A stretch of 64,000 nucleotides of DNA, from assembly GCF_013184775.1 (NCBI RefSeq), contig NZ_JAATVV010000010.1:124001-188000 (forward strand). Reading direction: 5' to 3'. The position numbers and the translations under genes were made by a program. Below, piece by piece: positions 1 through 64,000 of this stretch (its first letter is position 1; every line of letters starts with the position of its first letter). The DNA is from Martelella sp. HB161492 (GTDB lineage Bacteria; Pseudomonadota; Alphaproteobacteria; Rhizobiales; Rhizobiaceae). A model generated the notes under the pieces. The model did no database searches. It had not been told where the DNA came from and worked only from the letters and a program-made list of their open reading frames with translations.

Positions 1-81
1 ATAGGGCAGCATGGCTGCGACGACGGCCGGATCGGGCCGGGTCGTGGCATTGTTGTCGAGATAGGTCAGCATCGTCGTCAT
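1..81 (-). CDS. nifS: Cysteine desulfurase NifS, N-terminal fragment (runs off the window)
   Basis: Only the first 27 codons are inside the window. The translation from the ATG at 81-79 begins MTTMLTYLDNNATTRP, the typical NifS/IscS amino terminus (YLDNNATT, fold-type I PLP enzyme). A second ATG at 72-70 is possible. NifS takes sulfur from cysteine to build Fe-S clusters for nitrogenase. It lies 27 bp downstream of the short nifU and is the last visible gene of the iscA-nifU-nifS operon read from the sigma-54 promoter at 773-790. The catalytic lysine and cysteine are outside the window. Confidence 0.9.
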   Translation of the reverse strand, partial: MTTMLTYLDNNATTRPDPAVVAAMLPY

Positions 82-108
82 CCCGTTGAAGTGGCGTGAT
101 CGTCCCGC

Positions 109-402
109 TCAGGCGCTCATCACCGGCTGGATCCTGAGCGGAAGATTGGTTGCCTCGATCAGCTTCTGGCGAATGCCGTTCATGGTGAGAGCCGCCAGCT
201 GGCAGCCGACACAGGTGCCGGTGAGCTTCAGCTTCACCGTATTGCCCTCGACGCCGACGAGCTCGCAATCGCCGCCATCACGGGCAAGACGCGGCCGCAA
301 ATCGTCGATTGCCTTTTCAATCAGCCGGTATTTGACAGCGGCAAGCGCGTCTGCGGTGTCTGATGTGTCCGCAGCATCCGGGCGGGTCATGATCGCGTCC
401 AT
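109..402 (-). CDS. nifU: Short NifU: Nfu-type Fe-S scaffold domain only
   Basis: This 97-residue protein is a stand-alone NifU C-terminal (Nfu) domain. It contains DGGDCELVGVEGN and the cluster-ligating CVGC (CxxC) motif followed by a conserved helix. The IscU-like N-terminal scaffold and central [2Fe-2S] domain of full-length Azotobacter-type NifU are absent. Start: the open frame extends upstream into iscA, but the ATG at 402 has GAGGAG about 8 nt before it and follows the iscA stop by 10 bp. The expected role is transient Fe-S cluster assembly and transfer to nitrogenase proteins with NifS and IscA. Confidence 0.9.
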   Translation of the reverse strand: MDAIMTRPDAADTSDTADALAAVKYRLIEKAIDDLRPRLARDGGDCELVGVEGNTVKLKLTGTCVGCQLAALTMNGIRQKLIEATNLPLRIQPVMSA

Positions 403-412
403 GATCGTCTCC

Positions 413-733
413 TCAACCGAACGACTTGCCGCAGGAGCACTTGTTGCTCGCATTCGGGTTCTCGAACACGAAGCCTGAGGATTCCAGACCGGTGATGAAA
501 TCGACCGTCATGCCGGCCACATGGGCCTGCGAGGCCTGATCGACGAAAACCTTGACGCCACCGCTTTCGATCACGGCGTCGCCGTCACGGGTCGCCGTCT
601 CCAGCCCCATCATATATTTGAACCCGGCACAGCCGCCGGCCTCGACCATGATCCGAAGCCCCTCGGCCGGACCCTTTGCCTGGGAAAGTGCGGATTTGAC
701 GGCGGCTGCCGCGTTGTCTGTCAGTGTGATCAT
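413..733 (-). CDS. iscA: IscA/HesB-type Fe-S carrier of the nif cluster
   Basis: This 106-residue A-type carrier has the three conserved cysteines: one in GGCAGFKY and two in the C-terminal CSCGKSFG. The length is normal for IscA/HesB. It is the first gene of the operon, directly behind a sigma-54 promoter and two NifA sites, which marks it as the nif-specific paralog (sometimes called nifIscA) rather than housekeeping iscA. It is expected to pass [4Fe-4S] clusters to apo-nitrogenase components in the cytoplasm. Confidence 0.92.
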   Translation of the reverse strand: MITLTDNAAAAVKSALSQAKGPAEGLRIMVEAGGCAGFKYMMGLETATRDGDAVIESGGVKVFVDQASQAHVAGMTVDFITGLESSGFVFENPNASNKCSCGKSFG

Positions 734-772
734 CGCTCAACTCCTTGAAACGGGTTTTTCGCGATGATGACC

Positions 773-790
773 ATGCAGATATCGTGCCAC
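773..790 (-). promoter_or_regulatory. Sigma-54 (RpoN) promoter of iscA-nifU-nifS
   Basis: Read on the minus strand, TGGCACGATATCTGCAT has the -24 GG and -12 GC separated by exactly 10 nt. It lies about 40 bp before the iscA start codon. Two NifA-type UAS lie upstream at 837-852 and 884-899, so NifA-dependent transcription is the natural reading. Confidence 0.85.
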
Positions 791-836
791 TGGAAATAAG
801 CATTATATGTCAGTGTGTTATGCTTATTTTGTCGGA

Positions 837-852
837 TGTCGAGAATCCGACA
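837..852 (-). promoter_or_regulatory. NifA upstream activator sequence, proximal
   Basis: TGTCGAGAATCCGACA matches TGT-N10-ACA exactly. It lies about 80 bp upstream of the predicted iscA transcription start, inside the usual range for NifA binding. Confidence 0.8.
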
Positions 853-883
853 ACGTCGTGTCTGCGACAGAAAACATGTCTTT

Positions 884-899
884 TGTCAAAAGTCCGACA
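884..899 (-). promoter_or_regulatory. NifA upstream activator sequence, distal
   Basis: TGTCAAAAGTCCGACA is a second exact TGT-N10-ACA match, 47 bp from the first, or about 4.5 helical turns. It ends one base before the LysE-family gene. The pair suggests cooperative NifA binding. Confidence 0.75.
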
Positions 900-1526
900 T
901 CAGCCAAGGCGGGTCGTCAGGACCTTGATGGCGGCCAGGCCGAAAACGGCCGCAAAGCAGGCCTCGAAGACACGGTTGAGCCGGCGATAGAGGCGGGCCA
1001 CACCAGAGAGCGAAAACAGCATCGCATAGGTGACGAAGACAGCCGTGCTTTGAAGACCAACGGCGATGATGACCTCGGCCAGAGTTGCAGCGCCCGCCTG
1101 TGCTGGCACGCCGACGGAATAGAGCGCCGCAAAGAAGAAGATCGCCTTGGGATTGGTAAGATGCAGCATCAACCCCTTTATATAAAGGCGCCTGGTCGAG
1201 GCAGCGGCGAGCGCGCGGCTGGCAGGCTCACCCTTTTTCATGGCCGCGCGGGCCGCCTTATAGGCGAGAAAACCGAGATAGGCCGCACCGGCATAGCGCA
1301 GAACCTCAAACAGCGTGACGCTGGCCGCCATAAGGGCGGCAAGGCCGAAGGCTGCGGCAAGCGACCAGCTGAGCGAGCCGGTGGCAACGCCCAGCGCCAC
1401 CGCCAGTCCGGCGTGCCTGCCGGACGACAGGGATGTTCCGGCAATGGCAAGTGTTGCCGGTCCCGGCGAGGCGGTTGCCATGAAGGCCGCCAGCAGGATC
1501 AGCGGCAGGTGAAGGCTTTCTGTCAT
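900..1526 (-). CDS. LysE/RhtB-family amino-acid exporter
   Basis: This 208-residue inner-membrane protein has about six hydrophobic segments and the family signature near the N terminus (ATASPGPATLAIAGTSL). Helix-loop features around residues 115-130 (HLTNPKAIFFFAALY) are typical of LysE/RhtB/RarD-like exporters. Such proteins export amino acids or derivatives by proton antiport; the substrate cannot be told from sequence. It sits between two NifA-controlled promoters and runs toward the iscA operon, with its stop codon adjoining the distal UAS. No sigma-54 promoter of its own was seen, so any link to nitrogen fixation is positional only. Confidence 0.85.
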   Translation of the reverse strand: MTESLHLPLILLAAFMATASPGPATLAIAGTSLSSGRHAGLAVALGVATGSLSWSLAAAFGLAALMAASVTLFEVLRYAGAAYLGFLAYKAARAAMKKGEPASRALAAASTRRLYIKGLMLHLTNPKAIFFFAALYSVGVPAQAGAATLAEVIIAVGLQSTAVFVTYAMLFSLSGVARLYRRLNRVFEACFAAVFGLAAIKVLTTRLG

Positions 1527-1623
1527 GGTGCCCGGGTCTCGCTTGTCTCGCTGTTTTCAGGGACCAGTCTGACAGTGCCACAGCGATTGCGCAACTGCCC
1601 AAACGGACAGGAACTGTCGCTTT

Positions 1624-1639
1624 TGTCGGGTGTGCGACA
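1624..1639 (+). promoter_or_regulatory. NifA upstream activator sequence of nifH
   Basis: TGTCGGGTGTGCGACA matches TGT-N10-ACA. It is about 104 bp upstream of the -24 element of the nifH promoter, a normal distance for NifA activation by DNA looping. Confidence 0.85.
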
Positions 1640-1688
1640 GGAACTGTTTGGCGGCTGTTGGGTGCGGTTGCGTGCGTCTTAACGAATT

Positions 1689-1701
1689 TAAATCATTGAA
1701 A
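1689..1701 (-). promoter_or_regulatory. Possible IHF site between UAS and nifH promoter
   Basis: The minus strand reads TTTCAATGATTTA, one mismatch from the IHF consensus WATCAA-N4-TTR. It lies in an AT-rich stretch between the UAS and the -24/-12 element, where IHF normally bends DNA in nif promoters. The match is imperfect. Confidence 0.4.
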
Positions 1702-1742
1702 ATAAACATATAATTTTAGTCATGATACTGCGGAATGCAAAC

Positions 1743-1758
1743 TGGCACGGCGCTTGAA
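1743..1758 (+). promoter_or_regulatory. Sigma-54 promoter of nifHDK, with a variant -12 element
   Basis: TGGCACGGCGCTTGAA has a perfect -24 TGGCAC and correct spacing. The -12 element reads TTGAA, so the normally invariant GC is GA. No better -24/-12 pair lies between the UAS and nifH. The predicted transcription start is near 1768, giving a leader of about 80 nt. Confidence 0.7.
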
Positions 1759-1812
1759 AGGTATGGATCGGCGGCGGTCGAGACTGCCGGCCGGAGGAGC
1801 TCAAGGGAATGA

Positions 1813-2736
<924 letters not shown>

Positions 2737-2793
2737 GCGTGGCGCAAGCGGGGGCGGCGGCCTTGACCCGCCGCGCCCGCGACATATCCACCG

Positions 2794-2812
2794 GCGCCGA
2801 CGGCGCGTTTTT
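2794..2812 (+). terminator. GC stem-loop with T-run between nifH and nifD (attenuator-like)
   Basis: GCGCC-GAC-GGCGC followed by GTTTTT lies 26 bp before nifD, and a GC-rich inverted-repeat stretch (about 2750-2780) precedes it. The stem is only 5 bp, so it may act as partial terminator or mRNA end protector, which would favour nifH transcript over nifDK. Confidence 0.45.
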
Positions 2813-2837
2813 CTGACCCGTTGAAAAAGGCAAAGCC

Positions 2838-4343
2838 ATGAGCCTCGATTACGAAAATGACAGCCAGCTCCACGAGAAACTGATCGAGGACGTGCTGTCG
2901 AAATATCCCGACAAGGCGGCCAAGCGCCGCAAGAAGCACCTCTCGGTCGCCAAGGCCACCGAGGGCGAAGGAAGCGCCGAGCCCGTATCGGAATGCTCGG
3001 TCAAGTCCAACATCAAATCCATTCCCGGCGTCATGACCATCCGTGGCTGCGCCTATGCCGGTTCCAAGGGCGTTGTCTGGGGCCCGGTCAAGGACATGGT
3101 CCATATTTCCCATGGTCCTGTCGGCTGCGGTCAATATTCCTGGTCACAACGCCGCAACTACTACATCGGTCAGACCGGCATCGACAGTTTCGTCACCATG
3201 CAGTTCACCTCCGACTTTCAGGAGAAGGACATCGTTTTCGGCGGCGACAAGAAGCTCGAAAAGGTGATCGACGAGATCGAAGAGCTGTTTCCGCTTGCCA
3301 AGGGGATCTCGGTCCAGTCCGAATGTCCGATTGGCCTCATCGGGGACGACATCGAAGCGGTGTCGCGCAAGAAGAAGAAAGAGCTCAACAAGACCATCGT
3401 TCCGGTGCGCTGCGAGGGCTTTCGCGGCGTGTCCCAGTCGCTTGGCCACCACATCGCCAATGATGCGATCCGCGACTGGGTGCTGGAAGACGAAGACAAG
3501 CACGCCGATTTCGAAACCGGTCCCTACGATGTGAACATTGTCGGCGACTACAATATCGGTGGTGATGCCTGGGCCTCGCGCATTCTGCTGGAGGAAATGG
3601 GCCTTCGCGTTGTCGGCAATTGGTCGGGTGATGCGACGCTGGCGGAGATGGAGCGCGCCCCCAAGGCGAAGCTCAACCTGATCCATTGCTACCGGTCGAT
3701 GAACTATATCTGCCGCTACATGGAAGAAAAATACGGCATCGCCTGGATGGAATATAATTTCTTCGGCCCCTCGCAGATTGCCGCCTCGCTGCGCGCGATC
3801 GCCAAGCATTTCGGCCCGGAAATCGAGGAAAAGGCGGAAGCCGTCATCGCCAAGTACCAGCCGATGGTCGATGCGGTCATCGCCAGATACAGGCCGCGCC
3901 TCGATGGCAAGACGGTGATGCTCTATGTCGGCGGCCTGCGCCCGCGTCACGTCATGACAGCCTATGAGGATCTCGGCATGAAGATCGTCGGAACGGGTTA
4001 CGAGTTTGCCCATAACGACGACTACCAGCGCACCGGCCATTACGTGAAGGACGGCACGCTGATCTATGACGATGTCACCGGCTATGAGCTGGAAAAGTTC
4101 ATCGAGGGTATCCGCCCCGATCTGGTCGGCTCCGGCATCAAGGAAAAATACCCGGTCCAGAAGATGGGCGTTCCCTTCCGCCAGATGCATAGCTGGGACT
4201 ATTCCGGCCCCTATCACGGCTATGACGGCTTTGCGATCTTCGCCCGCGACATGGATCTCGCCATCAACAACCCGGTCTGGGGTCTTTATGACGCCCCCTG
4301 GAAGAAGAAGGCAAATCCCTCGCAGCTTCTGGCGGCGGAATGA
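2838..4343 (+). CDS. nifD: Nitrogenase MoFe protein alpha chain NifD
   Basis: This 501-residue alpha subunit of dinitrogenase has P-cluster ligands Cys71 (RGCAYAG), Cys97 (GPVGCGQYS) and Cys163 ([11 protein letters not shown]). FeMo-co ligands are Cys284 ([11 protein letters not shown]) and His451 ([16 protein letters not shown]). The length and the lack of the insertions seen in VnfD or AnfD indicate the Mo enzyme. It follows nifH by 101 bp and precedes nifK. An N-terminal Lys/Arg-rich patch (residues 24-35) matches rhizobial NifD. Confidence 0.99.
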
Positions 4344-4468
4344 TTTCGGCCCGGGCCGTCCCCGTCACGGCCCGCCATGCATGAGAACCGGGCTCCGAAA
4401 AGCCCATCAATTCCCCTTTCAAGCGCCCGTGCCGCCGAATGGAGCTGCCGGGCAAAGAGGTGATCGTC

Positions 4469-6010
4469 ATGCCACAGTCGGCTGATAAAGTACTCGACCA
4501 CGCGCCCCTGTTCCGTGAGCCCGAATATGTCGAAATGCTCAGGAACAAGAAGGAAAACTTCGAATGCCCGCATCCGGGCGAATGGGTGGATGACCAGCGC
4601 GAATTCACCAAGTCGTGGGACTATCGCGAGAAGAACCTCGCCCGCGAGGCGCTCGTCGTCAATCCGGCCAAGGCCTGTCAGCCGCTCGGTGCGGTGTTTG
4701 CCGCTGCCGGCTTCGAGCGCACCATGTCCTTCGTTCACGGGTCGCAGGGCTGCGTCGCCTATTACCGCTCGCATCTGTCGCGCCACTTCAAGGAGCCGGC
4801 TTCGGCCGTCTCCTCGTCGATGACCGAGGATGCTGCGGTGTTCGGCGGGCTGAAGAACATGATCGACGGTCTCGCCAACACCTATTCGCTCTATGAGCCG
4901 AAGATGATTGCCGTCTCCACCACCTGCATGGCCGAAGTCATCGGCGATGACCTGCATGGCTTCATCGAAAATGCCAAGAATGAAGGCTCGGTGCCGAAGG
5001 ACTTCGATGTTCCCTTCGCTCACACGCCTGCTTTCGTCGGCTCCCATGTCGATGGCTATGACAATATGGTGCGCGGTGTTTTCGAGCATTTCTGGAAGGG
5101 CAAGACCCGCGAGGAATTGACTGGCCGGTTCAATCTGATCCCCGGTTTCGACGGCTATTGCGTCGGCAATAATCGCGAGCTGAAGCGCATGCTGGCGCTG
5201 ATGGGTGTCGACTACACCTTCATTCAGGATGCCTCCGACACCTATGACACGCCCTCGGACGGCGAGTTTCGCATGTATGACGGCGGCACGAAGCTTGACG
5301 ATATTGCCGATGCGCTGAACGCCGAATGGACGTTGTCGCTGCAGCATTACTGCACCAGAAAGACGCTGGAATATTGCGCCGAACAGGGCCAGAAGACCGC
5401 TTCGCTGCACTATCCGATGGGCGTTCGCGGCACGGATGATCTGCTGATGAAGGTCTCGGAAATGACCGGCAAGGAGATTCCGGAAGCGCTCAGAATGGAG
5501 CGTGGCCGCCTCGTCGATGCCATGGCCGACAGTCAGGCCTATCTGCATGGCAAGCGCTATGCGATCTATGGCGATCCGGATTTCGTCTATGCCATGGCCC
5601 GCTTCATTCTGGAAACCGGCGGCGAGCCGGTCCATTGCCTGGCCACCAATGGCGGCAAGGCCTGGGCGCAGGAGATGCAGGATCTGTTCGACACTTCTGC
5701 CTTCGGCAAGGACTGCAAGGCCTGGCCGGGCAAGGATCTCTGGGCCATGCGTTCGCTGATGTTCACGGAACCGGTCGATCTCCTGATCGGCTCGTCCTAT
5801 GGCAAATATCTCGAACGCGATACCGGCACGCCGTTGCTGCGGCTGACCTTCCCGATCTTCGACCGGCATCACCATCACCGCTTCCCCACCATGGGCTATC
5901 AGGGCGGGCTGCGCGTGCTGACCGAGATCCTCGACAAGTTCTTCGACATCGCCGACCGCGAAACGGAAATCCCCGGCAAAACCGACTACTCCTTCGATCT
6001 CACTCGATAG
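4469..6010 (+). CDS. nifK: Nitrogenase MoFe protein beta chain NifK
   Basis: This 513-residue beta subunit carries P-cluster ligands Cys70 ([10 protein letters not shown]), Cys95 ([13 protein letters not shown]) and Cys153 ([12 protein letters not shown]). An in-frame ATG lies at 4439, but the ATG at 4469 ([15 protein letters not shown]) has AAGAGGTGA upstream and matches the usual rhizobial NifK start and length. It pairs with NifD in the alpha2-beta2 tetramer. A strong stem-loop follows the stop codon. Confidence 0.98.
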
Positions 6011-6019
6011 GCGTAGTCG

Positions 6020-6053
6020 ACCGGCCGCACAGTCCCTTCGTGCGGCCGGTTTT
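6020..6053 (+). terminator. Strong stem-loop between nifK and nifE
   Basis: An 11-bp perfect stem ACCGGCCGCAC / GTGCGGCCGGT with a 9-nt loop is followed by TTTT. No separate sigma-54 promoter was found before nifE, so this is probably a partial terminator or 3'-end stabiliser that lowers nifEN expression relative to nifHDK. Confidence 0.65.
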
Positions 6054-6089
6054 CACCGCAAGTGACATCAAAGCGGAAGGTGTACTGAC

Positions 6090-7595
6090 ATGGCGGAACT
6101 GAAGGCGAAACTGGACGATCTCTTCAACGAGCCGGGCTGTGACAAGAACCAGGCCAAGGGTGAAAAAGCCCGAAAGAAAGGCTGTTCCAAGCCGCTGACG
6201 CCCGGGGCGGCGGCCGGCGGCTGCGCCTTTGACGGTGCCAAGATCGTGCTGCAGCCGGTGACTGATGTCGCCCATCTGATCCATGCGCCGCTGGCCTGCG
6301 AGGGCAATAGCTGGGACAACCGTCATGCGGCGTCCTCGGGCCCGGATCTGTGGCGCCGCTCCTTCACCACCGATCTCACCGAGCTCGATATCGTCATGGG
6401 CCAGGGGGAGAAAAAGCTCTTTCGTGCCATCCGCGAGATTGCCGAGAAATATGCGCCGCCGGCGATCTTCGTCTATTCCACCTGTGTCACCGCACTGATC
6501 GGTGATGACATCGACGCCGTCTGTCGCCGGGCAGCGGAGAAATTCGGCCTTCCGGTCATTCCCGTCAATGCACCGGGCTTTGTTGGTTCGAAAAATCTCG
6601 GCAACAAGCTTGCCGGCGAGGCGATGCTCGATCATGTCATCGGCACGCGTGAGCCTGACGACATCTCGCCGCTCGATATCAACATTCTCGGCGAATATAA
6701 CCTTTCGGGCGAATTCTGGTCGGTGAAGCCGCTGATCGAAAAGCTTGGCATGCGCATTCGCTGCGTCTTTCCGGGCGATGCGCGCTATCATGACATCGCC
6801 ACCGCGCACCGTGCCAATGCGACGATGATGGTCTGTTCCACAGCGCTGATCAACCTCGCCCGCAAGATGGAGGAGCGCTACGGCATTCCCTATTTCGAAG
6901 GCTCTTTCTATGGCGTTTCCGATACGTCGGAGGCGTTGCGGCAGCTGGCGACCATGCTGGTGTCACGCGGCGCACCGCGCGATCTTCTCGCCCGCACCGA
7001 GGCGCTGATTGCCGGGGAAGAGGCGCTTGCCAATCAACGCCTTGCTGCCTTCCGCCCGCGTCTGGCCGGCAAGCGGGTGCTGCTCAATACCGGCGGGGTG
7101 AAAAGCTGGTCGGTGGTCAATGCGCTGCAATATGCCGGCATGGAGATCGTCGCCACCTCGGTGAAGAAATCGACCGACGAGGACAAGGAGCGGATCAAGG
7201 CGATCTTCAAGGGGGAGAACCATTCCTTCGAGGCAATGGCACCGAAGGAGATCTACGCCATGCTGAAGGAAAACCGCGCCGATATCATGCTGTCGGGCGG
7301 GCGCACCCAGTTTATCGCGCTGAAGGCCAAGATGCCCTGGCTCGACATCAATCAGGAGCGCCACAACCCCTATGCCGGCTATGACGGCATTGTCGAACTG
7401 GTGCGCCAGATCGACCTTGCCATTCACAACCCGGTCTTCGCCGCAGTGCGCGAACCCGCTCCCTTTGATGCCGACGGCAATCTTGTCGTCTGCAGTGATG
7501 ACGATGGCGGGGCTGTCGACGCTGAAATCACTGCGCCGGTTCATGCATTCCGAAAATTCGAGACCAGTGTTGTCGATGAGACGGGAGACTGCTGA
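6090..7595 (+). CDS. nifE: FeMo-co biosynthesis scaffold subunit NifE
   Basis: This 501-residue paralog of NifD forms the NifEN scaffold on which the NifB-co precursor is matured to FeMo-co. Cys45, Cys70 (APLACEGNSWDNR) and Cys131 (STCVTALIGDD) correspond to cluster ligands. A basic, Cys-containing N-terminal stretch (residues 17-35) precedes the first domain. Its stop overlaps the nifN start (TGATG), implying translational coupling for equal subunit production. Confidence 0.97.
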   Translation: MAELKAKLDDLFNEPGCDKNQAKGEKARKKGCSKPLTPGAAAGGCAFDGAKIVLQPVTDVAHLIHAPLACEGNSWDNRHAASSGPDLWRRSFTTDLTELDIVMGQGEKKLFRAIREIAEKYAPPAIFVYSTCVTALIGDDIDAVCRRAAEKFGLPVIPVNAPGFVGSKNLGNKLAGEAMLDHVIGTREPDDISPLDINILGEYNLSGEFWSVKPLIEKLGMRIRCVFPGDARYHDIATAHRANATMMVCSTALINLARKMEERYGIPYFEGSFYGVSDTSEALRQLATMLVSRGAPRDLLARTEALIAGEEALANQRLAAFRPRLAGKRVLLNTGGVKSWSVVNALQYAGMEIVATSVKKSTDEDKERIKAIFKGENHSFEAMAPKEIYAMLKENRADIMLSGGRTQFIALKAKMPWLDINQERHNPYAGYDGIVELVRQIDLAIHNPVFAAVREPAPFDADGNLVVCSDDDGGAVDAEITAPVHAFRKFETSVVDETGDC

Positions 7596-8986
7596 TGGTC
7601 GAAATTGTCAGCCAGAGCAAATATGCGGCCGAAAATCCGCTGAAATCCTCGCAGACGCTGGGGGCTGCCTATGCCTATCTCGGTGTTGACGGCGCCATGC
7701 CGCTGTTTCACGGTTCTCAGGGCTGTACGGCCTTTGCGCTTGTCCTGTTTGTCCGCCATTTCAAGGAAGCGATCCCGCTGCAGACAACGGCGATGGATGA
7801 GGTTGCCACCATTCTCGGCGGTGCCGATCACATGGAAGAGGCGATCCTCAACATCAAGAACCGCTCCAAGCCGAAGCTGATCGGGCTTTGCACGACGGCA
7901 CTTGTCGAAACGCGCGGCGAGGACTTTGCTGGCGATCTTGCGCGCATCCGGAAAAAGCGTGCGGCGGAGCTTGAAGGCACCGAGGTCGTCTTTGCCTCGA
8001 CGCCCGATTTCGAGGGGTCGATCGAGGAGGGCTGGGCGCGGGCCGTGACCGCGATGATTGAGACCATCACGCTTGAGACCATCGCCCCGCGCAATCCGCA
8101 GAAAATCGCGATCCTGGCCGGATCCAATCTCACCGTGGCCGATATCGAGGACCTGCGCGACAGTGCCGAGGCCTTCTCGCTCACGCCGGTTATCCTGCCG
8201 GATATTTCCGGTGCGCTGGATGGCACGGTGCCGGATCGCTGGATCCCGACCACCTATGGCGGCACCACCGTGGAGGATATCCGTGATCTGGGAAGCTGCG
8301 CCCATGTGATTGCCGTCGGTGAACATATGCGTGGTCCGGCAGAGGCGCTGAAGCGCCGAACCGGGCTTGATTACACGCTGTTTCGCCAGCTGACCGGCCT
8401 GAAGGCGGCAGACCGTTTCATTCAGCTGCTGGCCACCCTTTCAGGGCAAAAGGTGCCGGCAAAGATCCGCCGTCGCCGGGCGCAGCTGCAGGATGCGCTG
8501 CTCGACGGGCATTTCTTCTTTTCCGGAAAGAAGATCGCCATCGCCGCCGAGCCGGATCTTCTCTACCAGTTCTCGACCTTCTTTCTCGGGCTTGGCGCCG
8601 AAATCGTCACTGCCGTCACCACCACGGGCGCCTCGAAGGTTCTGCCCCATGTGCCGGTCGACAAGGTCAAGGTGGGTGATCTTTCCGATTTCGAGGCCAT
8701 GGCGGGCGCTGCCGGCGCTGATCTTCTCGTCACCCATGCCCATGGCCGACAGGCCGCCGCCCGGCTGCACCTGCCGCTGATGCGGGTTGGCTTTCCGGTA
8801 TTCGACCGGCTTGGCAGCCAGCACCGCAAGACCATTCTCTATGAGGGCGCGCGCAACCTGATCTTCGAAACCGCCAATATTTTCCAGGCTGTCGATCACC
8901 ATGCCACGCCTGAAGACCTGAACCCTTTCCTCAAACGGGAGCAAGACCATGACAGCCACCGTCCGCCGTCTCTCGCTCGTCACTGA
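7595..8986 (+). CDS. nifN: FeMo-co biosynthesis scaffold subunit NifN
   Basis: This 463-residue partner of NifE has the NifK/NifN-like N terminus (NPLKSSQTLGAAYAYLG), the conserved HGSQGC with Cys44 and the PLQTTAMDEVATILGG segment. As usual for NifN, the cysteine seen in NifK's NPxKxC motif is replaced (SSQ here). The last 13 codons overlap nifX in another frame, so translation of the two is probably coupled. Confidence 0.96.
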   Translation: MVEIVSQSKYAAENPLKSSQTLGAAYAYLGVDGAMPLFHGSQGCTAFALVLFVRHFKEAIPLQTTAMDEVATILGGADHMEEAILNIKNRSKPKLIGLCTTALVETRGEDFAGDLARIRKKRAAELEGTEVVFASTPDFEGSIEEGWARAVTAMIETITLETIAPRNPQKIAILAGSNLTVADIEDLRDSAEAFSLTPVILPDISGALDGTVPDRWIPTTYGGTTVEDIRDLGSCAHVIAVGEHMRGPAEALKRRTGLDYTLFRQLTGLKAADRFIQLLATLSGQKVPAKIRRRRAQLQDALLDGHFFFSGKKIAIAAEPDLLYQFSTFFLGLGAEIVTAVTTTGASKVLPHVPVDKVKVGDLSDFEAMAGAAGADLLVTHAHGRQAAARLHLPLMRVGFPVFDRLGSQHRKTILYEGARNLIFETANIFQAVDHHATPEDLNPFLKREQDHDSHRPPSLARH

Positions 8987-9452
8987 TGCCGAGCGCGGGC
9001 CTGCGCCCGAGCGTCCTGCCGGCGCGCTTCGCATCGCCATTGCGACGCAGGATATGAAGAACCTCAACGCCCATTTCGGCTCGGCGCGGTTTTTCGCCCT
9101 TTACGATGTGACACCGGAGGAGGCGCGCTTTGTCGAGGCGCTGGCCTTTGATGATGTTTCGGCGGAGACCGGCGAACATAAAACCGATGGCGATGACCGG
9201 ATCACGCCCAAGGTCGATGCGCTCAAGAGTGCGCATCTGCTCTTCTGCCTGGCGATTGGCGGTCCGTCCGCGGCGAAAGTGGTTGCCGCGAAAATCCACC
9301 CGATCAAGGTCCCGGGGGAAAGTCCGATCTCAGAGGTGATCGCCCGCACCCAGACCATGCTGAAGAACGCGCCGCCGCCCTGGCTCCGCAAGGTGCTGGC
9401 CGAGGCCGGCGTTGCGCCAAAGAAACCCGATTTCGATGATGATCAGGAGTGA
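8949..9452 (+). CDS. nifX: Nitrogenase cofactor carrier NifX
   Basis: This 167-residue member of the NifX/NafY dinitrogenase iron-molybdenum cofactor-binding family has the characteristic LRIAIATQDMKNLNAHFGSA region near residues 28-48 and the family fold through about residue 130. A C-terminal extension ends in an acidic DDDQE tail. NifX holds NifB-co and the VK cluster during FeMo-co assembly. The ATG lies inside nifN with a 38-nt overlap. The next gene starts 4 bp after its stop. Confidence 0.95.
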   Translation: MTATVRRLSLVTDAERGPAPERPAGALRIAIATQDMKNLNAHFGSARFFALYDVTPEEARFVEALAFDDVSAETGEHKTDGDDRITPKVDALKSAHLLFCLAIGGPSAAKVVAAKIHPIKVPGESPISEVIARTQTMLKNAPPPWLRKVLAEAGVAPKKPDFDDDQE

Positions 9453-9456
9453 GAGA

Positions 9457-9945
9457 ATGACAGAGACTGCGCCCCTTGCCACCGCATCGCCGGCCATCAC
9501 ATCGCCGGATGGAGAAATGACATCCTTCATGAAAAGCCTGGTGCAGCTGATGCGCGCCCAGGATGTCTATGACACCTGGGAGGGGCGCAGTGATGCCTCG
9601 ATCCTGGAGGATTACATCGTCACCAAAGCGCAGCGGAAGGTTATCCCGATCATCGGTGATCCGGACCCGGATGTGCTGTGGCGGCTGGAGATTTACTATT
9701 CCGCCATTGGTCTCGCCATCGAGAAGGAAACCGGCATTATCGCCTCGCCGATGATGAAGATGCATCACGAAGGCTTCGGCCGTGTGCTGCTGACCTGCGG
9801 GCGGCTTGTCGTGCTGGTGAAATCGCTGCGCGATGTGCATCGTTTCGGCTTTGAAAGCCTGGAAAAGATGGATGAGGCAGGGTCGAAACTGGTGGCCGAG
9901 GCGGCGGCGATGGTCGCGACCTGGCCTGATGTCGCAAAGCTTTGA
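9457..9945 (+). CDS. NifX-associated nitrogen fixation protein (DUF269)
   Basis: This 162-residue protein has the DUF269 hallmarks: SFMKSLVQLMRAQDVYDTW, a core VIPIIGDPDPDVLWRLE, and a C-terminal helix region. The family is found almost only beside nifX. Its biochemical role is not firmly known. The ATG at 9457 is preceded by AGGAGTGAG and follows the nifX stop by 4 nt, so the longer frame from 9412 was rejected. Confidence 0.92.
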   Translation: MTETAPLATASPAITSPDGEMTSFMKSLVQLMRAQDVYDTWEGRSDASILEDYIVTKAQRKVIPIIGDPDPDVLWRLEIYYSAIGLAIEKETGIIASPMMKMHHEGFGRVLLTCGRLVVLVKSLRDVHRFGFESLEKMDEAGSKLVAEAAAMVATWPDVAKL

Positions 9946-9955
9946 GGGCGGACCG

Positions 9956-10159
9956 ATGAGCGATCTGGATGATATGCAGAAGAAGGTCCGCAAGCTGAAC
10001 TCGCGTGCTGGCAATGCCAAGATGGAGCTGCATGATCTGGCCGAGGATCTGCCGGTCAACTGGGGCGAGATCGTCGCCGTCGCCGAGAAGACCTACAAGG
10101 TCTTTGCTGAGCTTGACGCTGCCAAAAAGCAACTGGCGGCGATGGAGGCCGAGGCATGA
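9956..10159 (+). CDS. CCE_0567-family (DUF683) small nif protein
   Basis: This 67-residue helical protein has conserved KVRKLNSRAGNAKMELHDLAEDLP and WGEIVAVAEKTYKVF segments, typical of the DUF683/CCE_0567 metalloprotein family found between DUF269 and fdxB genes in diazotrophs. It probably forms a helical-hairpin dimer. The function is unproved. It starts 10 bp after the DUF269 stop and overlaps fdxB by ATGA. Confidence 0.9.
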   Translation: MSDLDDMQKKVRKLNSRAGNAKMELHDLAEDLPVNWGEIVAVAEKTYKVFAELDAAKKQLAAMEAEA

Positions 10160-10476
10160 GCGAGGATTTCAAGACCCGCGACGGCTCGGCCTGGATGCCG
10201 GACTATCTCACCGCGATTGACGGGGCGACCTGCATTGGCTGCGGCCGTTGCTACAAGGTCTGCTCGCGCGATGTGATGCATCTCTACGGTGTTGATGATG
10301 AGGGCGCGATTCTCGGCATCTGCGACGAGGATGAGGATGATGATTTCGACGGTGAGCTGAACCGCATGATCATGGTGGTGGACAAGGCGGGGGCCTGTAT
10401 CGGTTGCGGCGCCTGTTCGCGGGTCTGTCCCAAGGGTTGCCAGACGCATGTTCCGGCGGCAGCGCTTGCCGCTTGA
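10156..10476 (+). CDS. fdxB: Nif-specific ferredoxin III (2[4Fe-4S]) FdxB
   Basis: This 106-residue ferredoxin has two cluster motifs, CIGCGRCYKVC and CIGCGACSRVCPKGC, separated by an acidic insert rich in Asp/Glu (about residues 56-64). It fits ferredoxin III of nif clusters, which is thought to supply electrons to FeMo-co synthesis or nitrogenase. It is translationally coupled to the preceding gene and is the last gene before a 173-bp gap containing an inverted repeat. Confidence 0.95.
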   Translation: MSEDFKTRDGSAWMPDYLTAIDGATCIGCGRCYKVCSRDVMHLYGVDDEGAILGICDEDEDDDFDGELNRMIMVVDKAGACIGCGACSRVCPKGCQTHVPAAALAA

Positions 10477-10503
10477 GACGTCCCCAACAAGACGGGGATG
10501 AAC

Positions 10504-10543
10504 GGTGCGGAAGCGTGCTGGCGCTTCGAAGCGCTTCCGCACC
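10504..10543 (+). repeat. Inverted repeat between fdxB and nifQ
   Basis: A 12-bp perfect stem GGTGCGGAAGCG / CGCTTCCGCACC encloses a 16-nt loop that contains part of a second palindrome, GCGCTTCGAAGCGC (10521-10534). The two structures are mutually exclusive. There is no T-run, so it is not a classical terminator. It may stabilise mRNA or reduce read-through into nifQ. Confidence 0.6.
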
Positions 10544-10649
10544 GGTTTGAAGACTGACGGCATGAGAGAGAGCAGGTTTTCGAGATTTGGAGGCGATGGC
10601 TCAAGCGCCGGGTCAACAGAAGTCGGGTCTTAAGAAGAAGGAGAGCGAA

Positions 10650-11294
10650 ATGTTTGCCGATACCTATGCCTATCTTCTTGCCGCGCAATGGCCGGCGATT
10701 GATGCGGAAACCGGTTTTGACCGTCACGTGATGGCCTGCGTGCTGTCGCTTGCCCGCTACGAGGTGGAAGAGGGGGCAAGTCCCTCCATCAGTGCGGCAA
10801 CCGGTCTGACGCTCTCGGAGCTCTCCCGCCTCATCAATCGCAATTTCCCCGGCCTTGATCGCCGGCTTTTCGATTTCGTTGCCTGCGAAGCCCCCGTCAT
10901 GGATGAGGAAGAGGAGATGCTCCGGCAATTGCTGCTCCACCATGCTGCGCCCGGTCTGGAGCTTGCACCGCTCTTTGCCAGGATCGTGGCACGCCGCGCC
11001 ATGCATGACGACCATCTCTGGCAGGATCTCGGCCTTTTCGCTCGGCCGGAACTGTCGCGAATGCTCTATCGGAATTTTCCGACCCTTGCGGCGGGAAACA
11101 CCAGAAACATGAAGTGGAAGAAATATTTCTACCGCGCATTGTGTGAGGCGGAAGGCTTTGTCCTCTGCACGGCGCCGTCCTGCAAACAATGCGATGATTT
11201 CGGCGATTGTTTTGGCGCGGAAGATGGGGAAAGCCGCCTGGCACGGATCCGCAATGCGACACCGGCCGAGCGCCTGTTTCACGCCGGGGCATGA
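10650..11294 (+). CDS. nifQ: Molybdenum donor protein NifQ
   Basis: This 214-residue protein ends with the diagnostic motif C-x4-C-x2-C-x5-C (CTAPSCKQCDDFGDC) that holds the Mo-Fe-S cluster in NifQ. NifQ supplies molybdenum to the NifEN/NifH complex for FeMo-co. The conserved MKWKKYFYRALCEAEG precedes the motif. The ATG at 10650 has AGGAG 8 nt upstream, so the longer open frame from 10587 is unlikely. The mod genes follow directly. Confidence 0.94.
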   Translation: MFADTYAYLLAAQWPAIDAETGFDRHVMACVLSLARYEVEEGASPSISAATGLTLSELSRLINRNFPGLDRRLFDFVACEAPVMDEEEEMLRQLLLHHAAPGLELAPLFARIVARRAMHDDHLWQDLGLFARPELSRMLYRNFPTLAAGNTRNMKWKKYFYRALCEAEGFVLCTAPSCKQCDDFGDCFGAEDGESRLARIRNATPAERLFHAGA

Positions 11295-11348
11295 TTCGGC
11301 AGCAATGTCGGCCTTGGTGTCAGGTTTCCGACCTGAGGGGGCCGTGAT

Positions 11349-11364
11349 TGTAGGCTTTGTAACA
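11349..11364 (+). promoter_or_regulatory. NifA upstream activator sequence before modE
   Basis: TGTAGGCTTTGTAACA matches TGT-N10-ACA exactly and lies about 88 bp upstream of the predicted start. A weaker site with one mismatch (TGT-N10-ACC) lies at 11318-11333. Confidence 0.65.
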
Positions 11365-11416
11365 CGGAAAGCCGATATCGCCCGGCAGAATGCCCCTGAG
11401 CGAAGCGTTTCCGTTC

Positions 11417-11431
11417 TGGCACAGGGTTTGC
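11417..11431 (+). promoter_or_regulatory. Sigma-54 promoter of modE-modABC
   Basis: TGGCACAGGGTTTGC has GG-N10-GC spacing and full agreement with TGGCAC-N5-TTGC. The predicted start is near 11443, just before the ModE-like palindrome. Confidence 0.8.
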
Positions 11432-11445
11432 TTTGAGTCTGTCAT

Positions 11446-11472
11446 GCGTTATGTAGTTGAACTACATAACGC
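11446..11472 (+). promoter_or_regulatory. ModE/Mo-box-like operator at the modE transcription start
   Basis: The perfect palindrome GCGTTATGTAGTT-G-AACTACATAACGC has 13-bp arms. Its outer CGTTATGTA / TACATAACG arms closely resemble E. coli ModE operators, but the spacer between them is one base longer (7 instead of 6). It begins about 3 bp after the predicted start, so ModE-molybdate binding would block the sigma-54 promoter. Confidence 0.75.
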
Positions 11473-11494
11473 TCAAACCAGGGGATCGAAGGAT

Positions 11495-12304
11495 ATGGTC
11501 AAGGGCAGCATTCAGCCAGCACTGACATTCGAAAACCAGACCGGCGACCGCGCCGGCGAGGAGCGTTTCGCCCTTCTGGCCGAGATTGACCGTCTCGGCT
11601 CGATTTCGGCAGCCGCAAAGGCAGTCGGCCTTTCCTACAAGGCCGCCTGGGATGCGGTGAACGCCATGAACAACCTGTTTCCGCGTCCGCTGATCATCAA
11701 GCGGCCGGGGGGTGCCCATGGCGGCGGTGCCGAGGTGACGGAGGAGGGCCGGCGCGCGCTTGCCGTTCACCGGCTGCTCACCGCCACACTTGGCGAGATC
11801 ATATCCGGTCTTGAAACCACGATTTCGGGTGATCCTTCGATTTCCTTTCCCGCCAACTCGCTTCTCTGGAGCCCCGTTATGCGAACCAGTGCCCGCAATT
11901 GCTATCACGGCACGATCGAGGCCGTGACCCACGGTGCCGTCAATGCCGAAGTGCTGCTAAAGATCTCACCCGATGTCACGCTGACGGTGATCATTACCGA
12001 GCAGAGCGTCGCCAATCTGAAGATCGCGCCCGGCGTTCAGGCCTATGCGCTGATCAAGGCCTCGACCCCGATCCTGATCGAGGACGACGACAAGATCATG
12101 ACTTCGGCGCGCAACCGGATCACCGGCACGGTGATCTCGGTTGAACCCGGCGCGGTCAACGCCGAGGTCGTGCTCGATATCGGCGAGGGCAAGACGCTCT
12201 GCGCCATTGTCACCGATGACAGCGCCGAAGGTCTGGCGCTTGTCCCCGGCAAAAGCGTCACCGCGCTGATCAAATCCTCCCAGATCATTCTCGCGCTCGG
12301 CTGA
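11495..12304 (+). CDS. modE: Molybdate-responsive regulator ModE (MopA/MopB type)
   Basis: This 269-residue protein has an N-terminal LysR-like winged helix (residues about 20-115, with GSISAAAKAVGLSYKAAWDA) and two C-terminal Mop/TOBE molybdate-binding repeats. Each repeat starts with a TSARN motif (RTSARNCYHGTIEAV and MTSARNRITGTVISV). With molybdate bound it represses Mo uptake genes and, in some alphaproteobacteria, alternative nitrogenase genes. The start at 11495 has GAAGGAT upstream and follows the operator palindrome by 22 bp, so autoregulation is likely. The longer frame from 11390 would run through the promoter and was rejected. Confidence 0.93.
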   Translation: MVKGSIQPALTFENQTGDRAGEERFALLAEIDRLGSISAAAKAVGLSYKAAWDAVNAMNNLFPRPLIIKRPGGAHGGGAEVTEEGRRALAVHRLLTATLGEIISGLETTISGDPSISFPANSLLWSPVMRTSARNCYHGTIEAVTHGAVNAEVLLKISPDVTLTVIITEQSVANLKIAPGVQAYALIKASTPILIEDDDKIMTSARNRITGTVISVEPGAVNAEVVLDIGEGKTLCAIVTDDSAEGLALVPGKSVTALIKSSQIILALG

Positions 12305-12328
12305 GCGCCCTTTATCAGGACCGAAACG

Positions 12329-13075
12329 ATGAAAAACACATTTGCCCTTCTTGCCGCCGTTGCAGCGTTTGTTCCAGCCTCCGCCTTTGCCGGTCAGATC
12401 AATGTCGCCGTTGCCGCCAATTTCACCGAGGCCGCCAAGGATATTGCCGCCGCCTTCAATCAGCAGACCGGCGATGACGCCGTGCTGTCCTTCGGCTCTA
12501 CCGGCAAGCTCTATACCCAGATCGCCAACGGCGCGCCCTTCACCGTCTTTCTCGCCGCCGATCAGGAGCGTCCGGAAAAGGCCGTGACGGAGGGCCTCGC
12601 CGTCGAAGGATCGGAATTCACCTATGCGATCGGCAAGCTGGTGCTTTACAGCAGCGATGCCGGACTGGTGGATGATGACGGCGCCGTTCTCAAAAGCGAG
12701 GATGGTTTCGACAAGATTGCCATCGCCAATCCGGATGCCGCACCTTATGGCGCTGCCGCCGTTGAAACCATGAAGGCGCTCGGTCTCTATGACACGCTGA
12801 CGCCGAAGATCGTGCAGGGCGACAGCATTTCCCAGACCTATCAGTTCGTCACCACCGGCAATGCTGAGCTCGGCTTTGTCGCTTTGTCGCAGGTGATTGA
12901 TACCGAAGGCGGCTCGCAATGGGTGGTTCCGGCCGATCTCTATACGCCGATCAAACAGGATGCCGTTCTGCTCAAGACCGGAGCCGATGACGAAACGTCG
13001 AAGGCCTTTATGGACTTCCTGAAAAGCGACACCGCCCATAAGATCATCGAAAGCTATGGCTACGCCGTCGAATAA
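12329..13075 (+). CDS. modA: Molybdate ABC transporter, periplasmic binding protein ModA
   Basis: This 248-residue protein has a Sec signal peptide (cleavage likely after PASAFA) followed by INVAVAANFTEAAKDI, the ModA ligand-loop start, and FGSTGKLYTQI, which carries oxyanion-binding serine/threonine residues. It captures molybdate or tungstate in the periplasm. It lies 24 bp after modE and is co-transcribed with modB and modC. Confidence 0.96.
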   Translation: MKNTFALLAAVAAFVPASAFAGQINVAVAANFTEAAKDIAAAFNQQTGDDAVLSFGSTGKLYTQIANGAPFTVFLAADQERPEKAVTEGLAVEGSEFTYAIGKLVLYSSDAGLVDDDGAVLKSEDGFDKIAIANPDAAPYGAAAVETMKALGLYDTLTPKIVQGDSISQTYQFVTTGNAELGFVALSQVIDTEGGSQWVVPADLYTPIKQDAVLLKTGADDETSKAFMDFLKSDTAHKIIESYGYAVE

Positions 13076-13114
13076 CGCCGCGTTGCCAGTCACCACGCCT
13101 TGTTGGATCTCCCC

Positions 13115-13780
13115 ATGGCCGAAGCCGTCTTTCTGACCTTGAAGCTCGCAGTCCTCACCACCTTTTTCCTTCTGGTGGTGGGGATTCCGATCGCCTGGTG
13201 GCTGGCGCGTTCGAAAGCCTGGTGGAAGGAGGCGGTGGGCGCCATTGTCTCCCTGCCGTTGGTGCTGCCGCCGACCGTGCTCGGCTTTTATCTTCTGCTG
13301 GCCTTCAGTCCGCAAAGCACCCTTGGCCAGGCGCTGAAATCGGTGATCGGCTTCACGCTTCCCTTCACCTTTGCCGGTCTCGTGGTCGGTTCGGTGATCT
13401 ATTCGCTGCCCTTTGCCGTGCAGCCGATCCGCAATGCCTTCGAGGCTTTCGGCGAGGAACCGCTGGAAGCGGCGGCAACCCTCAGGGCAGGCCCGCTCGA
13501 TCGCTTCTTCACCGTTGCCCTGCCGCTTGCCCGGCCGGGCATTCTCACCGGTGCCATTTTAGGTTTTGCCCATACGGTTGGCGAATTCGGTGTCGTCTTG
13601 ATGATTGGCGGCAATATTCCCGGCAAGACCAAGGTGCTCTCGGTGGCGATCTACGATTATGTCGAGACGCTGGAATGGGGCAAGGCCCACATCCTCGCCG
13701 GCTCCATGGTGGTCTTCTCCTTCATCGTCATCCTGTCGATGATGCTGATCGAAAAGCGGCTGAGGAACCGGCTGTCATGA
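13115..13780 (+). CDS. modB: Molybdate ABC transporter permease ModB
   Basis: This 221-residue inner-membrane permease has about five or six hydrophobic helices and the EAA-loop region ([14 protein letters not shown] ... LPLARPGI) that contacts ModC. The ATG at 13115 was chosen over in-frame TTG codons at 13100 and 13103. It overlaps modC by ATGA. Confidence 0.94.
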
Positions 13781-14868
13781 GTGATCCCATGCTTTCTGCC
13801 CGCTTTGCCGGGCCGCTCGGTTCCTTCCGGCTCGATGCCGATTTTGTCTTTCCGGCCAATGGCGTCACCGCGCTGTTCGGTCCGTCGGGCTGTGGCAAGA
13901 CCTCTATCCTGCGTGCCTTTGCCGGGCTGAACCAGCTGCCGGAGGGACATTTTGCCATCGGCGGCGAGACCTGGCAGGACGGCGGAACCTTCCTGCCGGC
14001 CCACCGTCGCGCCGTCGGTTATGTCTTCCAGCAGGCCAATCTGTTCGCCCATCTCTCGGTCAGGGACAATCTCGTCTTCGGCCTGAAGCGGCTCGACCGG
14101 GCCGCGCGGGAAAAGGCACAGGCCCGTTTTGACGATCTGGTTTTGCTGCTTGGAATCGGTCATCTGCTGCAGCGCGCGCCACGCAATCTGTCCGGCGGCG
14201 AACGGCAGCGCGTTGCGATCGGCCGCGCACTGCTGACCGAGCCGAAACTTCTGTTGATGGATGAACCGCTGTCGGCGCTTGATCTCGCCTCCAAGCGCGA
14301 AATCCTGCCCTATCTGGAATCCTTGCGCAAAAACCTGTCGATCCCGGTTGTCTATGTCACCCATGCGCCGGACGAGGTGGCGCGGCTTGCCGATCATCTG
14401 GCGGTCGTGGAGGCGGGGCGGGTGCTGGCCTCCGGCCCGCTGACCGAGACGCTTGCAAGGCTCGATCTGCCGATCCGCCGTGATGAAAATGCAGGCGTTG
14501 CCATCACCGCCACCGTTGAGGCGATCGACCTGCAATATCATCTGGCACGGGTCAGCTTTTCCGGCGGCACGCTTTTTGTGCGCGATCCCGGACTACCGGT
14601 CGGTTCGTCGCTCCGGGTCATGGTGCTGGCCCGCGATGTATCGCTTGGCCTTGGCGCCAGCGATACGCCGTCGTCCATCATGAACCGCTTCCCGGCAGTG
14701 GTCACCGAAATTGCCACCGGCGAGCATCCGGCGGTTCTGGCGGTGAAGATCGATGCCGGCGGCACGCCGCTTCTGGCGCGGCTGACGGCACGCTCGGCCG
14801 ATCTGCTCGGCCTTCGTCCCGGCATGGACGTCTTCGCCCAGGTGAAATCCGTGGCGATTGTCGAATAG
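13777..14868 (+). CDS. modC: Molybdate ABC transporter ATP-binding protein ModC
   Basis: This 363-residue ATPase has Walker [10 protein letters not shown], signature [15 protein letters not shown], Walker [13 protein letters not shown] and the switch His in [10 protein letters not shown]-terminal TOBE/Mop domain (about residues 290-363) is typical of ModC and allows Mo sensing. The start is coupled to modB by ATGA; a far longer open frame beginning at 13198 overlaps modB and is not credible. Confidence 0.95.
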
Positions 14869-14960
14869 GTGCCCTTTTTTCGTCATCTGCGGGTTACAGT
14901 CTGCGGCAAACGCCGTCCTGTCGCAGGTGACGGCAGCGACCATTGCCAGAGGATCCCAGA

Positions 14961-15809
14961 ATGCTCAATATCGCTCTTATCGGACTTGGTCATATGGGCC
15001 GCGCCATCGCCGTCCATCTGGCCGAAACCGGCGCCTGCAAGGTCAGCGCCTGGAACCGCTCCGGCGTCACGCTTGATGGTGTGGCGGTGCTTGGCGACCC
15101 AGTCGATGCCTTTGATGCCGATGTGGTGATCACCATGCTGTCCGATGATGATGCAATCCGTGCCGCTCTTCTCGACAGCGGCGCTCTGGAAAAGGCGGGC
15201 AAGAGCGCGATCCACATCGTCATGTCGACGATCTCGACCGGATTTGCCGCTGAACTGACCGGCCTTCATGCCCGTCTCGGTCTCGAATTTCTGATGGCGC
15301 CGGTTTTCGGCCGGCCCGATGTGGCAGCGGCTGGCAAGCTCAATATCATCGCCGCCGGGGATGCTGCGGTCATCGCAAGGGCAAGGCCGGTTCTCGACCT
15401 GATCGGCCAGAAGACCTATGTCGTCGGCGAAAGACCCGAAATGGCAAGCGCGGTAAAGCTTTCCGGCAACGCCATGCTGGTCAATGCGGTGGAGGCGATG
15501 GCCGAGGCCGCGGCCATTTCCGAGACCCATGGTGTCTCGCGCGCCGCCTTTCTCGATATCATGCTCAATACGCTGTTTTCGGCGCCGGTCTACAAGGGTT
15601 ATGGCGCCAAGATCATCAGCGGCGATGACAGCGTCGGCTTTACGCTCACCCTTGCCGCCAAGGATATCCGTCTGGCGCTGGCGGCGGCCGGTTCCGATGC
15701 CGACGTGCCGCTGATTGCGCTTCTGCGTGACCGGATCGCGCAAGGTATCGACGAGGGACGCGGCAATGAGGACCTCGCCGCCCTGTCAAAGGTCAGCCTC
15801 AGGGGGTGA
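14961..15809 (+). CDS. NAD(P)-dependent oxidoreductase, beta-hydroxyacid dehydrogenase family
   Basis: This 282-residue protein has an N-terminal Rossmann motif GLGHMG (residues 8-13) and a 6-phosphogluconate/3-hydroxyisobutyrate dehydrogenase-like fold. The catalytic lysine lies in KLSGNAML and a substrate-binding segment in MSTIS. The substrate is unknown; the family includes 3-hydroxyisobutyrate, tartronate-semialdehyde and imine reductases. The ATG at 14961 has AGAGGA upstream. It is 92 bp from modC and may be read as a separate unit. Confidence 0.85.
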   Translation: MLNIALIGLGHMGRAIAVHLAETGACKVSAWNRSGVTLDGVAVLGDPVDAFDADVVITMLSDDDAIRAALLDSGALEKAGKSAIHIVMSTISTGFAAELTGLHARLGLEFLMAPVFGRPDVAAAGKLNIIAAGDAAVIARARPVLDLIGQKTYVVGERPEMASAVKLSGNAMLVNAVEAMAEAAAISETHGVSRAAFLDIMLNTLFSAPVYKGYGAKIISGDDSVGFTLTLAAKDIRLALAAAGSDADVPLIALLRDRIAQGIDEGRGNEDLAALSKVSLRG

Positions 15810-15830
15810 TGAGGAATTTTCCCCAGCGTT

Positions 15831-16220
15831 TCAGGCGGATGGCGGGGCCAGGCCATTCGGCAGTGAAATCCAGATCACGGTCTGCGCTTCTGGCGAATGA
15901 CGGGAGAGATGTCCCTTGCCATGCGTGTCCTCAACCAGCACGAATGTTCCGGCGGTGACGTGGCGAACCGCGCCGTCGCTTGTTTCATATTCAACCGCAC
16001 CGTCGAGCCGTACTGTCAGAACCGGTTCCGGCACGGTGTGCCAGGCAACTTCGCGCATGCCGGCCGGAATATGGGTAATGCGCATACGCGATGCCGGATA
16101 GCTGGCGGTGACGTCGAAAGCAACCGCATCCGGATGCACGGCGGTCTTGGTCGTCGGCAGATCGATCTCGCCGAAATGAGATTCCCCGTCTGGCGTGGCA
16201 TAGATGCGCAAGCAATGCAT
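15831..16220 (-). CDS. Small cupin-fold protein
   Basis: This 129-residue single-domain protein has beta-strand-rich sequence with PEPVLTVRLDGAVEYETSDG and VTAGTFVLVEDTHGKGHLSRH, which resemble the two cupin motifs. One or two metal-binding His positions are present. There is no signal peptide. Function cannot be assigned. It is convergent with the dehydrogenase at 14961 and lies 57 bp downstream of the pyruvate-kinase-like gene, so the two may be co-transcribed. Confidence 0.7.
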   Translation of the reverse strand: MHCLRIYATPDGESHFGEIDLPTTKTAVHPDAVAFDVTASYPASRMRITHIPAGMREVAWHTVPEPVLTVRLDGAVEYETSDGAVRHVTAGTFVLVEDTHGKGHLSRHSPEAQTVIWISLPNGLAPPSA

Positions 16221-16277
16221 GGCTGCAGCCTTTCCGAATTTTGGATCGAGGGCGGCGGAGGTCTGTTGTTGAAGTTT

Positions 16278-17762
16278 CTACCAGCTCTTCAGGGCCCGCA
16301 ATTCGGGCGTCTTCTTGAAGATATGGGCGTCCATGCGGGTGAGCAGACGGTCGAGCACGGAAACGGCTTCGCCGATCGCCGGGCCCTTGTTCAGCATCAC
16401 GCATTCGGCGCGTGCGCCCATGGCGGCATCGGTCATCTCGCCGCGTGAGGGCACGCCGGATTTGACCAGGCTTTCCAGCACCTGGGTGGCCCAGATCACC
16501 GGCACGCTGGCCGCTTCGCAGATCCACAGGATCTCTTCCTGCATCTCCGCCAGCCGTTCGAAACCGATTTCGGCGGCCAGATCACCCCGCGCGATCATCA
16601 CCGCGAAGGGGCGTTTGCCCGCAGCGCGTGCGATCAGCGCCGGCAGGTTCTTCACCGCTTCCGGCCGTTCGATCTTGGCCACCACGCCAAGGCCGGGATT
16701 GGCCGCGCCCCCGGCAGACAGTTCCCGGTCGAGAAGGTCGAGATCTTCCGGCCGCGAGACGAAGGAATAGCCGATCATGTCGGCCAGGCCGATCACGCTT
16801 TTCATGTCCGCCTCGTCCTTGGCGGTGAGCGGCGACAGGCCGAGCGCCGTGTCGGGCAGGTTCAGCCCCTTTTCCGGTTTCAGCTTCACCCCACCGGCCT
16901 TGACCCGCACGGCGCGGATGATCGCCTCATTGTCGCTGATGCTTTCGACCACCGCTTCCATCTTGCCGTCATCATAGAGCAGCCGGTCACCGACCTTCAG
17001 CCGGGTCACCATTTCCGGCAGTGAAACACAGGCGGAAAAACGGATGGTCTCGTCAATGCGCGGCACATCGCCGGTCAGAAGGCGGATCCTCTCGCCGGTC
17101 TGGAGCTTCATTTTCTTTTCCGCCATCGCCACGTCGCCGGTGCGGATTTTCGGTCCGGCAATATCCATCATCAGATGCAGCTGCCGGCCGGTCGCCATGC
17201 GGGCGGTCTCAAGGTTTTCCGCCATGGCTTCCCAGTCCTGCGCACTGTCATGGGCGCAGTTGATCCGGGCAATATCCATGCCGCGCCGGGCAAGATCGCT
17301 GAGAAGCGCCGGGTCCGTAGCAGCGTCCTGAGGCAGGGTCACCATGATGCGGCTGCGTCGCGCGCCGCCCGTCCGGCCAAACATCAGATCTGCCGCCTCC
17401 TCCAGACGCCGCTCGCCGTCAAAGAAATCGCCCTGGTCCGGCAAAATAGCGGTGCTGTCGCGGCCGGCGAGGGCGGCGAGCGCCACAAGCACCGCATCAA
17501 GCGTCGGCAGAACGCGGGCTTCAAGCCGGCCGAGCGAGGAAAGGCCATGGCGCATCAACGCCTTCTGCAAGGGGCGGAGGTCGTGATGGCGCAGCGCCAG
17601 ATAATGGGCGAGATTGCGTATTCCCGGCATCGCGGCGGCGTCCGGGCCGAAACCGGTCAGGATCGCCTGCGCCTCGCTCAGCACCATGCCGCGCAGTGCA
17701 AAGACGCGGTCATGCAAGCTCCACAGATCGTCCATGTCGGTGAGATCGCTGAATTCGGCCAT
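16278..17762 (-). CDS. Pyruvate kinase-like protein with N-terminal extension
   Basis: This 494-residue protein carries the pyruvate kinase barrel in its middle and C-terminal part: SRIMVTLPQDA, MDIAGPKIRTGDV (phosphate/K+ region), VVAKIERPEAVKNL (catalytic Lys-Glu strand), ARGDLAAEIGFERL and VIWATQVLESLVKSGVPSRGE. About 130 N-terminal residues have no counterpart in classical pyruvate kinase, and the C-terminal allosteric domain is missing. Such forms exist in several alphaproteobacteria; whether they are active kinases is uncertain. The ATG has GGGAGGACC upstream. Confidence 0.82.
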   Translation of the reverse strand: MAEFSDLTDMDDLWSLHDRVFALRGMVLSEAQAILTGFGPDAAAMPGIRNLAHYLALRHHDLRPLQKALMRHGLSSLGRLEARVLPTLDAVLVALAALAGRDSTAILPDQGDFFDGERRLEEAADLMFGRTGGARRSRIMVTLPQDAATDPALLSDLARRGMDIARINCAHDSAQDWEAMAENLETARMATGRQLHLMMDIAGPKIRTGDVAMAEKKMKLQTGERIRLLTGDVPRIDETIRFSACVSLPEMVTRLKVGDRLLYDDGKMEAVVESISDNEAIIRAVRVKAGGVKLKPEKGLNLPDTALGLSPLTAKDEADMKSVIGLADMIGYSFVSRPEDLDLLDRELSAGGAANPGLGVVAKIERPEAVKNLPALIARAAGKRPFAVMIARGDLAAEIGFERLAEMQEEILWICEAASVPVIWATQVLESLVKSGVPSRGEMTDAAMGARAECVMLNKGPAIGEAVSVLDRLLTRMDAHIFKKTPELRALKSW

Positions 17763-17941
17763 GAGGTCCTCCCGTTTTCTCCGAGCATAGGAATGATCCT
17801 TGACCGTTCAATGACCGAGCAGAGACGCTTTGTCACCCCGGCATATCGAAGCATGCCGCTTTCAGCGTTATGTCGGGCTTTCCTTGCCGGCTGTCAGCCT
17901 GCAATCTGGCACGCGGATTGCAGCGAGATCGTCAGCTTTTG

Positions 17942-17978
17942 AAATTGTGCACAAAATAATAAGAAATGAGCACAATTT
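17942..17978 (+). promoter_or_regulatory. Operator-like inverted repeats before the TRAP operon
   Basis: AAATTGTGC and GCACAATTT form 9-bp arms 19 nt apart, and the left arm is also half of a perfect TTGTGCACAA palindrome (17945-17954). TTGT...ACAA sites are typical of FCD-type GntR regulators, one of which is encoded in this operon at 21865. The site lies about 50-85 bp before dctP. Confidence 0.6.
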
Positions 17979-18026
17979 GAAAGTGACGTGTTCAAATTTT
18001 ACGCAAACGCTTACTGGAGAGCCAAT

Positions 18027-19025
18027 ATGACCGCATTTTCATTTCGCCCCGCCCGCCATCTCGGTGGCTTGACCGCGGCCCTTGCCCTGTTCGCCCTTCC
18101 GGCCGCAGCCAATGCCGTGGAGCTGCAGATGGCGTCGGGCTATCCCGATACCAATTTCCTCACCCAGACCGTCCAGGCCTTTATTGCCGATGTCGAAAAG
18201 CGCACCGATGGCGATGTCACCATCACGCTGCATAACAACCAGACTTTGGTGAAGCTGCCCGACATGATCCGTGCCGTGCAGACGGGGCAGGTGGCCATGG
18301 CCGATGTCCGTCTGGGCAATTACGGCAATGACGATCCGGTCTATGTGGTTGATGCCATCCCCAATCTGGCGGGCGATTATGACAGCGCGCTGGAGCTATG
18401 GGATGCTTCCAGGCCCTATCTCACCGACAGTTTCGCCAAACGCGGCCTCAAGGTCCTGTTTGCCATGTGGAACCCGCCGCAGGGCTTCTTCACGGAAGAA
18501 CCGCTGGAAACGGCCGAGGATTTCGACGGGCTGAAGATGCGCATCTATTCCACCGGAACCTCGACGATGGCTGGACTTCTCGGGGCCGAGCCAAAGGAAG
18601 TGCCGTTTTCTGAAGTGGCGCAGGCCTTCTCCACCGGTCTGATCAACTCGATGTTCACCAGCCCGCAGACGGGTATCGATACCCAGGCCTGGGATTTCAC
18701 CAAGGATCTGACCATGGTCGGTGCGCTGTTCACCAAACAGCTCGTTTCCATCAACGCCGATGTCTTTGACGGCCTGCCGAAGGAAGACCAGGATGCGATC
18801 CTGGCGGCTGCCGCCGATGCCGAGAAGAACGGCTTTGCGCTGATGCAGTCGCTTGCCAAGGACCAGCTGGCGCTGATCGCTTCCAAGGGGATGACGGTCA
18901 GTGATGCCGATGAAGCGGTCATGACCAAGATGAGCGAAGTTGGCGCCACCATGCTGGATGAATGGATGAAGGCGGCAACGCCGGAACAGGCCAAGGTCAT
19001 CGAAGACTACAAGGCGATGAAATAA
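18027..19025 (+). CDS. TRAP transporter periplasmic binding protein (DctP family)
   Basis: This 332-residue protein has a Sec signal peptide (cleavage after about AAANA) and the DctP/TeaA fold. It includes the segment GLKMRIYSTGTSTMAGLLGA, where the conserved arginine binds the carboxylate of substrates. This suggests a carboxylate-bearing ligand. The ATG at 18027 has GGAGAG upstream. The neighbouring allantoinase-like and racemase genes suggest a ureide or hydantoin-derived acid. Confidence 0.9.
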   Translation: MTAFSFRPARHLGGLTAALALFALPAAANAVELQMASGYPDTNFLTQTVQAFIADVEKRTDGDVTITLHNNQTLVKLPDMIRAVQTGQVAMADVRLGNYGNDDPVYVVDAIPNLAGDYDSALELWDASRPYLTDSFAKRGLKVLFAMWNPPQGFFTEEPLETAEDFDGLKMRIYSTGTSTMAGLLGAEPKEVPFSEVAQAFSTGLINSMFTSPQTGIDTQAWDFTKDLTMVGALFTKQLVSINADVFDGLPKEDQDAILAAAADAEKNGFALMQSLAKDQLALIASKGMTVSDADEAVMTKMSEVGATMLDEWMKAATPEQAKVIEDYKAMK

Positions 19026-19127
19026 GGGCTGAAATCGTGCTCAAAGCGGGCCTTGTCCGAGGCCCGCTTCCGCCTGCCGGCTTGCCGGTTGTCGCAACAG
19101 GGAGCGGCGCGTCTGCGCCAGCATGAC

Positions 19128-19658
19128 ATGAAAATCCTCTCCAATGCCTCCGGCATCGTCGCAGCGCTCTGCCTGGCCGCCATGGTGCTGATCCTGCTGG
19201 CGGAAATCATCGTTAGGCCCTTCGGCATGATCATTCATTCCGCCGCCGACATCGCCACCTTCCTGATGGTTGCGGTTGCCTGGTTCGGCTTTGTTCATAC
19301 CTTTCTCTCCGGCAAGCATATCCGGGTGGAGCTGCTGACCCGGCATCTTGCCGCGGGCCCGCGCCGGTGGCTCGAATGTCTGTCATTGATCGGCGCAACG
19401 GTGCTGCTCGCCTGGCTGGCCTTTGCATCGGCAAAGCTCGTCCATACCGCCTGGCGCTTCAACGACATGACCGACACGGTGATGCGGATCCATCTGTGGA
19501 TCCCCATGAGTGTGGTGCCGATCGGCCTGGCGCTGTTTGCGCTCGCCACATTTGGCGAAGCCGTTTTGATCATCCGCGGCGGCGCGGCAGCCGCGACGCT
19601 GAGCGATGAGGACGAGGCGCTGGCGCTTGCCCGCTCCGGCGATGGAGACCGCGCATGA
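19128..19658 (+). CDS. TRAP transporter small permease (DctQ family)
   Basis: This 176-residue membrane protein has four hydrophobic segments and the DctQ features EIIVRPFG and GKHIRVELL. The start at the ATG at 19128 is tentative because no clear ribosome site is visible. Its stop overlaps the dctM start by ATGA. Confidence 0.87.
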   Translation: MKILSNASGIVAALCLAAMVLILLAEIIVRPFGMIIHSAADIATFLMVAVAWFGFVHTFLSGKHIRVELLTRHLAAGPRRWLECLSLIGATVLLAWLAFASAKLVHTAWRFNDMTDTVMRIHLWIPMSVVPIGLALFALATFGEAVLIIRGGAAAATLSDEDEALALARSGDGDRA

Positions 19659-20953
19659 GTGCTCTTGCCGTCTTTCTCTTCATGATCGCCGTTCTGGCTG
19701 TGCTTCTGTCGCTTGGCTTCTGGGTCGGTCTTGCGCTGGTCGCCACCGGCATCACCGGGCTTTTTCTGATGGGCGCGCCCAATATTGGCGGGCTGATCGG
19801 CTCGACGCTGTTTTCCGCGATCAATTCCTGGCCGCTGACGGCGTTGCCGCTGTTTCTGCTGATGGGCGAGATCCTGTTTCGCTCGAAGATTTCCGAAGAC
19901 CTGTTCAGGGGCCTCGCGCCGCTTACCCGCCGGCTGCCGGGCGGTCTGCTTCATGTCAATATTCTCGGCTCCGGCATATTGGCGGCCATCGTCGGGTCAT
20001 CGGGGGTCTGCTGCGCCACGGTTGGTCGGATGTCGCTGCCGGAACTCAAAGCCCGTGGTTATGATGAGCGCATGGCGATTGGCACGCTGACCGGTTCCGG
20101 AACGCTCGGCCTGCTGATTCCGCCGTCGATCATGATGATCGTCTACGGCATTTCCACCCAGACTTCGGTGGCACGGCTGTTTCTGGCTGGCGTCGTGCCG
20201 GGCCTTCTCATGGTGGTGCTGTTCATGGGCTATGTCGCCATCTGGTCGCTGATCCATCGCGACCGGGCGCCGGTGCACCCGGCGGGCGAGGAAACGCGGC
20301 TGGCTGATCTCGCCCGCATTGCCGCGCCCGTTGTTCTCATCATTGCCGTGATCGGCTCCATCTATGGCGGCCTTGCAACGCCGACGGAATCGGCCGCCAT
20401 CGGCGTTGCCGGTGCCTTTCTTCTGGCGCTGGCGCAGCGGGCGCTGACGCTGAAGACCTTGCTGGAAAGCTTCATGGCGGCGGTGCGGTCCTCGGCGCTG
20501 ATCATGCTGATCATGGCGGGCGCTGCGGTGCTTTCAACCGCGCTTGCCTATGCGCAGATCCCGGTCAAGGTGGCCGCATTCGTCACCGCCATGCAGCTTG
20601 GGCCGATCGGCTTGCTGCTGGCGCTGACCGTGCTCTATGTCGTGCTCGGCTGCTTTCTTGAGGGCGTGTCGATGATCGTGCTCACCGCTTCGGTGGTCAT
20701 GCCGATGGTGGCTGCCGTCGGCATCGATCCGGTCTGGTTCGGTATTTTCGTGGTGATCATCGTCGAGATCGCCCAGATCACGCCACCGGTCGGTTTCAAT
20801 CTTTTCATCGTTCAGGCGCTGACAGGGCGCGATATCGCCACGGTCACCCGGGCGTCGCTGCCCTTTCTCATGCTGATGCTCGCCGCCATCGTGCTGATCA
20901 CGGCGGTGCCCGAGCTTGTTCTGTTTCTCCCGCAAACCATGATTGGTCAATGA
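19655..20953 (+). CDS. TRAP transporter large permease (DctM family)
   Basis: This 432-residue membrane protein has about 12 hydrophobic segments and DctM signatures (GSTLFSAINSWPLTALPLFL; GTLTGSGTLGLLIPPSI; EIAQITPPVGFNLF). It forms the sodium-driven transport channel with DctQ. It is coupled to dctQ upstream and its stop lies 8 bp before the PuuE-like gene. Confidence 0.93.
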   Translation: MSALAVFLFMIAVLAVLLSLGFWVGLALVATGITGLFLMGAPNIGGLIGSTLFSAINSWPLTALPLFLLMGEILFRSKISEDLFRGLAPLTRRLPGGLLHVNILGSGILAAIVGSSGVCCATVGRMSLPELKARGYDERMAIGTLTGSGTLGLLIPPSIMMIVYGISTQTSVARLFLAGVVPGLLMVVLFMGYVAIWSLIHRDRAPVHPAGEETRLADLARIAAPVVLIIAVIGSIYGGLATPTESAAIGVAGAFLLALAQRALTLKTLLESFMAAVRSSALIMLIMAGAAVLSTALAYAQIPVKVAAFVTAMQLGPIGLLLALTVLYVVLGCFLEGVSMIVLTASVVMPMVAAVGIDPVWFGIFVVIIVEIAQITPPVGFNLFIVQALTGRDIATVTRASLPFLMLMLAAIVLITAVPELVLFLPQTMIGQ

Positions 20954-20961
20954 GGTCGCAA

Positions 20962-21846
20962 ATGCGAGATTTTTACGGTTACGGACGCGATCTGCCGCAG
21001 GTCCGTTGGCCGGGCGGCGCCCGCGTGGCGGTATCTTTTGTCCTGAATTTCGAAGAGGGCAGCGAATTTGCCATTGGCGACGGCGATGACCGCAATGAAA
21101 GCGTTTATGAGGTGATCGACGGGCTGCCGGTTGCCGACGGCTGCATCCAGTCCCATTTCGAATATGGCACGCGGGTCGGCTATTGGCGGATCATGGAGCT
21201 GATGGAGAAATACAAGGCCAGGATCACCGTTTCAGCCTGTGGCCGGGCGGCCGAGCGTTCGCCATGGCTGGTGCATGACGCCCGCGAACGTGGCCATGAG
21301 ATCGCTGCCCATGGCTATCGCTGGGAAAGCCATGCCGGCCTTGAAATCGGTGAGGAGCGCCAGCGCATCGCTGCCGCGCGCCAGGCGATCGAAGCGGCAT
21401 GCGGTATTGCCCCGGTCGGCTGGCATACGCGCTCGGCGGCAAGCGTGAATACGCGGCGGCTCCTGGTGGAGGCGGGTTTTCTTTATGACAGCGATGCCTA
21501 TAATGATGACACACCCTATGAGATCAACATAGACGGGCATCGTCACCTCGTGCTTCCCTATGCCTTCGACACCAATGACATGCAGTTTCAGCATACCCAG
21601 CGCTTTTCAACGGGCTGGGAATTCGCGACCTATGTCAGCGATGCCTTCGACTGGCTGTGGCGTGAGGGCAAGACGCGGCCGCGAATGCTTTCCATCGGCC
21701 TGCATCTGAGGATGATCGGCCGGCCGGGACGGATTGGCGCGCTGCAGACGATCCTGTCGCATATGCGCCGCAAGGGCGATGTCTGGATTGCCCCGAGGGC
21801 GGCCATTGCCGCCCATTGGCGCGCCGAAATGGACAAGCTTGGATAA
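20962..21846 (+). CDS. PuuE-like allantoinase, polysaccharide deacetylase family
   Basis: This 294-residue protein resembles the cofactor-independent allantoinase PuuE of Pseudomonas. Matching blocks, recalled from the family, are FYGYGRDLPQVRWPGGARV, SFVLNFEEGSE, GHEIAAHGYRWESH, LYDSDAYNDDTPY, LPYAFDTNDMQF and RMLSIGLHLRMIGRPGR. PuuE opens the hydantoin ring of allantoin to allantoate. The ATG at 20962 has GAGG upstream; an ATG at 20950 overlaps the dctM stop and is possible. It could instead act on a different cyclic amide. Confidence 0.82.
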   Translation: MRDFYGYGRDLPQVRWPGGARVAVSFVLNFEEGSEFAIGDGDDRNESVYEVIDGLPVADGCIQSHFEYGTRVGYWRIMELMEKYKARITVSACGRAAERSPWLVHDARERGHEIAAHGYRWESHAGLEIGEERQRIAAARQAIEAACGIAPVGWHTRSAASVNTRRLLVEAGFLYDSDAYNDDTPYEINIDGHRHLVLPYAFDTNDMQFQHTQRFSTGWEFATYVSDAFDWLWREGKTRPRMLSIGLHLRMIGRPGRIGALQTILSHMRRKGDVWIAPRAAIAAHWRAEMDKLG

Positions 21847-21864
21847 GGCCTCAGGATAACGGCA

Positions 21865-22599
21865 GTGAATGAGACGCAGATTTTCGATATTCTCTCAAAG
21901 CTTCTGCTTGGCGGCCGCCTGCCGCCCGGCACCAAGCTGGTCGAGCAGAAGATCGCCCGGGTTTTCGGTGTCTCGCGGGAGCGCATCCGCAAGGTTTTGC
22001 ACCGGCTCGGCCATGAACGCCTGCTTGAACTGATCCCCAATCGCGGCGCTTTCGTTGTTGAGCCGACGCTGGATGAGGCGCGCAAGATCTATGATGCCCG
22101 CCGGGTCGTCGAGGCCGGTATTGTTGTCAAGCTGACAGACAGCCTGTCTGACCGGGACATAGCGGCGCTTGAGGCGCATGTGGCCGAGGAGGCGCGCGCG
22201 GTGGAAGCCGGCGACCGCCCGGCTTCAATCCGTCTGTCTGGTGCCTTTCATCTTCGTCTGGCCGAGATGACGGGGTCCGATCTCATCGGCCGGCAGATGC
22301 AGGAACTCGTGTCCCGCACCGCCATGCTGGTGGCCTTTTACGAACATGGCAGCCTGTCGGGCTGCGCCTGCAGCGAACATGCCAGCATCGTCTCGGCGCT
22401 GAAGGGCCGTGAAACCATGGGCGCGGTGAGGGCCATGACCTCGCATCTCTCGCTGATCGAGACACGGCTTCGTCCCGCGTCCCAATCGGAGGACGGTCGC
22501 GATCTTGAGGAATTGCTGCGTGTCGAGATCGCCAGATTGCTGGTCGAAGAAACCGGGGTGGAGACGGCGAAGTCCCGCTTTTCTGCTGAAGAGGTCTGA
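21865..22599 (+). CDS. GntR-family regulator, FCD type
   Basis: This 244-residue protein has an N-terminal winged helix (residues about 5-70, LVEQKIARVFGVSRERIRKVL) and a C-terminal all-helical FCD domain that normally binds a carboxylate effector through a metal. The start is GTG; no in-frame ATG is nearby. It is placed inside the TRAP operon and probably controls it through the TTGTGCACAA site at 17945-17954. Confidence 0.88.
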   Translation: MNETQIFDILSKLLLGGRLPPGTKLVEQKIARVFGVSRERIRKVLHRLGHERLLELIPNRGAFVVEPTLDEARKIYDARRVVEAGIVVKLTDSLSDRDIAALEAHVAEEARAVEAGDRPASIRLSGAFHLRLAEMTGSDLIGRQMQELVSRTAMLVAFYEHGSLSGCACSEHASIVSALKGRETMGAVRAMTSHLSLIETRLRPASQSEDGRDLEELLRVEIARLLVEETGVETAKSRFSAEEV

Positions 22600-22609
22600 C
22601 GGTTTGCCG

Positions 22610-23302
22610 ATGCGGGTGCTGATCATCAATCCCAATACCACTGCTGCCATGACCGCGACGATCGTCGACGCCATGGCGCCGCATTTTCCCGCAGGCACAG
22701 ATATCCTGGCCGAGACGGCGCCTTTTGGTCCGCCGGTGATCGCCTCACGCGCAGGCTTTGCCATTGCCGCTCACGCCGTGCTGGAGGCCTATGCACCGTA
22801 TCATGGCCGCGTCGATGCGGCGGTGATCGCCTGTTTTGGCGATCCGGGGCTCGCGGCACTCAGGGCACTTTCCGGCATTCCCGTGACCGGCCTTCTGGCG
22901 GCATCGCTCCAGGCTGTTTCGGGCAGCCGCTTCGGCATCGTCACGGCGGGCGCGGCGTGGAAGGACATGCTTTGCGAGCAGATCGCGCTTTCCGGCGGGA
23001 AAGACGACTGTGCGGGGATTGAAATCCTCAGCGGCAACGGCCTTGATGTCCGCAATGATCCCGATGGCGCGCTTGTTCAGATCAGCGCGGCGGCGAAGCG
23101 GCTGCAGGCGCAGGGCGCTGAAAAGGTCATTCTAGGCGGCGCAGCCATGGCAGGCCTCGCCGAAAGGCTGGATTTTGCCGCAGTGGACTGCCTGCAGGCC
23201 GGCGCCGAGGCCGTTTTCGCAACTGGAGCCATGCCGCGCGAGACGCAGCCACCCGGCAGCAAAGGCCTTGCCGCCGCGCTTCAATCGCTGCTGGATGGCT
23301 GA
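22610..23302 (+). CDS. Asp/Glu/hydantoin racemase family protein
   Basis: This 230-residue protein starts with MRVLIINPNTTAAMT, the hydantoin/allantoin racemase signature, and carries the two catalytic cysteines expected of the superfamily: Cys in VIACFGDPG and Cys in FAAVDCLQAG. The likely substrate is a 5-substituted hydantoin or allantoin. With the PuuE-like enzyme it fits racemisation followed by ring opening. The start at 22610 lies 10 bp after gntR. Confidence 0.87.
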   Translation: MRVLIINPNTTAAMTATIVDAMAPHFPAGTDILAETAPFGPPVIASRAGFAIAAHAVLEAYAPYHGRVDAAVIACFGDPGLAALRALSGIPVTGLLAASLQAVSGSRFGIVTAGAAWKDMLCEQIALSGGKDDCAGIEILSGNGLDVRNDPDGALVQISAAAKRLQAQGAEKVILGGAAMAGLAERLDFAAVDCLQAGAEAVFATGAMPRETQPPGSKGLAAALQSLLDG

Positions 23303-23305
23303 GGA

Positions 23306-24061
23306 TCAGGCAAGCGGAACCAGCGGCGCTGGCATTTCGGATGTTTTTTCCGCCGCCTTGCAGAGATCGGCGATGACGCAGGCCTGACAGTCCGGCTTGC
23401 GCGCCTTGCAGCAATAGCGGCCATGCAGGATCAGCCAGTGATGGGCGTGAAACAGGTAATCCGGCGGGATCACCTGTTCGAGGCTCGCCTCCACCTTGTC
23501 CGGGGTTGGTCCGGGTGCAAGGCCGATCCGGTTGGCGATCCGGAAAATATGGGTATCGACGGCGATGGTGGGAATGCCAAAGGCCATCGACATGACGACA
23601 TTGGCGGTCTTGCGGCCGACGCCGGGCAGCGTCACCAGTTCTTCTCGCGTCTTCGGAACTTCGCCGCCGAAATCGGTCATCAGCTTCTCACTCATGGCGA
23701 TGACATTCTTCGCCTTGTTGCGGTAAAGCCCGATGGTCTTGATATAGCCGATCAGCCGTTCCTCGCCGAGATCGAGCATTTTCTGCGGTGTGTCGGCCAC
23801 GGCAAAGAGCGCCCGCGTCGCCTTGTTGACCCCGACATCGGTGGCCTGCGCCGAAAGCGCCACCGCCACCAGAAGCGTGAAGGCATTGGTGTGGTCCAGT
23901 TCGCCCTTGGGTTCCGGCCGCTGGATCGAAAACCGGCGAAAGATCTCGCGGATTTCCTCAGGCGTATAGGATGTCAGCTTCGTCCTTGCGGATGAACGCC
24001 TTGCAGGATTTGACTTTCGCGTGGCGGCGGTGCTGGATACGGGTCTGGCTTTTTTGATCAT
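23306..24061 (-). CDS. nth: Endonuclease III (DNA glycosylase/AP lyase)
   Basis: This 251-residue base-excision repair enzyme has the helix-hairpin-helix LPGVGRKTANVV with the catalytic Lys, the catalytic Asp in AVDTHIFR, and the [4Fe-4S] ligand set C-x6-C-x2-C-x5-C (CKARKPDCQACVIADLC). The start is the ATG at 24061. The frame runs open much further upstream but would overlap the divergent DUF2244 gene. A basic, Ser/Arg-rich tail of about 28 residues precedes the fold. Confidence 0.95.
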   Translation of the reverse strand: MIKKARPVSSTAATRKSNPARRSSARTKLTSYTPEEIREIFRRFSIQRPEPKGELDHTNAFTLLVAVALSAQATDVGVNKATRALFAVADTPQKMLDLGEERLIGYIKTIGLYRNKAKNVIAMSEKLMTDFGGEVPKTREELVTLPGVGRKTANVVMSMAFGIPTIAVDTHIFRIANRIGLAPGPTPDKVEASLEQVIPPDYLFHAHHWLILHGRYCCKARKPDCQACVIADLCKAAEKTSEMPAPLVPLA

Positions 24062-24073
24062 TCTCAAGTTCCC

Positions 24074-24571
24074 ATGAGCGAGCACGTTATCGACATTTCC
24101 GGCGAGCCGCCCGTCTTTTCGGCGGAACTTTTCCCCCATCGGTCGCTGGGGCGCAAGGGTTTTCGCGCCCTGATCGGGGTTTCGGGGCTTGTCGCTCTGG
24201 CCGAGCTCGGCACCTTTCTTCATCAGGGCGCCTGGCCGATCGCGCTTTTCTCGATGCTGCCGGTCGCGGCGATCATCATTGCCTTTGCCGTCTCCAACCG
24301 CGCGGCGCGCATGCGCGAGGCCGTTTTTGTCAGCCGCGAGACCATTCTGGTGCGCCGCCATTTTCCCTCCGGGCGGCTGGAAGAGATGCGCTTCAATCCC
24401 TTCGGCGCGCGGCTGGATATCGATCGCTCGGCCGGCATCGGCATCGTCGCCATGCGGATCACGGCAAGAGGTGAGGGGACGGAGATCGGCGCCTTTCTCA
24501 ACCCGGCCGATCGCGAGAGCTTCGCGCGTGCCTTCCGGACTGCGCTTGCCAGCGTAACGCGGCGGATCTGA
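24074..24571 (+). CDS. DUF2244 membrane protein
   Basis: This 165-residue protein has two adjacent hydrophobic segments (about residues 35-75) followed by a cytoplasmic beta-rich domain (REAVFVSRETILVRRHF and so on). It is an uncharacterised DUF2244 family member, common in alphaproteobacteria and often beside nth, as here (12 bp apart, divergent). Confidence 0.82.
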   Translation: MSEHVIDISGEPPVFSAELFPHRSLGRKGFRALIGVSGLVALAELGTFLHQGAWPIALFSMLPVAAIIIAFAVSNRAARMREAVFVSRETILVRRHFPSGRLEEMRFNPFGARLDIDRSAGIGIVAMRITARGEGTEIGAFLNPADRESFARAFRTALASVTRRI

Positions 24572-24643
24572 GCCTTCGGCAAGAAACGGGTGGCGGCATG
24601 TTCACCGGCGTGCTTTGCTCGCATTCCCGCAGGAGAACGTGAG

Positions 24644-25528
24644 ATGAATGCGCATCTGGAACGCATGACAGGCCCAGCAACGGATATTACGCCCGCCGGC
24701 GATGATTACCGGATCATCTGCGATGTGATCGCACTGATCAGCGAGGATTACCGCGATCAGCCGGGCCTTGAGGAAATTGCGGCCAGTCTCGGCCTCAGTC
24801 AAAGCGTGCTGCAGAAAACCTTCAGCCGCTGGGCCGGGCTTTCGCCCAAGGCCTTTCTGCAGGCCGTGACGCTCAACCATGCCAAACGGCTTTTGGGGGC
24901 TGAGCAATTGCCGCTGCTGGAAACCGCCTATGAGCTCGGCCTGTCCGGTCCCGGCCGGCTGCATGATCTCTTCGTCACCCATGAGGCGATGTCGCCCGGC
25001 GAATGGAAGGCGCGCGGCGCCGGGCTCGAAATCCGCTATGGCTTTGCTGCCTCGCCCTTTGGCCAGGCGCTTGTCATGGCGACCCGGCGCGGCCTTGCCG
25101 GCCTTGCCTTCGCCGATCCGGGCGAAGAACAGGCCGCCTTTGACGACATGGCGGGCCGCTGGCCGGAGGCGACCTATATCGCCGATGATGCGCTTGCCGC
25201 CGGCTATGCTGCCCGCATCTTCAATCCGGCCGAATGGTCGGCAGACAAGCCGCTGCGTGTGGTGCTGATCGGAACCGATTTTCAGGTGAAAGTCTGGGAG
25301 CGGCTGTTGCAGATCCCCATGGGCCGCGCCGTCACCTATTCCGCTATTGCCGGTGATATCGGCCAGCCCAGGGCCTCGCGAGCGGTTGGCGCGGCGGTTG
25401 GCCGCAATCCCGTTTCCTTCGTCGTGCCCTGCCACCGCGCGCTCGGCAAAAGCGGGGCGCTGACCGGCTATCACTGGGGTATCACCCGCAAACGGGCAAT
25501 GCTCGGCTGGGAACAGGGACATCTGTGA
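24644..25528 (+). CDS. Ada-like bifunctional protein: AraC domain plus methylguanine-DNA methyltransferase
   Basis: This 294-residue protein has an AraC-type helix-turn-helix region (residues about 22-122, LEEIAASLGLSQSVLQKTF) and a C-terminal O6-methylguanine-DNA methyltransferase domain with acceptor Cys263 in VVPCHRALGKSGALTGYHWG. The N-terminal zinc/Cys methylphosphotriester domain of E. coli Ada is absent, so the usual activation switch is lacking. The ATG at 24644 has AGGAGAACGTGAG upstream. Confidence 0.9.
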   Translation: MNAHLERMTGPATDITPAGDDYRIICDVIALISEDYRDQPGLEEIAASLGLSQSVLQKTFSRWAGLSPKAFLQAVTLNHAKRLLGAEQLPLLETAYELGLSGPGRLHDLFVTHEAMSPGEWKARGAGLEIRYGFAASPFGQALVMATRRGLAGLAFADPGEEQAAFDDMAGRWPEATYIADDALAAGYAARIFNPAEWSADKPLRVVLIGTDFQVKVWERLLQIPMGRAVTYSAIAGDIGQPRASRAVGAAVGRNPVSFVVPCHRALGKSGALTGYHWGITRKRAMLGWEQGHL

Positions 25529-25812
25529 GGTGAAAATTTCCCTACATGGACTTGAGCGCGGTCAAACAGTCATCTAAATCGATTGATATGATGCGTTGAC
25601 TTGGAAATGACGGGAGAGCCGCCCGCCCGATGCCGTTTGTTGTCAAACCTGGCCTTGCGTCCGGCGCCTTTTATTGCCAACAGTCATGCAACAAACATCA
25701 CAGCGCGCTATCCCTCGGATAGGGCGTTGCTGCTGTTATAGCGGCCCGGGAGGCTCGCCGCGCCCGACCGTTCAAAATGGGTTTGCCGGCAAGAGATATG
25801 AAGGAAATCATC

Positions 25813-26769
25813 ATGACCTCTAAACTTGACCAATTGCGCGAAATGACCACGGTTGTTGCCGATACCGGCGACATTGAAGCGGTTGCCCGGATCAAGCCGG
25901 TCGATTGCACCACCAATCCCAGCATCGTTCTGAAGGCGCTTTCGACCGAAATGTTCGCCGATGCCGTTGAAAGTGCTGTCAAGTGGGGCAAAAGCCAGGG
26001 CGGCGACAAGGAAGCTGTCATCGGCGCCGTCGCCAGCCGTCTTGCCATCGATGTCGGCGAAGCGCTGGTCAAGATCGTTCCCGGCCGCGTTTCGACCGAA
26101 GTTGATGCCGACCTGTCCTTCAATGTCGCGGCGTCGATTGACAAGGCGCATGAAATCATCGCTGCCTATGAGGCGCGCGGGATTACCCGCGATCGCATCC
26201 TGATCAAGCTTGCCTCCACCTGGGAAGGTATCCGCGCCTGCGAAGTGCTGCAGAAGGAAGGCATTGACTGCAATCTGACGCTGCTGTTCTCCAAGTGCCA
26301 GGCCATTGCCTGCGCTGATGCCGGCGCATTTCTGATCTCGCCCTTCGTCGGCCGCATCCTCGACTGGTACAAGAAGGACACTGGCGAAACCTACACGACC
26401 GAAACCGATCCCGGCGTGCTTTCCGTCCGCTCGATCTACAACTACTACAAGTCCAACGGCATCAAGACCGTCGTCATGGGCGCTTCCTTCCGCAATATCG
26501 GCGAAATCGAAGGTCTGGCCGGCTGCGACCGTCTGACCATCGCGCCGAACCTGCTTGAAGAGCTCGCCAATGACCAGGGCGATCTGCCGCGGGTGCTGTC
26601 GCCGGAAAAGATCACCGACGAGCCCAAGGTCGACATGGACGAGAAGACGTTCCGCTGGATGCTGAACGAGGATGCCATGGCCACCGAGAAGCTGGCAGAG
26701 GGTATCCGCAACTTTGCCAAGGACCTCGGCAAGCTGCGCACCATCGTTTCTGCCAAGCTTGATGCCTGA
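25813..26769 (+). CDS. tal: Transaldolase
   Basis: This 318-residue TalB-type transaldolase exchanges dihydroxyacetone units between sedoheptulose-7-P/GAP and erythrose-4-P/F6P. The Schiff-base Lys lies in [26 protein letters not shown] and [18 protein letters not shown] are family signatures. The ATG at 25813 has AAGGAAATC upstream. The 284 bp before it contain no gene; a small CTATCC/GGATAG hairpin at about 25708-25722 is the only structure seen. A clear terminator follows. Confidence 0.97.
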
Positions 26770-26798
26770 TTTCAGCAAAGTTCGGTAACAAATCGAAG

Positions 26799-26828
26799 GG
26801 CCTGACGGTTTTCGTCAGGCCTTTTTTT
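26799..26828 (+). terminator. Rho-independent terminator of transaldolase
   Basis: GGCCTGACG-GTTTT-CGTCAGGCC followed by seven T. Confidence 0.95.
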
Positions 26829-27111
26829 AATCCCGATCAACCGGATTTCAGGTTTTTTTTGCCAGATCTGATTTTTTTCAAGCTTGGCCAGCTATTGTCA
26901 GGTGCTGCTGTTCACATCTTTGGCAATTGCAGATTAAATATTTAGAATCAGTAATATAGCGGATGAGGGCGTGGCGTAGGCGCGTGACCATAGTTCGTGC
27001 ATTTGCTTATTCTTTGGGCGCATTCACAGATTTTGTGAACAATGCGGTTACAATTTTCGACTTGTTAAGGCAGCTTCCCCTTCCTATTTAATCAATCGAA
27101 CAAACGAACAA
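26829..27111 (+). promoter_or_regulatory. AT-rich promoter region of the small-protein array
   Basis: No gene is seen here. The stretch is distinctly AT-rich against its surroundings. It contains a palindrome TTCACA-GATTT-TGTGAA at 27023-27039, about 120 bp before the first small gene, that could bind a regulator. A promoter is expected between it and 27111, but the -35/-10 elements are not clear enough to name. Confidence 0.45.
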
Positions 27112-27140
27112 GTGCAGCACGGCACGAACCGAGCCTGCAC
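27112..27140 (+). promoter_or_regulatory. Leader stem-loop of small gene 1
   Basis: GTGCAG / CTGCAC arms are separated by 17 nt. The stem ends 4 nt (ACCC) before the AAGGAG ribosome site. Confidence 0.55.
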
Positions 27141-27156
27141 ACCCAAGGAGATGGAA

Positions 27157-27396
27157 ATGACCAAGATTATTGCTTCGCTCGCCGTTGTCTCAAGCATTGC
27201 GCTTGCTCCGGCTGCTTTCGCCGCTCAGCCTGTTTCCCCGGTTGCCCCCGATGCCAGCCACCTGACCAAGTCGCCCGCTGGCAGCGTCGTCGAGATTTCC
27301 GGCCAGAACCAGTATGGCAACACGACCAATTACGTCTACAAGGTTCAGCAGGACGGCTCGCTGAAGCTCGTCTTTGCGGCTCAGCAGAACGACTGA
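27157..27396 (+). CDS. Small secreted protein, tandem family copy 1
   Basis: This 79-residue protein of unknown function has a Sec signal peptide (about residues 1-22, ending AAFAAQ) and a mature part of about 57 residues. The mature part has the family core HLTKSPAGSVVEISGQNQYG then GNTTNYVYKVQQDGSLKLV. It lacks cysteine. The ATG at 27157 is 6 nt after AAGGAG; the ATG at 27151 abuts the ribosome site and is unlikely. It is the first of five co-directional paralogs. I do not recognise the family; the beta-strand-like repeats suggest a small periplasmic or secreted beta protein. Confidence 0.85.
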   Translation: MTKIIASLAVVSSIALAPAAFAAQPVSPVAPDASHLTKSPAGSVVEISGQNQYGNTTNYVYKVQQDGSLKLVFAAQQND

Positions 27397-27425
27397 TTGA
27401 TCTTGTAACAAATCGGAACTCTAAT

Positions 27426-27452
27426 CGCTGTGCCCCGTTTTATGGAACAGCG
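27426..27452 (+). promoter_or_regulatory. Leader stem-loop of small gene 2
   Basis: CGCTGT / ACAGCG arms with a 15-nt loop lie 8 nt before AAGGAG. The stem sequence is unrelated to that of copies 1 or 3-5. Confidence 0.5.
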
Positions 27453-27473
27453 AGGCAAATAAGGAGCATCATC

Positions 27474-27722
27474 ATGAATAAGCTGATTGCATCCGCTGCA
27501 TTTGCTGCCGCTCTTGTCGCAGCCCCGTTCGCCTTTGCCGCCCAGTCAGACAACCCGGTGGCACCGGATGCGGCACATCTGACCAAATCGCCTCCGGGCA
27601 GCTTGGTCACGATCGTCGGCACGAACAACGCCGGTAATGAGACCAATTTCTACTATCGCGTCCAGCCTGATGGCTCGTTGAAGCTCATCTTCCAGGAAGC
27701 GATCAACGACAGCGACCGCTGA
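27474..27722 (+). CDS. Small secreted protein, tandem family copy 2 (most divergent)
   Basis: This 82-residue protein has a signal peptide (residues 1-22, AAPFAFAAQ) and a family core with changes: HLTKSPPGSLVTIVGTNNAG and NETNFYYRVQPDGSLKLIF. It ends in NDSDR, close to the TDSDN ends of copies 3 and 4. It is more divergent than the others, so it probably separated earlier or evolves under a different constraint. AAGGAG lies 7 nt before the ATG. Confidence 0.85.
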   Translation: MNKLIASAAFAAALVAAPFAFAAQSDNPVAPDAAHLTKSPPGSLVTIVGTNNAGNETNFYYRVQPDGSLKLIFQEAINDSDR

Positions 27723-27765
27723 TCTTCAGGGCTCTGGCCCTGCAAAGATCCCCGTCGCCTCGATG

Positions 27766-27801
27766 GCTCCCGATCAAGCCCCGGTCACAGAGGGTGGGAG
27801 C
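27766..27801 (+). promoter_or_regulatory. Leader stem-loop of small gene 3
   Basis: GCTCCC / GGGAGC arms with a 24-nt loop lie 4 nt (ACCC) before AAGGAG. Confidence 0.6.
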
Positions 27802-27818
27802 ACCCAAGGAGAGATAAA

Positions 27819-28067
27819 ATGAACATGAAGATTGTATCGGCCGCGCTTGCCGCTGGCCTTATCACTGCCCCTGCCGCTTTTGCCGCCCAGCCGGTTGCTC
27901 CGGTTGCCCCGAATGCGACGCACCTGACCAAGTCCCCTGCCGGCAGCGTTGTCGAAATCACTGGCCAGAACCAGTTCGGCAATGAAACCAACTACGTCTA
28001 CAAGGTTCAGCAGGACGGTTCGCTGAAGCTCGAGTTCCAGAACCCGGTTACCGACAGCGACAACTGA
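27819..28067 (+). CDS. Small secreted protein, tandem family copy 3
   Basis: This 82-residue protein has a signal peptide ending AAFAAQ, then PVAPVAPNATHLTKSPAG, a core like copy 1 and the end NPVTDSDN. It differs from copy 4 at only five positions, four of them in the signal peptide. AAGGAG lies 7 nt before the ATG. Confidence 0.87.
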   Translation: MNMKIVSAALAAGLITAPAAFAAQPVAPVAPNATHLTKSPAGSVVEITGQNQFGNETNYVYKVQQDGSLKLEFQNPVTDSDN

Positions 28068-28113
28068 TCGGCGACGGCGGATGACCGCCGGTCCCGAACC
28101 AAGAACCAATATG

Positions 28114-28149
28114 GCTCCCGATCAAGCCCCGGTCACAGAGGGTGGGAGC
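28114..28149 (+). promoter_or_regulatory. Leader stem-loop of small gene 4
   Basis: It has the same sequence as the copy 3 leader: GCTCCC / GGGAGC, then ACCC and AAGGAG. Confidence 0.6.
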
Positions 28150-28166
28150 ACCCAAGGAGAACGAAC

Positions 28167-28415
28167 ATGAACATGAAGATTGCTTCGGCCGCACTCGTTG
28201 CCGGCCTCATTGCCGCCCCTGCCGCTTTTGCCGCTCAGCCGGTTGCTCCGGTTGCTCCGAATGCGACGCACCTGACCAAGTCCCCTGCCGGCAGCGTTGT
28301 CGAAATCACTGGCCAGAACCAGTTCGGCAATGAAACCAATTACGTCTACAAGGTTCAGCAGGACGGTTCGCTGAAACTCGAGTTCCAGAACACGGTTACC
28401 GACAGCGATAACTGA
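28167..28415 (+). CDS. Small secreted protein, tandem family copy 4
   Basis: This 82-residue protein has a mature part identical to copy 3 except for one residue near the C terminus (NTVTDSDN against NPVTDSDN). This supports recent duplication. No cysteines, no recognised domain. The downstream spacer carries a small GGCGG-ATGA-CCGCC hairpin, also found after copy 3. Confidence 0.87.
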   Translation: MNMKIASAALVAGLIAAPAAFAAQPVAPVAPNATHLTKSPAGSVVEITGQNQFGNETNYVYKVQQDGSLKLEFQNTVTDSDN

Positions 28416-28461
28416 TCGGCGACGGCGGATGACCGCCGGCCCCGAACCAAGAACCAGTACG

Positions 28462-28497
28462 GCTCCCGATCAAGCCCCGGTCACAGAGGGTGGGAGC
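28462..28497 (+). promoter_or_regulatory. Leader stem-loop of small gene 5
   Basis: Identical in arms and position to those of copies 3 and 4 (GCTCCC / GGGAGC). Confidence 0.6.
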
Positions 28498-28514
28498 ACC
28501 CAAGGAGAACGAAC

Positions 28515-28748
28515 ATGAACATGAAGATTGCTTCGGCCGCACTCGTTGCTGGCCTCATCGCCGCCCCTGCCGCTTTTGCCGCTCAGCCGGTTGCCCCGAA
28601 TGCGACGCACCTGACCAAGTCCCCCGCTGGCAGCGTCGTCGAGATCTCCGGTCAGAACCAGTTCGGCAACACGACCAACTACGTCTACAAGGTCCAGCAG
28701 GACGGTTCGCTGAAGCTTGTCTATCAGGCTCAGCAGACCAACGACTAA
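28515..28748 (+). CDS. Small secreted protein, tandem family copy 5 (mosaic)
   Basis: This 77-residue protein has a signal peptide identical to copy 4, lacks one VAP triplet of the mature N terminus, and has a C-terminal half like copy 1 (VVEISGQNQFG, NTTNYVYKVQQDG, ending AQQTND instead of TDSDN). It looks like a recombinant between copy 4-type and copy 1-type genes. It is followed by a TGCGTCC-TTTT-GGACGCA hairpin and then a convergent terminator. Confidence 0.85.
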   Translation: MNMKIASAALVAGLIAAPAAFAAQPVAPNATHLTKSPAGSVVEISGQNQFGNTTNYVYKVQQDGSLKLVYQAQQTND

Positions 28749-28910
28749 GGCGGCGTGCGTCCTTTTGGACGCATCAGGACGCTTTAACTTATTGAATCGA
28801 CGCATCGTTCTTTTCGAAAATCGATTCCGACTTTCGACCCGATGCGTTGAGGGACTGAATTGATCACCTGGTGTGCCACTGAACGTGCCGGCCTGCCAGG
28901 TGGTCCTTGG

Positions 28911-28936
28911 AAAAAGGCGGCAGACGCCGTCTTTTT
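28911..28936. terminator. Bidirectional intrinsic terminator
   Basis: AAAAAGGCGGC-AGAC-GCCGTCTTTTT forms an 11-bp stem (one G-U) with A-run and T-run flanks. It can end the small-protein array on the plus strand and pgi on the minus strand. Confidence 0.8.
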
Positions 28937-28950
28937 CATCTCCTGGGGAT

Positions 28951-28978
28951 AGCCCGTGGCGGGAAACCGCCACGGGCT
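28951..28978. terminator. GC stem-loop after pgi
   Basis: A 12-bp perfect stem AGCCCGTGGCGG-GAAA-CCGCCACGGGCT lies 13 bp beyond the pgi stop. On the plus strand it is followed by GTTTC. It probably protects or ends the pgi transcript together with the neighbouring terminator. Confidence 0.65.
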
Positions 28979-28991
28979 GTTTCCGTATGTG

Positions 28992-30617
28992 CTATCGCGC
29001 CATTGAAAGCAGGGTTGCGACCAGACCCTTTGTCGAGCTGTCGTGCCCATCGGCGGTCTCGGTCCCGGAGACGACCGGCAGAAGTCCGGTGGCGAGTTCC
29101 TTGCCGAGTTCCACGCCCCACTGATCAAAGGAATTGATGTTGAACAGTGCACCCTCGACAAAGACGCGATGTTCGTAAAGGGCGATCAGTCGGCCAAGCG
29201 CGAAGGGCGTCAGGCTGTCATAGACAAAGGTGATCGACGGGCGGTTGCCGGAGAAGACCCGGTGCGGGCCGATCTTTGCTGCCGTTGCCGCATCGGCGCC
29301 CTTGGCAAGAAGCTGGCCCTTGGCCTCTTCCAGCGAACGGCCCTTCATCAGCGCTTCTGACTGGGCCAGGCAATTGGCCATCAACAGCTGGTGCTGATGC
29401 CTCAGCTTTGGCTCGAAGCCATTGGCGGCGATCATGAATTCGATCGGGATAATATTGGTGCCCTGATGCAGCAGCTGGAAAAAGGCGTGCTGGCCATTGG
29501 TGCCGGGCTCGCCCCAGACGATCGGGCCCGTCGGCGTCGTGACATCCTTGGAATCGATCGTTACCGACTTGCCGTTTGATTCCATATCGAGCTGCTGCAG
29601 ATAGGCGGCAAAGCGCGACAGACGCTGGTCATAGGGAATGACCGCGCGCGACGGATAGCCGAGCACGACGCGCTGGTAAAAGCCGAGAAGGCCCAGCATG
29701 AAGGGCAGGTTCTCACGTGTCGGCGCGGTTCGGAAATGATTGTCCATCGCATGGGCGCCGTCAAGGAAAGCGAGGAAATCCGCCTTGCCGATGGCGATCA
29801 TCAGCGGCAGGCCAATGGCCGACCAGATCGAGTAGCGCCCGCCGACCCAGTCCCAGAAACCGAAGATCCGGTCCGAAGCGATGCCGAATGCGGCCACCTT
29901 GTCGAGTGCCGTTGACACGGCTGCGAAATGGGCGCCGACGGCCTCTTCGCCCAGCGCATCGGCGATGAAGGCGCGCGCCGTCTTGGCATTGGTCATCGTC
30001 TCGATGGTGGTGAAGGTCTTGGAGGCAACGATGAACAGGGTCGTTGCCGGATCAAGTTCCTTGATCGTATCGGCGATATGGGCGCCATCGACATTGGAAA
30101 CATAATGGAGCTTCGGGCCGTCATGGAAGGGCGCCAGCGCCAGCGTGGTCATGGCCGGGCCGAGATCGGAGCCGCCAATGCCGATATTGACGACATCGGT
30201 GAAGGCCTTGCCGGTGGCACCTGACAGGGCGCCGGAGCGGATGGCTTCGGCAAAGACGCCCATGGCATCGAGCACGGCATTGACGTCCGGCATCACATCG
30301 GCGCCATCGACCAGAACCGGTGTGTTCGAGCGGTTGCGCAGCGCGGTATGCAGAACGGCGCGATCCTCGGTCAGGTTGATTTTCTCACCGGCAAACATCG
30401 CCGCACGCTTGCCGGCAACGTCGGCCTTGTCGGCAAGCGTTTCCAGAAGCGCGAGGATCTCGTCATTGACCGCCGATTTGGAGAAGTCCATCACCAGATC
30501 GTCAAAACGGATGCTGTAGCGCGAAAACCGGCCAGGATCGGCGGCAAAAGCGGCGCGCAGGTCGGTCGCGCCGGTCTTTTCGGCGGCCGTCTTTAGCTCT
30601 TGGATGATTGCGTCCAT
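28992..30617 (-). CDS. pgi: Glucose-6-phosphate isomerase
   Basis: This 541-residue enzyme of glycolysis interconverts glucose-6-P and fructose-6-P. Family signatures are present: [30 protein letters not shown], and the C-terminal [19 protein letters not shown] segment. The start ATG at 30617 has AAGGAG upstream. It converges on the small-protein array. Confidence 0.98.
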
Positions 30618-30914
30618 GGGAAAGCTCCTTGGGAATGTCCGGGGAAATTGCCGGAAGATCGCTGCAATTCTAGACTGTAATTAAACCGATTGAATGGACA
30701 AATGTCAGCTTCGGAACGATAAATACCTTTACGCCATGACATTCAAGGCAGCCATAACGACAAAATCAAGCCCGCGATCGTCTTTTCTGGCGGCAAAGGG
30801 GCGGCCTGACGCGCTTGTGCGGAGGCTCCCCATGGCGCGGTCTTTCCAGGTGAAAGGGCTTTTTCCCAAGGTGGAACGGCGCGCGGCACGCGCCGCCTGT
30901 TCAAAAAGGGCGCT

Positions 30915-31331
30915 TCAGACCTTCTTCAGCCTCGAATGCGCATTGCCCTCGGCATCGCGCCGGTGCGCGAACAGCATGAAATAGATGAAGAAGAAGGGGA
31001 TTGCCGAGAGATAGCAGATATCCTTGTGGTGCCCCATATCATTGGCCCGGAAAACGGTGAAGCGCCCGAAAGCCAGACCGGGAATGATGGCATAGGCCGA
31101 AAGGCCGACATAATAGGCAGTCGACAGTGCCAGGCCGGTGCCACCGACGGCACTTTCCAGCGGAAAGGCAAAATCAAGCAGATAGGAAATCACCAGATTG
31201 ACGACAAAGATCAGCCCGGCGCGCAGAATATAATCGGTGCGGTTGTATTTATACTTCCCGGTCGTCAGAAAGACACCAATCAGAACACCCGCAGCGCTGG
31301 TCGCATAGGGCAAAAAGAAAAGTCCAGACAT
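30915..31331 (-). CDS. Small four-helix membrane protein of unknown function
   Basis: This 138-residue protein has four hydrophobic segments (about residues 5-20, 32-50, 65-85 and 105-125), short loops, and a charged C terminus (HRRDAEGNAHSRLKKV). No domain is recognised. The ATG at 31331 has GGGAGGAATTG upstream, so the longer frame from 31391 was rejected. The 297 bp between it and pgi hold a CGGCGCG/CGCGCCG hairpin (30877-30895) and no gene. Confidence 0.75.
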   Translation of the reverse strand: MSGLFFLPYATSAAGVLIGVFLTTGKYKYNRTDYILRAGLIFVVNLVISYLLDFAFPLESAVGGTGLALSTAYYVGLSAYAIIPGLAFGRFTVFRANDMGHHKDICYLSAIPFFFIYFMLFAHRRDAEGNAHSRLKKV

Positions 31332-31861
31332 TTCAATTCCTCCCGATGTTCTTGTTATGCGATGATCGTCGCATGTGTCAGATTGTCGCACATCCGTGCG
31401 CGCTTGTCGATTATTATGACGTGAACGTCAAATCCGGAGCATTTCGCTGCAAATGTAAGCAGCAATGGGCCTTGCCGGAACGACAAAGAGTGGCAGCTTT
31501 AAGGTTGATGTGGGTCAATGCTGACCGATATCGTAGGTGTGGACGAACGAAAAATTCCTGATATCGGTCAAGTCCGCCTTTTAAAACAGGAAAAAGAGTG
31601 ATGAAATCCGGTCACAAGGATGACGAAAATGCGGCCTTGTGCCAAAATGCCACAGTGGCGGGACTCACGTTTTCTTGAAAACTGCGGTAAGAGGCCGCAA
31701 AGCGCTTGTCTCTCCGAATGGCGGGACAGGCTTTATTATAACTTTCACGTGCATTCTGGCATGATGGCAGCCGTCGCGGGGACCGGCGGTCGCGAAAGTG
31801 TCAAGTGCTAAGGGACAACCCAGTCCGGATCCTCCGCGCGGTTCCGGCATGTCGCTAGAGA
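31332..31861. promoter_or_regulatory. 530-bp intergenic region before the cyo operon
   Basis: No credible gene. It contains an FNR/FixK-like site TTGATGTGGGTCAA at 31505-31518 (one mismatch to TTGAT-N4-ATCAA). Directly after it an inverted repeat has TGACCGATATC at 31522-31532 and GATATCGGTCA at 31560-31570 (11-bp arms, 27 nt apart). The region probably holds divergent promoters for the membrane protein and cyoABCD. Confidence 0.55.
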
Positions 31862-32977
31862 GTGAAGACGATTGTGAACCTTCTTAAGTTTTTGAAACCG
31901 GCGCTGCTTCTACCTTTTGCGCTTCTCCTTTCGGGCTGTCAGCTGGTGCTTCTCAATCCTGCGGGTTGGGTAGCAGCACAGGAACGCGACCTTCTGGTGG
32001 TCTCGACGATCCTGATGCTGATCATCATCATTCCGGTGCTGATCATGGGCGTCTACATGCCCTGGCGCTATCGCGCCTCGCGTCCGAATACCGATGATTA
32101 CGATCCTGAATTCGAACATTCTTCCGTCTTCGAAGCTTTTATCTGGGGCGTACCTGTTCTGATCATCATCGCGCTCGGCGCGCTGACCTGGATCTACACC
32201 CACAAGCTCGATCCCTATAAGCCGCTCACCCATATCGACGCCAAGCCGATCGAGGTCGAAGCGGTATCGATGGACTGGAAATGGCTGTTCATCTATCCCG
32301 AGCTGAACATTGCCTCGGTCAACGAGCTGGTGGTTCCCACGGGCCGTCCGGTCAACATGTCGCTGACCTCGACCTCGGTCATGAACACCTTCTCGGTTCC
32401 GGCCCTCGCCGGCATGATCTATTCCATGGCCGGCATGGAGACGAAGCTGCATTTCGTCGCTGACGAATCGGGCAAATATTATGGCCGCTCGGCCAATTAT
32501 TCCGGCCCCGGTTTCGCCCACATGGATTTCACGACCTATGCGGTGAACGAGGACAATTTCAACAGCTGGGTCGACAAGGTGAAGAGCCAGGGCTCTGATC
32601 TTTCGATCGACAATTACCGCGTGCTTGAAAAGCCCTCCGTTGCCAACAGCGTTTCCTATTACAATGGCGTTGCTGATGGCCTGTTCGACAAGATCGTCGG
32701 TCTCTGCGTCGATCCGGGCAAGGTCTGCCTCGGTGACATGATGATGCAGGACATGATGGGCGGCGGTGGCCTTGATGGCATCAAGGACAAGGAAAAATAC
32801 GTCTATGACGAGTTTACCCCTGGCGAAGGCTTTGACAGCCACGAGTTCCAGGAAACGCTTCATGGCAATCCTGATGAGCCGACCAAGGGCCCGCTCGATG
32901 TCCGCAATCCCGACCAGACCGCCATGCTGATCAAGAACGGCACGACGCTCAACAATGACAAGGCGAGGCAGGAATGA
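31862..32977 (+). CDS. cyoA: Cytochrome bo3 ubiquinol oxidase subunit II
   Basis: This 371-residue lipoprotein has a signal peptide with lipobox LLLSGC (Cys26), two transmembrane helices (about 43-65 and 89-110) and a periplasmic cupredoxin domain that lacks the CuA ligands, as in quinol oxidases ([29 protein letters not shown]). The start is GTG at 31862. The C-terminal region carries a Met-rich stretch ([11 protein letters not shown]) longer than in E. coli CyoA. It overlaps cyoB by ATGA. Confidence 0.94.
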
Positions 32978-34959
32978 GCTCTGAAAACCTTCAACACCTC
33001 TTGCTGGGCAAGCTGGACTGGTCACAGATCCCCTATAATGTCCTGATTCTCGACTTCACCTTTGCCGGTGTCGTCATTGCCGGTCTCGCCGTCCTCGGCG
33101 TGATCACCTACTACAAGAAGTGGGGCTATCTCTGGAGCGAGTGGTTCACCTCGGTTGACCACAAGAAGATCGGTATCATGTATATCGTTCTGGCCCTGGT
33201 CATGCTGTTCCGCGGCTTTACGGACGCCATCATGATGCGTGCCCAGCAGGCGATTGCCGCCGGCGGGGCGCAGGGCTATCTGCCGCCGCACCACTTTGAC
33301 CAGATCTTCTCGGCCCACGGCACGATCATGATCTTCTTCTTCGCCATGGCCATGCTGGTCGGGGTGATGAACGTGGCCATGCCGCTGCAGATCGGCGCGC
33401 GCGACGTTGCCTTTCCGTGGCTGAACAACTTCTCCTTCTGGATGACGGTGTCCGGCGCGATCCTGATCAACCTGTCGCTGTTCATCGGCCTGTTCTCGCG
33501 CACCGGCTGGCTCGCCATGCCGCCACTGTCGGGGATTGCCTATTCACCGGATGTGGGTGTCGACTATTACATATGGGCGCTACAGATAGCGGGCATAGGT
33601 ACGACCCTATCGGGCGTGAACATGATCGCGACCATCTTCAAGATGCGCGCGCCTGGCATGACGCTGATGCGCATGCCGGTCTTCACCTGGACCACCCTTT
33701 GCGCCAATGTTCTGATCGTCGCAGCCTTCCCGGTTCTGACGGCAACGCTCGCCATGCTCGCCCTTGACCGTTATTTCGGCATGCATTTCTTCACGAATGA
33801 CATGGGCGGCAATCCGATGATGTATGTGAACCTCATCTGGATCTGGGGCCACCCGGAAGTCTACATCCTGATCCTGCCCTGCTTCGGTATCTTCTCCGAA
33901 GTGGTTGCGACCTTCTCGGGCAAGCCGCTGTTTGGCTATCGCTCGATGGTCTATGCAACGGCCTGCATCATGGTTCTGTCGTTTATCGTCTGGCTCCACC
34001 ACTTCTTCACCATGGGCTCGGGCGCCAACGTCAATACCTTCTTCGGTATCGCGACGATGGTCATCGCCGTGCCGACGGGTGCCAAGATCTTCAACTGGCT
34101 GTTCACGCTCTATCGCGGCAAGGTTCGCTTCGAGACCCCGATGTACTGGACGGTCGGCTTCCTGATCACCTTCACCATCGGTGGCATGACCGGCGTCATG
34201 CTGGCTGTTCCGCCGGCTGACTTCCAGCTGCACAACACGCTGTTCCTGATCGCCCACTTCCATAACGTCATTATCGGCGGCGTGGTCTTCGGCCTGATGG
34301 CAGGCTATACCTACTGGTGGCCGAAGATGCTCGGCTTCCGCCTTGACGACAAGTGGGGCCGCCGGTCCTTCTGGTTCTGGTTTGTCGGCTTCTATTTTGC
34401 CTTCATGCCGCTCTACGTCCTCGGCCTGATGGGCGTCACCCGCCGCCTGCAGAGCTACTCGGATACGTCCTGGCAGATCTATTTCGTCATCGCCTTCTTC
34501 GGTGCACTGCTGATTGCCTGCGGCATCGCCTGCACGGTCATTCAGCTCTTCGTCTCGATCAAGAACCGCGAGCAGCTGAAATGTGGTCCCGATCCGTGGA
34601 ACGGCCGTACGCTCGAATGGGCAGCGGCGTCTCCTTGCCCGCCCTACAACTTTCCGGGCGACATCGAGGTCCATGGCCGTGACGCCTTCTGGCAGATGAA
34701 GAAGGACGGCTTCAAGTGGCCGACCGACTACAAGCCGATCCACATGCCGAAATACACCTGGGCCGGTATCATCCCGGCGGGTATCTGCCTCATCCTCGGC
34801 TTTGCTCTGGTGTGGCATATCTGGTGGCTCGTGATCGTCGCCTTCCTCGGTGCGATTGGTTCCATCATCGCCCACACCTTCAATTTCGATCGTGACTATT
34901 ACATCCCGGCCGAAGTGGTCGCCGAGACCGAAGCCAAGGCCAAGGAGGCTTACGTATGA
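32974..34959 (+). CDS. cyoB: Cytochrome bo3 ubiquinol oxidase subunit I
   Basis: This 661-residue heme-copper oxidase catalytic subunit has about 15 membrane segments. It shows the CuB His and cross-linked Tyr in [14 protein letters not shown], the His pair in WLHHFFTMG, and the heme ligands in HNVIIGG and [10 protein letters not shown]. It reduces oxygen to water with quinol electrons and pumps protons. Confidence 0.97.
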
Positions 34960-35567
34960 CGAGTGCACACGCCACGGCTGACGCTCACCACGACGAGCAC
35001 GAGGGCCATCACGAAAGCCCGACGGCGCTCGGCTTCTGGATCTACCTGATGAGCGACTGCCTGATTTTCGGCACGCTCTTCGCAACCTATGCCGTGCTCG
35101 GCCGCGCCTATGCGGGCGGCCCGGCGCCGCAGGACCTGTTTGAACTCGACTTCGCGCTGATTGAAACCGCGTTGCTGCTGTTCTCCTCGGTCACCTTCGG
35201 CGTCGGCATGCTGAAGATGGACAAGGGCGACAAGGCCGGCCTGATGAAGTGGCTGGTGATTGCCGGGCTCTTCGCCATCGGCTTTCTGGCGATGGAACTC
35301 TATGAATTCCATCACTTCATCGAGATCGGCGCCGGTCCTGACCGTTCGGCCTTCCTGTCGGCCTATTTCACCCTGGTCGGCACCCACGGCCTGCACGTGA
35401 CCTTCGGCACGATCTGGCTGATCATTCTTCTTGTTCAGCTGTCGCGCAAGAATCTGAGCGAGGCCATGCGCCGCCGCGTCGCGACGCTGTCGATGTTCTG
35501 GCACTTCCTTGACTTGGTCTGGATTGGTGTCTTCTCGCTCGTCTACCTCACGGGAGTTGTTCTATGA
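34956..35567 (+). CDS. cyoC: Cytochrome bo3 ubiquinol oxidase subunit III
   Basis: This 203-residue membrane protein has five hydrophobic helices and a His/Glu-rich N terminus ([14 protein letters not shown]). The core [20 protein letters not shown] and [11 protein letters not shown] is typical of CyoC. ATGA overlaps on both sides show tight coupling. Confidence 0.96.
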
Positions 35568-36013
35568 GTGGTGCCAACCAACACGCTTCCCACGGCCATG
35601 GCAGCATGAAGAGCCTGATGACCGGCTTTGTGCTGGCCATCGTGCTCACCATCATCCCCTTTGGCCTGGTCATGGCCGATGCGATCTCCAGCAAGGCCTT
35701 CCTGCTGACGGTGATCATGATCTGCGCCGTTGCCCAGATCCTGGTGCATCTGAAGTATTTCCTGCTTCTGTCCTCGTCGCAGGAAGAAGGCTTCACCATG
35801 GCGGCGGCGCTTCTGGCGCTGATCCTGCTGCTGATCATCCTCGCCGGTTCGCTCTGGGTCATGCACAACATGAACGAGAACATGATGCCGATCCCGTCGC
35901 AGGGCGTGACCTATCTCGAAGATGGCACGATCATCTGCGAAACGCCGGAAATCGCACAGCAGCTGCGCGATGCAGGTGTTACCGGCAATATCGTCGTCAA
36001 GCCTGCCCAGTAA
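35564..36013 (+). CDS. cyoD: Cytochrome bo3 ubiquinol oxidase subunit IV
   Basis: This 149-residue protein has three hydrophobic helices and the conserved QILVHLKYFLLLSSSQE. It is somewhat longer than E. coli CyoD through a C-terminal periplasmic extension (GVTYLEDGTIICETPEIAQQ). It is the last cyo subunit; a terminator follows. No cyoE (heme O synthase) gene is present next to it. Confidence 0.93.
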   Translation: MSGANQHASHGHGSMKSLMTGFVLAIVLTIIPFGLVMADAISSKAFLLTVIMICAVAQILVHLKYFLLLSSSQEEGFTMAAALLALILLLIILAGSLWVMHNMNENMMPIPSQGVTYLEDGTIICETPEIAQQLRDAGVTGNIVVKPAQ

Positions 36014-36038
36014 GGCTTGCTTCGGCCCATCGATCTTG

Positions 36039-36077
36039 CGCCTCCCTTCGGTCCGTCCGCGGGGAGGCGTTTTGTTT
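36039..36077 (+). terminator. Terminator of cyoABCD
   Basis: CGCCTCCC / GGGAGGCG stem with a 15-nt loop, followed by TTTTGTTT. Confidence 0.75.
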
Positions 36078-36172
36078 GAAGCGGCAAATCGTCCGCCGGC
36101 CCGATCGGCTTTGCCCTCTCTCCAGCGGGCCGCTATAAGCCATTTCAGCGCCGTCACCGATAAGGAATTCTC

Positions 36173-36928
36173 ATGTCTGCCAGCATCAACAACCGCCGCC
36201 GCATCGCCGTTGCCACGCTGCTTGCCGCATTCTTCTTCGCGGTTTTCGCCAGCCTCGGCATCTGGCAGATCTACCGGCTGCAGTGGAAGCTGGATCTGAT
36301 TGCTCGCGTCGATGCCCGCGTCACCGCCCCGGCTCAGCCTGCACCGGGCAAGGCGGAATGGGCCGGGATCACCAGCGAAAAGGACAGCTACCGCCATGTG
36401 ACGGTCCATGGCAGCTATCTGAATGATGATGAGGTACAGGTCTATTACTCGACCTCGCTTGGTCCTGGCTATTTCGTCATGACGCCGCTGAAGCGCGATG
36501 ACGGCACGATCGTGATGATCAATCGCGGCTATGTGCCGGAGGAAAAGCGCGATCCCTCGACGCGTCAGCCGGTATCCGGCGAAACGACCGTGACGGGGCT
36601 GCTGCGCATGTCGGAGGATCATGGCTGGCTGTTTTCGCAGGACAACAAGCCGCAGGAAGGTCGCTGGTACCGCCGTGATGTCGGCGCGATCGCCAAGGCC
36701 AAGGGGCTTTCCGACGTCGCACCCTATTTCATCGATGCCGACAATACGCCCAATCCGGGTACCTATCCGATCGGCGGGCTGACGGTGGTGTCCTTCCGCA
36801 ATGCGCATTTAAGCTATGTCATCACCTGGTTCGGCATGGCGCTCGGCACGCTGATCGTCTACGGCGTCGTGTTGCGCCAGTTCGGTGTCTGGGGCAAGCC
36901 GGTGCGGGACCCGGAAGACGAGGACTGA
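36173..36928 (+). CDS. SURF1-family oxidase assembly protein
   Basis: This 251-residue protein has N- and C-terminal transmembrane helices (about 12-32 and 215-237) flanking a periplasmic SURF1 domain. Signatures are LGIWQIYRLQWKLDLI and MINRGYVPEEKRDP. SURF1 aids heme insertion into heme-copper oxidases. Its place directly after cyoABCD fits a dedicated CyoB assembly role. Confidence 0.93.
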   Translation: MSASINNRRRIAVATLLAAFFFAVFASLGIWQIYRLQWKLDLIARVDARVTAPAQPAPGKAEWAGITSEKDSYRHVTVHGSYLNDDEVQVYYSTSLGPGYFVMTPLKRDDGTIVMINRGYVPEEKRDPSTRQPVSGETTVTGLLRMSEDHGWLFSQDNKPQEGRWYRRDVGAIAKAKGLSDVAPYFIDADNTPNPGTYPIGGLTVVSFRNAHLSYVITWFGMALGTLIVYGVVLRQFGVWGKPVRDPEDED

Positions 36929-36933
36929 GAGCG

Positions 36934-38304
36934 ATGGATCTGTGCGGAGGCTTCATCCTCGCCGATGGTTTTCATGCCCCCGTCGCCGGCGCGGTGGATG
37001 TGCTGGACAAGGTGCTGATCGCCATTGACGGCAAAGGCGTGATCACCGCGGTAACGCGGCCGGATGCGCCCGACTATGCCGCGCGGCTGGCCGCAGCGGA
37101 AGCGTCCGCCCGGTTGGAACGGCTGGGTGACGGGCAATATCTGCTGCCGGGCTTCGTCGATTGCCATGTTCATGCCCCGCAATATCCCCAGCTCGGCAAT
37201 GCGCTCGATGTCCCGCTCGAAGTCTGGCTTAAGACCTATACCTTCCCGCTTGAAGCCCGTTATGCCGATCTGGATTTTGCCAGAACGGCCTATCGTCTGC
37301 TGGTCGATGACCTGATTGCCGGCGGCACCACGACAGCGCTCTATTTCGCCACCCTACATGCGGAAGCGACCGAGTTGCTGGCTGATCTCTGCATCGGGAA
37401 AGGCCAGCGTGCGCTGATCGGCAAGGTGGCGATGGACAATGCCGAAAGCTGCCCCGATTTCTACCGCGATGCATCGCCCGAGGCTGCCATTGCCGGCACG
37501 CGGCGGCTGATCGATTACATCCGCAATCACCCCGAAAACCGCGAGAACCGGGTTCTGCCCGTCGTCACGCCGCGTTTTGTCCCCGCCTGCAGCGATGCGG
37601 CGCTGGAAGGGCTTGGAAAGCTGGCGGCCGAATGCGACTGCCATGTCCAGACCCATTGTTCCGAGAGCGACTGGGAGCATGGCTACGTGCTGGAACGGCA
37701 CGGCGTCAGCGACACCGAAAGCCTCGACCGTTTCGGCCTTCTGACGCGCAAGACCATGCTGGCCCATTCCAACCTGATGTCACCTGCCGATATGGACCGG
37801 GTGAAGGCGCGCGGCGCCGCTGTTGCCCATTGCCCGCTCTCCAATGCCTATTTTGCCGGGGCGGTCTTTCCCCTGCGCCGGGCTCTGGAAAAGGGCGTTC
37901 ATGTCGGGCTGGGGACGGATATTTCCGGTGGACCCAGCGCTTTCATGCTGGAAAATGCCCGTGCTGCCGTCATGGCGTCGCGGATGCTGGAGACCGGCGT
38001 GGACCCGGATGTGAGCCCGGAGAAGCGGGCCAGCGGCGCGCCGGCGCGGATCGATTTCCGCCATGCCTTCCATATCGCCACCGCGGGTGGCGCTGAAGCG
38101 CTGGATCTGCCGGTCGGACGGTTCGAGCCAGGCTGTCATTTCGATGCCGTGGTGGTGGATACAAGGGCCAGGCAGGGCACGATCCGTCTGTTCGACGGGC
38201 TCGATGTCGCGGAAGGCATATTGCAGAAGATCGTCTATACCGCGGGCCGCGCCAATATCGCCCGTGTCTTTGTCGATGGACGGCTGGTGCACGGCGATCA
38301 CTAG
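36934..38304 (+). CDS. guaD: Guanine deaminase
   Basis: This 456-residue amidohydrolase converts guanine to xanthine. The zinc ligands are seen in GFVDCHVHAPQYPQ (His78, His80), QTHCSESDWEHGYV, AHSNLMSP and the Asp in LGTDISGGPS. Length and the APQYP motif fit bacterial GuaD. It starts 5 bp after the SURF1 stop, an unusual pairing. Purine breakdown would link to the allantoinase-like gene at 20962. Confidence 0.92.
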   Translation: MDLCGGFILADGFHAPVAGAVDVLDKVLIAIDGKGVITAVTRPDAPDYAARLAAAEASARLERLGDGQYLLPGFVDCHVHAPQYPQLGNALDVPLEVWLKTYTFPLEARYADLDFARTAYRLLVDDLIAGGTTTALYFATLHAEATELLADLCIGKGQRALIGKVAMDNAESCPDFYRDASPEAAIAGTRRLIDYIRNHPENRENRVLPVVTPRFVPACSDAALEGLGKLAAECDCHVQTHCSESDWEHGYVLERHGVSDTESLDRFGLLTRKTMLAHSNLMSPADMDRVKARGAAVAHCPLSNAYFAGAVFPLRRALEKGVHVGLGTDISGGPSAFMLENARAAVMASRMLETGVDPDVSPEKRASGAPARIDFRHAFHIATAGGAEALDLPVGRFEPGCHFDAVVVDTRARQGTIRLFDGLDVAEGILQKIVYTAGRANIARVFVDGRLVHGDH

Positions 38305-38358
38305 CGCATCGGGCGCTTCAGATCAGAGGCCCGGTGAATTAGGGCAGATCGAGGCCGT

Positions 38359-39423
38359 TCAGGCCTCGCCCCAGCTCTTGGCCAGAACCCGCAGCCAGTT
38401 GTCCTGGCACAGCTTCTTCATCAGCGCGTCGTCATAGCCATGCGCTTTCATCGCCGCGCGCAGTTTCGGCAGGCCGGCGACATCGCCGATTGCATTCGGC
38501 ACCATGGCGCCGTCGAAATCGGAACCGAAACCGACCCGGTCCTCGCCAAGGCGGGCAATCAGGTGGTCGAGATGGCGCAGCATCACCTCCAGCGGCGTTT
38601 CGGAGACCATGCGGCCATCCGGGCGCAGGAAGGCGGTCGCGAAGTTGAGCCCGACCATGCCGTCGCTTTCGGCAATCACGTCAAGCTGCCGGTCGGTCAG
38701 ATTGCGGGCATGCGGCGAGACCGCATGGGCGTTGGAATGGGTGGCGACGATCGGTGCATCGGTGATGGCGGCGACATCATCAAAGCCTTTCTCGTTCAGA
38801 TGCGACATGTCCAGCATGACTTTCAGCCGGTTGCACTGGCGCACCAGTTCCTTGCCGAGGTCGGTGAGGCCCGGGCCGGTGTCGCCGGTCGACGGGAAAC
38901 GGAAGGGCACGCCATCTGCAAAGATGGTCGGCCGGCTCCAGACCGGTCCCAGCGAGCGCAGCCCGGCGGCATAAAGCGTCTCCAGTGTATCGAAATCCGG
39001 GTCGATGGCTTCGGCGCCTTCCAGATGCAGGATCGCAGCCAGCCGGTCGGTTTCAAGCGCCGCGCGGATCTCGGCCGTGGTGGTGCAGCCGGTGATCATC
39101 CCGGCCGCCTCGAGGCGGCGGAAAACGGCGATCTCGCCGATCACGGTCTTGATGGCATCACCCCATTCGACCATTGGCGGCAATGGCACGTCGTAGCGAA
39201 GGCCGGCCATGGCCTCGTTGCTCGAGCGGCCGCCTGCGGCTTTTGAGGGAACCCATATGGCGAAGAAGCCACCGCCAAAGCCGCCGGAGCGTGCACGCGG
39301 CAGATCGATCTGGCCGCTGTCCACGCCCTCGATCGCCTGGTCGATGGTGATGGCGCGGGTCAAGATCCGCAGCATGAAATCATTATGGCCATCAAAGATC
39401 TTCGGCAGCCTGTCTGCGCTCAT
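38359..39423 (-). CDS. Membrane-dipeptidase-like peptidase, family M19
   Basis: This 354-residue zinc dipeptidase-type protein has the metal-binding start FDGHNDFMLR, the bridging Glu in ILHLEGAEA, LDMSHLNEKGFD, IVATHSNAHAVSPHARN and GFGSDFDGA. No signal peptide is seen, so it is probably cytoplasmic. The ATG at 39423 has GAGGATCG upstream; a TTG 18 nt further up is less likely. Substrate unknown (D-amino-acid-containing dipeptides are common). Confidence 0.9.
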   Translation of the reverse strand: MSADRLPKIFDGHNDFMLRILTRAITIDQAIEGVDSGQIDLPRARSGGFGGGFFAIWVPSKAAGGRSSNEAMAGLRYDVPLPPMVEWGDAIKTVIGEIAVFRRLEAAGMITGCTTTAEIRAALETDRLAAILHLEGAEAIDPDFDTLETLYAAGLRSLGPVWSRPTIFADGVPFRFPSTGDTGPGLTDLGKELVRQCNRLKVMLDMSHLNEKGFDDVAAITDAPIVATHSNAHAVSPHARNLTDRQLDVIAESDGMVGLNFATAFLRPDGRMVSETPLEVMLRHLDHLIARLGEDRVGFGSDFDGAMVPNAIGDVAGLPKLRAAMKAHGYDDALMKKLCQDNWLRVLAKSWGEA

Positions 39424-40212
39424 GATATCGATCCTCGGCAAGGGTGTCGCCTGATATTGAAAAGCAGGGGAAGGGCGCCGGTTTCAGGCCTTTTCTTGCG
39501 GGAATGCGGCGCCATCAAACAGGCGGCTATAAAAACACTGGCTGCCCGCCTGTCAAGCATGCTCTCGGCCGCCGCCTGCTGCAATGCGCTCTTCGGTGCA
39601 GCTGGATCAGCGCAAAGCGGCGCCCATGTGGAAAAGGAGGATTTTTGACCTCCTTTTGTGAGTTCAACCTGCAGTCGGTGGAGTGCGGGCGGGGTGTGGA
39701 GCGACAACGGGTCATGACTGAAATCAAGTCCCTGTCATGCAGGCCAAAATCGCCGGTCAGGTGATTCGCGACCCTTTCCGAAGGGGGCTTGAGGCGGCCG
39801 CGGCGTTTCAACCCGCAATCGCCAAAATTCATCTTCCTGTTACCGAATTGTGTGAAATATGATAATCGCTAAAACAACATGTTGACCTTCAGGCATGGTG
39901 TATTACGATATCTTGTGTTGTCGATGGTTCCTGTCGATTCGTCCCAGCGTAACCTTGTGTGACCACCAGCTTCCCTTTGTGATGTGTGCGGCGGTCTTTT
40001 TCAGGCGGTAGCGAGTATTCGGTTCTCCGCCTGCGGGTTTTTGCCGCCTTTTGCGTGGCTCGGGACGGATCTTGGAGTGATCGGGCAATGCCGGGGATGG
40101 GCTTGCAGCATGAAGCGTGATCGCGCTCAGCGTGTGGTCTGTTGCCGGGTTCGGGACAACCGCCATTCAAGACGGTCACCGCTTGTTGATGCATAAAATT
40201 TGCGAGGACGAA
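39424..40212. promoter_or_regulatory. 789-bp intergenic region before nrdHIEF
   Basis: No credible gene on either strand. It holds a terminator at 39632-39657 and an NrdR-box-like sequence (TTACGATATCTTGTGT at 39903-39918; the reverse complement matches 12 of 16 bases of ACACWATATATWGTGT). A GC-poor stretch at about 39838-39915 is the likely nrd promoter. The remaining 300-nt leader before nrdH has GC-rich segments that may fold, but no known riboswitch was recognised. Confidence 0.5.
39632..39657. terminator. Intrinsic terminator, bidirectional layout
   Basis: AAAAGGAGG-ATTTTTGA-CCTCCTTTT makes a 9-bp stem. It lies upstream of the M19 gene (minus) and far upstream of nrdH, so what it terminates is not clear. 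It may end a short unannotated transcript. Confidence 0.6.
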
Positions 40213-40434
40213 ATGAAGATCACTGTCTATTCGAAGCCAGCCTGTGTGCAGTGCAACGCCACCACCCGCGCGCTGGAGCGAAAGGGGCTGGATTATGAGA
40301 TCATCGACGTTTCGGTCGACAGTGACGCCTATGACTATGTCGTCGGCATGGGCTATCGCCAGGTTCCGGTCGTGGTTGCCGGTGAACAGCACTGGTCCGG
40401 CTTCCGTCCCGACATGATCGGTTCGCTCGCCTGA
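40213..40434 (+). CDS. nrdH: NrdH redoxin
   Basis: This 73-residue glutaredoxin-like protein has the redox motif CVQC ([13 protein letters not shown]) and the C-terminal WSGFRPD motif of NrdH. It donates electrons to class Ib ribonucleotide reductase. The ATG at 40213 has GAGGAC upstream; the longer frame from 40117 was rejected. Confidence 0.96.
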
Positions 40435-40465
40435 TACAATTGAAACGGCAGATCGGGGAACGGCA

Positions 40466-40867
40466 ATGGCGGGGCTTCTCGTCTATTATTCCAGCGCTAC
40501 GGGCAATACCCATCGCTTCGTCGAAAAGACCGGGCTGAAGGCTCGGCGCCTGCCGCCGCAGGGAGAGACGAGCGAGGTCGATGAGCCTTATGTGCTGGTG
40601 GTTCCCACCTATGCCGGCGGAGACGGGCGGGGCGCTGTTCCCAAGCCCGTCATCCAATTTCTCAACAAGCCGGAAAATCGCGCTCACATCAAAGGTGTGA
40701 TCGCGGGCGGCAATTCCAACTTCGGCGAAACCTTTGGCATTGCCGGCGATATCATCGCAAAGAAATGCCAGGTGCCGTACCTCTACCGTTTCGAGCTTTT
40801 GGGAACGCAAGAGGATGTAATCAACGTCAGACAGGGACTGGAAGAATTTTGGAAACGGCAGAACTGA
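40466..40867 (+). CDS. nrdI: Flavodoxin-like NrdI
   Basis: This 133-residue FMN protein has the phosphate loop [12 protein letters not shown] and the loop [15 protein letters not shown] that contacts the flavin. NrdI supplies oxidant to assemble the Mn(III)2-tyrosyl radical in NrdF. Its final 19 nt overlap the proposed nrdE start. Confidence 0.96.
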
Positions 40868-43038
40868 CGACGGCAAGCCGCGCCGAAGCGCCGAAGCGCA
40901 CGGAAAAGACCGCCAAGCCGCAGGGCACGGCGCTCGATTACCACGCGCTCAACGCCATGCTGAACCTCTACGACGCTGATGGTCACATCCAGTTCGACAA
41001 GGACCGGATGGCGGCGAAGCAGTATTTTCTGCAGCATGTGAACCAGAATACGGTGTTTTTCCATAATCTTCGCGAAAAGCTCGATTATCTGGTCGATGAG
41101 GGCTATTACGAGCAGGAAGTGCTTGATCAATATGCCTTCAATTTCGTCCGCGATCTCTATGATTACGCCTATGACAAGAAGTTCCGTTTCCAGACCTTCC
41201 TCGGCGCTTTCAAATATTACACCGCCTATACGCTGAAGACTTTTGACGGAAAGCGCTATCTCGAGCGCTACGAAGACCGCGTCTGCATGGTCGCCATGTC
41301 GCTTGCCGCTGGCAATGAAGAGCTGGCGCGCGCGCTTGTCGATGAAATGCTGTCGGGCCGGTTCCAGCCGGCAACGCCGACATTCCTCAATGCCGGCAAG
41401 AAGAGCCGCGGCGAGCTCGTTTCATGCTTCCTGCTGCGCGTCGAAGACAATATGGAAAGCATCGGCCGCTCGATCAATTCGGCGCTGCAGCTCTCCAAGC
41501 GCGGTGGCGGCGTTGCGCTGTCGCTCACCAATATCCGCGAGGCCGGCGCGCCGATCAAGAAGATCGAGAACCAGTCTTCCGGCGTCATTCCGGTGATGAA
41601 GCTTCTGGAAGATTCGTTTTCCTACGCCAACCAGCTCGGTGCGCGCCAGGGCGCCGGCGCGGTCTATCTCAATGCCCACCATCCCGATATCATGCGCTTC
41701 CTCGATACCAAGCGCGAGAATGCGGATGAGAAGATCCGCATCAAGACGCTGTCGCTCGGTGTCGTCATTCCCGATATCACCTTCGAACTCGCCCGCAACA
41801 ACGAGGACATGTATCTGTTCTCGCCCTATGACGTCGAACGCGTCTACGGCAAGGCGATGACCGAGATCTCGGTCTCCGAAAAATATCGCGAAATGGTCGA
41901 TAATCCGGAAATCCGCAAGAAGAAGATCAATGCCCGCGCCTTTTTCCAGACACTGGCCGAACTTCAGTTCGAAAGCGGCTATCCCTACATCATGTTCGAA
42001 GACACGGTGAACCGCGCCAACCCGGTCGCCGGCCGGATTTCGATGAGCAATCTGTGCTCGGAAATCCTGCAGGTCTCGGAAGCATCCGAATTTGCCGATG
42101 ATCTGTCCTACACCCATCTCGGCAAGGATATTTCCTGCAATCTTGGCTCTATGAACATTGCCATGGCCATGGACACGCCTGATTTCGGCAGGACGGTCGA
42201 TACCGCCATCCGGGCGTTGACCGCCGTTTCCGACATGAGCCACATTTCGTCGGTTCCCTCCGTTGAGAAGGGCAATGATGAAAGCCACGCCATCGGCCTC
42301 GGCCAGATGAACCTGCATGGTTTCCTCGCCCGCGAGCGCATCTATTACGGCTCGGAAGAAGGCGTCGATTTCACCAATATGTATTTCTATGCCGTGACCT
42401 ATCACGCGCTGAAGGCGTCGAATCGCATCGCCGTTGAACGCGGCGTCAGTTTTTCAGGCTTCGAGAATTCGAAATATGCCAGCGGTGAATATTTCGACAA
42501 ATATACCGAGCAGGACTGGGCACCGGCGACCGAAACCGTGCGGGCGCTGTTTGAGAAGGCGGGCATCGAACTGCCGACGCGGGCCGACTGGGAACAGCTC
42601 AAGGCCGATGTCATGGCGGGCGGGCTTTATAACCGCAACCTCCAGGCCGTGCCGCCGACGGGTTCGATCTCCTATATCAACAACTCGACCGCCTCGATCC
42701 ATCCGATCGTCTCGAAGATTGAAATCCGCAAGGAAGGCAAGATCGGCCGCGTCTATTATCCGGCGCCGTTCATGTCGAACGACAATCTCGATTATTATCA
42801 GGATGCCTATGAGATCGGGCCGGAAAAGATCATCGACACCTATGCCGCTGCCACCCAGCATGTCGATCAGGGCCTGTCGCTGACGCTGTTCTTCCGCGAC
42901 ACCGCGACCACGCGCGATGTCAACAAGGCGCAGATCTATGCCTGGAAGAAGGGCATCAAGACCATCTATTACATCCGCCTGCGTCAGATGGCGCTTTCGG
43001 GCACCGAGGTTGAAGGCTGCGTTTCCTGCAGCCTGTAA
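40849..43038 (+). CDS. nrdE: Class Ib ribonucleotide reductase large subunit NrdE
   Basis: This protein of about 729 residues reduces ribonucleotides to deoxyribonucleotides. Visible features are the substrate-site Cys in [37 protein letters not shown], the radical-pathway tyrosines near RVYYPAPF and the C-terminal redox pair CVSC. It lacks the N-terminal ATP-cone of class Ia. The start is inferred as TTG at 40849 ([13 protein letters not shown]), with GGAAG upstream. The first in-frame ATG downstream would remove about 35 residues. Confidence 0.94.
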
Positions 43039-43045
43039 GACCTGA

Positions 43046-44035
<990 letters not shown>

Positions 44036-44068
44036 TCCTTCTGTCTGATCCGACGATTTGACGATCAG

Positions 44069-44091
44069 GGCCCGCCATTGGCGGGCCTTTT
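44069..44091 (+). terminator. Terminator of nrdHIEF
   Basis: GGCCCGCC-ATT-GGCGGGCC followed by TTTT. Confidence 0.85.
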
Positions 44092-44268
44092 GACGTCTGG
44101 CCATTCATCAGAATGTGGTTTTGCCGAAAACCGGAAATGTCAGCGATTTCTGTCATATTAGTTGACGGGAATCAAAGACCGGAAGCCTCGGTAGCGCATG
44201 ATGGTGACATCACCGGAGAGGCGGATCGGCTTTCACGCCTTAGAGACAGAAAAACAAGGAGACCCATC

Positions 44269-45009
44269 ATGGCCGAGACCAGCGACATCAAGATCATCAT
44301 CAGTGGTGGCACGGGCGGTATTGGCGCGGCGACGGCGCGGCTTCTGGTGGCCGCAGGTGCAAAGGTCATGATCGGTGACCTGAATGACGCAGCCGGAGCG
44401 ACGCTGGTTGCCGAACTTGGTGAGAACGCCCGATTCTGCCATCTCGATGTTACCCGGCCGGAAGACTGGGAGGCAATTGTTGCCGCCGCGGAAGAGGCCT
44501 TTGGCGGCATCAATGCCCTGTTCAACAATGCCGGAATTTCCTTCTTCACCGGCGTGGTGGAATCCACGCCCGAGGATTTCCGCAAGATCATGGACATCAA
44601 TGCCAATGGGGTGTTTTACGGCATGCATTTTGCCGCACCCGCCATCATCCGCGCCGGCGGCGGTGCGATCGTCAACACCTCCTCCACGGCGGGCCTGCAG
44701 GGCTATGCCTCGCTGATCGGCTATACCGCTTCGAAATTCGCGGTGCGTGGCATGACCAAGGCAGCGGCGCTGGATCTGGCGCGCGACAATGTCCGCGTCT
44801 GCTCCATTCATCCCGGCCCCATCGCCACGGCGATGACGGAAGGCATGAATGAGGCCGCGCTTGCGGGCCAGCCGCTGCCGCGTTTCGGCAAGCCGGAGGA
44901 GGTCGCGCGTCTGGTCCGCTTTCTTGTCACGGAAGCGACCTTCTCGACGGGCACCGAATTCGTCATCGACGGTGGCGCGACGGTCGGCATGCTGGCGGCG
45001 GTGAAGTAG
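44269..45009 (+). CDS. Short-chain dehydrogenase/reductase
   Basis: This 246-residue classical SDR has a nucleotide site SGGTGGIGAATARLL near residues 12-26, NNAGIS, the catalytic Ser in NTSSTAGLQG and YTASK. The Asp after the second strand (MIGDLND) suggests NAD preference. It resembles 3alpha/20beta-hydroxysteroid and cyclohexanol dehydrogenases, but the substrate is unknown. The ATG at 44269 has AAGGAGACC upstream. Confidence 0.88.
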   Translation: MAETSDIKIIISGGTGGIGAATARLLVAAGAKVMIGDLNDAAGATLVAELGENARFCHLDVTRPEDWEAIVAAAEEAFGGINALFNNAGISFFTGVVESTPEDFRKIMDINANGVFYGMHFAAPAIIRAGGGAIVNTSSTAGLQGYASLIGYTASKFAVRGMTKAAALDLARDNVRVCSIHPGPIATAMTEGMNEAALAGQPLPRFGKPEEVARLVRFLVTEATFSTGTEFVIDGGATVGMLAAVK

Positions 45010-45027
45010 AAGGCGCCAGACGAACAA

Positions 45028-45055
45028 AAACGCCGCCCGGTCGGGGGCGGCGTTT
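45028..45055. terminator. Bidirectional terminator between SDR and DUF2778 genes
   Basis: AAACGCCGCCC-GGTCGG-GGGCGGCGTTT has 11-bp arms, A-run on one side and T-run on the other. The genes converge on it. Confidence 0.85.
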
Positions 45056-45075
45056 GTCATGAAGGCAGGAGAAGA

Positions 45076-46239
45076 TCAGACCGTGCGGCGGTTCAGCTGC
45101 GCCAGCATGCTCTTCTGCAAGCTTGGAACCGCGACGATGTAATCGACCTCGTTCTTTCTGAAGGCTTCGAGGAACTTGTTGTAGTTCTTGAACACGAGGC
45201 AGCCGTGCGAATCGCCGGGCGTTGACAGCATATAGGTATGGGCGAGAAGCCCTGTGCGACCAAGCGGATCAGTGCCGTCGACGGAGGTCATGCGCAGTGC
45301 CTGGACACCGTGGAACAGCGATTCGCGCAAGGTCAGCTTGTAGGTTGCTGCCGGCACGGCGCCGGCCATCTTCAGATGGGTATAATCCGGGTTGTCGCGA
45401 TATTTGCCGCGGCCGGAATGCGCCTCGAGAACAGTGCCATCGGGCATATAGACCTTTGCGGTGGAGATATCGTAGACGGCGACCTTGGTGGTCGTTTCAG
45501 GCACGGCGTTGAAGAGCGTGCCAAGACTGTCGGTCTTGAGCGCGGCATAGGCCAGAGCCGTTCCGGCCGGCCGCGGCTCGGGGACGGGGACCTCGCCTGG
45601 CGCCATGCGGTTCTTGTCAGCCCCCTGCAGGACCAGCTTGAAGGCATTGCCTGCATCGGTGCCGGTATCGGCACTGGCGACGAGCGCGGTCGCCGCCGTT
45701 TCGGGTTCGGCCTTTGCGGCAGGGGCAGCCGCGGGCCTGCTTTCGGCAATGGTGCGGCTGGTTGTGGACCTGGTCTGAAGCTCCGGCGGCGGACTGGCCA
45801 GGGCAAGCTGCACGGCTGCCCCGTTTTCCTCGACCTGCTTGTTGATGGCGTCGCGCTGGTGATTGGCAAGGGCGATCTGGCCGAACTGGGCCAGCTGCTT
45901 CTCAAGTGCCGAGGTGCGAATCTCGTCAGCCGTCAGGCCACCGACGCGATCCTGTCCGGAGCGGGCGGCAACGAGGCGGGCCGACTTGTCGCTCTGGGCC
46001 CGTTCGGGCGCGCGGAAGGAAGGGGTGATCATCAGGCGCGAGAGGCCGGCCGTTTCGCTACCGCGCCCGGCAACGCTGCCGATCAGCACGGGCGCTGCCG
46101 CTATGGTGATAAACGCACCGCCGACCACGATAAAGGCGGATGCTGCGGCGGCAAGGCCCATCAGGCCGCTTTTCGCTTTTCGGGTCCGTCCCGGGATTTC
46201 GTTGTTTTTCAACGCCACGTCGCAAAACTCTCTACGCAT
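45076..46239 (-). CDS. DUF2778 (Tlde1-like) cell-wall protein
   Basis: This protein of about 387 residues has one N-terminal transmembrane segment (about 28-52), an Ala/Pro-rich linker and a C-terminal DUF2778 domain. The domain has AHSGRGKYRDNPDY, GRTGLLAHTYML and the catalytic His-Cys motif SHGCLVFKNYNKFLEAF, which resembles L,D-transpeptidases. Tlde1-type domains act on peptidoglycan as secreted toxins; chromosomal alphaproteobacterial forms with a membrane anchor are probably wall-remodelling enzymes. The start is uncertain (an alternative GTG lies at 46332). Confidence 0.75.
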   Translation of the reverse strand: MRREFCDVALKNNEIPGRTRKAKSGLMGLAAAASAFIVVGGAFITIAAAPVLIGSVAGRGSETAGLSRLMITPSFRAPERAQSDKSARLVAARSGQDRVGGLTADEIRTSALEKQLAQFGQIALANHQRDAINKQVEENGAAVQLALASPPPELQTRSTTSRTIAESRPAAAPAAKAEPETAATALVASADTGTDAGNAFKLVLQGADKNRMAPGEVPVPEPRPAGTALAYAALKTDSLGTLFNAVPETTTKVAVYDISTAKVYMPDGTVLEAHSGRGKYRDNPDYTHLKMAGAVPAATYKLTLRESLFHGVQALRMTSVDGTDPLGRTGLLAHTYMLSTPGDSHGCLVFKNYNKFLEAFRKNEVDYIVAVPSLQKSMLAQLNRRTV

Positions 46240-46608
46240 TACTCGAAGGTGGCGAACCAGCCGCCGAGATGAGGATAAGAGAAACAGGGTAAATAAATCC
46301 TTATGCGATGTATGACTGCTCTGAACACGCACCGTCTTTTCCGGCCGGCGCGGAACAATAAGTCCGCCATTCCGTTGTCCTTAGTTGTCTGTCCTTTGTG
46401 ATGCGGCGTGATGGTGTCACCCCTGCCGCATTTTCGCTCTAGAAAAGAAAACAGGCAAAAATAAAGCAGCTCGGCCTAATTTAGTAAAGGCTGCATTAAT
46501 GAAAGTTAGCGCTTACACCCTTATGGCATCGATAAAACCGCGCCATGACAAAGCCGGCGCAGCAGCGCCGGCGTCGTCATCTTGACTGAAAGCAAGAGCA
46601 GAGGCGTT
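46240..46608. promoter_or_regulatory. Intergenic region between DUF2778 and FmdE-like genes
   Basis: No gene seen. An AT-rich stretch (about 46440-46505) may carry the DUF2778 promoter. The terminator of the metal-transport operon lies at 46553-46572. Confidence 0.4.
46553..46572 (-). terminator. Terminator of the ABC/FmdE operon
   Basis: GCCGGCGC-TGCT-GCGCCGGC on the minus strand followed by TTTGTC; an 8-bp stem 37 bp after the stop codon. Confidence 0.65.
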
Positions 46609-47124
46609 TCAGCCGGGCAAAAGCCTTGCGGTGTAGATTTCGCTGGCGGCAAGCGGCAGCAAGCGGTCTGCCATCTCGCGCTTCAAATTTTCGTGACGAG
46701 CGATTTCGGCGGGGCTCTTGTCCCTCTTCGCGCCGAGCGTGACGAATTCCTCCAGCACGTGACCGGGCCTGATCACGGCTTCGGCGGTTTTTCCACGATA
46801 GCTGAAGCGGAAAAGATACGGGCCGGGCGGATCGGAAATGACATCGCGACCGCCAAGGCTGCGTTCAACGCTCAGGCGCCCGTCCGTGAGCGCACGCGTC
46901 ACCATTTCCAGCGCATCGCGGCCACCCGGACCGGTGAATGCGGTGACGATCCCGATCTCGCGGCGTTCGGGCGGCGTGTCGTCCAGCAGCGCAAAGGCGG
47001 CCTGCATGGCCTTCAGCCCATGGACCACCCCACCGGGAAAGCCGCCGCCGTGATAGGCCAGGATGTCATCGAATGAGAAGGTCAGTTCAGTGCCGTTTTC
47101 GCAAACGGTGATGGTGTCATGCAT
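46609..47124 (-). CDS. FmdE-like protein
   Basis: This 171-residue protein resembles the N-terminal domain of formylmethanofuran dehydrogenase subunit E: FDDILAYHGGGFPGGVVHGL, then AFTGPGGRDALEMVTRAL. The cysteines that follow in true FmdE (metal-binding CGxD) are replaced here by Gly, so metal chemistry may differ. FmdE-like proteins often accompany metal ABC transporters. It overlaps the upstream gene by 8 nt and is the last gene of the operon. Confidence 0.65.
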   Translation of the reverse strand: MHDTITVCENGTELTFSFDDILAYHGGGFPGGVVHGLKAMQAAFALLDDTPPERREIGIVTAFTGPGGRDALEMVTRALTDGRLSVERSLGGRDVISDPPGPYLFRFSYRGKTAEAVIRPGHVLEEFVTLGAKRDKSPAEIARHENLKREMADRLLPLAASEIYTARLLPG

Positions 47125-48421
47125 GGATGAAGGCTTTCAGATTGGGAATGAAGCGATCGAGAAACCGGGTCGTTGCCGGCATGAAATGCGAGCCGTGGTG
47201 AAACATCGGATCCAGAGACGAGACGATCATCCGGCCATTGGTGGAAACCGTATCGACATAGAAAATTGCCCGGCCCGCACCATCCCGCACCAGCACGTCG
47301 GCATCGTCAGGCGGCGTGAACCAGCCATGCAGGTGCCAGGTGACATCGCGGTCTTCCATGCCGCGCATCAGCGGATGGTCGCGGTTTGCGATCGAGACGC
47401 CGAGATCGGCCTCGGGATCAAGCCACCACCACCAGTTCGTCGGTGTTGGGGTGAAGGCGATGTTTGGCAGGAACAGCTGTGACTGGCTCTCGCCAAGCGC
47501 GATGACCGTGCCTCCGGCCTCAAGATGACGGTCAATCACGGCGCGCTGTGCCATCATGCGCCTGGCCGGCGTCCGGCATGGCACCCAGAGCACATCGCCG
47601 GGGGTGAGGACGTCGCCCAGCGCCTCGGGTGTTGTGATCACGTCGAAAGCATCGCCATAAGCGGGGCCCTCAAGACTGCGGATATGATAATAGGTGCCGG
47701 CGGATGCCGTGACGATACGCCGGCCGCTCCGGGCGCCCACGCGATGGCCGGCAAAGGTCTCGGCGCTGTCAAGCGGCAGTTCTTCCAGTGGTGTCGCCGG
47801 CCGGGCTATGGCCGGATCGGCGCAGGCACCGCCTTCAGTCCAGGCCATGATGCGCTCCGCCAGAAGTGGCGGCAGGCCGGTTTCCTGCCCCATGGTGGAC
47901 AGGTCGTTGCCGGCATGGGAAAAGATCCGGCCGCCATCGGCGCGCGGCCAGACCCAGTCGACCGGAACGCCTTTTCTGCCAAGGCCGTTGATGGCGATGG
48001 CACCGGAGGGCAGTGGATTGCAGCCGCGTCCGTAAAAGCCGGCAACGCCCCTGTTCGTCTCGATCGCCTGCAGATCGACCCTTGCGAAAATCGGATGCGG
48101 ATTGATGCTGGCAAGGTCGAAATCGGCGCGCTTCGGATGGGCGATCGGGCGATGCTGTGCCATGCCGTCGACAAGCGGCCGCACCATCAGCCCGTTGAAG
48201 AACCAGCGTCCGCCACGCGCCAGAAAGGCCTCGAGCGCCGGCTTGAAGGCCAGCATGGCATCCTGATCGAGCTGATTGCCGGTGATCAGGCCGGAATGAC
48301 TTTCAAGATGGGCCTCCGTCAGGGCCTCCTGAGGGATGATGGTGAGCCTGCCATCAGCAGCGGCCTGGCGAAAGGCGGGTGAGGGCCCTTCATGGGCCGA
48401 TTGCAGGTAAAGTATCGACAT
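47117..48421 (-). CDS. Amidotransferase-like protein of unknown function in metal operon
   Basis: This 434-residue soluble protein has segments that resemble the ThuA/class I amidotransferase-like flavodoxin fold: SILYLQSAHEG at the N terminus, LITGNQLDQDAMLAFKPALEAFLARGG, and SHAGNDLSTM. A second half has VIALGESQSQLFLPNI. No catalytic triad can be named. It lies 2 bp from the ATPase gene and shares the operon with the transporter and FmdE-like protein. Confidence 0.6.
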   Translation of the reverse strand: MSILYLQSAHEGPSPAFRQAAADGRLTIIPQEALTEAHLESHSGLITGNQLDQDAMLAFKPALEAFLARGGRWFFNGLMVRPLVDGMAQHRPIAHPKRADFDLASINPHPIFARVDLQAIETNRGVAGFYGRGCNPLPSGAIAINGLGRKGVPVDWVWPRADGGRIFSHAGNDLSTMGQETGLPPLLAERIMAWTEGGACADPAIARPATPLEELPLDSAETFAGHRVGARSGRRIVTASAGTYYHIRSLEGPAYGDAFDVITTPEALGDVLTPGDVLWVPCRTPARRMMAQRAVIDRHLEAGGTVIALGESQSQLFLPNIAFTPTPTNWWWWLDPEADLGVSIANRDHPLMRGMEDRDVTWHLHGWFTPPDDADVLVRDGAGRAIFYVDTVSTNGRMIVSSLDPMFHHGSHFMPATTRFLDRFIPNLKAFIHA

Positions 48422-48423
48422 GT

Positions 48424-49179
48424 TCAGTGTTTCCTTCCGGCAAAAGCCGGCACGATGGCGCGGCGCTTGCCGCCATCATCGCCTTCGACATCGACCCAGC
48501 GCATCGTCACATCGTAAAGCGCGGAAAGCGGTGCGGGCTGGATCATCTCGTCTACCGTTCCGAAGCGCTCGTGCCCGTCAGGCATCATCAGCAGCACGTC
48601 ATCGGCCGCCGCCAATGCGTGATTGGGGTCATGGGTGGTAAACAGGATCGCCTTGTCGCGGCGGGCGCGCAGAAGGTTCAGAAGATCGAGGGTTCTGGCC
48701 TGATTGCCGAGATCGAGCGCCGAGGTCGGTTCGTCGAAAATCAGCGCTTCAGAACCGGTTGCGAGCGCGCGGGCAATCAGGATCATCTGCCGCTGGCCGC
48801 CAGACATCCGGTCATAGCGCAGTTCGGCGAGCTTCGACGCCCCAACCGTTTCGAGAGCCTGATGGGCGGCCTCGATATCATCTCGGCCCGGCTGGCCGAA
48901 CAGGCCGATCCGCGCGGCATGGCCCATCACCACGACATCGAGACCGGAGAGTTTTGCCACCGACGCCCCGTGCTGCGGCACATAGCCGGCGATCTTGGGG
49001 GCCTGGCGGCGGCCTTCCTTCAGGGGCTGAAAGCCGAGCAGGGCGCGCAGCAGCGTGGTCTTGCCGCGGCCATTGGGGCCGAGCACTGCCATGGAACGCC
49101 CAACCGGAAGCGTGAAGCTCACATTTGCGAAGATGGTTTTGGCGCCGAAGGCGACACTGGCATTGTCGAGCCCGATCAT
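48424..49179 (-). CDS. ABC transporter ATP-binding protein, FecE/MolC type
   Basis: This 251-residue ATPase has Walker A GPNGRGKTT, signature RMSGGQRQMILIARAL, Walker B ALIFDEPTSALD and switch His in FTTHDPNHA. The VPQHG and VVVMGHAARIGLFGQPG region is typical of the siderophore/metal-chelate group, including the molybdate transporter MolC. It is coupled to the permease by ATGA. Confidence 0.9.
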   Translation of the reverse strand: MIGLDNASVAFGAKTIFANVSFTLPVGRSMAVLGPNGRGKTTLLRALLGFQPLKEGRRQAPKIAGYVPQHGASVAKLSGLDVVVMGHAARIGLFGQPGRDDIEAAHQALETVGASKLAELRYDRMSGGQRQMILIARALATGSEALIFDEPTSALDLGNQARTLDLLNLLRARRDKAILFTTHDPNHALAAADDVLLMMPDGHERFGTVDEMIQPAPLSALYDVTMRWVDVEGDDGGKRRAIVPAFAGRKH

Positions 49180-50231
49180 GGCCGTTCCGCCTTTGAAAAA
49201 TGCCGGCGCAGCAGCAGGCCGAAAACCGGTGCGCCGATCAGCGCCGTCAGCACGCCAAGCGGAATTTCCGCAGCTGTCAGTGTGCGTGCCAGCGTATCGA
49301 TGAAGGTCAGATAGGCCGCGCCCAATATGGCCGATGCCGGGATCAGCACGCGATGATCCTCGCCGACGAGAATGCGTGCCGCATGCGGGATGACAAGGCC
49401 GATCCAGCCGATAATCCCGGCAACGGCAACGGAGGTTGCGGTCGTCAGCGCCGTGGCGATGAAGATGATCCAGCGCTCGCGATCCGGATTGACGCCGAGC
49501 GAGCGGGCTTCGGTATCTTCCAGCGCCAGAAGGTTCAGCCGGTAGCGGAACAGGAAGATCACCGCCATGCCGATCACAAGGCCGGGAAGTCCGAGAAAAA
49601 GGCGTGGCCAGGTCGCCGTCGAAAAGGAGCCCATCAGCCAGTAGACGATCGCCGGCAGCGAGGTGTTGGGATCGGCGACAAACTGCACGACAGAGACGAG
49701 CGCGGCAAACAGCGCACCGATCACCATGCCGGACAGAATGACGGTGACCACCTCGGTGCGCCCGTTGATGCGGGCGAGAAGGCCGACCATGACGAGAGCG
49801 GCAAGGCCGAAGAAGAAGGCAATGCCGAGAAGCGTCACGCCGGAAAAGCCGACAAGGATGGAAAGCGCGCCGCCAAAGGCTGCGCCCTGGCTGATGCCGA
49901 GCACCTGCTGGGAGACCAGCGGATTGCGGAACACACCCTGAAGGGCGGCGCCGCCGACCCCCAGCGCCGCCCCGGTCACGGCGGCGAGCAGCACGCGCGG
50001 CATGCGCACCAGAAGGACGATGCGCTGGTCGATGGTTTCAAGCGGGGCCGATGGATCGGCAAGCCAGGCCGCGATGATCGCGATGATCCTTGCCGGCGAA
50101 ACGGCAAAGCGTCCTGCGCCGATGGCAAAGATCATTGCCGCGATGAGGGCGATCACCATGGCGGCAAAAAGGCCGAAACGAAGGGAGCCGGCCACGCGAA
50201 GGCTGCGCGGTCCGGCTGCAATATCGGTCAT
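49176..50231 (-). CDS. ABC transporter permease, FecCD family
   Basis: This 351-residue membrane protein has about ten hydrophobic helices and family signatures: VRMPRVLLAAVTGAALGVGGAALQ, NPLVSQQVLGISQGA, and WIGLVIPHAARILVGEDHR. It forms the dimeric channel for iron-chelate, cobalamin or molybdate/tungstate. The start at 50231 overlaps the binding-protein stop (ATGA). Confidence 0.93.
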   Translation of the reverse strand: MTDIAAGPRSLRVAGSLRFGLFAAMVIALIAAMIFAIGAGRFAVSPARIIAIIAAWLADPSAPLETIDQRIVLLVRMPRVLLAAVTGAALGVGGAALQGVFRNPLVSQQVLGISQGAAFGGALSILVGFSGVTLLGIAFFFGLAALVMVGLLARINGRTEVVTVILSGMVIGALFAALVSVVQFVADPNTSLPAIVYWLMGSFSTATWPRLFLGLPGLVIGMAVIFLFRYRLNLLALEDTEARSLGVNPDRERWIIFIATALTTATSVAVAGIIGWIGLVIPHAARILVGEDHRVLIPASAILGAAYLTFIDTLARTLTAAEIPLGVLTALIGAPVFGLLLRRHFSKAERP

Positions 50232-51313
50232 GACCGGCTCTTGAACTGATCGTAATTGGCCGCGCCTGCATTGAGATCCATCCACAGGATCTGATCGATA
50301 TCCTCATCGCTCAGATCATAGTCGTAGATGGTCTTGTAGGCCGTCTTCATTTCGGTGCGCAGATCGAAGTCGAAGATTTCGGGATGCAGAAGGTCGGCGA
50401 GCCACATCCAGGTCAGCGGGCTTTCCTGGTTCGGCGGATCCCAGCGATAGCCGCCCATCGGCATGCGATAGACCTTGTGGTTCTGGGCTGCATTGGTGAG
50501 CGACAGGATCGGATCGGAATAGATCCGCTCCGGGGAAATGTCGCTCTCGAAATTGTTGAGCAGGATGACATCCGGGTTCCAGCTGGCGATCTGCTCGGGA
50601 TTGATGGTCACGCCATTGCCTTCCAGATCGGCGGCTGCGTTCTGGCCACCGGTAAGGTCGATATACCAGGCATTGTAGTTGCCGATCGTGCCGGAGGCCT
50701 TGATGCCGTCCATGGCGCGCAGCAGATAGAGCACCTTCGGCCGGTCGCTGCTGGCAAGACCGTCCGTCTTTGCCTTGATCTCCGCTTCAACCTCTTCGCG
50801 CCAGTCGATCAGCGGGGCAATGCGCTCGGGCTTGCCCATGGCTTCGGCCGTCATGGTCATATAGGCGCGGGCCTTGTCCTCGGTGCCGTAGGAAATCAGC
50901 ATTGCGGTCATGCCGGCATTGGTGATCGGGTCGACATAATCGGGGCCGCGATCGGCCCACTGGATCACAAGGTCAGGATTGGTGGCGGCCAGTTCCTCGA
51001 CATTCGGGATGAAATTCGGGGCGGTGATATCGGAGGGGATATCCTTTGCCTCAGGGAAGATCTTGCCGAGAATGCCGTCCATGATCGCCTGCTTGGCCGA
51101 AGGGTTCATGCCGACCAGCCTGTCGGTGCCACCGTCAATGGCAATCAGCGTCGAGGCCATCGGGATCGGGATAGAGGCGATGCGGCTTGCCGGCGCTTCC
51201 AGCGTCACGGTCCGGTTTTCCTGGTCGGTGAAGGTGATCGGGTCGGCGAGTGCCGGTCCGGCGAGGAGCAGAGCAACGGCCGCCCCGAAATGGCGTGCCT
51301 TGACGATAGTCAT
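50228..51313 (-). CDS. ABC transporter substrate-binding protein, FecB/BtuF/MolA type
   Basis: This 361-residue protein has a Sec signal peptide (cleavage after about AGPALA) and the two-lobed metal-chelate-binding fold: TLEAPASRIASIPIP, NVEELAATNPDLVI, YRMPMGGYRWDPPNQESPL, and a C-terminal YDLSDEDIDQILW. It is the first gene of the five-gene operon. The ligand could be a siderophore or an oxyanion such as molybdate; no Mo-specific promoter element was found upstream. Confidence 0.88.
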   Translation of the reverse strand: MTIVKARHFGAAVALLLAGPALADPITFTDQENRTVTLEAPASRIASIPIPMASTLIAIDGGTDRLVGMNPSAKQAIMDGILGKIFPEAKDIPSDITAPNFIPNVEELAATNPDLVIQWADRGPDYVDPITNAGMTAMLISYGTEDKARAYMTMTAEAMGKPERIAPLIDWREEVEAEIKAKTDGLASSDRPKVLYLLRAMDGIKASGTIGNYNAWYIDLTGGQNAAADLEGNGVTINPEQIASWNPDVILLNNFESDISPERIYSDPILSLTNAAQNHKVYRMPMGGYRWDPPNQESPLTWMWLADLLHPEIFDFDLRTEMKTAYKTIYDYDLSDEDIDQILWMDLNAGAANYDQFKSRS

Positions 51314-51612
51314 TGGTGAAATCCTGAGTTTTATGGTCAGCTATTGTCTGATCTTTTTACAAACATGATTACTTTTATCAAGATAAAAAACAAAAATCTG
51401 TCGCGCCGTCAGCACCGGCTTTGCGGCGAAGGCTTGGGGGGCGTATCCTATCGGCTGATGAAAGAAAGGCGCAGCTGTGCCAGATTGGCGGGGTGCGCTC
51501 GCGGCGCGAGCTGATCCGGGGGAGTTTACATTCCAGCGCTGGCAAGTGCATATGTCACTATATTGAATTTCTACTTTTCATTCCGTTCCGTTTTCTGGGG
51601 CTCTTTGTTTTC

Positions 51613-53439
51613 ATGGATTCGATCCATCTGATACTCACATTTGTCATTATTGCGGGTGCGGTGATTGCCTTCGCGCTTGACCGTTTTTCCATCGAAGTCG
51701 TCTCGCTGGGCATCCTGTCTGCCCTTCTGGTCCTGTTCGGTACTTTCCCCTACACGTCTGACAGCGGCGCAGCGCTGTCCATCGACCAGCTTCTCGCGGG
51801 TTTCTCCTCGCCGGCACTGGTCACGGTTCTGGCGCTTCTGATCGTCGGCAAGGGGCTCTTTGCCACCGATGCGCTGGAAGGGGTTGCCGATATCATCGGG
51901 CGGATGAACCGCGGCAATCCGAAGCTTGCCGTGGTGGTGATCCTCATTGTTGTCGGCGTTACCTCGGCTTTCCTCAACAATACACCGGTGGTGGTGATCT
52001 TCATTCCGGTGCTGACCTCGCTGGCGGCGCGTTACCGCCTGTCGCCCTATCAGATCTTCATGCCGCTTTCCTTCGTCACCATTCTCGGCGGCATGACGAC
52101 GATGATCGGTTCGTCGACCAATATGATCGCCGTCGGCCTGGCCAACCAGCTCGGCGTCAAGATGGGGTTTTTCTCGATCACCGGCATGGGCGTCATCCTG
52201 GCGGTGGTCGGCTATCTCTATGTGCTTCTCGTGATGCCGCGGGTGCTGTCCGGGCGCAAGGCGGAGGTCAAGGCCGCCGAGGATACCGATGGCACGCAAT
52301 TTGTCGGCGATCTGGTTGTCCTGCCCAACAGCCGCTTCATCGGCGAGCGTCCGCGTTCCGGCTTCTTTCCCGATCTCGCACCGATGGCGCTGCATGTGCT
52401 CACCCGGGCCGATGGCACGACGCTGCTGCCGCCCTATGATGACAGTCTTGTTCTGGCGCCGGGTGACCGGCTGCAGCTGATCGGCACCCGCAAGGGGTTC
52501 ATGGATCTGATCGCCAAGAGCGAATTCGATCTGGCAGCACCGCCGGACGGCTCGCTGCCGCGTGATCCGCGCAAGGCCGGGCCGCGCTACCAGCTTGTCG
52601 AGGCCGTGGTTGCACCAGGGTCGATGTTCGAGGGCCGGACGGTGCGCTTCAGCGGTATCCAGGCGCGCTTCAACGTGACGGTATTCGGCGTCCGCCGGAA
52701 ATCGCGCATGGGCCGAATTCCGCTGACCTATATCCGGCTGGAGGCGGGCGACACGCTGCTGCTCGGCGGCACGGAGGAAGATTTCGCCAGCACCCGTGGC
52801 AATCACGATATCCTGCTTCTGGAACATTCCGCCGAGCCGGTGCCGCCGCGTGACAAATCAATCCTCGCGGCGCTGATCTTCATGGCGATCGTCATCTTGT
52901 CGGCAACCGGGATTTCGCCGATCGCTGTCAACGCCGTTGCCGGTGCCGTGATGATGGTTGCCTTTGGCTGCCTCACACTGCAGCAGGCAGCGCGTGCCTT
53001 TGACCGGCAGATCTTCCTCCTGATCGGTGCCTCGATCGCCATGGCGACGGCGCTGGAAGCGACGGGAGGGGCCAGGCTGATTGCCGAAACCGTTGTCAAT
53101 CTCAGCGGCGGTGCCTCGGCGCCAGTGGTGATCACCATCCTGTTCATCACGGTGGCGATCCTCACCAATCTCCTGTCGAACAATGCCGCCGCAGCACTGT
53201 TCATCCCGATCGCCATCAACATGGCGCGTCAGGTCGGTGCGCCACCGGAAGCCTTTGCCGCCGCCGTCATCTATGCCGCCAACTGTTCCTTCGCCACGCC
53301 GATCGGCTATCAGACCAACCTCATGGTCATGGGGCCGGGCCATTACAGCTTCAGGGATTTCATCCGCGCCGGCTTTCCGCTGGTGCTGGTGGTCACCATC
53401 ACCTTCGCGCTTGTGGCGCCCTGGTATTACGATCTCTGA
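51613..53439 (+). CDS. SLC13/DASS-type transporter with TrkA-C (RCK_C) domains
   Basis: This 608-residue membrane protein has two blocks of hydrophobic helices separated by a cytoplasmic insert (about residues 215-410) containing two RCK_C-like domains (FVGDLVVLPNSRFIGERP, APGSMFEGRTVRF). Signatures include FLNNTPVVVIFIPVL, MIGSSTNMIA and NLLSNNAAAALFIPIA. Relatives transport sulfate or dicarboxylates. The ATG at 51613 begins the first helix; its ribosome site is weak. It is divergent from the ABC operon. Confidence 0.88.
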   Translation: MDSIHLILTFVIIAGAVIAFALDRFSIEVVSLGILSALLVLFGTFPYTSDSGAALSIDQLLAGFSSPALVTVLALLIVGKGLFATDALEGVADIIGRMNRGNPKLAVVVILIVVGVTSAFLNNTPVVVIFIPVLTSLAARYRLSPYQIFMPLSFVTILGGMTTMIGSSTNMIAVGLANQLGVKMGFFSITGMGVILAVVGYLYVLLVMPRVLSGRKAEVKAAEDTDGTQFVGDLVVLPNSRFIGERPRSGFFPDLAPMALHVLTRADGTTLLPPYDDSLVLAPGDRLQLIGTRKGFMDLIAKSEFDLAAPPDGSLPRDPRKAGPRYQLVEAVVAPGSMFEGRTVRFSGIQARFNVTVFGVRRKSRMGRIPLTYIRLEAGDTLLLGGTEEDFASTRGNHDILLLEHSAEPVPPRDKSILAALIFMAIVILSATGISPIAVNAVAGAVMMVAFGCLTLQQAARAFDRQIFLLIGASIAMATALEATGGARLIAETVVNLSGGASAPVVITILFITVAILTNLLSNNAAAALFIPIAINMARQVGAPPEAFAAAVIYAANCSFATPIGYQTNLMVMGPGHYSFRDFIRAGFPLVLVVTITFALVAPWYYDL

Positions 53440-53593
53440 GCCATCGCCGTGTCCGGCCGGACCAATTCGGTTCGAGAGCTTCAGACTATGGGTGACGAAG
53501 CGCGGAAATGGCTTGCCGAAACCGGATGGAACAATAACGCCTGAGCGATGAACGGGCGTGCTGGCGGTGCGCGCATCGCCTCAGCCTGGCCGC

Positions 53594-54448
53594 TCACTCT
53601 TCTGACACGAAATCAAGGCCGATATCGAGGATGGGCGCGGAGTGGGTGAGCCAGCCGACCGAGATCAGGTCGACGCCGGCACGGGCAAGCGCTCCGGCTG
53701 TCTCCGGCGTAATGCCGCCCGAGGCTTCGGTGATCGCGCGGCCATCGACGATTGAGACAGCCTCGGCCAAAAGCTCCGCACCCATATTGTCGAGCAGCAC
53801 CGCATCAACGCCGATTGCCATGGCCGTGCGCAGCTGATCGAGCGTGTCGACCTCGACTTCGATCTTCACCATATGGCCCGCATTTTTCTTCGCCCGTTCG
53901 ATGGCGATGGCGATATCGCCGGCAATGGCGATGTGGTTGTCCTTGATCAGGACCGCATCGAACAGGCCGAAGCGGTGATTGCCGCCGCCGCCCATGCGCA
54001 CGGCGTATTTTTCCAGCGCGCGAAGTCCGGGTGTTGTCTTGCGGGTGCACACCACGGCAGCGCCCGTGCCTGCAACCGCCTCGACAATGCCGGCGGTGAC
54101 GCTGGCAATGCCGGAGAGATGCGACAAAATGTTGAGCGCAGTGCGTTCCCCGGTCAGAAGTCCGCGCGAGGGACCGGAAAGCGTTGCGATCCGCGTTCCC
54201 GGTGAAACGGCGGCGCCATCGTCCACATGGCGGGTCATGGTGATGGCCGGATCGACCAGTTCAAAGGCAAGCGCCGCGGCGTCGAGCCCGGCGACAACGC
54301 CCTTCTTCCGGGTCGCCATCGTTACGCTGGAGCGATGACCGGACGGGATCACCGCATTGGAGGTGATGTCGCCGGCAAGCCCCAGATCCTCGACAAGCGC
54401 GTTGCGGATCACGGGTTCGATCATCGGGCGAAGCAGGGGGGCAGTCAT
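53594..54448 (-). CDS. nadC: Nicotinate-nucleotide pyrophosphorylase (carboxylating)
   Basis: This 284-residue enzyme converts quinolinate and PRPP to nicotinate mononucleotide. Features are EDLGLAGDITSNAVIP, GERTALNILSHLSGIAS, CTRKTTPGLRALEKYAVRMG and the strand VDAVLLDNMG. It begins 3 bp after nadB and ends the de novo NAD operon. Confidence 0.97.
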   Translation of the reverse strand: MTAPLLRPMIEPVIRNALVEDLGLAGDITSNAVIPSGHRSSVTMATRKKGVVAGLDAAALAFELVDPAITMTRHVDDGAAVSPGTRIATLSGPSRGLLTGERTALNILSHLSGIASVTAGIVEAVAGTGAAVVCTRKTTPGLRALEKYAVRMGGGGNHRFGLFDAVLIKDNHIAIAGDIAIAIERAKKNAGHMVKIEVEVDTLDQLRTAMAIGVDAVLLDNMGAELLAEAVSIVDGRAITEASGGITPETAGALARAGVDLISVGWLTHSAPILDIGLDFVSEE

Positions 54449-54451
54449 GGT

Positions 54452-55984
54452 TCAGGCACTCCGGGCAAGGGGGGTGAGATTGCGGGCATGGTCGAGGATT
54501 GCATCGAGGCCCATCCGGTTCCGGATCGCTGCCGGCCGCTTCTGCGGAAAGTCGGCGCGGGCATGGCCGCCACGCGTCTCGTCGCGCAGATCGGCGAAGA
54601 CAGCGATCGCCAGCGCCACCAGCGCCGGATCGGCATCGGCACCATCGGCGTCATAATGGGCAAGCAGCGCCGGGATCGCCTGATGAATGCCTTCAGCCGA
54701 GCGCAGCACGCCGAGGTGGCGGCTCATGATCGGGCGAATATTACCGGTCGTCGGGGTGACACTCGGCAGGGACCGGCCGGGGTCGGTTACGGCAATGGCG
54801 CGGGCTGGTGCTGCCTCCGCCGCTGCGGCGATATCTGCCGCTGCCAGTGCGCCCGTCACCACCGCCTCGGTCAGCGAATTGCTGGCGAGCCGGTTGGCCC
54901 CGTGCAGACCGGTCGCGGCGCATTCACCGGCGGCCCAGAGGCCGGAAACGGAACTGCGGGCGTTGTCGTCAACATCAATCCCGCCCATATGATAGTGCTG
55001 GGCCGGTGCCACCGGGATCGGCGCGTGCGCCGGGTCAATGCCGGCCTGACGGCAGATTGCGGTGATTGCCGGGAAGCGGGCGTAAAAGCCTGTGCCAAGG
55101 CAGGCCCGGGCATCGAGAAACACCTTATTGCCGCGTGAAATCTCGGCGAAAATCGCCCGCGCCACCACGTCGCGCGGCGCGAGCTCGCCGCCTTTGGTTC
55201 CGGCCATGAAGCGCTCGCCATGATCATTGATCAGCACCGCACCTTCGCCGCGCACCGCCTCGCTGATCAGCGGAACGGGGCGGGCATTGACAGCAAGGCC
55301 GGTCGGGTGGAACTGGACGAATTCCATGTCGGCAAGACGGGCGCCGGCGCGCGCGGCCAGCATCACGCCCTGGCCGAAATTGCCGGGCGGGTTGGTCGAG
55401 GCCGCATAAAGTCCGCCAATGCCGCCGGTTGCCAGCAGCACGCGGTCGCTCGCAAGGGTGAAAAACCGTCCGCTTTTTTCGGCAAGCACGCCTGCGATCC
55501 GGCCCTCGTTGACAATCAGCCGCCGGGCCGATGTGTTCGTCATCAGCCGGATCGAGGGCGTTGACAGGACCTGACGGACAAGGGCTGCAACAATGGCGGC
55601 GCCGGATCTGTCGCCCTCGGCATGCAGTACCCGCCTGCGGCAATGGGCAGCTTCCAGCGCCAGCGCATAGGCGCCGTCGCCATTGCGGTCAAAACGGACG
55701 CCGTGGCGTTCCAGAAGCTGGATTGCGGCCGGGGCCCTGGTGAGGATTGCGGTGGCGGCTGCCGGATCGCAAAGCCCGTCGCCGGCCCGAAGCGTGTCTT
55801 CAAGCTGCAGCTGCGGCGTGTCGTCGGCACCAACCGCAGCAGCGATGCCACCCTGGGCCCAGGCGCTGGAGGTTTTCTCGCCGGCGCCGGCCCGGGTGAT
55901 GAGGGTGACCGGCAGCGGCGCAAGCTCCAGCGCCGCCACAAGACCGGCAATACCGCTGCCGATAATGATGACGGGCGTGTTCAT
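54452..55984 (-). CDS. nadB: L-aspartate oxidase
   Basis: This 510-residue flavoenzyme oxidises L-aspartate to iminoaspartate. FAD-binding [16 protein letters not shown] lies at the N terminus. [20 protein letters not shown] and the fumarate-reductase-like [11 protein letters not shown] plus [13 protein letters not shown] are typical. Its start overlaps the nadA stop by ATGA. Confidence 0.97.
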
Positions 55985-56952
55985 AGGGCCAGCATCCGCT
56001 CCACGGCACGGCGCGCATCGCCGGCGATTGCCGGGTCGACAGTCACGGCGTGGCGGTTGTTTTCCAGCGCATCACGGATGTTCTTCAATGTGATCCGCTT
56101 CATATGCGGGCAGAGATTGCAGGGCCGGACGAAATCGACCTCCGGGTGATCGACGGCGACATTGTCGCTCATCGAGCATTCGGTCAGCAGCACCACACGC
56201 GCCGGCTTGTTGTCGCCGACATAGGCTGACATCAGCGCGGTCGAACCGGCGAAATCGGCTTCAGCCACCACATCGGGCGGACATTCGGGATGGGCCAGCA
56301 CCTGAACGCCGGGCCAGGCCTCACGCATCTCGCGCACATCCTCGGCGGTGAAGAGTTCATGCACTTCGCAATGGCCCTTCCAGGTGATGATCTCGACATC
56401 GGTCTCGCGGGCAATGTTCTGGGCGAGATATTCATCCGGGATCATGATCACCTTCGGCACGCCGAGCCCTTCGACGATCTTTTTCGCATTGCCGGAGGTG
56501 CAGCAGATATCCGAGGCCGCCTTTACCGCCGCCGAGGTGTTGACATAGGTGATCACCGGAACGCCGGGATGGGCGGCGCGCAGCAGCGCCACATCTTCAG
56601 GCGTGATCGAATCGGCGAGCGAACAGCCGGCCGCCATATCCGGGATCAGCACGGTCTTTTCCGGGTTCAGGAGCTTGGCGGTTTCGGCCATGAAATGCAC
56701 GCCCGCCAGAACGATGATATCGGCCTCCGCTTCTGCCGCCTTGCGGGCCAGCGCCAGGCTGTCGCCGACAATGTCGGCGACGCCGTGGAAAATGTCCGGC
56801 GTCTGGTAGTTATGGGCGAGAATAACGGCATTCTTCTCACGTTTCAGCGTTAGAATGGCCTCCACGTCATCCGCATGGCTCAGCCATTCGGCCTTTGGCA
56901 TCACCCGTGACACGCGCTCATACAGTCTGTTGGCGTCAAAACCGGCATTCAT
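55981..56952 (-). CDS. nadA: Quinolinate synthase
   Basis: This 323-residue [4Fe-4S] enzyme condenses iminoaspartate with DHAP. Cluster cysteines are seen in [18 protein letters not shown] and [13 protein letters not shown]. It opens nadABC. Two TACTC-type palindromes lie in the 68 bp between it and nadQ. Confidence 0.98.
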
Positions 56953-56965
56953 CGCTCTCTCCTTA

Positions 56966-56982
56966 ATACTCTATTTGAGTAT
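56966..56982 (-). promoter_or_regulatory. NadQ operator candidate, proximal to nadA
   Basis: ATACTC-TATTT-GAGTAT is a perfect 6-bp inverted repeat lying 14 bp before the nadA start codon. It fits a repressor site for the adjacent NadQ. Confidence 0.65.
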
Positions 56983-57000
56983 ATTTAGAGCGCGATTCAT

Positions 57001-57017
57001 ATTCTCCCATTGAGTTT
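57001..57017 (-). promoter_or_regulatory. NadQ operator candidate, second copy
   Basis: ATTCTC-CCATT-GAGTTT repeats the ATACTC-N5-GAGTAT layout with one mismatch per arm. It is centred 35 bp from the first site and lies 4 bp beyond the nadQ stop. Confidence 0.45.
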
Positions 57018-57020
57018 ATG

Positions 57021-57947
57021 TCAATGCCGGGTGGTGGGGAGACGTGATCCGGAGAGCGCGCGCTCTTCGAGGATGGCATGGCGGTAGCGAAACAGCTTTG
57101 CGGGTCTGCCGCCGGTTTCGGCGGTCACGGCGCCGGTTTCCTCGATCAGTGCCTGCTGGTCGATCTGGCGGCGGAAATTGGGCTTGTGCAGCCTCAGGCC
57201 CGCCAGCGCTTCGACGGCGCGCTGCAATTGCAGAAGCGTGAACTGCTCCGGCATCAGCTCGAAAACAACGGGGCGGTATTTGATCTTGGCGCGCAGCCTG
57301 GCAATGCCGGTGGCGAGAATGCGCCGGTGATCGGCGGCCATCGGCTTGCCGAACCAGAAAGCCGGTGCCGAACCGGCCTCGGCCACCAGCTTGGCCTCAT
57401 ACATCAGCTCATAGCGCTGCAGCACCAGATCCTCATTCCATGCGGCGCCGTTGAGGCCGAAGGCAAAATCGAGGCGATGGCGGCGATAATCGCGGCCGGG
57501 CCGCTCGCTCTCGGCCCATTGGCTGAGCATCTCGACGATGTTTTCGAGGATGTCCGGGCGTCCGCCGCGCAGATCCTCCCAGGGAAAATAGCTGTACCAG
57601 TCCTTCCACAAGGGGCGCCCGCCGCCGGGTGGGGCCTGTTCGCGCACCAGTCCGAGATAGGAGATCGAAATGATGTGACGGTCATCTTCGTTGCGTACGC
57701 CGCCGCGATCGCGATCGGCAAAGGTGTAAAGCTGTTCAAGATAACCGACCGGATGGCCGGTCTGGTCCTCGACCCAGTCGCGCAGGCCGGCCTGCAGGCT
57801 GCGATGCCCGGAAATAAACGGGCCGGAGGGCAGTTTCACGCCGGCCTCCACCGTCATCACCCGCGGTGCATCCTCCGTCACGGCGGTAAGCACGGCAATC
57901 AGTTCGGCGTGGGCATTGGCATCGGTCACGGGCGGCTTGTCCTCCAT
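57021..57947 (-). CDS. nadQ: NadQ, Nudix-fold repressor of NAD biosynthesis
   Basis: This 308-residue protein matches the NadQ family: an N-terminal Nudix-like ligand domain without a catalytic Nudix box (LPSGPFISGHRSLQAGLRDW, YLEQLYTFADRD, ISISYLGLVRE) and a C-terminal winged helix (FTLLQLQRAVEALAGLRLHK, NFRRQIDQQALIEET). NadQ represses nadABC in alphaproteobacteria in response to the cell's NAD status. It is directly upstream of nadABC in the same orientation. The ATG at 57947 has GGAGA upstream. Confidence 0.9.
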   Translation of the reverse strand: MEDKPPVTDANAHAELIAVLTAVTEDAPRVMTVEAGVKLPSGPFISGHRSLQAGLRDWVEDQTGHPVGYLEQLYTFADRDRGGVRNEDDRHIISISYLGLVREQAPPGGGRPLWKDWYSYFPWEDLRGGRPDILENIVEMLSQWAESERPGRDYRRHRLDFAFGLNGAAWNEDLVLQRYELMYEAKLVAEAGSAPAFWFGKPMAADHRRILATGIARLRAKIKYRPVVFELMPEQFTLLQLQRAVEALAGLRLHKPNFRRQIDQQALIEETGAVTAETGGRPAKLFRYRHAILEERALSGSRLPTTRH

Positions 57948-58076
57948 TCTCCATCAATGGCGGTAGCACGGATGGGCCGGTCCGCCAATGACAGCCGACA
58001 AAAGGATGAGGCTGTTACGGACATGTCATGCAGAGGGCGTAGAGAGCGAAGACCCGCGTCAAACAAAGATATTGCC

Positions 58077-58898
58077 ATGCTCCGCTTCTTCCCAGCCTTT
58101 CTGATGTCGCTCTTCCTCACATTTCCGGCCTTTGCCGTCACGCCGCTCGATCACGCCCACGCCCATAATGATTATTGGCATCAACGCCCGCTTTTCGATG
58201 CGCTGGACCGCGGCTTCATGAGTATCGAGGCCGATATCATGCTGCGCGACGGCAGGCTCCTCGTCGGCCACACGGCTGCGGAACTCGGCGATGAGCGCAG
58301 CTTGCAGGCGCTCTATCTTGATCCGCTTCTCGCCCGTGTCCGGGACAATGACGGCAAGGTCTATGCCGACCAGGATCAGCCGCTGATCTTGCTGGTCGAT
58401 CTGAAGCAGGATGGACCGGACACCTATCGGGCGCTTGAAAAACTGCTGCCCGCCTATGCCGGCATGCTGACCAGCTATCGCGATGGCGTCGTCACGCCCG
58501 GCGCCGTGACGCTGGTGCTCACCGGCTCTTCAGCCTGGCAGGTGCTGCGCATGGAGAAAGAGCGCTACGCCTTCACCGATGCAAGCTATGTCGAGCTGAA
58601 CCTTAACATGCCGCCCGAAGCCATGGTGATGCTGAGCCAGAAGTGGACGCAGATTACCCACTGGAAGGGCGAGGGGCCACTGAACGACAACGAGGATCGC
58701 TTCATCCGCAAGATCATCGCCAAGGGCCATGAGCGTGGCGCCAAGGTACGCTTCTATGCAACGCCGGATGAACCGGGGCCGGGGCGCGATGCGGTATGGA
58801 CCTATCTTCTCGATGCCGGCGCCGACCTCCTCAATACCGATGATCTTAATGGGCTGTCGGCTTTCTTTGCCGCACGCGCGGCCTCAGCCGAAAAATAG
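58077..58898 (+). CDS. Secreted phosphatidylinositol-PLC/GDPD-superfamily protein
   Basis: This 273-residue protein has a signal peptide (residues 1-20, ending TFPAFA) and a TIM-barrel-like sequence. It starts DHAHAHNDYWHQRPLFDAL, then GFMSIEADIMLRDGRLLVGHT, with the catalytic His/Glu/Asp pattern of the PI-PLC/glycerophosphodiester phosphodiesterase superfamily. It is similar in layout to AIM6-like proteins. The longer in-frame extension back to 57078 lies over nadQ and is excluded. Its end overlaps the convergent Nudix gene by 15 bp. Confidence 0.83.
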   Translation: MLRFFPAFLMSLFLTFPAFAVTPLDHAHAHNDYWHQRPLFDALDRGFMSIEADIMLRDGRLLVGHTAAELGDERSLQALYLDPLLARVRDNDGKVYADQDQPLILLVDLKQDGPDTYRALEKLLPAYAGMLTSYRDGVVTPGAVTLVLTGSSAWQVLRMEKERYAFTDASYVELNLNMPPEAMVMLSQKWTQITHWKGEGPLNDNEDRFIRKIIAKGHERGAKVRFYATPDEPGPGRDAVWTYLLDAGADLLNTDDLNGLSAFFAARAASAEK

Positions 58899-59402
58899 CG
58901 GCAGGCGCGGCCTTATGCGTTCATCCACCGTATCAACGGCCGTAACGGGAAACCATTCGGCCGCCTTCACCTCCGCCAGATCGGGGGTGAGGGTGCCGGA
59001 CAGCCGGGCGGCGAAGCGGATATCGAGGTGATAATGCTCCGGCTCCTGCCTTTTGGGATTTTCGGCAATCCGGTGGAGATCGATGCTGATCGGCGTGGCG
59101 TCGGGCTTGAGTTCGGCCATCAGCCCGGTTTCCTCGCGGGTCTCGCGAAAGGCGGCACCCGTCAGGCTCTCGCCGGGTTCCAGGTGCCCGCCTGGCTGAA
59201 ACCAGCGGCCGATGATCTTGTGATGGATCAGCAGCACGGCCGAAAGATCCGCTGAAAACCCGAACAGCGAGGCGGTGACATGGACCGGAAAGGTCGAGCG
59301 CGCCGTGTAGTCCCGGTCCTGCGCCACGAAATCGGCATAATGCGTCCAAAACCGGGCATCATAGGCGGCGATCACCTGGCGGATATGGTCGTTCTGCTCC
59401 AC
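58884..59402 (-). CDS. Nudix hydrolase
   Basis: This 172-residue protein has a complete Nudix box beginning GGHLEPGES and continuing through REETGL, matching Gx5Ex7REUxEExGU. Substrate unknown. The start is taken as GTG at 59402 (VEQNDHIRQVIAAYD), with GAGGAGA upstream. The longer open frame from 59510 would begin beyond the terminator at 59464-59500 and is unlikely. Confidence 0.87.
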   Translation of the reverse strand: MEQNDHIRQVIAAYDARFWTHYADFVAQDRDYTARSTFPVHVTASLFGFSADLSAVLLIHHKIIGRWFQPGGHLEPGESLTGAAFRETREETGLMAELKPDATPISIDLHRIAENPKRQEPEHYHLDIRFAARLSGTLTPDLAEVKAAEWFPVTAVDTVDERIRPRLPLFFG

Positions 59403-59463
59403 GGTGCCTGTCTCCTCTCTTGCCGGGCGAGTTTCAGCGTCTTGAAGCGCTGAAATCAAGTCC

Positions 59464-59500
59464 AAAAAATCCGCCCGTCCGGGGAGGGCCGGACGGGCGG
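59464..59500 (-). terminator. Terminator of the beta-glucosidase gene
   Basis: A 12-bp perfect stem (59471-59482 with 59489-59500), 6-nt loop, followed on the minus strand by ATTTTTT. It lies 62 bp after the stop of the GH3 gene. Confidence 0.92.
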
Positions 59501-59561
59501 TCAGTGACACCCGGACATGGGAGGGAGGAGAACCGGGTGCAATGCCATGCCTGACCTGCGG

Positions 59562-62042
59562 TCAGGGTGTTTCGATCCAATTCCTTTCAAGCGTCAGCGT
59601 CAGCCGGGCGCGGATATCGGTGGCACTGGCGGCGATGGAAATGTCATAGTCCCCGGCATCGGCCCTGAAAGCCTGATCTTCAACGGAGAAATAGGCCAGA
59701 TCGCGCAGCGACAGCGACAGGCCGGCCGTGCGTGTCTCGCCGGGGTCAAGCGTCAGGCGGGCAAAGGCTTTCAGTTCCTTTACCGGGCGCTCGGCCTGAG
59801 GGTCTGTCTCGCCAACATAAAGCTGCACGACATCGGACCCGCGGCGCGTGCCGATATTGGTAACGTCGATCTCGACCGAGACGCCTTCCTCACCGATTGT
59901 CGTGGCCGAAAGGACCGGCGTGCCCCAGCGAAACGCAGTATAGGAAAGCCCGAAGCCGAAGGGGAAGGCGGGTTTTGTTGCCGTGCGGTCGAAATGACGG
60001 TAGCCGACGAATATGCCTTCGCGATATTCCACATGGCCATCGCGGCCGGGATAGCCGATCGTGTCATTGCCAAAGGCGGAAACATCGTGGAGGCGGGACG
60101 GAAAGGTTTGCGGCAGGCGGCCGCCGGGCTCTGCCGCGCCAAACAGAAGGTCGGCTGCGGCATGACCCAGTTCCTGGCCGGGATACCACATTTCCATCAC
60201 GGCGCGGACGCGCGACAGCCAGGGCATTTCCACCGGACCGCCGGTCTGAAGCACCACGACCGTATCAGGATTTTCGGCTGCAACACGGTCGATCAGTTCG
60301 TTCTGACGGCCTGGCAGCTGCATATCCGGCAGATCGAGGCCTTCCGTATCCCATTCCCCCTGACGTCCGACGAACAGCACGGCGATGTCAGCAGCTCTCG
60401 CGGCCTCCACTGCAGCATCAATCTCGGCCTCGCCCAGCACATATTCAATGCCGAAGCGCATGGCGCGGATATTGATGCCGTCCTCCTTCTCGTCGACCGG
60501 GCGGTATTCGGCGGTGATGTCATAGCGCCGTCCGGCGAGAAGCTCGACCGTGGCGCGGCGTTCGTCATTGCCTGTGCCGAAATAGTTATTGCCGCGTTTC
60601 CAGTCGGTCTCGCCATCAATCACCCTCTCACCGTCAAGGAAGAGATTGGCAAGACCGGCATTGGTGAGGCCTAGCTCGTAAAGCCCGGTCCGCTCTGCGG
60701 TGAAGCTGCCGGAGATGCGCACCGAAAAATCGTCGAGATCGATTTCCTTGTTCGGCATATCGAACCAGAAGAAGTCGCTCGCCTCTGCCGTGGTGACATG
60801 AACTGGCGTGCCGGCCAGTTCGGTGCCCTGATAGAAGGCGACGGTGAGCGGCGTCTCCACAAGGCTTGCCAGGCGATTGTTGGAGCAGCCGATCGCGGTC
60901 AGCACCGCATCATCTCCGAGAAGCGCCTTCAGTCCGTCGACCGGGCTGATGCGGTAATGCGCGTTGATCTGGGCGCTGCCGCCGCCCATGATCCGGGCGA
61001 CTGTCGCATTGGGGCCGATCGCGGCGATTGTCTTCACCCTGGCCTGCGCCAGTGGCAGGATGCCGTCATTTTTCAGCAGCACGCTGCCATCGGCGGCAAG
61101 TTTGCGGATCAGGGCGCGGATTTCCTGTGTGTCAAGCGACGTTTCCGCCGGAATTTCGGGATCATCGAAGGCGCCGACCCGCTCGATCAGCGTCAGCATT
61201 CGCGCTGCGGATGTCTCAACGAAATCGGCGCTGAGCGCACCGCTTCTGACGGCGTCGACAAGCTTTTCGCCGCGGTCGCGCGTCGGTCCCGGCATTTCAA
61301 GGTCGAGCCCCGCTTTCACGGTGCCGATGGTCGAGTGGGAGCCAAACCAGTCGGACATGACGATGCCGTCATAGCCCCATTCCGCGCGCAGGACCGTGGT
61401 CAGAAGCCAGCCATTTTCGCTCGTATAGGTGCCGTTCAGCCGGTTATAGGATGACATCACCGCCCAGACGCCGGCCTTTTTCACCGCGGCCTCGAAGGGC
61501 GGCAGGTAGATTTCACGCAGCGTCCGTTCGTCAATGTCGGAGGAGATCGTCTGGCGCTGATATTCGGAATCATTGCCAACGAAATGCTTGATCGTCGCCG
61601 CAACGCCATTGTCCTGCAGGCCGGTGATATAGCCGACAGCAAGACCCGCGGTCAGCGCCGGATCTTCCGAATAGCATTCGAAATTGCGCCCGTTGAGCCC
61701 TGAACGGTGGATGTTGACGGTGGGCGCCAGAAGCACGGCCGCCCCCTTCGAGCGCGCCTCTTTGGCCAGCGCCGCGCCCATCGCATAGGCGGCATCCGCG
61801 CTCCATGAGGCACCGAGCGAAATGGCGCAGGGAAAGCAGCTCGCCTTGACGCCGCCAACCAGAGAACCGCCGCCGCGCGCGCCATTGGGACCATCGGAAA
61901 CCTTGATCTTGGGGATGCCAAGCCGTGGTACCGCATTGGTGGTCCATGAATCGGCGCCGGACAACAGGGAAACCTGCTCCTCAAGTGTCATGTCCCTGAC
62001 CAGCGCTTCGATGTCGCGCCCCGCGGCTACGGCCTTATCCAT
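59562..62042 (-). CDS. GH3 beta-glucosidase with PA14 domain
   Basis: This 826-residue glycoside hydrolase has a GH3 N-terminal barrel with the nucleophile Asp in GIVMSDWFGSHST, KHFVGNDSEYQR, a C-terminal GH3 domain, an inserted PA14 carbohydrate-binding domain (about residues 385-530, FTAERTGLYELGLTNAG) and a fibronectin-like tail (VTNIGTRRGSDVVQLYVGE). No signal peptide, so it probably cleaves imported oligosaccharides. The ATG at 62042 has GGAGGA upstream. A TetR regulator is divergent. Confidence 0.94.
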   Translation of the reverse strand: MDKAVAAGRDIEALVRDMTLEEQVSLLSGADSWTTNAVPRLGIPKIKVSDGPNGARGGGSLVGGVKASCFPCAISLGASWSADAAYAMGAALAKEARSKGAAVLLAPTVNIHRSGLNGRNFECYSEDPALTAGLAVGYITGLQDNGVAATIKHFVGNDSEYQRQTISSDIDERTLREIYLPPFEAAVKKAGVWAVMSSYNRLNGTYTSENGWLLTTVLRAEWGYDGIVMSDWFGSHSTIGTVKAGLDLEMPGPTRDRGEKLVDAVRSGALSADFVETSAARMLTLIERVGAFDDPEIPAETSLDTQEIRALIRKLAADGSVLLKNDGILPLAQARVKTIAAIGPNATVARIMGGGSAQINAHYRISPVDGLKALLGDDAVLTAIGCSNNRLASLVETPLTVAFYQGTELAGTPVHVTTAEASDFFWFDMPNKEIDLDDFSVRISGSFTAERTGLYELGLTNAGLANLFLDGERVIDGETDWKRGNNYFGTGNDERRATVELLAGRRYDITAEYRPVDEKEDGINIRAMRFGIEYVLGEAEIDAAVEAARAADIAVLFVGRQGEWDTEGLDLPDMQLPGRQNELIDRVAAENPDTVVVLQTGGPVEMPWLSRVRAVMEMWYPGQELGHAAADLLFGAAEPGGRLPQTFPSRLHDVSAFGNDTIGYPGRDGHVEYREGIFVGYRHFDRTATKPAFPFGFGLSYTAFRWGTPVLSATTIGEEGVSVEIDVTNIGTRRGSDVVQLYVGETDPQAERPVKELKAFARLTLDPGETRTAGLSLSLRDLAYFSVEDQAFRADAGDYDISIAASATDIRARLTLTLERNWIETP

Positions 62043-62175
62043 GAAAATCCTCCAGCTTTCCGTCCCCATGAAGATAATGGGAATGCGAGAAAAAGCTACC
62101 AATAAGTAGGTAAAATATTCATGATTGTGCTGTCATCGGTTTTGCGGGAGAAAGAGGCAGGAAAGAGGAGTGCTG

Positions 62176-62829
62176 ATGGGAACGCAGGATATGGGCCGTG
62201 CGGCGCCGCAAAGAGGCCGGGGCGAGGCGGTGCGCAAGCGCTCGGCAAAGGGCGAGATGCGCCGCGCCGAGATCGTCGCTGCCGCGGTCGAGATCTTCTC
62301 GCGCGAGGGCTATCGCGGCGCTTCGATTGCCTCCGTGGCGGCGCAGGTCGGCCTTACCCTTCCGGGCCTTCTCCACTATTTCCCAAGCAAGGTTGATCTT
62401 CTGCTTGAGGTTCTGGCCTGGCGGGACCGCCAGTCGGAGCGTAGTTTCGATCCGGATGTGGTGCATTGGCGGGCGCTGCTCGATCAGCTGGTTGCCGCCA
62501 ACCGCGCCAATGCCGGCATTCCCGACATGATCCGGGTATTCTCGGTTCTGAACGCAGAAGGGCTCAGCGATGATCATCCAGCCCATGCCTGGTTTCGTGG
62601 CCGCTTCGATCGGATCACCCGGACGATGGCGGGCGCTTTTGCCCGCGGTATCGAAGCCGGCGAGGTCCGTCCTGAATGCGATCCTGAAGGCCTTGCCGTG
62701 GAAATCGTGGCAATGATGGACGGATTGCAGGTTGCCTGGCTCAGGGCGCCGGAAAAGGTCGATCTCGTTCAGCGCTTCGAGGCCTATGTCGCCAGGCTCG
62801 CTGCCGCGATCACGGTTCCGGCACGCTGA
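62176..62829 (+). CDS. TetR-family regulator
   Basis: This 217-residue protein has an N-terminal helix-turn-helix (about residues 27-75, EIFSREGYRGASIASVAAQVG then GLLHYFPSKVDLL) and a variable ligand domain. It lies 133 bp from and divergent to the beta-glucosidase gene, so it is its likely repressor. The ATG at 62176 has AGAGGAG upstream. Confidence 0.9.
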   Translation: MGTQDMGRAAPQRGRGEAVRKRSAKGEMRRAEIVAAAVEIFSREGYRGASIASVAAQVGLTLPGLLHYFPSKVDLLLEVLAWRDRQSERSFDPDVVHWRALLDQLVAANRANAGIPDMIRVFSVLNAEGLSDDHPAHAWFRGRFDRITRTMAGAFARGIEAGEVRPECDPEGLAVEIVAMMDGLQVAWLRAPEKVDLVQRFEAYVARLAAAITVPAR

Positions 62830-63323
62830 AAAAGCCGCAAGCTGCAGCTGTCCGTCTGGCTTTATTCACGCTTTCCACATGAACATGACAGGTATCAACC
62901 TTTGGGTTGTGCGCAACAGACGTAAAATTGTGGCAGCTCCGGCGACATGAAAATGCGCAATGCCGGGGCTATTTTTTCGTGATCCCTGTTTTCATGGGAA
63001 AATTCAGCGCCCTTGTGGTTGTGGCGTGATCACAATGGCCGAAATCGGGCTAAATTTGATTGCATGGTCAAAAAAAAAGACTAGTCTCCCAGCACGCACA
63101 GCGCGTGACGCCGGGCCAGATTGTTGCAACGGTCCCGTCACGAAGGCGCGTTACTCTCGCACGGTGGGTCGCGCGGGGTGCGCTTCTTCTCAAAGGCTTG
63201 GTTCGGAGGAAACATCTTGCAGATAGGCTGGTCTGCCTGATCACAGGCGTTCTTTCGGACCGTGATGAGTGGGGCCGCCAAGGTGGAAACAGGCGAGGCC
63301 CCGGTTTATACAAGGGGAAAACC
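62830..63323 (+). promoter_or_regulatory. 494-bp region before peptide ABC transporter gene
   Basis: No gene seen. A weak AAAGCC / GGCTTT stem just after tetR may end that transcript. An A-run at about 63069-63076 and the stretch after it may include the promoter of the binding-protein gene. No clear operator was found. Confidence 0.35.
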
Positions 63324-64000
63324 ATGAAAAATTTCAAAGCTTTGGCTTTGGCGACCACGGTCTTCGTGGCGCTTGGTGGTGCAGCAAGTGCAAAGACGCT
63401 GGTCTATTGCTCGGAAGGCTCGCCAGAGGGCTTTGACCCGTCCGCCTATACCAGCGGCACGACCTTCGACGCATCCTCGCGCACGATCTTCAATCGTCTG
63501 GTCGAATTCAAGCATGGCAGCACGGAGACCGAACCTGGTCTTGCCACCAGCTATGACATTTCCGATGACGGCCTGACCTACACATTTCACCTGCGTCCGG
63601 GCGTCAAGTTCCAGACCACCGACTTCTTCACGCCGACGCGTGACATGAATGCCGATGACGTTGTGTTCTCCTTCGAGCGCCAGCTCGACAAGGATAATGC
63701 ATGGTATGCCTATGCACCGGGCATTTCCTGGGAATATTTCGATGCGATGAGCTTCCCGAGCCTGATCAAGAGCGTTGAGAAGGTCGACGACATGACGGTC
63801 AAGTTCACCCTGAACCGTCCGGAAGCGCCCTTCATCGCCGATCTGGCCATGGATTTCGCTTCGATCGTGTCGAAGGAATATGCTGATCAGCTCGCCGCTG
63901 CCGGCACCAAGGAACAGTTCAACCAGAAGCCGGTCGGCACGGGTCCGTTCCAGTTTGTCGCCTATCAGCAGGATGCTGTGATCCGCTACAAGGCCTTCCC
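63324..64000 (+). CDS. Peptide/dipeptide ABC transporter binding protein, N-terminal part
   Basis: 225 complete codons are visible and the gene runs off the window. A Sec signal peptide (cleavage after GGAASA) is followed by KTLVYCSEGSPEGFDPS, RTIFNRLVEFKHGSTE, GLTYTFHLRPGVKFQTT and DVVFSFERQ. These are signatures of DppA/OppA-type solute-binding proteins (family 5). The Cys of VYCSEGSPEGFDP is typical of DppA. AAGGGG precedes the ATG. Confidence 0.93.
   Translation, partial: MKNFKALALATTVFVALGGAASAKTLVYCSEGSPEGFDPSAYTSGTTFDASSRTIFNRLVEFKHGSTETEPGLATSYDISDDGLTYTFHLRPGVKFQTTDFFTPTRDMNADDVVFSFERQLDKDNAWYAYAPGISWEYFDAMSFPSLIKSVEKVDDMTVKFTLNRPEAPFIADLAMDFASIVSKEYADQLAAAGTKEQFNQKPVGTGPFQFVAYQQDAVIRYKAF

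Follow-up and report, generated by a model that had tools for sequence, protein, structure and literature searches.

Tandem genes for small, apparently exported proteins in Martelella: a predicted soluble branch of a mostly lipoprotein Rhizobiaceae family behind an operator-like dyad

The window analyzed here is a stretch of 64,000 nucleotides from Martelella sp. HB161492 (contig NZ_JAATVV010000010.1, positions 124,001 to 188,000), in which five small open reading frames (ORFs) follow one another on the + strand: gene 1 (27157-27396, 79 residues, with a signal-peptide-like start), gene 2 (27474-27722, 82 residues, the copy diverging most from the others), gene 3 (27819-28067, 82 residues), gene 4 (28167-28415, 82 residues) and gene 5 (28515-28748, 77 residues). 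An earlier sequence-only reading had described five tandem, co-directional ORFs of 77-82 residues, with genes 3-5 on an exact 348-bp period, and both descriptions were confirmed. Genes 3-5 begin at intervals of exactly 348 bp and a repeat is detected by Tandem Repeats Finder at 27763-28717 on the + strand (period 348, 2.8 copies, 91% matches), hence the duplicated unit consists of a leader plus a gene. The DNA of genes 3-5 is 84-93% identical. The array is flanked by the genes for transaldolase (25777-26769, PF00923) and a convergent phosphoglucose isomerase (28992-30617, PF00342). No terminator was called 3' of gene 5, and Rfam gave no match above any gathering score on 26500-29500.

Signal peptides were assigned to the five proteins by eye, from a K-containing start, a hydrophobic stretch and AFA-A, and cysteine is absent from all five. 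The claim of Sec-dependent export can be kept as a prediction, drawn from this assignment by eye and from the lipoboxes of relatives described below. The second of the shared motifs reported earlier is present but its spacing needed correction, the proper form being GNxTNxxYxVQxDGSLKL, with one more variable residue than had been claimed. The leaders of genes 3-5 (27723-27818, 28068-28166, and 28416-28514) all contain GCTCCC and GGGAGC, which could pair just 5' of the ribosome-binding site. Intergenic hairpins in arrays are slightly stronger than those of controls (mean z -1.78, n = 37, vs. -1.04, n = 44; p 0.003), in a comparison whose rows are not independent and whose sample is the 37 of 45 spacers that lie in Martelella arrays, L009 and seven spacers from two other genera having been left out.

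The five ORFs are real genes under purifying selection. Orthologues in M. alba (L041) are collinear with the array and differ at 5 to 15 positions per pair, the Ka/Ks values of the five pairs are 0, 0.10, 0.39, 0.06, and 0.11 (for gene 1, Ka 0 and Ks 0.09), protein 5 is 93% identical to its counterpart, and the family is present in all 13 Martelella genomes searched, so that the array is more than a set of chance ORFs. Codon adaptation indices of genes 1-5 are 0.69, 0.63, 0.75, 0.72, and 0.78, compared with a mean of 0.71 for a reference set of 21 ribosomal protein genes (found via PF00238, the remainder named by eye) and 0.58 for 48 long window ORFs, not all of which are certain genes. When sequences were resampled from the codon usage of the window, the values were significant for genes 3, 4, and 5 (0.0085, 0.031, and 0.0045) and not for genes 1 (0.066) and 2 (0.28), and strong expression is therefore supported for part of the array only. 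The dosage-type role proposed in the sequence-only reading is thus upheld in part, by the retention of arrays throughout the genus and, for genes 3-5 but not for genes 1 and 2, by codon usage resembling that of ribosomal genes.

A search with a single protein found matches in 13 of 61 genomes, all of them Martelella. The suggestion that copy number and order be followed in related genomes was taken up: the window genome (G000) has five copies, the other 12 (G001-G012) have 3, 3, 6, 4, 3, 2, 5, 3, 3, 3, 3, and 3, so that arrays range from two to six, and all except that of G012 adjoin the transaldolase gene (12/13), with phosphoglucose isomerase within the fetched flank in 7/13. G001, G004, and G005 each have one degenerate last copy (L042 6356-6610, L045 8465-8692, and L046 7204-7458) that retains the signal peptide and has lost the core. 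Additional family members lie elsewhere in the window genome and in G007. In the window genome, two distant paralogues without a good dyad are neighbors on the - strand of L009 (G000:C1:98000-102500, at 1568-1825 and 2024-2272), and a third (L010/L165, G000:C3, about 29.3 kb) has an exact dyad upstream and faces an AefR-like TetR gene and ilvC, a layout repeated in G007 (L163). Two more arrays, of three and two nearly identical copies and with a 14/16 dyad, lie on contigs C48 and C33 of G007 (L049 and L050).

The family had not been recognized in the sequence-only reading, and this was borne out. Searches of Pfam and NCBIfam gave nothing over cut-off for the five proteins, several sub-cut-off matches falling on the signal peptide, and the relatives likewise gave sub-cut-off matches only. 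PHROGs gave weak matches to families of unknown function (best E 0.0015). In the PDB sequence search one adhesin chain was matched at E 0.00044, no single stretch of it passing alone, and this was taken as chance. A literature search at the level of result listings did not find these genes named and turned up no expression or localization data for them. An AlphaFold2 model of the mature gene 4 protein, built on a shallow alignment of 10 sequences, has a mean pLDDT of 75.7 (87-90 in core blocks) and a pTM of 0.53, with a short helix at 12-16 and strands at 22-28, 34-41, and 47-54, and it predicts a mature core that forms a three-stranded antiparallel sheet with a flexible N-terminus. Foldseek gave no PDB match to this model that reached E 0.001, the best being at 0.16.

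Relatives are much more widespread. A profile (A1) built from 25 mature sequences, all from Martelella, matched at E 0.01 in 57 genomes (five of them Martelella) among the 297 sampled within the GTDB family, and the counts were unchanged with a wider profile (A3) at E 1e-4. The matches cover 22 of the 109 genera sampled, for a family that no model in the searched copies of Pfam and NCBIfam recognizes over its cut-off. Among 297 genomes sampled across the order there were five matches, every one in the same GTDB family. Matching plasmid records numbered 159, which, when grouped by the first word of the record, comprise Rhizobium (126), Ensifer (14), Sinorhizobium (13), and six names with one each, one record being labelled Rhodococcus.

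Most of the relatives examined appear to be lipoproteins. A regular expression detects a lipobox in 40 of the 45 relatives fetched from outside arrays and in 2 of 55 Martelella rows, while A1 detects the lipoprotein relatives at E values down to 1e-12 and A3 joins the two branches. Examples that belong to the same family by profile are RL_RS36540 (pRL12, R. johnstonii 3841), which lies near treZ and malQ, and LZK74_26970 (S. meliloti Ak57). Such proteins are annotated as hypothetical where seen, and have the core KLTKAPVGSxV...D..G....ETYxIQPDRSLRLV. Like the window proteins they are small and apparently exported, but they have a lipobox rather than a plain signal peptide, and their genes are dispersed singletons or adjacent pairs rather than arrays. 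The window proteins match the mature-domain profile of this unnamed Rhizobiaceae family of small lipoproteins but lack its lipobox cysteine and, as judged from sequence, they are a soluble branch of it. Soluble tandem arrays also occur in two other genera, in G097 (L126, four copies) and G270 (L127, five copies), most copies being nearly identical within each array. In a tree of 110 rows, where columns are few and the bootstrap is unsettled, all Martelella members fall on one side of a single branch (100/100), G097 and G270 cluster together (98/84) apart from Martelella, and each of their arrays is one group. Tandem soluble arrays therefore seem to have at least two origins, one in Martelella and one in the lineage of G097 and G270.

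Expression of the bhsA gene is controlled by a TetR-type repressor. The DUF1471 proteins of Enterobacteriaceae (YhcN, BhsA/McbA) are small and periplasmic, have several paralogues per genome and play roles in stress and biofilm formation (PMC4092069), and their fold is described there as having a long helix that joins strands 2 and 3. The array proteins are similar in small size and in the number of paralogues (PMC4092069), but Pfam searches at E up to 10 with the five proteins of the array and with 10 relatives did not match DUF1471, and the gene 4 model, given its shallow alignment and mean pLDDT of 75.7, has three strands without a long helix of the type described there. One distant paralogue had a sub-threshold N-terminal match to the NCBIfam McbA model (E 0.077, 13.7 bits, cut-off 110). 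The array proteins would thus resemble DUF1471 by analogy, in way of life, and differ from it in sequence and in predicted fold.

Ahead of gene 1, a promoter-like site (TTGTTA, 17-bp spacer, TATTTA) was found by eye at 27062-27090 on the + strand, in an arrangement repeated in M. alba (L041). A consensus promoter scanner did not call it. The scanner called a sigma-70-like TTGGCA-N17-TAGAAT at 26920-26948 (+), about 210 bp 5' of gene 1. The site found by eye is overlapped, in its -10 region, by an operator-like dyad, TTAATCAATCGAACAA (27088-27103, no strand assigned; G000:C2:151088-151103), which has one mismatch to the 16-bp dyad TTRATCRNNYGATYAA that stands ahead of the leading gene in each of the 13 Martelella arrays with at least 15 of 16 positions matching: the match is 16/16 in 10 of them and 15/16 in the window, G007, and G012, at -68 to -72. 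In most arrays the dyad sits, by eye, between a CTTGTT -35 element and a TATATC-like -10 element, and in the window and G007 it is shifted such that it overlaps the -10 region. Another copy (15/16) is found at -201 to -212 in G001, G004, G005, and G006 (L042, L045, L046, and L047), some 130-145 bp above the promoter dyad, as if for looping.

The exact dyad occurs 23 times in the 13 Martelella genomes, and 18 of these copies precede family members, among which are a paralogue in G000 and another in G007. The other five precede an outer-membrane barrel gene (PF13505; G001, G004, and G005), a PagL-like gene (PF09411; G012), and, about 180 bp from its called start, a PAP2 gene (PF01569; G003), the last two being sites in one genome each. 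A control with the reversed pattern gave no occurrence in the 13 genomes, although that pattern contains CTAG, which is possibly rare in such genomes. A score of 14/16 was reached by one of 189 upstream regions taken as controls, and this is the M. alba array site itself, read from an ORF antisense to transaldolase. Outside Martelella, 1 of 55 upstream regions of family members reaches 14/16, and the exact pattern occurs in 33 of 119 sampled genomes, a background near one site per three genomes, so that a single site means little. Since the window genome itself has about a dozen places with one mismatch, the weight of the window dyad comes from its position and from its relatives. One such one-mismatch dyad lies upstream of a 66-residue ORF with a signal-like start and without the core (L168, G000:C1:508363, 1528-1728, +), and G125 has two exact dyads 200 bp apart (L209, C42:74655 and 74855), with no adjoining family member recognized.

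The barrel gene, which we take to be Omp25-like, has an orthologue in all 13 Martelella genomes. The dyad is exact at only three of these and matches at 14 or more of 16 positions, at -51 to -64, in 10 of the 13, with scores of 13 in G003 and 12 in G000 and G007, and the shared site therefore holds in most of the genus but not in the window species. The 17 other barrel loci that were fetched, of 41 further matches, score at most 12, although in many of them the matched region starts inside the gene and the true upstream region may be shifted. An operator-like dyad common to the array and the barrel gene points to the cell envelope.

A lead to the regulator comes from G097, in which a TetR gene whose product has a CecR-type C-terminal domain (PF09209) is preceded by an exact dyad, starting 33 bp 5' of the called gene start. 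Each of the 13 Martelella genomes has one orthologue of this TetR gene, adjoining a gene for a calcineurin-like phosphoesterase, and the upstream region reaches at least 14/16 in seven of the 13 (five being one near-identical version) and 11 in the window species. This CecR-like protein is perhaps the regulator of the putative operator. Another candidate for this role, the AefR-like TetR gene that is divergent from the C3 paralogue, was set aside, as it lies beside ilvC (PF01450) and its TetR domain begins about 250 bp from the dyad, and CtrA and FNR were set aside on the spacing of their sites. LdtR, a MarR-family activator responsive to small molecules, governs the rhizobial LdtR/LdtP envelope regulon (PMC3999280). 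That system concerns an L,D-transpeptidase, and the footprinted LdtR site is ATATTCCTTGTATTTTAA (PMC3999280). This site differs from the array dyad, and LdtR was rejected as the regulator acting there.

From these features we infer export of the array proteins, a periplasmic location, repression of the array and a function in the envelope. The dyad overlies the promoter, which suggests repression, and a like dyad precedes the barrel gene in most Martelella, so that a role as abundant helpers of the envelope is the most likely one for these proteins. The explanation proposed, which has about an even chance of being correct, is that they are abundant, soluble periplasmic helpers of the envelope, amplified in tandem, repressed through the dyad and made together with outer-membrane changes. 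Each product would comprise a Sec signal peptide and a mature, soluble periplasmic part of about 55-60 residues, and the tandem copies would provide a larger amount of protein. Transcription would probably start ahead of gene 1, a dimeric repressor bound to the 16-bp dyad over the promoter would hold the array down, and the barrel gene with its like dyad would, in most Martelella, link production of the array proteins to changes in the outer membrane. A broader proposal, offered tentatively and with a good deal less confidence, is that they are part of an undescribed envelope system of Rhizobiaceae, in which soluble, amplified branches of a mostly lipoprotein family, arisen at least twice, would in Martelella be under a near-private operator shared with the barrel gene and, in single species, with enzymes that modify lipid A or lipid phosphates. 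Rebuilding of the outer membrane would then be accompanied by a flood of these proteins into the periplasm. Multi-copy small periplasmic proteins are in general poorly understood. A testable operator, gene set and candidate regulator are now proposed for this family, and dosage, operator and outer-membrane gene could all be tested in culturable marine bacteria.

Other explanations were weighed against these helpers of the envelope. It is unlikely that the proteins are released, as extracellular matrix, signals or antagonistic peptides that need a high copy number: their small size, signal-peptide-like start and numerous copies would fit, but 40 of 45 relatives are lipoproteins, the flanking genes encode transaldolase and phosphoglucose isomerase, no gene that would serve immunity, maturation or a dedicated export route was recognized by eye among the neighboring ORFs of the window, and no toxin family was over cut-off (Tox-HDC with protein 4: E 0.016, 15.8 bits, cut-off 21). 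The matrix or signal role put forward by the sequence-only reading obtained no support. The same flanking genes could be taken to mean that the products are accessory proteins linked to carbohydrates and co-selected with both enzymes, given how often these genes accompany the array in Martelella and that treZ and malQ are close to the lipoprotein gene of R. johnstonii. The array, however, has its own promoter-like site and dyad, further arrays and paralogues lie elsewhere, and in G012 the array is away from transaldolase, which makes a carbohydrate link very improbable. Least probable of all, with hardly any weight given to it, is a recent and neutral tandem duplication without functional significance; the similarity of genes 3-5 in DNA, the variation in copy number from two to six across the genus and the degenerate extra copy in three genomes are what it would predict, whereas purifying selection, positional orthology with the array of G007, the codon usage of genes 3-5, and the conservation of the dyad all argue against it.

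Martelella are bacteria of saline habitats, and this fits a further explanation, that the array is an output of an EcfG/RpoE2-type general stress response and its proteins protect the periplasm under stress. A site of the form GGAAC-N16-CGTT is located at 27415-27439 (+), 59 bp 5' of gene 2, and a like site precedes the M. alba copy (L048, G007); GGAAC-N16/17-CGTT is what we take to be the EcfG promoter consensus. Such sites are nevertheless found in only 3 of 110 upstream regions of the family, two of them orthologous, and before the first gene of none of the Martelella arrays. EcfG-wide control of the family was rejected on that count, and the general-stress explanation is judged improbable, on a par with release of the proteins. 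A stress role of the array proteins is possible, on indirect evidence, and the EcfG-like site of gene 2 may place that one copy under a separate stress control.
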